A DNA stretch of 23,222 bases from a virus. The stretch covers positions 1 through 23,222 of the IMG/VR virus record IMGVR_UViG_3300027779_000166. The stretch is one strand, 5' to 3'. Every line of letters begins with the position of its first letter. The stretch's first letter is position 1. Below, piece after piece: positions 1-23,222 of the stretch. The notes beneath the pieces were generated by a model. The model saw nothing but the letters and a program-made list of their open reading frames with translations, ran no database searches and was not told the DNA's origin. Both the position numbers and the translations under genes were made by a program.

Positions 1-183
1 TCGTTTCTTTTGGCCACGCCTGTGAAAGAAAGCAAATATACCTCTTATCTTCCCCCCCTTCACAACTTGCGCACCAGATCTCCTTGAGTCAGAACCTTGC
101 TGGTCCAGTTCAGCATTAAGATGATCTAACGCATCTACAACATCAGTTAAAGTTTTTCCAGTTGGTTTACCTTCTTCGGCCAT
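1..183 (-). CDS. Partial gene, N-terminus of candidate tape measure protein
   Basis: The first 61 codons are in the window; the rest lies beyond the left edge. The ATG at 183 is preceded by an AAGGA ribosome binding site at 192-196 that overlaps the stop codon of the upstream frameshift extension, so translation is probably coupled. The visible protein starts MAEEGKPTGKTLTDVVDALD, has a short charged amphipathic helix, and then a basic stretch (FFHRRGQKKR). I do not recognise a domain. The tape measure idea rests on position only: in many tailed phages the gene right after a frameshifted tail assembly chaperone encodes the tape measure. It could equally be another hub or tail protein, for instance a counterpart of a gene in the T4 27-28-29 group. 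The reading frame is secure; the function is a guess. Confidence 0.6.
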   Translation of the reverse strand, partial: MAEEGKPTGKTLTDVVDALDHLNAELDQQGSDSRRSGAQVVKGGKIRGIFAFFHRRGQKKR

Positions 184-195
184 GTTTATTGTCCT

Positions 196-387
196 TTATC
201 TTTTGGCGTTTTCAGTTCTTATTCTATCGTTTTCTTCTTTAATCCAATTTTGTAACAAGATTACATATATTTGTCTTTCAAATGGTAACATATTATCAAG
301 TTCGGTTAGACTCCAATTATGGTGCTGAATCATAGCGAAGTTTGTTTGATAATGGTTCGCCAAGGAATCGTGACTCAGCGCTATCCG
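196..387 (-). CDS. Frameshift extension of the gp26-type protein (gp51-like or GT-like domain)
   Basis: This is a 63-codon open frame entered by a -1 shift on the slippery site at 387-393. It begins RIALSHDSLANHYQ and ends with TAA at 196-198, giving a fused product of 307 residues (244 + 63). It is strongly alpha-helical and amphipathic, with a core resembling the C-terminal segments of tail assembly chaperones as I remember them: NFAMIQHHNWSLTELDNM followed by LPFERQIYVILL. The only ATG inside it, at 333, has no ribosome binding site in front, which argues against independent initiation. In T4, gene 51 (hub assembly) directly follows gene 26, so this may be a reduced gp51 counterpart. It is easily missed because it has no start codon of its own with a usable signal. 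Frame and length are seen directly; expression by frameshifting is inferred. Confidence 0.75.
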   Translation of the reverse strand, partial: RIALSHDSLANHYQTNFAMIQHHNWSLTELDNMLPFERQIYVILLQNWIKEENDRIRTENAKR

Positions 388-1118
388 AAAAAAGAATCAA
401 TCCCCTCGATAATCACGGGTGTAGATTTTTTACATTTTCCACATTCCCAATCTATTGTGTGGCTTAATCTTGGCATAGATTCAAAAAATTCTCTTACGTT
501 AACGAATTGTGAGGAACTAAGAGATTCAATAAAATCATTTAGTTCTTTTTTAGTAGAATCTTTTGCCTTGTATATTTCATCTCCATCCCAAATGTATTCA
601 ATACAGTCTATAATCAGTTTAAATACATTTTCTGCTTCTATGTCTTCACCCTCAGTAGCATATTTTTGTACTGTTTCAAGTTGTGGAAATTTTAATTTTA
701 GTCCAATATCATCAGTAATTTTTATTTCTGTATTTTTAATTTTTGAAGTATCTAAAACAATATCATCAATATTAATATTAACTTCACAAATATCTTCTTC
801 TTTTGCCTCTTTACAACATTTAAAGTTTTCAGGTCTATGTGGGTTAATTGTTAAAACTTCCCCAATTGATCTCCCTCTAAGCTGAAGGAAAAAATATTCA
901 ATATCAAATGATGCAAGTGATTTAAGATCTACTTCTCCGTCTGTACAGGAAGTGATAATATCTTGCATGGCTTTGGTCATTGCTTGGTTGTCCCTAGCTT
1001 CCATTGCCATTAATAATGTCTTTTCTTCTTTTACAAGAAAAGGTCTGTAACTGACTTTTTCACCTGAAGAAGGAATTGTCAATTCATAAGTGGGTGATGT
1101 CACTCTTGGTAATGCCAT
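381..1118 (-). CDS. gp26: Baseplate hub assembly protein, gp26-type (T4 baseplate protein family)
   Basis: This 245-residue protein resembles the T4 gp26 baseplate hub family (T4 gp26 is about 208 residues). Features are an N-terminal segment MALPRVTSPTYELTIPSSG followed by YRPFLVKEEKTLLMA, an alpha-helical middle, a cysteine cluster at C101, C102 and C111, and a C-terminal C226-x-x-C229 pair. The two cysteine groups could together bind zinc; the arrangement looks like a split zinc ribbon. An excellent ribosome binding site, AGGAGA at 1124-1129, fixes the ATG at 1118. The gene ends DSFFG-stop on a -1 slippery heptamer, so it probably makes two products, the short form and a 307-residue extended form. 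In family terms it is a morphogenesis factor needed to assemble the central baseplate hub; the chaperone-like role suggested by the frameshift is inference. Confidence 0.75.
   Translation of the reverse strand: MALPRVTSPTYELTIPSSGEKVSYRPFLVKEEKTLLMAMEARDNQAMTKAMQDIITSCTDGEVDLKSLASFDIEYFFLQLRGRSIGEVLTINPHRPENFKCCKEAKEEDICEVNINIDDIVLDTSKIKNTEIKITDDIGLKLKFPQLETVQKYATEGEDIEAENVFKLIIDCIEYIWDGDEIYKAKDSTKKELNDFIESLSSSQFVNVREFFESMPRLSHTIDWECGKCKKSTPVIIEGIDSFFG
387..393 (-). promoter_or_regulatory. Programmed -1 ribosomal frameshift site (T TTT TTC)
   Basis: On the minus strand the zero-frame codons read TCT TTT TTC GGA TAG, so the heptamer T TTT TTC fits the X XXY YYZ rule exactly. A -1 slip continues as CGG ATA GCG and avoids the TAG stop just one sense codon further on. 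The site lies at the very end of the gp26-type gene, which is where G/GT chaperone frameshift sites are found. I did not find an obvious stem-loop by eye, but did not fold the RNA. Confidence 0.75.
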
Positions 1119-1123
1119 AATAT

Positions 1124-1129
1124 TCTCCT
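1124..1129 (-). promoter_or_regulatory. Strong ribosome binding site of the gp26-type gene
   Basis: AGGAGA on the minus strand, five bases before the ATG at 1118. It is the best Shine-Dalgarno match in the minus-strand block, where the genes upstream have weak or no such signal, and so predicts higher translation of the gp26-type gene than of its neighbours. Confidence 0.7.
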
Positions 1130-1148
1130 ATAATAATTATAATTTTTT

Positions 1149-1712
1149 TTATTCTTGTGTCCACCAACTATAGTTTATATCTACTGTAAAGTCTACTAGT
1201 TCCGCGCTTTCCCATCCTAGTTCTATAGCACTTATTGTTTTCGGCCAACATTCATGCAATGTTACTTTATGGGTAGGGGTTTCCGCGGCTTTGGATTCTT
1301 CATTATAAACTGAAATTGAAACTGTTCCTATAAAATCTTTATAGTATTGCATATTATACGAAGAGTTACTTTGTATATGTTCATGCCAATCATACCAAAA
1401 TTTTCTAGCTTTCCAATCATTTGTACCTAAGAAAGTAATTGATACATTCTCTTCTGTCACTTCATAAGGAACTTCCAATCCAAATTTACCGCCCCGTCTA
1501 TAGGTGGTTGATCCAAAAGATCTACTTGGAAAGGATACCGCTTTAATAAGAAATTCTATTGATGCGGCCGGAACATCACTATTTAATGTTGTTGGTGGTA
1601 TAATTTCAACAGTAAATCTATTTCTTTTTGCATAACTTCCTAGACCATCTAATTTGGCCATAAAATCATTTATTGCAAAATCTGCCGGTCCTGTCGGTGC
1701 TGGTGCTGCCAT
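1149..1712 (-). CDS. Tail-tube-fold protein (gp19/gp54-like)
   Basis: This 187-residue protein has the look of the T4 gp19 tail tube family: an N-terminal helix followed by a beta-rich core with KRNRFTVEIIPP, then VSITFLGTNDWKARKFWYDW, then a C-terminal half reading DFIGTVSISVYN, KVTLHECWPKTISAIELGW and VDFTVDINYSWW. Tube subunits, the T4 tube initiator gp54 and parts of gp48 share this fold. It is not in the usual place for the main tube gene (next to the sheath gene 18) but sits with hub-assembly genes, so a gp54-like tube initiator or specialised tube-end ring is more likely than the bulk tube protein. Its ATG overlaps the upstream stop (TAATG at 1710-1714), which implies translational coupling. 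The fold call is fairly confident; the choice between gp19 and gp54 is open. Confidence 0.72.
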   Translation of the reverse strand: MAAPAPTGPADFAINDFMAKLDGLGSYAKRNRFTVEIIPPTTLNSDVPAASIEFLIKAVSFPSRSFGSTTYRRGGKFGLEVPYEVTEENVSITFLGTNDWKARKFWYDWHEHIQSNSSYNMQYYKDFIGTVSISVYNEESKAAETPTHKVTLHECWPKTISAIELGWESAELVDFTVDINYSWWTQE

Positions 1713-2317
1713 TAAAACATTCCTTTACTATGTGCCCATACTTTCTTTTTACTTGCTTTTCTAAATCTTTCTACTGGTAGAAAAAGTGCTACTTCCCATT
1801 CATCTGCATTAACAAGAACAAACTTAGATTTAACTTTACTTGTGAGATATCTATGTACTGTTGGTCTTGCTCTTTTAATCTTGGTGAAACCTTTTAACAT
1901 GTCGTATGTTAATTTTAATTTAGTTGTTTCATCGTACTTTTTATTATTTGCAAACATCTTAAGTTGATCCATTAATATAGCTCTATGTTTTGGTGGAAGA
2001 TAATGAAAGTTCAATCCAAGAAACCCATCAGGATATCTTTCAATAGGAAAAACCAAAGGAAAGGTATCATACCAGGGAAGCTCATTTTTCCATTTAGGAT
2101 CATAAGAATAGAAATACATTTTCCCTAGTACACTTTTAGATACTAAATTTTCTGAACGTTGAAGTATTGTCTTTGGCGTTTCATCAGAAAACTGGCCCTT
2201 TGTTCTATTGACAATTGAGCGAAACCAATCACCCGCTGCTCTTGCTCTAGCAGTTACTGAATTAGTCTTTATTGCGTCTTTTAATTTATCCAAATAGGAT
2301 TCTTCTACAGTAGCCAT
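1712..2317 (-). CDS. Conserved-looking phage protein of unknown function, next to gp4
   Basis: The 201-residue product is basic at both ends and has a central segment rich in aromatic and proline residues: MYFYSYDPKWKNELPWYDTF, then FPLVFPIERYPDGFLGLNF, then HYLPPKHRAILMDQL. The C-terminal half is basic (FTKIKRARPTVHRYL) and ends with WEVALFLPVERFRKASKKK. No signal peptide or membrane segment is seen. I do not recognise it with certainty. In T4 the gene beside gene 4 is gene 2, the DNA end protector, and a basic protein would suit binding to packaged DNA ends, but that is position and charge only. A minor virion protein is the safe description. The ATG at 2317 lies only four bases after the gp4 stop codon and has no Shine-Dalgarno sequence, so it likely depends on reinitiation. 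Confidence 0.6.
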   Translation of the reverse strand: MATVEESYLDKLKDAIKTNSVTARARAAGDWFRSIVNRTKGQFSDETPKTILQRSENLVSKSVLGKMYFYSYDPKWKNELPWYDTFPLVFPIERYPDGFLGLNFHYLPPKHRAILMDQLKMFANNKKYDETTKLKLTYDMLKGFTKIKRARPTVHRYLTSKVKSKFVLVNADEWEVALFLPVERFRKASKKKVWAHSKGMF

Positions 2318-2321
2318 ATTA

Positions 2322-2744
2322 CTATTTAGTTATCAAAGTGTCCTCTGTTATTATTTGCCATTTCCAACCTTTATGTTCACAAAACTCTTCTGCTGCCTTC
2401 CATTTAGCTTCATTGACTCCCCATGTTTTTACTTCTTTTAGGAATCTTCTCCTATGTTTGGGGTTAGGTTTAGGGGGTTTTGTTTGCTTCTTTGGTTTGA
2501 TTTCAATTAGAGATTCACCTTGATTGGTTTTAACCCAAAAATCGGGATAATACCTATGTACTCTATTGTCAATGGGTGAACGATAGGGTATAATAATCTC
2601 TTCACTTGACCAGAGCAAGACTTCAGGTTGTCGATCTAGGTATTTCATGAAGGTTAATTCCCACCCAGAACGATAAATAATTTTAGTATAATCACCTTTA
2701 TATTTTTTATAATTTTGTGGTCTAAACTTACCTCTGTATGCCAT
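2322..2744 (-). CDS. gp4: Head completion protein gp4, PD-(D/E)XK nuclease fold
   Basis: The 140-residue protein is a clear match to T4 gp4 (also called gp50, about 150 residues), which acts on the filled head after DNA packaging and before the tail joins. The family shares the fold of the TnsA N-terminal endonuclease. Candidate catalytic residues are in place: E29 in YRSGWEL, D68 in HRYYPDFW, and E81-x-K83 in LIEIKPK. The family start MAYRGKFRPQNYKKYKGDYT supports the ATG at 2744. A longer TTG-initiated version from 2774 would add ten hydrophobic residues but has no ribosome binding site. The ATG itself also lacks a Shine-Dalgarno sequence. This is the first gene of the leftward block and its start codon touches the rightward late promoter. 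Nuclease activity is inferred from the motif. Confidence 0.87.
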   Translation of the reverse strand: MAYRGKFRPQNYKKYKGDYTKIIYRSGWELTFMKYLDRQPEVLLWSSEEIIIPYRSPIDNRVHRYYPDFWVKTNQGESLIEIKPKKQTKPPKPNPKHRRRFLKEVKTWGVNEAKWKAAEEFCEHKGWKWQIITEDTLITK

Positions 2745-2751
2745 ATAAATA
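2744..2751 (+). promoter_or_regulatory. T4-type late promoter octamer TATAAATA
   Basis: A perfect TATAAATA, the T4 late promoter -10 element recognised by RNA polymerase carrying the phage sigma gp55. Transcription would start near 2757, giving a leader of about 38 bases to the ATG at 2795. The first base of the octamer is also the first base of the minus-strand gp4 start codon. No matching octamer in the opposite direction was found in the 50 bases between the two divergent starts. Confidence 0.75.
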
Positions 2752-2781
2752 TATAGATAGTTTAATAATACCAAGTCATAA

Positions 2782-2786
2782 AAGGA
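2782..2786 (+). promoter_or_regulatory. Ribosome binding site that decides the gp48-like start
   Basis: AAGGA followed by an eight-base spacer to the ATG at 2795. Two in-frame ATGs lie upstream. The one at 2786 abuts the AAGG, so it is too close; the one at 2738 lies before the predicted transcription start. The ATG at 2795 is therefore preferred. The same AAGGA with an eight-base spacer precedes gp8 at 22600 and the partial gene starting at 183. Confidence 0.7.
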
Positions 2787-2794
2787 TGTCTGTA

Positions 2795-3784
2795 ATGAAA
2801 ATTTACACAGAAGTTATATATTTTTGGGATGATGATAAAGGTGAGTTAGTACAAGAATCTTCAAAATTCTATGATTATGTTGGGCCATTAACTTTGGCTA
2901 ATGATTCATCCACCGGAATAATGGACCCCACCACTTCAGCGCAAACACCATGCCAATACTATGAATATCCCTCTGATATTGGTAACTATAGTGGTGGTAG
3001 TGGTACTGACAATTGGATATCCTTTGAAGCATTTAGTTTTAAATCTCAGATGAAAACTCTTGATGTAGCATTATATATTCCCGGTGATGCTCTAAACACA
3101 TCATATAAATCAGAATATGAAGCAGTTGCATTAGGTGGACTAGGAGCTATGGCGGATAAAGCTGTTAAATCAATGCAAAATTCATCCGCACAGAAAGGGG
3201 GAATGAATCTTGAAAATTTAAAAAGTGTTTTGAGTGCTCAGTCGTCAGCCACGGGCAGTGAATCAGCAAAAGTAGGAATGCTTAAGGCGGGAGAGAAAGC
3301 GAACATTTTGATAGAAGGATCAAAAACTATAATGGAACGAGCACAGGGAGCGGTACTCAATCCTTATATTGTTGCTGCATATAAAGGCCCTACTGATATG
3401 AGAACACATGATTTTAGTTTTCAAATGTTACCACAAGATGTAAATGAATCTAAGGCTTGTCTAAAAATTGTGAACGCATTTAAAAGAGCCATGTTACCTT
3501 CTCATGGAGGAGGAGATGCTAAAACATCACCTTCAATGATGTTTGGATATCCGGATCAATTTACAATCGAATTTTATATTGCCGGTAGGTCATTACCTTC
3601 CAGCGGTTTAAATCCTATGTTTAATGTGGGGAAATCAGTATTGCTTGGTTGTGATTTAGACTTTAATACAGAAAGTGTGCCTTTATTTTTTGATGGTACA
3701 CAATATCCAGTAACTATATCAATGAAACTTTCGTTTATGGAGCTAGAAGTAATGTATCGAGAAAGAATAAAACAAGGAGCGTAA
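2795..3784 (+). CDS. gp48: Baseplate tail tube cap protein, gp48-like
   Basis: The 329-residue protein resembles T4-like gp48, which sits on top of the hub and caps the start of the tail tube; gp54 is the main alternative. The start chosen at 2795 gives MKIYTEVIYFWDDDKGELVQ. A glycine- and serine-rich N-terminal third is followed by a helical region with small residues (about 110-195). Next comes a tube-like core with NPYIVAAYKGPTDMRTHDF and FQMLPQDVNESKACLKIV, and a beta-rich C-terminal end closing with KLSFMELEVMYRERI. That closing motif is typical of proteins with the gp19/gp48/gp54 tube fold. It is followed after three bases by gp53, as fits a baseplate operon under the late promoter at 2744. 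The tube-fold baseplate call is good; choosing gp48 over gp54 is less certain. Confidence 0.72.
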   Translation: MKIYTEVIYFWDDDKGELVQESSKFYDYVGPLTLANDSSTGIMDPTTSAQTPCQYYEYPSDIGNYSGGSGTDNWISFEAFSFKSQMKTLDVALYIPGDALNTSYKSEYEAVALGGLGAMADKAVKSMQNSSAQKGGMNLENLKSVLSAQSSATGSESAKVGMLKAGEKANILIEGSKTIMERAQGAVLNPYIVAAYKGPTDMRTHDFSFQMLPQDVNESKACLKIVNAFKRAMLPSHGGGDAKTSPSMMFGYPDQFTIEFYIAGRSLPSSGLNPMFNVGKSVLLGCDLDFNTESVPLFFDGTQYPVTISMKLSFMELEVMYRERIKQGA

Positions 3785-3787
3785 CAT

Positions 3788-4363
3788 ATGTCTGAATTTT
3801 TTCAACATTATCCACAAATTAATTATGATATTACTGGGTTAAAACCCATAAGAACTAAGACTGCGATTAACATTATGGTTAAAGCACAAGTTAAAAACAT
3901 TCTTAAAAATGATATTATTAATTATTTTTCTTATACAATACCAGAATCGGAACGTCCTGATATAACTGCATTTAAGATATATGGTGATGTAAAGTTTACA
4001 TGGTTAATTTTTTTAATTAACGATATACATGATCCAATTTTCGAATGGCCATTAACTTCTAGAGAATTTGGAGCTTATGTTAAAGACAAATATGGTTCTC
4101 TCAATACCGCAAAAAATACTATACATCATTATGAAAAAATTGTTAGGGCGAGAGTAGAAGCAACAGGTACTAGTGAAGCGATTCCTTTGGCATGTCTAGA
4201 AGTTGATGTAACAACCTACAATGCTCTTGATGAAGTTGATCGAAATATTGTATATTGCTATAATTGGGAAATAGATAGAAATGATTCTAAACGAGAAATT
4301 AAATTAATTGATAGAAGATATGTTGCAGATATTTTATCTGAACATTCGGAGAAACTTAACTGA
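3788..4363 (+). CDS. gp53: Baseplate wedge subunit gp53
   Basis: The 191-residue protein matches T4 gp53 (196 residues), which connects neighbouring wedges around the hub. The diagnostic part is residues 55-95: FKIYGDVKFTWLIFLINDIH followed by DPIFEWPLTSREFGAYV. It aligns with the T4 block IYGNPQLYWVLLMCNDNYDP followed by YYGWITSQEA. The end of the protein (REIKLIDRRYVADILSEH) corresponds to the C-terminal helix of the family. The gene starts three bases after the upstream stop (TAACATATG), and its own TGA overlaps the next ATG (TGATG at 4361-4365), so the genes are translationally coupled. Confidence 0.87.
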   Translation: MSEFFQHYPQINYDITGLKPIRTKTAINIMVKAQVKNILKNDIINYFSYTIPESERPDITAFKIYGDVKFTWLIFLINDIHDPIFEWPLTSREFGAYVKDKYGSLNTAKNTIHHYEKIVRARVEATGTSEAIPLACLEVDVTTYNALDEVDRNIVYCYNWEIDRNDSKREIKLIDRRYVADILSEHSEKLN

Positions 4364-6138
4364 TGGGTGCACCAAGTTATTTGGACAGGCGGAAGACGGG
4401 ACAGGGTGGTAATCCACAGTCGGCTACTCACGGGACTAAATCGGATTTCTTAAAAAATCCAAAAGCAGAAAAACTCCCCTCATTTCCTGGTGATTTTGAA
4501 CTCCGGAAATTACAGCTGTATTCACCCAATAGAAAGGGTTATGTTGATCTAAAGGCTGCTTGGTCAGATTTTAATATCTATGAAGATATTTTTGGAAACT
4601 TTCTTACTGGAAATATACAGATAGTAGATGGTGTAGGATTAATGGAAAGTGTTCCTATTATTGGTGAAGAAACTTTACAGATTCAAGTAAAAACAAAAGG
4701 TCTTGAAAAACAAAGAAGTCCAAATACAATACCAGGGCCGTTTGAAGGAAGTCTAAATGAAGGCCTGATTAATTTAAAATTTAGAGTAGTTAAAATTCTT
4801 AATGTTATGAAACTTAATGAAGGAATAATAACTTATAGATTATCTTTCGTTTCTGAAGAGGCCATTTTAAATCTAAAACAAAAGGTTAGAAAATCAGCAC
4901 TTGATCCAGTTTCACTTGAACCACGAAAAATATCTGATGTAGTAAAATCTCTTTATAGACAATTTTTTCAACGAGGTAGACAGGGTAGAGCTAAACGGAT
5001 TTTTGTTGAACCTACTAAGAATCTTACAGATATAATTATACCAAATCAAACTCCATTCAAGGCTTTTAATTTCTTAGCATCAAGAGCAGTATCTGCAGGA
5101 AGACATGCAATTGGATCTAGTTTTGTTTTTTATGAAAGTATAAGGGGGTTCTTTTTTATTTCTATGGAAACTCTTATGTCCGGTGGTGGTATGGGATATA
5201 GTACAGTAGCAGGTGCACCCGGCTCACCTACTGAATTAGTATATACCGTACCAGAAGAACCAGTCAAAGAAGTATACGTGGTACAACCTAAACGAATGGG
5301 TACAAATAAAGATGAAGCCCAAAACATTGCTATAGAAATGACTGCCGTTGATGCATATTCATTTTCTTCTAATTTTGATGTTCTTGAAAACCTATCAGCT
5401 GGAATGTATGCAAATAGATTACTTACACATGATTTGGTTAGAATGAAATATGATACATTAGATTTTAATATGTATGATCCCGCTGCACTACAGGAAGAAT
5501 CAACTATAAATGTAGACGGTGCAACTGAAATAGTAAAGACTCCCGTACAGGCCGCTGATGTTAAAAACTTTACTGATTCTTTTACTCATTTAGGAACAGG
5601 AAAATTATCTACTGAAAAGCTAGATGCATTAGGTGCACCTGAATCGGTGATGAGTTTTTATCCTACTAATTTTGCACATGATGTTCGATTTAAAGAAGAT
5701 CTGGGATCAAGAGGTGTAAAAGGAGAAGTAAAATCTAAGCTAAACATTATTCCAAATAGAGTAGAACAATGGATGCAATCACGATTAGTGCAAAGTCAGC
5801 AAGCTACTAATATTAAATTAAATATTAGAGCTCCTGGATTATCTACTAGAGCAGTAGGAGATTTAATAGAATTTAAATTGCCCACAACATATCTTGAAGA
5901 TAGGGATGGAACTACACAATCACAACATCATACGTATTTAAGTGGTTATTATTTAATTACTAAATTACGACATCATTTTACTAAAGAAAAGTATGAGATA
6001 GAATTTGAAGCAATAAAAGATTCATTAAAAGTTCCACCTGGAAAAGATAGATCAATACCAGAGGCCGATGATACAACAAATGTTAGTAGTCCAGTTGCAC
6101 AGGCAAATCCAACAACTGGCCAATCGAGCATAAGCTAA
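4363..6138 (+). CDS. Baseplate hub subunit, gp27-like
   Basis: This 591-residue protein lies directly before gp5 and has the pattern of hub proteins of the gp27 (GpD/gp44) fold: FELRKLQLYSPNRKGYVDLK, then DFNIYEDIFGNFLTGNIQI, then GLMESVPIIGEETLQIQVK. A central domain follows (SFVSEEAILNLKQKVRKSA; TPFKAFNFLASRAVS near residues 225-245), and then a C-terminal beta region (YLSGYYLITKLRHHFTKEKY). In T4, three gp27 copies form a ring that holds the gp5 trimer at the base of the tube. It is about 200 residues longer than T4 gp27 (391). The extra length is a polar N-terminal leader of about 45 residues, a long insertion after about residue 290, and a disordered Ser/Thr/Pro-rich C-terminus. Role is inferred from pattern and position; direct sequence identity with T4 gp27 is likely low. 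Confidence 0.7.
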   Translation: MGAPSYLDRRKTGQGGNPQSATHGTKSDFLKNPKAEKLPSFPGDFELRKLQLYSPNRKGYVDLKAAWSDFNIYEDIFGNFLTGNIQIVDGVGLMESVPIIGEETLQIQVKTKGLEKQRSPNTIPGPFEGSLNEGLINLKFRVVKILNVMKLNEGIITYRLSFVSEEAILNLKQKVRKSALDPVSLEPRKISDVVKSLYRQFFQRGRQGRAKRIFVEPTKNLTDIIIPNQTPFKAFNFLASRAVSAGRHAIGSSFVFYESIRGFFFISMETLMSGGGMGYSTVAGAPGSPTELVYTVPEEPVKEVYVVQPKRMGTNKDEAQNIAIEMTAVDAYSFSSNFDVLENLSAGMYANRLLTHDLVRMKYDTLDFNMYDPAALQEESTINVDGATEIVKTPVQAADVKNFTDSFTHLGTGKLSTEKLDALGAPESVMSFYPTNFAHDVRFKEDLGSRGVKGEVKSKLNIIPNRVEQWMQSRLVQSQQATNIKLNIRAPGLSTRAVGDLIEFKLPTTYLEDRDGTTQSQHHTYLSGYYLITKLRHHFTKEKYEIEFEAIKDSLKVPPGKDRSIPEADDTTNVSSPVAQANPTTGQSSIS

Positions 6139-6154
6139 AAAATAGGATAATACT

Positions 6155-8149
6155 ATGGCATACTTTATGGGAAAAGGGGGGTTCGTTTGGTGGCAAGGAG
6201 TTGTCGAAGACCGCCATGATCCGCTTTATCTTGGAAGGTGTAAAGTTAGAGTTTTAGGATGGCATTCGGAAAACAAGAATGATCAACCAACTATAGGGTT
6301 GCCGTGGGCATATCCTGTTGCGCCGATTACTTCAGCAAGTCAAACGGGTGTCGGTTCTTCGCCATTAGGTCCAGTTGAAGGTACATGGGTAATTGGTTTT
6401 TATCGTGATGGAGAAGACGGACAAGAACCGATGTTTTTTGGGACAATTGGTGGTATTCCAGAATTAGATGCAAAGGGAATTAATAATGATGGAACCGCTA
6501 TAGGAGGTCAAGGATTTCTTGATCCAAGATTAGAAGGTGGAGATGTCGGACATCCATTGTTTCCAGATGAAGGGGGGAAGAGAAATCTTTTTTATAATCC
6601 TCAAACTGATTTGGTTCCCAGAGAACCAGCAACCATTATTCACAATTCAAATCCTGATCCCAGTGAAGATGTACAAACAGTTAAAGTTTCAGCCGAGACT
6701 ACCCTTGAGAAAAAAAGTGAAGTAAGATCTATGATTGGAACAACAGGTCCCGATTCAACAGTTCCCCCGTTTACTGTTAAGGTTGTAGAACAGTCAATTA
6801 GATCAACATATCCTGATACGGGTTTAGCAAATACAGATATATCAACAACTAGAAATTTAGATTATTTAAAAGAGCCTACTACAAATAGATTAGCAAGAGG
6901 TGTTCGTGGAAATACTGATACGAGTGATCCAAGAGTTTCAGGTATCGTATTTGAAAAAATGGAAAACCGAAAAGCAGGACAAATGGAAATTCCTACTGCT
7001 GATGGTAAATCTTGGTCTGAACCACCAATCCCCTGGCAAGCAATCTATCCATATAATCATGTACACCAAACTGAAAGTGGTCACATTATTGAAATGGATG
7101 ATACACCCAATTTCGAAAGATTACATTGGTATCATCGAACAGGTACTTTTACTGAAATTCATCCAGTAGGTATTAAGGTTGATAAAATAGTAAACAATTA
7201 TTATAATATTATTTTAGGGGCAAAATATACACATATTGAAGCGAGTGACTATACGACTGTTGATGGTTCACAAGAAAATTATATTCTTGGTAATAGAACA
7301 GATAAAATTGATGGTGATTATAATGTTGCAATAAAAAGAGGAAGATTTAATGTTAATAATACATTAGGGGCAATTAATTTAATAGCCGGTAAAATGACAT
7401 TAAGGGCATCAGAGACACTTACTCTATCTGCCAATAATGTGATCATCGAAAAGAAATCTGCACGTTCTTCTGAAACAACAACAGGCGATGAGAAAAAGAC
7501 AGTAGGTGGAAAACTAACTCATCAAACTGGAGCATATAGTTTAAATGCTCAGGGGTCTATCGGTTTACAAACTGGTGGAGGAATGACACTCAATATTACT
7601 GATTCGATAAATGAATCTATATTTGGAGTGTTACCATCAATGACAATGGGTTATGCTAAAAAGACTACTGCCACTTTAGGTAAGATTGGAATGGAATGTA
7701 CTGATAATATAGTTTCAGGTGGAATTGAAATGAACTTAGGGTTAGCTGGTTTAGGAGCATCTATAGCAATAAAACCCATTGGTGATATAGAATTAACTTC
7801 TAATTTGGGAACAACTGGTATTACAGGTACTGCATTATTGGGAAATATAGATCTTTCTAGTGTGGTAGGAAGTGTTCAACTGAGTAGTTTATTATCGACA
7901 CTTAAATTAGAAGCTGGAGGCGCGGCCTCTTTACAAGGATTATTGGGGGAGGTAACTGTAAGTTCTTCAGGTAAAGTAAAAGTTGCTGGATTAATTGCTA
8001 CATTGAAAGAGATATTGGATGAACTAATAGATATTGTATTAGAACATACACATCCAACAGGAACAGGCCCATCAGGACCACCAATGCCTCCAGCTACAGC
8101 TAAATTATCCTTATTGAAATCATTGAAACTTGGCGGGAGTTTTGAATAA
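6155..8149 (+). CDS. gp5: Baseplate hub spike gp5 without an evident lysozyme domain
   Basis: The 664-residue central spike begins with an OB-fold domain (residues 1-110: GFVWWQGVVEDRHDPLYLGR, CKVRVLGWHS, LPWAYPV, EGTWVIGFYRDGEDGQEPMF). A polar linker follows. The VgrG/gp5 signature is at residues 307-340: ESGHIIEMDDTPNFERLHWY then HRTGTFTEIHPVG. After that comes a long beta-prism of short repeats. The tip carries H631-T-H633 in EHTHPTGTGPSGPP, the same HxH arrangement that binds iron at the tips of several phage spikes. T4 gp5 (575 residues) carries a lysozyme between the OB fold and the prism; here residues 115-300 are low-complexity and show no lysozyme motif. It works as a trimer under gp27 and pierces the outer membrane. 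AGGATA lies before the ATG. Confidence 0.88.
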   Translation: MAYFMGKGGFVWWQGVVEDRHDPLYLGRCKVRVLGWHSENKNDQPTIGLPWAYPVAPITSASQTGVGSSPLGPVEGTWVIGFYRDGEDGQEPMFFGTIGGIPELDAKGINNDGTAIGGQGFLDPRLEGGDVGHPLFPDEGGKRNLFYNPQTDLVPREPATIIHNSNPDPSEDVQTVKVSAETTLEKKSEVRSMIGTTGPDSTVPPFTVKVVEQSIRSTYPDTGLANTDISTTRNLDYLKEPTTNRLARGVRGNTDTSDPRVSGIVFEKMENRKAGQMEIPTADGKSWSEPPIPWQAIYPYNHVHQTESGHIIEMDDTPNFERLHWYHRTGTFTEIHPVGIKVDKIVNNYYNIILGAKYTHIEASDYTTVDGSQENYILGNRTDKIDGDYNVAIKRGRFNVNNTLGAINLIAGKMTLRASETLTLSANNVIIEKKSARSSETTTGDEKKTVGGKLTHQTGAYSLNAQGSIGLQTGGGMTLNITDSINESIFGVLPSMTMGYAKKTTATLGKIGMECTDNIVSGGIEMNLGLAGLGASIAIKPIGDIELTSNLGTTGITGTALLGNIDLSSVVGSVQLSSLLSTLKLEAGGAASLQGLLGEVTVSSSGKVKVAGLIATLKEILDELIDIVLEHTHPTGTGPSGPPMPPATAKLSLLKSLKLGGSFE

Positions 8150-8622
8150 TGGCACTAGTTAAAGCAACAATGTTTAGTGAATTAATGGGAACGTTTTCAA
8201 CTCACAGTCCTGATCCGATGAAACCTGGAAAAGATATCGCAAAAGCATTTGCTAATTATTTAAAAATGGGACAAAACGCAGGGGGGTTCCCCACAACAAA
8301 TGTAATAGATACTCCTTGTGGAATGACAATTGGGCAAGTTTTTGCATCACAATTACCAGGTGGAGCGGCGATAGGTGCTCAAATAGCATCAGCATTAACA
8401 GCGATGGCAGCAACATATTTGTCTACAAATCAAATCGGCCCGCCGGCTGTTGCACCTTCTCATACATCACCGTTAATACAATTATATTCTGGGCCACAAC
8501 CATCGGGAATGAGTTTCGCAAAAGAGATGGCAGACATATTAGATACATGGACAAAAACGTGGGTAGTAAGCGGGTTGATCCCAGGTGCACCCCCGATACC
8601 ATTTTCAGGACCTTTATCATAG
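8149..8622 (+). CDS. Unrecognised small protein following the gp5 spike
   Basis: This 157-residue protein is not one I recognise. Its ATG overlaps the gp5 stop (TAATG at 8147-8151), so it is translationally coupled to the spike gene. The first 60 residues are polar, with FSTHSPDPMKPGKDIAKAF. Residues about 60-95 are rich in small hydrophobic residues (CGMTIGQVFASQLPGG, AIGAQIASALTAMAATYL). The rest is proline-rich (GPPAVAPSHTSPLIQLYSGP) and ends with PGAPPIPFSGPLS. The small hydrophobic stretch is alanine-rich and broken by a Gly-Gly, so I do not call it a membrane segment. A spike-associated or hub-associated virion protein is the simplest guess from position. Confidence 0.6.
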   Translation: MALVKATMFSELMGTFSTHSPDPMKPGKDIAKAFANYLKMGQNAGGFPTTNVIDTPCGMTIGQVFASQLPGGAAIGAQIASALTAMAATYLSTNQIGPPAVAPSHTSPLIQLYSGPQPSGMSFAKEMADILDTWTKTWVVSGLIPGAPPIPFSGPLS

Positions 8623-8631
8623 GATATAACA

Positions 8632-11301
8632 ATGTCAGGAGCAATTGATAAAAAAATAATTGAAATAAGAGAAGAGTTGAATAGTAGTCCAACTACTCAT
8701 TTATCTGCGCGTACTGGAATTCTTGATGGTGTTACGTTATCAAGAGAATTTGCCCAAACGCGATTAAATGCATTATGTGAAAAATTGACTTCTGTTATTT
8801 TTTCTCTTTATATTCAATTGGAGGATCAGGCTGCAGGTAACAATCTTCTTTTAGAAGATGCCAATGAAATATTACTGGAAGCATCTACTTTTGATGCAAG
8901 TTATTCTCTTGGTCAAGTATGTGAAAATTTAGCAAAACAACGTGCTATATGTTATGGTGCTAGAGACTTAAAAAATTCTTCTAAGAAATTTGATTTACCG
9001 GCCTATGAAACAGTAAATGGAGCTCTTAATCTCACAGAACCTAATACTTCTTTTATGGGAATTAAGGCTACTGATATCGGCGAAACATTCACTATCAACT
9101 TAACAAGTTTGTCTGGAACACAAACACAAGGTAGTAATACATTTAGTACTGATGTTCGGGATTATTATCTAGTTAGGTCAAGAGTAACTGGAGAGTTAAT
9201 AGACATTAATGATAGCATTACTCCATATTCTACACCAGATAGTGATACTGTTTTTGGTAACGCAATTGCTTGGGGTGGAGATGTAACAGCCGAAGCTGGA
9301 ACATGGAACGCAGACTATGCAAAAGCAAACATTGCTAGTGTAGGATTACAAAGTGAGGGATTGTATAATGAATTAAAAATTATGACATTACAAGACCATT
9401 TGGAACAAGGTAGTAATACCAGTTATACTACACTGGGTGCATCATTCGGCCAGAAGTTTTATTTAAAAAGACATAGTGATTATGTGAACACGTTTACTAT
9501 TATCGGCACAACTAAATTTGATAGTATAGAAGTTACAGGAATATCAGACGAGGACCTCGCAAAAATTAAATATGGTGATGTGATTAGTGGTGAAGGTATT
9601 CCAGATAATAATGTAACAATCGCAGGACTAAAAACTGTAGACAGTAAAATCAGACTTAGCAATACAGGAGTTGCAACAGAAAGTGGAACGGTTACTCTTA
9701 CTGTAAATAGTGTTCCATTTGGATATCAACAGAATGATATATTTTGTCAGTTAGAAATAGTAGGAGAGGGAATAGTAACAAATCCAGATTGGAAGCCGGT
9801 TGGTGATGATGCTGGTGATTATAGTGGATCAGATGCCGGAGCAGATGCTTTATTAAATGCTAATACTTCTCAATTTATAGGGCTACTTGGTTTCTTTGAT
9901 CCAGATAATGGAAGTGCTAATGCAACGAATGATTTGTCAAAGAGTGCAAGGGGTGATTGGGTGTCTGAAGGAAAAGAATATAATGGAACTTCATATCCTT
10001 ACATAGAACGAAGTCCATTCTTTCCAGCAATAGGATCAACTCATAAGGCGTATGAAGTAGATAATGGTGAAATTGTGGGATCACAACCTGCCGGATTAGG
10101 TGAAGATGATATTCCTTCTGGTAGATATGTTAGATGGGATGTAAAAAGAGCGGATGAGACTGGAGCCTTACCAGAGAACAGATATGTTACAGACTCCGCA
10201 GAAAAATTCTATTATGAATTACCATCTACTTCACAGTATACTTGTGGTACGATTACTGTAGGCACTACACATCCTATGCCTAATACTGGAGAACCGATTG
10301 CCTCCATTGGTAAAACTGGATTGTCAGATGCTGTAACGAGAGTACAGGGAGCATCCGTTACTGCAAATGGTGTTTCGGTTTCTGTGAATGATACAATAAC
10401 TGTACCAGCCGATACTAATACAACAACCGCGGCTACAAGTGGATCATCAAGCGCGCCCACTGCAAATGCAACTATAGGTACTTATTATACTCTTGGTTCA
10501 GATAATTTAATTTATGTTAATAGATATCATTATGAATCTGTTACCATCACTTCTGGGTCTAATTGGACTGCCACAACGGCCACAGATACATCTACCTTTC
10601 CATGCAAATATAATTTTGCACAGAAACACATATATGAGGCAGGCGGTACAGCAAACTCTACAATGAATGCTGATGTACAATTTATAGGTGATACAGTAAG
10701 TGATTTGGTGGATGTTGTTGGTTTTCGTGATCCGGTTATAGATGTGGATACGGCACAAGCAGGTGGAAGTGGTATAAGTGATAATGCATTCGATACCTAT
10801 GTTTCAACCGAAGAACTACGTGCAACCGATTTGGCAGGATTACAAACGGCATTGACAAATTATCGCACGGATACCGATTTAACCAACAGGACAGGACCTA
10901 ACAATAGTGGAAGTGGATTGGGTGCAGATATAGATTTTGCGAATACTACATGGGCAGCTTATCATACTGAAGTAGGAACATTTGGTACTAACTGTGGAAA
11001 GAGAGTTACAGAAATAGATACTCGTATTGGTGTGCCGACTCGTTCTGGAACTCAATCGACTACAAGAGGTGATGCACCAGCAATTTATGTGTCAGCGATT
11101 CCAACAGCAAATACTACTGGTGGTCTAGTTCCTTATGGTAGAGCAATTTATAATAGTTGTAATAATTTACTAGGAAAAGATCTTAAAATGATGACGCAGT
11201 TAATACAAGATATTCAAAGTTTAGATAGTTTGGTAGATTTAGTAAAAAAGGCTAGAAACAAATATGAAATTTTTAATGGTAGAGCGAAGGAGTATAGCTA
11301 A
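8632..11301 (+). CDS. Large virion structural protein of unknown function with an LED motif
   Basis: The product is 889 residues. Residues 1-62 are helical, starting MSGAIDKKIIEIREELN. At residues 63-83 comes an acidic motif, LEDQAAGNNLLLED followed by ANEILLE, almost the same as one in the gp7 protein (residue 1432 on). A helix with SLGQVCENLAKQRAICYGAR follows. The middle (about 140-750) is beta-rich and full of Thr, Ser, Gly and Asn, including a sandwich-like module near 290-360 (ISDEDLAKIKYGDVISGEGI). The C-terminal 60 residues are helical (LLGKDLKMMTQLIQDIQSLD). The helical ends with a beta-rich centre fit a fibrous or decorating tail component. It lies between the spike genes and gp25, overlaps the next gene (TAATG), and has AGGATA upstream of its ATG. 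No known family is assigned. Confidence 0.68.
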   Translation: MSGAIDKKIIEIREELNSSPTTHLSARTGILDGVTLSREFAQTRLNALCEKLTSVIFSLYIQLEDQAAGNNLLLEDANEILLEASTFDASYSLGQVCENLAKQRAICYGARDLKNSSKKFDLPAYETVNGALNLTEPNTSFMGIKATDIGETFTINLTSLSGTQTQGSNTFSTDVRDYYLVRSRVTGELIDINDSITPYSTPDSDTVFGNAIAWGGDVTAEAGTWNADYAKANIASVGLQSEGLYNELKIMTLQDHLEQGSNTSYTTLGASFGQKFYLKRHSDYVNTFTIIGTTKFDSIEVTGISDEDLAKIKYGDVISGEGIPDNNVTIAGLKTVDSKIRLSNTGVATESGTVTLTVNSVPFGYQQNDIFCQLEIVGEGIVTNPDWKPVGDDAGDYSGSDAGADALLNANTSQFIGLLGFFDPDNGSANATNDLSKSARGDWVSEGKEYNGTSYPYIERSPFFPAIGSTHKAYEVDNGEIVGSQPAGLGEDDIPSGRYVRWDVKRADETGALPENRYVTDSAEKFYYELPSTSQYTCGTITVGTTHPMPNTGEPIASIGKTGLSDAVTRVQGASVTANGVSVSVNDTITVPADTNTTTAATSGSSSAPTANATIGTYYTLGSDNLIYVNRYHYESVTITSGSNWTATTATDTSTFPCKYNFAQKHIYEAGGTANSTMNADVQFIGDTVSDLVDVVGFRDPVIDVDTAQAGGSGISDNAFDTYVSTEELRATDLAGLQTALTNYRTDTDLTNRTGPNNSGSGLGADIDFANTTWAAYHTEVGTFGTNCGKRVTEIDTRIGVPTRSGTQSTTRGDAPAIYVSAIPTANTTGGLVPYGRAIYNSCNNLLGKDLKMMTQLIQDIQSLDSLVDLVKKARNKYEIFNGRAKEYS
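8818..8886 (+). repeat. LED motif near the N-terminus of the 889-residue protein
   Basis: Residues 63-85, LEDQAAGNNLLLED then ANEILLEAS. It is the counterpart of the gp7 motif at 20161-20229. The DNA is also similar in places (for example AACAATCTTCTTTTAGAAGA against AACAACCTTCTTTTGGAAGA). Confidence 0.75.
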
Positions 11302-11492
11302 TGGCTGAAGAAAATAATTGGAAAGAAGCAGAAATACGAAGAGATGATATTAAGAAATTGTTAGAAAATACTAAACAACTTGCTGGAATGTATTCGGAGA
11401 TCATGGGAATAAAGAAACAAGCTTGGGAAAATGTATTAAGGGCTAAGGTTAAAAAAGCTGAAAAGGCAGAAAGAGAAAAACAAAATGGCTGA
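11301..11492 (+). CDS. Small coiled-coil protein of unknown function
   Basis: This 63-residue, lysine- and glutamate-rich protein is predicted to be almost fully helical. The spacing of hydrophobic residues in IRRDDIKKLLENTKQLAGMY and NVLRAKVKKAEKAEREKQ suggests a short coiled coil. Its ATG overlaps the stop of the 889-residue gene (TAATG), and its own end overlaps the next gene by eight bases. The tight double overlap, plus open coding throughout, supports a real gene rather than a chance frame. It could be a linker or assembly partner of the large proteins on either side; nothing more can be said from sequence. Confidence 0.62.
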   Translation: MAEENNWKEAEIRRDDIKKLLENTKQLAGMYSEIMGIKKQAWENVLRAKVKKAEKAEREKQNG

Positions 11493-13566
11493 ATTTCAAG
11501 CATTATTAACAGCGAAGGCCGAATGGAAACCCCATCAAATAGCGAAGGCGGGGGATCTTGCATCGTTAGCGGCCGCCGCTTCTTCTCTTGCAGAAACTGT
11601 TAAAGCTACTCTTTCTCTTGCAAGTGCTGGAATGGAAGTAGTTAAACTTCTAGCCACTCTACAAAATATCAATCCCCTTTTAATGGCATTGGAAGCTTTA
11701 GCAGATGAAGTACTTAAACAAATTAATGATTTAAAAGAAGCTGGGTATTGGTACTTATATATTGATCCATATTATAAACCAAATGTATCACCTCAACAAA
11801 AATATAATTATGGTTTTGAAGTTTTAAGAAATAAGGCCGGTGATCGAATATGGGAAATTAAAGATAAAGGTGGAAATTGGTCAGACACCAAGCCCGGTGA
11901 TCCTGTCCCTACATTATCACAGATAAAAGCGAAACTTGCTAAACCAAAATATGCTTCTCCTAGAAAATTAATTCCTGGTGGATATGATAAATGGAATCCG
12001 GTGTTGGACCCTCTTAGGTCTTCGGCTAAAGGGGGCGTAAGTAAGTTCCCCACATTTACAACAAAAGAAGTAATTAATGAATTTGTAAAAGCATTTGATG
12101 ATGAGGGGGATGTTCCCAGATATAAATTACTGGGTGCAGCTTCTGATGCACCGAAAGCCGGAGAAGTAGTATATGATGTTGATGGGAACTCTTATACAGG
12201 ATGGGATCCTGATAAAGTTTTTGGATTAGAATTATTCGATAAGGGCCAAGATAGTGAAGATGGTTCAATTGTTAAAGATTATGTGGCCGCAAGAAAGGCT
12301 CTCAATTCTAAGAAAACTGTGGGTAAACCTAATATTTTGGGAAATACGAAATTTGATGGTGGTTCCGGAGCAATAGCAATTATTATTGCCTCTGGAGATT
12401 TTCAAGAATTCGTTTCTGTTTTTAATAAATTTTCTAAAATGTTTTCTGATATTCCTGAATTTGCATCTAACACAGGCCAAAATTTATTAGATTCATTAGA
12501 AGCGATTATTACTCCAAATCAAGTTACAGTTAAATTGACTCAAGTTGATACTAATTATCAATCGTTTGTAGTTGGTGATATTATAGGAGGAAAAATATAT
12601 AGTAGTATGGGGGAAATTGCGGAGATCGTTGAGGGTTCTGTAACTCCAACATCTATGAAAGGAAAAAAGGCAGTTTGGAAGACGGATGATGAGGGAGAGA
12701 GAATTTCTGTTATAGAAGATTATGATATGAATGAAATTGAAAGATGGCTTGATATGGAAGTAGTATTAAATCCAATTAGAAATATTGATGGATTAAACCC
12801 CTGGATAACTGGTGATATGGTTTTGGAGATGGAAGTAAGGGGAACTTCTGGAAATTCTGAAATTGTGGGTGATGTGTTTCCTAATTATGTTTTCAAGGGT
12901 AATGAAACTACAGAATTACCTAAAGCTAGTAGAATATATCCAAAAGTGGCCATAGTTGCAATGGAAAAATTGATGGTTATTCCAGAGTCAACTCCCCCCG
13001 ATTTTGGAGGAATTCAAATTAAAGATATTGTTCCTGGCTGGGGTGAATTTTTTCAATTATTAGAAAATTTTGTATTACAATTAAAGGGGATGATTTCAGA
13101 TTCGAGTGGTTTTATTCAAGACATGATAGACATGATTAAACAGGTTCAGGAATTTTTAGAATATTTGATCAAACTTATTGACGAGTTTTTAAAATTCTTT
13201 CAGATAACATTACCATCACAAGGTGTATATGCCCTTTACATTCCTAATCAAAATGGAGGCATTGAAGGACTAAAGTCGGAACTTAAAAGTGCAAGCGGAA
13301 TTCCAGATTTGGGATATGCAGCTGGAATATTATTTGTCGGTACAGAAGCCGATAAACTTATTGCGGGTGGAGGTAGTAAAAACCCAATAGATTTATTAGC
13401 ACTAGTATTAGGTCTTCTTAATAGCGAAGATGCTCCTGCTAATCCAGCCGGAGATTCTACGGCAGCTGACGCCGCAGCTGCACTTGGTCAAGCACTTGAA
13501 GGTACTGACAAAGACAAATGGAAAGATAAGAGCACTGGCGAAAAAATGGCTTCACTATTATTTTAA
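11485..13566 (+). CDS. Large virion structural protein of unknown function
   Basis: The product is 693 residues. The N-terminal 85 residues are hydrophobic helix (ASLAAAASSLAETVKATLSL, EVVKLLATLQNINPLLMALE), followed by an aromatic motif GYWYLYIDPYYKPNV. The middle is mixed, with beta segments such as VTVKLTQVDTNYQSFVVGDI and a metal-binding-like acidic stretch near residues 405-420. Residues about 515-570 form a long amphipathic helix (LLENFVLQLKGMISDSSGF, MIKQVQEFLEYLIKLIDEF), followed by QGVYALYIPNQNGG and an Ala-rich tail. I do not recognise the family. With the 157-, 889- and 63-residue genes it makes a four-gene cassette between gp5 and gp25. Its ATG at 11485 lies inside the preceding gene. 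Aromatic repeats of the type YWYLYI and VYALYI may mark two related halves. Confidence 0.68.
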   Translation: MAEFQALLTAKAEWKPHQIAKAGDLASLAAAASSLAETVKATLSLASAGMEVVKLLATLQNINPLLMALEALADEVLKQINDLKEAGYWYLYIDPYYKPNVSPQQKYNYGFEVLRNKAGDRIWEIKDKGGNWSDTKPGDPVPTLSQIKAKLAKPKYASPRKLIPGGYDKWNPVLDPLRSSAKGGVSKFPTFTTKEVINEFVKAFDDEGDVPRYKLLGAASDAPKAGEVVYDVDGNSYTGWDPDKVFGLELFDKGQDSEDGSIVKDYVAARKALNSKKTVGKPNILGNTKFDGGSGAIAIIIASGDFQEFVSVFNKFSKMFSDIPEFASNTGQNLLDSLEAIITPNQVTVKLTQVDTNYQSFVVGDIIGGKIYSSMGEIAEIVEGSVTPTSMKGKKAVWKTDDEGERISVIEDYDMNEIERWLDMEVVLNPIRNIDGLNPWITGDMVLEMEVRGTSGNSEIVGDVFPNYVFKGNETTELPKASRIYPKVAIVAMEKLMVIPESTPPDFGGIQIKDIVPGWGEFFQLLENFVLQLKGMISDSSGFIQDMIDMIKQVQEFLEYLIKLIDEFLKFFQITLPSQGVYALYIPNQNGGIEGLKSELKSASGIPDLGYAAGILFVGTEADKLIAGGGSKNPIDLLALVLGLLNSEDAPANPAGDSTAADAAAALGQALEGTDKDKWKDKSTGEKMASLLF

Positions 13567-13591
13567 TTTAACTAAATATTAAGAGCAAGAT

Positions 13592-13984
13592 ATGGCTACA
13601 ACATACGGAAAAGATTACGTTGATTTTGACATGGATTTTACAAAACATCCATCTCATGGTGATTTGTCTACTATTAAAAAATCAACAGCTATTAGTAGGT
13701 CTATAAAAAACCTATTAAGTACGAATGCAAATGAAAGACTATTTCAACCAAGCATAGATAGTGGTATTGGAATTCTTTTATTTGAAAATTTCAGTAAGCT
13801 TACATCTTCTAGGTTAGAAAAGACAATTAAATATACTATAGAAAAATATGAACCTAGAGCGAAAATAGCAAATATAACTGTAAAAGCCAAAGAAGATGAA
13901 AACGCATATGAAATAATTATAGTTTATTTACCAGATAATGATATACAAGAAACGACACTAGAAGTCTATTTACAAAGGACATAA
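13592..13984 (+). CDS. gp25: Baseplate wedge subunit gp25
   Basis: The 130-residue protein matches the gp25/GpW lysozyme-like baseplate family (T4 gp25 is 132 residues). Family hallmarks are KSTAISRSIKNLLSTNANER, then LFQPSIDSGIGILLFENFS, and the closing beta segment (NAYEIIIVYLPDN). Although the fold resembles lysozyme, the family acts structurally: with gp6 and gp53 it forms the wedge core, where it initiates sheath assembly. The gene begins 25 bases after the 693-residue gene, the widest gap in this part of the block, and ends three bases before gp6. Confidence 0.9.
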   Translation: MATTYGKDYVDFDMDFTKHPSHGDLSTIKKSTAISRSIKNLLSTNANERLFQPSIDSGIGILLFENFSKLTSSRLEKTIKYTIEKYEPRAKIANITVKAKEDENAYEIIIVYLPDNDIQETTLEVYLQRT

Positions 13985-13987
13985 CAC

Positions 13988-15865
13988 ATGGCAAGTTCAG
14001 AGGGAAAACTTAATATATCAGAATTAGACTTCGCGAAAATTAAAGAAAATCTCACAGGATTTTTAACAAGTCAGTCAGAATTTGTAGGATATAATTTTAA
14101 AGGATCATCTTTTGATGTTCTTCTTGATATAATGGCATATAATACTCATTACAATTCATATTATGCAAATATGATTGCTAATGAGATGTTCTTAGATTCA
14201 GCTTCTCTTAGAAACTCTGTTGTAGCAAGAGCAAAACATCTTGGTTATCGGCCCCGTTCAGCACAAGGATCATTGGCTGCAGTTACACTTACTATTACTC
14301 CAACCGATAATCCCGCTTCTATAAGTATTCCTAAACAGACACAATTTCAGGGAGAAGTAGCAGGTATATCATATATTTGGTGTACTACTAATTCACATTC
14401 AGTAAACATTAATGCTAATGGTGTTTATACTGTTGATAGTATAGGTCTTAGTCAGGGGATACCTTCAACATTTAGATATACAGCAAATACAGGTGATCCA
14501 GATCAAAAATTTATTCTCCCTAATGCAAATACAGATATAGGTAGTATAGAAGTTTCTATTCAACAATCCTCTAGTGAAACTGAAACAGTAGTATATACAG
14601 AAGCTTCTGATATCACTACAGTAAATTCTTCTTCAACAGTTTATTTTATAGATGAAATCCAAGACGGAAAATATGAAGTTCAATTTGGTGATGGAGTATT
14701 AGGGAAAAAATTAGCAAATGGAAATATTATTATATTGTCAAGCTTAACGTGTGATGCTGATGTAACTAATGGAGCTAGAGCATTTTCGATTGTGTCTGAT
14801 GTTGGTGGATATTCTAATGTAAAAATAGAAACCACTTCTTCCGCTTCAGGTGGAGCTGTACCCGCAGATATTGATGAGATTAAATTCAATGCCCCCAAAA
14901 ATTTCGATGCACAAAATCGATGTGTCACAATTCATGATTATGTAGCTTTAGTTAAAAGAGATTATGGTGATGCACAAGCAGTTGTTGCTTGGGGTGGAGA
15001 AGATGCAGATCCCCCAATTTATGGAAAAGTTTATGTAGCTATTAAACCAACATCCGGAACAGTTCTTTCAGAATCTTCTAAAAATTACGTTAAAAATGAA
15101 ATATTAGCAAAAAGAAATATTGTTGGAATTACTCCAGAAGTTGTAGATCCAGATTACATGTATTTGAAAATTAATAGTACAGTTAAATATGATTCCGGTA
15201 AAACTACAAATAGTGCTTCAGTACTTAAATCAACAGTAATCAATTCAATTACAGATTTTGGAGATACCAATTTAAAAACCTTTGACAAATCATTTAGATA
15301 TTCAAAGTTAATTCAAATAATTGATGAAGCAGAACTTTCTATTAAAAGTAATCAAACTTCTCTTCAACTAAAAAGACTTCTTTATCCACTATTAGGAGCA
15401 AGCGGATCTTATGTTCTGCCATTTTCTAATCAAGTCTATCACCCCTCAAATACTTTTTGGGGTGCAGTAACTAGTGGAAAATTTGGATATTATGATTCTG
15501 CAAATACACTATGGGATGAATGTAGAGTACAGGATAATAATGGAAAACTTGAAGTTTATAGAACTTCAGGAGAAGATCGAATCATTGTTAATAATAATGT
15601 GGGAACAATGACTTACCTCACCGGAAAAATGGAATTTAAAGATTATAAACCAATCTCTATAGGTTCAACAAGTACTGGAAATACTACATCAGTAGAGTTT
15701 TTTGTTACACCATCTTCATCAGATGTTAATCCCCTCAGAGAACAAATTATTTTAATCGATTCAAATGATGTTACTATTACTATGTTGGATGATGCTGGAA
15801 CAGGTACGTATGTGGAAGGCACTATAGCAACTACTGATGGTACAACCCTCGCAACCGGATATTAA
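13988..15865 (+). CDS. gp6: Baseplate wedge subunit gp6 (baseplate J-like)
   Basis: At 625 residues it is close to T4 gp6 (660). The N-terminus has the family pattern: ISELDFAKIKENLTGFLTSQ, YNFKGSSFDVLLDIMAYNTH, YYANMIANEMFLDSASLRNS and ARAKHLGYRPRSAQ. The centre has the baseplate-J-type core: VQFGDGVLGKKLANGNIIIL, then GGAVPADIDEIKFNAPKNF and VTIHDYVALVKRDYGDAQAV. A C-terminal domain with FRYSKLIQIIDEAELSIKS follows. In T4, gp6 dimers make the ring that joins the six wedges around the hub, and the ring changes shape on contraction. It sits between gp25 and gp7, as expected for partners in the wedge core. Confidence 0.9.
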   Translation: MASSEGKLNISELDFAKIKENLTGFLTSQSEFVGYNFKGSSFDVLLDIMAYNTHYNSYYANMIANEMFLDSASLRNSVVARAKHLGYRPRSAQGSLAAVTLTITPTDNPASISIPKQTQFQGEVAGISYIWCTTNSHSVNINANGVYTVDSIGLSQGIPSTFRYTANTGDPDQKFILPNANTDIGSIEVSIQQSSSETETVVYTEASDITTVNSSSTVYFIDEIQDGKYEVQFGDGVLGKKLANGNIIILSSLTCDADVTNGARAFSIVSDVGGYSNVKIETTSSASGGAVPADIDEIKFNAPKNFDAQNRCVTIHDYVALVKRDYGDAQAVVAWGGEDADPPIYGKVYVAIKPTSGTVLSESSKNYVKNEILAKRNIVGITPEVVDPDYMYLKINSTVKYDSGKTTNSASVLKSTVINSITDFGDTNLKTFDKSFRYSKLIQIIDEAELSIKSNQTSLQLKRLLYPLLGASGSYVLPFSNQVYHPSNTFWGAVTSGKFGYYDSANTLWDECRVQDNNGKLEVYRTSGEDRIIVNNNVGTMTYLTGKMEFKDYKPISIGSTSTGNTTSVEFFVTPSSSDVNPLREQIILIDSNDVTITMLDDAGTGTYVEGTIATTDGTTLATGY

Positions 15866-15867
15866 AC

Positions 15868-18800
15868 GTGGCTGTAGTTAAAGATAAAAAAGATGTATCT
15901 GTTTTATTAGAAACTCAGTTACCAGAGTTTATAAACAAGGAACATCCGAAGTTCAAAAAATTCATAGAAAAATACTATGAATTTATGGAATCCCACCAAC
16001 TTTATTTTGGCACCTCATTTACATTCAATGAAGACAAGATATTAGCTGAAACTAACCCAGATGGCATAATTTATTTACTATTTGAAGATGGTCTTCACCT
16101 TCAATTAGAGTCTGACCGTGATACGGCCGGTAATGCAAATCTCATGTTCTCGCTTGGAGAAACCCTTACAGGTAATACAAGTGGAGCAACCGCAGTCGTT
16201 TCTGGTACAAAAGGTAATACTATTACTTTTGTAAAATCTTCTAGCGTAGCAGGATTTACATACGGAGAAAAACTTACAGGTAGTGTCACCGGTTCATACG
16301 GTACTTTAGCAAATGGTATTGTTGATGGAATATTCCCCACAGGATCAATAGAATCTTTTCGTAGTAAAGCACCCGCCGCCGCAATAAGAGAATTATCTGA
16401 ATCACAAGATATTGATACTACGTGTGAAGGTCTTATTGATGATGCATGGAAAAAAGAATTTTATACAAACCTCCCAAAGACAGCAGTTACAGATAGACGA
16501 CAACTTCTTAAAAGAATGAAGCAGGTCTATCGAGCAAAAGGAAATGAGGCCTCTTTTACTTGGTTATTTCAATCATTGTTTAATAAAGAAGATATAGAAT
16601 TTTATTATCCTAAAACAGATTTATTGAGAATGTCTGATGGAAGATGGGCACTTGATAAATCAATTAAAATTCTAACATCTGGCGCAAATAATATTACTTT
16701 ATTTACTGGTAGAAGAATCACGGGCCAACTTTCCAAATGTACCGCTATGGTGGAAAGTCAACAAACTTCTTTTGCGGGAGCTCTTCAAGTTACTGAATTA
16801 AGATTATCAGATGTTGTGCAGGGTATTACTGATGGAATATTGTTTTACTTCAAGCCCGGTGAAGTGATTATATCGGAAACTGATATATACGGAAAATCTG
16901 CAGATGCAATCACAACAGGAATTTTACAAACTGTTCAGGTAGATGTTGGTGGAACCAATTATGTAGTCGGTGATGAAATTCATGTTAATGGTGGTGGTGG
17001 TCAAGGTGCACGTGCGAGAGTTGCAGTTATTTTAGATTCTGTTATTGAAGGTATTACTGTTATAGATTCAGGTGATGGATATGCCGTGGGTGATACAGTT
17101 GAATTTATTAATGATGGGACTGGTGGAAGCGGAGCTACAGCACAAGTTAATACAATTATTCCTACAGGCACAGTCTTAAAAAATTCAGATTTTGTATCCG
17201 CTTCTATGGCAAACCAAATAGCCGCGGCAGATTATGCAGGAACATTCCTGGGGCATAATGCTAATACAGCTTTGTTTGGTAATTCTTCTCTAACATTTTC
17301 TGCGGGAATTAAATCAACTACTGCAAAACTTTATGATAATCAAGGAAATTATAATGCCACCTTACATATTCTTCCCGGAGATAGAATTGCGAAACAAGTA
17401 AGTGTAGACACATCCGGTGTAACCCTCACACAATCTGTAAAGACTGTTACTCTTTCATCGGGACTTACTGAAGAAGAAAAATTAGATGTTGTTGGTGGTA
17501 AACTTACTTATGCAAATGCGAATACTAATATTGTTACAGGCTTTTCTAGTAATACTGTTTTAACTGTTAGGGACACTCACACAATTGGAGCAGGCCAAAC
17601 ATTCGAAGTTGAATATGCAAGTAATACTTATTGGGGCACAGTTATTAGTGCCAATACTACCACATTTTTATATTCTGTTGGTTCTTATTATCGAGATTCA
17701 GATATAGGTGCTTTGACTGTACAGAATTTTGTTAATGATGATAACATCATAGTATATAATAATAAATTTACTAAATTGGGGGCCGCGGCCGCGGGATCAG
17801 GAGTGGATGCACATCTTATGCATAATGGTGTTACCTTTCAAGTTGGTAATACTCCTGCCTCTGTAACAACCGATACATTTACAATAGTAGATGCTCATGG
17901 TGCATTAGCTGATGTAATTGCTGTTTGTTCTGGCGCTCTCAATATGACTTCTATGGAGGTCGGAGCACTTGACACTTTTCTTGTTACATCGGGTGGAGGA
18001 AAATATGAATCAGAACCTCCTGTTTCTGTTGCTAATAGGTATACTCCAATTTTAGGAAATGCATTAGATGTAATAGGTGCACCTAACACCTTACTTAATG
18101 TAAATTTACATTCATTTAATTCAGGAACAATTGCACAAGATGGTACTGTAGTCACCTTAACTAGTGAAGAATCATTTCCGGATGCAAATTCTGGAGTACT
18201 TATACTTACATACGCAAATGGGGCCACAGATAGTGTAACTGCAGTTACTAATTCTACTGTTATTACAGTAGCTACAGAGAAAGTTTTTGGAGTTGGTGTA
18301 GGAGATTTTCCTGATAAACAAACCTATTCGCTGTCATACATGGCTATAGCGAATAACATCACAAAGAATACTTTACTCTATAGTGATGATTATTCTGCAA
18401 GAGCTAGAGTTCTTGATTTTATAGATACGAAATCAAATCTTCCTGGTGATAATCCATACATTGCTTATGGTAATACAGTTCTTAGAGTAGATATGACTAC
18501 TGCTCAAGATTTTGGTGGTATTTTAGAAAACATATTACTAGAAGAAAAGAATTTTCATAATAATCGTTATAGTACTGAAAAACTTGTATTAGAAGATATA
18601 ATTGCCGGTCAAGGCCCCCATTCTGGTGTTGGATCTGTAGATGGTGGCGGTGGTGCGATTTTAACAGAAGATTGTGTTGAGTTCATTTTAACAGAAGCAG
18701 ATGATTCACTTGTTGCAGAAGTAGATGGAACAAGATTTTATACAGAACAGACTACAGGCTCACGTGTTACCGCATATACTAATGCCGTTTCCACATATAC

Positions 18801-21800
18801 CACAGGAACTATGGCCCAATCCGGGCTTGTAGTTACAGGAGTTGGTACTGTATTTCCAAATGATTTTGTTCGTGGAACTATTACCTATCACGATTCTACT
18901 ACCTCTACAATAACTGGATATACTAATGCCACATCATTCACAGTAGAAGATTCAAAAACAGTAGGGGCAGGTAACACATATTCAATCAGTTATAATTCTG
19001 CTTTAACGTGGGGAACAAACCGTGTCATTACGCTATCAGCTGGTGGTGCAGGAAATAGAACGGTTACTGTAACGGAATCTGGACACCATTTAAGGTCAGG
19101 AGACAAGGTTAAGATTTCTGGATCTGGAACTGCTATCTTTAATGGTATATACCACATTGATGGTAAAGGTGCAAACAATGATACTTACTGTTATACTTTA
19201 CCAGAAAATACAGCAGTAACTTCTCCTGCCGGTGAAATTAGAGCAATGCCGGTTGCGTCTGTATGGCTTGCAGCGACTAATGCAGTTTCAATGGATACCT
19301 CACCGAAAGGTAATAATGCCATAATTGAAGTTTCCGCTATTGCAATTGGTGCAATTCAGACAGCTGAAGTTTATGATTTTGGTGCAGGGTATTCTAGTAC
19401 TCCTGATCTTTCAACTACTTCTGGTGATCAAAATGCTGAACTTACTGCGGGACTTGGAGCTTATGCAACATATCCTGGATATTACACCACCACAGATGGA
19501 TTACTTAGTGGTGTACCGAAAGTTCAAGACAATAAATATTATCAAAATTTTTCTTATGTTCTAAAAACTGATTTTGATGTAAACGATTATCGTAATTCAG
19601 TAAAAAGATTGACTCACCCATCTGGTCTGGTAATGTTTGGTGAGTTGGCTATACGAGGTAAAGTATCAGTAGAAATGTTCGATCAGGGTGCGAGTGGAAA
19701 TGTTGACAGTTTGGGAACTATTGAACAGGCCGGGTTAGATAATGAAGGAAGAAAATATCATAACATTACTCTATTCAATGCAAATACTCCGAGTATAAAT
19801 GTACAACTTACATCGTATGGTAGTAATAATGAACTAGAAATTTATACTGCAGACCATCCGTGGCAAGCGATGGATGCAAGGTTGGAGACATTCGATGAAG
19901 TAAATCTTCAACTGGAAAATTATGTAGAAATTTCGTCTATAGCACGAACCAATTCTACAATGTATGTGGTTACAGGAACATTACATGGACTAGAAACTGG
20001 TGATACGGTTGAATTTTCTGGGGATGAATCCACACAACAATTCAATAGCAATTATACTGTTACATCAGCACCCACTACAAACACATATACTATTACTCCA
20101 TCACCAGATCATGGTTCCTCTGTTTCACAATCCATGTATGACGGATATCTTTATGCAGCATTGGAAGATCAAGACACCGGAAACAACCTTCTTTTGGAAG
20201 ATGGAAATGACTTGCTGCTGGAACCATCAAATTATCTGAAATCTAAAGTAATAGCATATGCAGATGTTTTTCGTCTGAATGCAACAAATTGGGATTCACC
20301 CTTTTCTGGTGGTGTTTTAAATGAAGATGGTACTGAAATTCTACTTGAACGTGGAGGAACTTATCTCTATCCATCAATTCAATTTCCTGAAGCTGAGTCA
20401 GGGGTTATATCCATTGATATGAGTTTTAATAGCGATGTACTTCTTGAAGACGACAATGGAACTTATGGATATGGTTATCTTTTAGATGAAACTTCTGCTG
20501 GATCAGGTAGTGGTCCTCAAAGATTTATTTCTCTTGAAGAAGATACACAAGGACCGAATCATCAATATGAGAGTATTCCAATTGTAGATACTCATGTTAT
20601 TGAAACTTGGTATAATTCAACAAGGAAACATCTACTTGCAGAAGATGGCTTAGATCGTTTCATGTATGAAGACGAAAACCTATTAACATTAGACACTATA
20701 GAGATTTTAAAGGATAGCTCCTTTATCCAAAGACCCTCTCTTTTTATACATTATAATTGTATTATAGCAGAAGATGGTTCACCTTTAATTAATGAAAGTG
20801 GCCTTGGCTCTAGTCTAAGTAATTCTTATTTTACAGTAGAAGATGAATATGGTGTAAATAACAACAACGCACTTGATGTAATATTTAATCTTGTTGAGAC
20901 TACACATTGGCATCTACGAATGGAAGACACATCTCATATATGGTATGAAGATGGTACAAGGATGTTGTCTGAAGAAGATTATGTAAAAACGCCAGTTTAC
21001 GAAATAGAGACACACATTTATGATACAATGGGGTATCACTTAAGAATGGAAGATGATTCTCATCTTATTCATGAAGATACTACTTATGCTCTTGTAGAAA
21101 GAAGTCACCCAGCTGTTGTCAAGCCAGAAATAGAATATTATCTTTATGAGACTCTTGATTGGCATTTAATGATGGAAGATGATATTCTACATCTTGGTAA
21201 TGAAGATGGAACACGTTTACTTACTGAACAGGAACAGGCCGCGAATAATGTTTATAGTGATAAAGAGATTATTTTGAAAGAATCTACCTATGGATATCGT
21301 GTAGTATTGGAAGATCCAGATCCCAATCCAATCATTAAAACTGTAACAGCTGTTTCTGGAAAATTTCATATAGATGGTGTACAAAACCCCGTACTTACTT
21401 TACAAGGAGGAGGAACGTATCGTTTTGATCATAGTGATTCATCAAATGCCGATCATCCATTTAGATTTTCTCTAACATCTGATGGCCATCATACAGGTGG
21501 AACTCACTTTATAGATGGGGTGACAATAGTAGAACCAACTGGCCCTGGATCTGCTGGAGCTTATGTTGAAATAAAGACGGCAGACATAACACAAACAATT
21601 TATTATCATTGTCATACTCATAGCAATATGGGCTCGGCAATACAATTAACTGAACATAGAGGAAAGCTGATATTTGAAGATTCAACAACAGGAGAATCTT
21701 TGTCAAGAATGATGATTGAGGAAGATAAAGTAAAATCTAGTGATCATATTGTCACATTAGATCTACTTGGAGAAGTATTAGCTTTTGAAGATGGTTCAGG

Positions 21801-22527
21801 ATATTTCATTCATGAAGGTATCACACCTAATAGAACATTGGTAACACCACAAGTACCAGGTGTTAGGGGTGCAGAATCAAATTACATGTATCCTTCTAGA
21901 AAGACTGGTTCAATTTCTATTGTAGCAAATTCAGCAACAGTACAAGGATCATCAGTCACATCATTTACTACTGAGCTTGCTGTTGGAGATGTTATCCAAA
22001 CAGCGGATGAAAATGTTCTTCAAGAAGCGAGTGAAGATACAGTAATATTTGAAACATTAGAAATTATAGCTCATGAAGAAGTAACAGTCGCCGGGGTTCA
22101 AAACCATGTTATTAATGGAATAGAAGCCTATATTATTAATACATTTAAGTGGTATATTGGTCATGAAGATAGTGCAGAAGAGGCACATGAATTTACCCCT
22201 AACGTAATAGGAAGCTATGTAGTAGATCAAAATGATGAACACTATAATATGATTGATGAAAGTTCTGATTATGGTAAACGTATTGAATTGGAAGATGATA
22301 GCGGACGGTTACTTATGGAAGTTAACGAATTTACTGAAGGAGACGCCATCCTTATAGAAAGTGGTGATAAGATGCTTTATACTGAAAAAGGAGAATTCCA
22401 AATAGCTTCAATTACTGATGATGATACCTTAACAGTAACAAGAACAATTTGGGAAGGTACTGATTATGTGCCTTTCTGGAAACACACAACGGATTACGAA
22501 TCTACCGCCGTTGTTTCGTATAAATAA
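15868..22527 (+). CDS. gp7: Giant baseplate wedge protein gp7 with LED-repeat and cupredoxin-like extension
   Basis: This gene encodes 2219 residues from a GTG start two bases after the gp6 stop; no Shine-Dalgarno sequence is seen. It lies between gp6 and gp8 as in T4. Block one (residues about 15-270) has LPEFINKEHPKFKKFIEKYY, then LLKRMKQVYRAKGNEASFTW, then LFQSLFNKEDIEFYYPKTDL. It aligns with the T4 gp7 stretch RSYDFYSTKGIEASYKFLFK. Block two (about 1225-1265) has FSYVLKTDFDVNDYRNSVKR, then LTHPSGLVMFGELAI, like the T4 FVHPVGFGFIAIT region. Between them are beta-rich modules, three of them related. After block two come an acidic LED-repeat array (about 1430-1820), a cupredoxin-like domain (1824-1929) and further LED-type segments to the end. 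T4 gp7 is 1032 residues, so over a thousand residues are extra. Function of the extension is unknown; surface display on the wedge is a guess. Confidence 0.82.
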   Translation: MAVVKDKKDVSVLLETQLPEFINKEHPKFKKFIEKYYEFMESHQLYFGTSFTFNEDKILAETNPDGIIYLLFEDGLHLQLESDRDTAGNANLMFSLGETLTGNTSGATAVVSGTKGNTITFVKSSSVAGFTYGEKLTGSVTGSYGTLANGIVDGIFPTGSIESFRSKAPAAAIRELSESQDIDTTCEGLIDDAWKKEFYTNLPKTAVTDRRQLLKRMKQVYRAKGNEASFTWLFQSLFNKEDIEFYYPKTDLLRMSDGRWALDKSIKILTSGANNITLFTGRRITGQLSKCTAMVESQQTSFAGALQVTELRLSDVVQGITDGILFYFKPGEVIISETDIYGKSADAITTGILQTVQVDVGGTNYVVGDEIHVNGGGGQGARARVAVILDSVIEGITVIDSGDGYAVGDTVEFINDGTGGSGATAQVNTIIPTGTVLKNSDFVSASMANQIAAADYAGTFLGHNANTALFGNSSLTFSAGIKSTTAKLYDNQGNYNATLHILPGDRIAKQVSVDTSGVTLTQSVKTVTLSSGLTEEEKLDVVGGKLTYANANTNIVTGFSSNTVLTVRDTHTIGAGQTFEVEYASNTYWGTVISANTTTFLYSVGSYYRDSDIGALTVQNFVNDDNIIVYNNKFTKLGAAAAGSGVDAHLMHNGVTFQVGNTPASVTTDTFTIVDAHGALADVIAVCSGALNMTSMEVGALDTFLVTSGGGKYESEPPVSVANRYTPILGNALDVIGAPNTLLNVNLHSFNSGTIAQDGTVVTLTSEESFPDANSGVLILTYANGATDSVTAVTNSTVITVATEKVFGVGVGDFPDKQTYSLSYMAIANNITKNTLLYSDDYSARARVLDFIDTKSNLPGDNPYIAYGNTVLRVDMTTAQDFGGILENILLEEKNFHNNRYSTEKLVLEDIIAGQGPHSGVGSVDGGGGAILTEDCVEFILTEADDSLVAEVDGTRFYTEQTTGSRVTAYTNAVSTYTTGTMAQSGLVVTGVGTVFPNDFVRGTITYHDSTTSTITGYTNATSFTVEDSKTVGAGNTYSISYNSALTWGTNRVITLSAGGAGNRTVTVTESGHHLRSGDKVKISGSGTAIFNGIYHIDGKGANNDTYCYTLPENTAVTSPAGEIRAMPVASVWLAATNAVSMDTSPKGNNAIIEVSAIAIGAIQTAEVYDFGAGYSSTPDLSTTSGDQNAELTAGLGAYATYPGYYTTTDGLLSGVPKVQDNKYYQNFSYVLKTDFDVNDYRNSVKRLTHPSGLVMFGELAIRGKVSVEMFDQGASGNVDSLGTIEQAGLDNEGRKYHNITLFNANTPSINVQLTSYGSNNELEIYTADHPWQAMDARLETFDEVNLQLENYVEISSIARTNSTMYVVTGTLHGLETGDTVEFSGDESTQQFNSNYTVTSAPTTNTYTITPSPDHGSSVSQSMYDGYLYAALEDQDTGNNLLLEDGNDLLLEPSNYLKSKVIAYADVFRLNATNWDSPFSGGVLNEDGTEILLERGGTYLYPSIQFPEAESGVISIDMSFNSDVLLEDDNGTYGYGYLLDETSAGSGSGPQRFISLEEDTQGPNHQYESIPIVDTHVIETWYNSTRKHLLAEDGLDRFMYEDENLLTLDTIEILKDSSFIQRPSLFIHYNCIIAEDGSPLINESGLGSSLSNSYFTVEDEYGVNNNNALDVIFNLVETTHWHLRMEDTSHIWYEDGTRMLSEEDYVKTPVYEIETHIYDTMGYHLRMEDDSHLIHEDTTYALVERSHPAVVKPEIEYYLYETLDWHLMMEDDILHLGNEDGTRLLTEQEQAANNVYSDKEIILKESTYGYRVVLEDPDPNPIIKTVTAVSGKFHIDGVQNPVLTLQGGGTYRFDHSDSSNADHPFRFSLTSDGHHTGGTHFIDGVTIVEPTGPGSAGAYVEIKTADITQTIYYHCHTHSNMGSAIQLTEHRGKLIFEDSTTGESLSRMMIEEDKVKSSDHIVTLDLLGEVLAFEDGSGYFIHEGITPNRTLVTPQVPGVRGAESNYMYPSRKTGSISIVANSATVQGSSVTSFTTELAVGDVIQTADENVLQEASEDTVIFETLEIIAHEEVTVAGVQNHVINGIEAYIINTFKWYIGHEDSAEEAHEFTPNVIGSYVVDQNDEHYNMIDESSDYGKRIELEDDSGRLLMEVNEFTEGDAILIESGDKMLYTEKGEFQIASITDDDTLTVTRTIWEGTDYVPFWKHTTDYESTAVVSYK
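17404..17616 (+). repeat. Beta-module repeat, copy 1 (in gp7)
   Basis: Residues 513-583 of gp7 (V-D-T-S-G-V-T-L ... VEY). This is one of three degenerate protein-level copies sharing a Gly-Thr start, a central 'VT...GKLTYANANT' strand pair, a 'S-N-T-V-L-T-V' strand and a closing GAGQTFEVEY. Confidence 0.6.
18121..18339 (+). repeat. Beta-module repeat, copy 2 (in gp7)
   Basis: Residues 752-824. The copy reads SGTIAQDGTVVTL, then GVLILTYANGATDSVTAVT, then NSTVITVATEKVFGVG, and closes TYSLSY. Same order of elements as copies 1 and 3. Confidence 0.65.
18802..18993 (+). repeat. Beta-module repeat, copy 3 (in gp7)
   Basis: Residues 979-1042. The copy reads TGTMAQSGLVVTGVGTVFP, then RGTITYHDSTTSTITGYT, then NATSFTVEDSKTVGAG, and closes NTYSISY. 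It is closest to copy 2. Confidence 0.65.
20161..20229 (+). repeat. LED motif shared with the 889-residue protein (in gp7)
   Basis: Residues 1432 on of gp7 read LEDQDTGNNLLLED then GNDLLLEPS. The 889-residue protein has LEDQAAGNNLLLED then ANEILLEAS at 8818-8886. The match covers 23 residues with few changes, while the surrounding sequences are unrelated by eye. Confidence 0.75.
20626..21330 (+). repeat. Array of acidic LED-type repeats (in gp7)
   Basis: Six units begin at 20626, 20755, 20908, 21034, 21160 and 21295, so the spacings are 43, 51, 42, 42 and 45 residues. The three middle copies are the best kept: WHLRMEDTSHIWYEDGTRML, YHLRMEDDSHLIHEDTTYAL and WHLMMEDDILHLGNEDGTRL. A unit is an aromatic residue, then H-L-x-M-E-D, then about seven residues, then E-D-G-T-x-x-L-x-x-E, then a spacer with an aromatic beta strand. 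The regular acidic pairs could bind calcium or stabilise a beta-solenoid; neither is proven. Confidence 0.8.
21337..21654 (+). other. Cupredoxin-like domain within gp7
   Basis: Residues 1824-1929 of gp7. The domain starts with KTVTAVSGKFHIDGV and a strand LTLQGGGTYRFDHSD. It then has ADHPFRFSLTSDG with H1863, GSAGAYVEIKTADITQTIYY, and the ligand loop C1915-H-T-H1918-S-N-M1921 followed by GSAI. The H...C-x-x-H-x-x-M set matches the type 1 copper ligands of cupredoxins; the C-x2-H-x2-M spacing is that of amicyanin. Copper binding is inferred; a structural role without metal is possible. Confidence 0.7.
22519..22526 (+). promoter_or_regulatory. T4-type late promoter octamer TATAAATA (upstream copy)
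   Basis: A perfect TATAAATA made from the last codons of gp7 (TCG TAT AAA TAA), so promoter and stop codon overlap. Predicted start of transcription is near 22532, about 68 bases before the gp8 ATG. Confidence 0.65.
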
Positions 22528-22539
22528 TATTTTAAATCT

Positions 22540-22547
22540 TATAAATA
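22540..22547 (+). promoter_or_regulatory. T4-type late promoter octamer TATAAATA (downstream copy)
   Basis: A second perfect octamer 21 bases, or two helical turns, after the first. Predicted start near 22553, giving a leader of about 47 bases to the gp8 ATG. It lies in the gap between gp7 and gp8, which has no other gene and no visible hairpin terminator. Confidence 0.75.
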
Positions 22548-22586
22548 TAATAAGAAGTTAAACTATAATAAAATTGCAATTTTTGG

Positions 22587-22591
22587 AAGGA
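22587..22591 (+). promoter_or_regulatory. Ribosome binding site of gp8
   Basis: AAGGA within GGAAGGAA, with eight bases to the ATG at 22600. It fixes the gp8 start and matches the spacing used for the gp48-like gene. Confidence 0.7.
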
Positions 22592-22599
22592 AAAACAAA

Positions 22600-23222
22600 A
22601 TGCCTGCTATAGTAACCAACAAATTCAGAATTCATAACGCCAAACAGTTTGTAGAGGCTTTTGATGAAGTATCTACAACATCTGGCGCAGCTGTAACTGA
22701 TGCAAGTGGTTTACTCAATACTAATATGTACTTATTTATTGGTAAAGTAACCGCGTGGGCGGATGATACAGCCCCACCTACACCTACCGATTCTGTTTCT
22801 AATACGGTCTACAATCACTGGAGAGATATGATTGCAGCCAAGAAAATCGGATCTACAGATGTAAGTCATGTAGCACCACGTTATAATTGGACTACATCAT
22901 CAAACTATTATGCATACAGTCATGCGAATAATTCTCTGTTCGATCAACAATTTTACGTGATGACAGATGACTATAATGTATATAAATGTCTTGCTAATAA
23001 CAATGCCGGTGGAACATCTTCAACTAAACCTACTGGAACAGGAACAGCCATTATCACAACTGCTGATAGCTATAAATGGAAGTTCATGTATCAAATCTCA
23101 GCCGCAAGAGCTCTTAAATTTGTAACGCCAAGTTATATACCTACACAACGTGTACGTAAAGCAAACAACACGATTGCAAATACTACTGATTCATCGTTTC
23201 AATATGATGTTGAAATTGCAGC
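22600..23222 (+). CDS. gp8: Baseplate wedge subunit gp8 (partial, C-terminus beyond window)
   Basis: The first 207 codons are present and open to the right edge. The protein begins MPAIVTNKFRIHNAKQFVEA and resembles T4-like gp8 (T4 gp8 has 334 residues). The visible family parts are NMYLFIGKVTAWADD, VYNHWRDMIAAKKI, FYVMTDDYNVYKCLANNN, then GTSSTKPTGTGT and YKWKFMYQISAARALKFV. In T4, gp8 dimers sit in the outer wedge and bind gp7 and gp10, so its place directly after gp7 fits. It has its own tandem late promoters and a good ribosome binding site, which suggests it is made in larger amount than, or independently of, gp7. Confidence 0.88.
   Translation, partial: MPAIVTNKFRIHNAKQFVEAFDEVSTTSGAAVTDASGLLNTNMYLFIGKVTAWADDTAPPTPTDSVSNTVYNHWRDMIAAKKIGSTDVSHVAPRYNWTTSSNYYAYSHANNSLFDQQFYVMTDDYNVYKCLANNNAGGTSSTKPTGTGTAIITTADSYKWKFMYQISAARALKFVTPSYIPTQRVRKANNTIANTTDSSFQYDVEIA

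Follow-up and report, generated by a model that had tools for sequence, protein, structure and literature searches.

In phage lambda, a short form, G, and a long form, GT, reached by a −1 frameshift, are encoded between the tail tube and tape measure genes, and the second frame needs no start of its own; the lambda slip site is G GGA AAG, against T TTT TTN at the locus described here. A three-part −1 signal is known from Escherichia coli dnaX, where a Shine-Dalgarno (SD)-like element lies upstream and is combined with the slippery heptamer A AAA AAG and a hairpin. T4 needs gp51 to assemble its hub, and the finished particle lacks this protein (PMC3004832). Genes 26 and 51 of T4-like phages have apparently been linked to tail assembly chaperones (TACs) by Vladimirov et al. 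2022, as cited in PMC10885494 and PMC12846349, and the latter also cites these authors for polyT slippery sequences, named there as −1 signals known in the TAC-N genes of T4-like phages. As represented in these citing papers, the central idea, that T4-like phages encode tail assembly chaperones in this way, appears already to have been published (Vladimirov et al. 2022).

Here we describe an added, well-documented example of this arrangement, in a DNA stretch of 23,222 nt (the window) from a marine T4-like phage. We are highly confident that this locus codes for a tail assembly chaperone with two isoforms, the long one made by a −1 frameshift. What can be read from the sequence in support of this is the slippery site, its conservation, the constraint on the −1 frame, an SD-like element, the gene order and colinearity with T4 gp51. 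The features are as follows.

1149–1712, minus strand: gene for a tail tube-type protein, upstream of gp26.
381–1118, minus strand, including the stop codon at 383–381: gp26, the predicted short form (TAC-N, G-like), 245 aa.
402–407, minus strand: SD-like element GAGGGG, 8 nt upstream of the heptamer, a presumed stimulator.
387–393, minus strand: slippery heptamer T TTT TTC, in phase with the zero frame.
199–387, minus strand, with its stop at 198–196: −1 frame extension of 63 codons, the gp51 C-terminal domain (T-like).
324–379, minus strand: downstream hairpin, beginning 7 nt 3′ of the heptamer.
379–371 with 332–324, minus strand: outer, 9-bp stem of the hairpin.
361–356 with 339–334, minus strand: inner stem of the hairpin.
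1–183, minus strand: start of the next gene, truncated at the window edge, coding for the tape measure N-terminus.

The zero frame runs from 1118 to 381 and ends GAT TCT TTT TTC GGA TAG. After a −1 slip, the fused long form would comprise 307 aa with the junction ...DSFF|RIALSH... (F244–R245); recomputed frames confirmed the coordinates, lengths and junction given in the preliminary description of this DNA. The ribosome-binding site (RBS) of gp26 is ATAGGAGAA, with an anti-SD energy of −7.3 kcal/mol, and the tape measure gene, which follows the gp51 frame, has one of −5.3 kcal/mol at its start; both RBSs are good.

Profile searches bear out the identities first proposed for both frames. The 245-aa gp26 matches PF12322 (T4_baseplate; E 1.7e-58, profile positions 2–218 of 219) and phrog_150 (baseplate hub; E 1.6e-64), and the 63-aa product of the −1 frame matches phrog_634 (gp51; E 3.7e-27, positions 58–118 of 121). 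A profile built from −1 peptides retrieves T4 gp51, and the domain is present in 652 phage records; its predicted structure has three helices (pLDDT 86). In the viral library, the AlphaFold model of gp26 (pLDDT 87) matches proteins of the gp26 type along with further phage proteins. Upstream, the protein at 1149–1712 matches phrog_45 (tail tube; E 5.4e-31) and PF06841 (Phage_T4_gp19; E 8e-9). Downstream, the 61 residues of the next gene that lie in the window are 77% identical to the N-terminus of a relative's 932-aa protein (L010:3935-6730), which in turn matches phrog_58 (tape measure; E 6e-16). The order tube, 26, 51, tape measure is that of lambda V (tube), G, T and H (tape measure). Elsewhere in the window, a motif of the type LLLEDG(x)nLLLE occurs in about 10 repeats in a 2219-aa protein with a GTG start (15868–22527) and once in an 889-aa protein (8632–11301).

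Comparison with T4 suggests how its two genes relate to the predicted isoforms. Residues 1–201 of T4 gp51 match PF12322 (E 3.9e-52), and the predicted fusions align without a gap across the junction with the long-form gp51 of T4, 44RR2.8t, Acinetobacter phage MD-2021a and Enterobacter phage EC-F2 (DSFF|RIALSHDSL in the fusion, VDVF|KLLVNPDEI in T4-type gp51). T4 gp26 ends just past the same FF that marks the fusion junction. On this colinearity, T4 gp51 equals the complete long form, with a full gp26-like domain followed by the C-terminal one, and T4 gp26 is the short form. T4 thus has two paralogous, diverged genes (26 short, 51 long) where the window phage uses a predicted frameshift; short and long forms share about 20% identity. 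The link first drawn between T4 26/51 and the G/GT layout holds with one correction: the two T4 genes are not a first half plus a second half, gp51 carrying both domains. Two further observations concern these phages: T4 gp26 (L086 3803-4429) has a weak profile match to phrog_1140, the family of the hub distal subunit gp28 (E 9e-4), and EC-F2 (L183 1501-2794) carries a long-form gene and, in tandem with it on the same strand, a short gp26-like gene annotated as hypothetical, whereas the T4 pair is divergent.

Several lines of evidence bear on how the gp51 domain is translated. First, a stop codon interrupts the −1 frame of the window a short way ahead of the slip, and no start codon lies between the two. 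Its first start candidates are TTG at 363 and ATG at 333, with anti-SD energies of −2.2 and +2.4 kcal/mol, and by this measure no RBS was found for either in the window, in keeping with the original claim that the second frame lacks a start signal. We computed pN/pS for the stretch from the slip to the first Met in 30 distinct close relatives: the −1 frame gives 0.14, the remaining two frames 1.5 and 2.1, and in 17 of the 30 the stretch holds no ATG, GTG or TTG at all. By these substitution ratios, the −1 frame is under purifying selection across this stretch; with this selection acting before the first Met, and with more than half of the relatives start-less there, translation must therefore enter from gp26.

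The same data bear on the possibility that gp51 is a separate small gene whose translation begins within the −1 frame, either through internal initiation or through termination–reinitiation at the gp26 stop. Most database records annotate it so. GenBank has such a short gene for Mosig, P-SSM2, Melnitz-3, pf16, Sf-CH8 and Milchi, and an ATG overlaps the gp26 stop (TAATG or TGATG) in nt-1 (L179), S-CRM01 (L085), Mendera (L081) and RHph_I1_9 (L082), all of which also keep T TTT TTN; in these four, dual expression by frameshift plus reinitiation is possible, as their sequences suggest. Against a separate gene stand the lack of an RBS at the first candidates in the window, a conserved domain that begins at the slip itself, the selection upstream of the first Met and the fused state of T4 gp51. 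Further, S-WAM1 and S-H9-1 carry the domain with gp51 wholly omitted from their annotation. We regard separate initiation as very unlikely. In GenBank, gp51 is a truncated separate gene or missing in P-SSM2, Mosig, Melnitz-3, S-WAM1, S-H9-1, pf16 and Milchi, and slippage or a joined coding sequence is annotated in none of the phage records inspected for these loci; no description of the extent of this misannotation was found in the literature searched.

Second, the slippery site is conserved. Viral contigs and phage records together yielded about 180 loci. We inspected the junctions by script in the first 174, placing gp26 and the gp51 domain by profile at each, which resulted in 135 distinct junctions. 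For the contig scans, alignments A1 and A2 were too diverse and narrower queries were used instead; scans with Aeh1 and RHph_I1_9 as queries yielded only 7 loci and 1 locus, respectively. The gp51 domain sits in the −1 frame at all 135 distinct junctions. Of these, 134 have T TTT TTN in phase (118 TTTTTTC, 14 TTTTTTT and 2 TTTTTTG), in 130 cases exactly one codon ahead of the zero-frame stop, whereas elsewhere in these genes the in-phase motif occurs at 0.2% of codons. The single junction without the heptamer (L114) also lacks the end of gp26 and was set aside; there, at 1275–1896, a gp26 without its C-terminus and slip site abuts the gp51 frame, either through a genuine deletion or through faulty assembly. 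The site is present in 17 of 17 intact junctions in a set of 18 representatives below 60% identity, which only partly corrects for one locus set that was found through conserved gp51 patterns and is weighted to cyanophage-like sequences.

This conservation exceeds what the protein needs. Both the T before the Phe pair and the choice of TTT as the first Phe codon go beyond codon-usage expectation (log10 P −3.7 and −3.0, respectively), and control Phe pairs elsewhere in the same genes show the same pattern in 3 of 19 cases. A second in-phase T TTT TTC inside gp26 (codons 75–76), taken as a negative control, is not conserved among relatives (20 TTT TTC, 14 TTC TTT). Together with the junction counts, this synonymous test yields what is expected of programmed −1 frameshifting, an X XXY YYZ heptamer that is in phase and more conserved than the protein sequence requires. 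On these comparisons, the slippery site at the end of gp26 is not due to chance, and the frameshift site initially proposed, for which a check on homologues had been suggested, stands.

Third, candidate stimulatory elements flank the heptamer on both sides, an SD-like element upstream and structure downstream. The anti-SD energy of GAGGGG is −8.0 kcal/mol, and pairing of −4 kcal/mol or stronger at this spacing is found in 14 of 17 diverged representatives, compared with 5.8% elsewhere in the genes. The encoded amino acids (Glu/Lys-Gly) are conserved, and codon choice is biased as well: the Glu codon is GAG in 36 of 39 sequences against a background of 24% (p 1.5e-19, related sequences not being independent) and in 7 of 9 in the set below 60% identity (p 9e-4). 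In the sequences inspected, over 20 nt separate the element from the closest start that gp51 could use, a distance too large for an RBS of gp51. Downstream, the 90 nt after the heptamer in the window fold with −21.4 kcal/mol (z −2.5); across representatives the mean z is −2.2, compared with −0.29 in control windows of the same genes (p 5e-7). All 24 distinct relatives in the window's clade retain the complete 9-bp outer stem, with three consistent one-sided changes, and the hairpin arms are nearly frozen at synonymous sites. Covariation in the same 24 distinct rows is thin, with no excess over shuffles, so the exact hairpin structure rests on its stability and on this silent-site freezing. In the literature searched, we found no description of an SD-like element and hairpin for the T4-like gp26/gp51 group.

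These elements also bear on transcriptional slippage on the run of six or seven T, which would give a mixed mRNA and the same two proteins. Long T or A runs are known substrates for polymerase slippage; a run of six T ended by C, though, is short for efficient slippage of this kind, and the phase T|TTT|TTN, the fixed spacing of the SD-like element and the hairpin fit ribosomal slippage better. We judge a transcriptional origin highly improbable. The idea that a sequencing or assembly indel has split what is in truth one continuous in-frame fusion, such as T4-type gp51 is, has next to no probability and was rejected, refuted by the junction survey: the same frame relation recurs in 134 distinct junctions from metagenome contigs and finished phage genomes, and an in-frame fused version was not seen among frameshift-type loci.

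In the ribosomal frameshifting mechanism that we infer, which takes in slippage itself, its efficiency, the stimulatory role of both RNA elements and the chaperone function, most ribosomes would stop at TAG and release the 245-aa short form, gp26. A fraction would slip back one base on U UUU UUC, aided by anti-SD pairing of the element 8 nt upstream and by the hairpin 7 nt downstream, and would make the 307-aa long form ending in the gp51 domain. The likeliest function, on the model of lambda G/GT, is to chaperone the tape measure protein. The short form would coat this product of the next gene or keep it soluble, the extra domain of the long form would recruit tube subunits or hub parts, and neither form would stay in the virion.

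The part of the preliminary description that tied the locus to G/GT is upheld by the layout before the tape measure gene, with two predicted isoforms that share an N-terminus and are encoded between the genes for tube and tape measure; no structural homology to lambda GpG was detected. Profile comparison of the window proteins with lambda G by hhalign gave nothing, and a sequence search against solved structures found nothing. With HK97 gp13 (2OB9), 3FGX and 3KLU as the reference set for the TAC fold, the PDB matches of the gp26 model were all insignificant, one of them being 3fgx (E 7, probability 0.16, 57 columns at 2.3 Å), which is a TAC (PMC9603447). Foldseek with the 63-aa domain returned zero significant matches, and none of the Pfam TAC families was significant, Phage_TAC_3 appearing in 2 of 71 members at E 0.28.

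Among relatives, some loci look, from their sequences, like natural intermediates between recoding and separate genes. Besides nt-1, S-CRM01, Mendera and RHph_I1_9, these include Vibrio phage D533, which has an overlapping ATG and no canonical heptamer, and Kuttervirus BPS6 (L180), whose gp26 homologue is of the Ackermannviridae type. In BPS6, a gp51-like −1 frame (HLIFEIDLLSYF...) follows position 3244 without a canonical heptamer, and the first start codon comes only 32 nt past the gp26 stop; a non-canonical slip may occur at GAG ATT TTC ATT TAA. We put forward tentatively, as a proposal just short of an even chance, that the gp26-to-gp51 frameshift, with its three-part signal of SD-like element, U UUU UUN and hairpin, is ancestral in the T4-like supergroup and that gene duplication replaced it in the T4 branch, by way of intermediates with both slip site and stop-overlapping ATG (nt-1, S-CRM01 and Mendera). 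If so, this one trait displays the full route from recoding to two genes.

The nearest known counterparts of the locus include the gp26/gp51 loci of Kyanoviridae and other T4-like phages (P-SSM2, S-WAM1, P-RSM6, Mosig, Melnitz, pf16 and Aeh1), which have the same heptamer type, frame relation and domain, and differ in being more distant in sequence and, in some, in an ATG just past the stop. In cyanophages, pelagiphages and relatives, the inspected database records split or drop the long form. Vandenendeviridae and Andersonviridae TACs (phage Adele, PMC12846349) likewise show, ahead of the tape measure gene, a −1 frameshift at conserved polyT, with a different motif, GTTTTT. The dnaX signal shares all three elements and differs in its heptamer and in belonging to an unrelated gene, and lambda G/GT shares the layout with no detectable sequence similarity to the window proteins. 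In T4, 44RR2.8t, MD-2021a and EC-F2, the proteins belong to the same families, and their short and long forms diverge at the same column as here; by contrast, a separate gene encodes the long form there, oriented divergently to 26 in T4 and 44RR, and no frameshift is needed. Gp26 and gp51, long-puzzling hub proteins of T4, would thereby gain a clear role as two forms, short and long respectively, of a single chaperone, and the two groups of phages offer a natural comparison of recoding and gene duplication as two routes to two isoforms.
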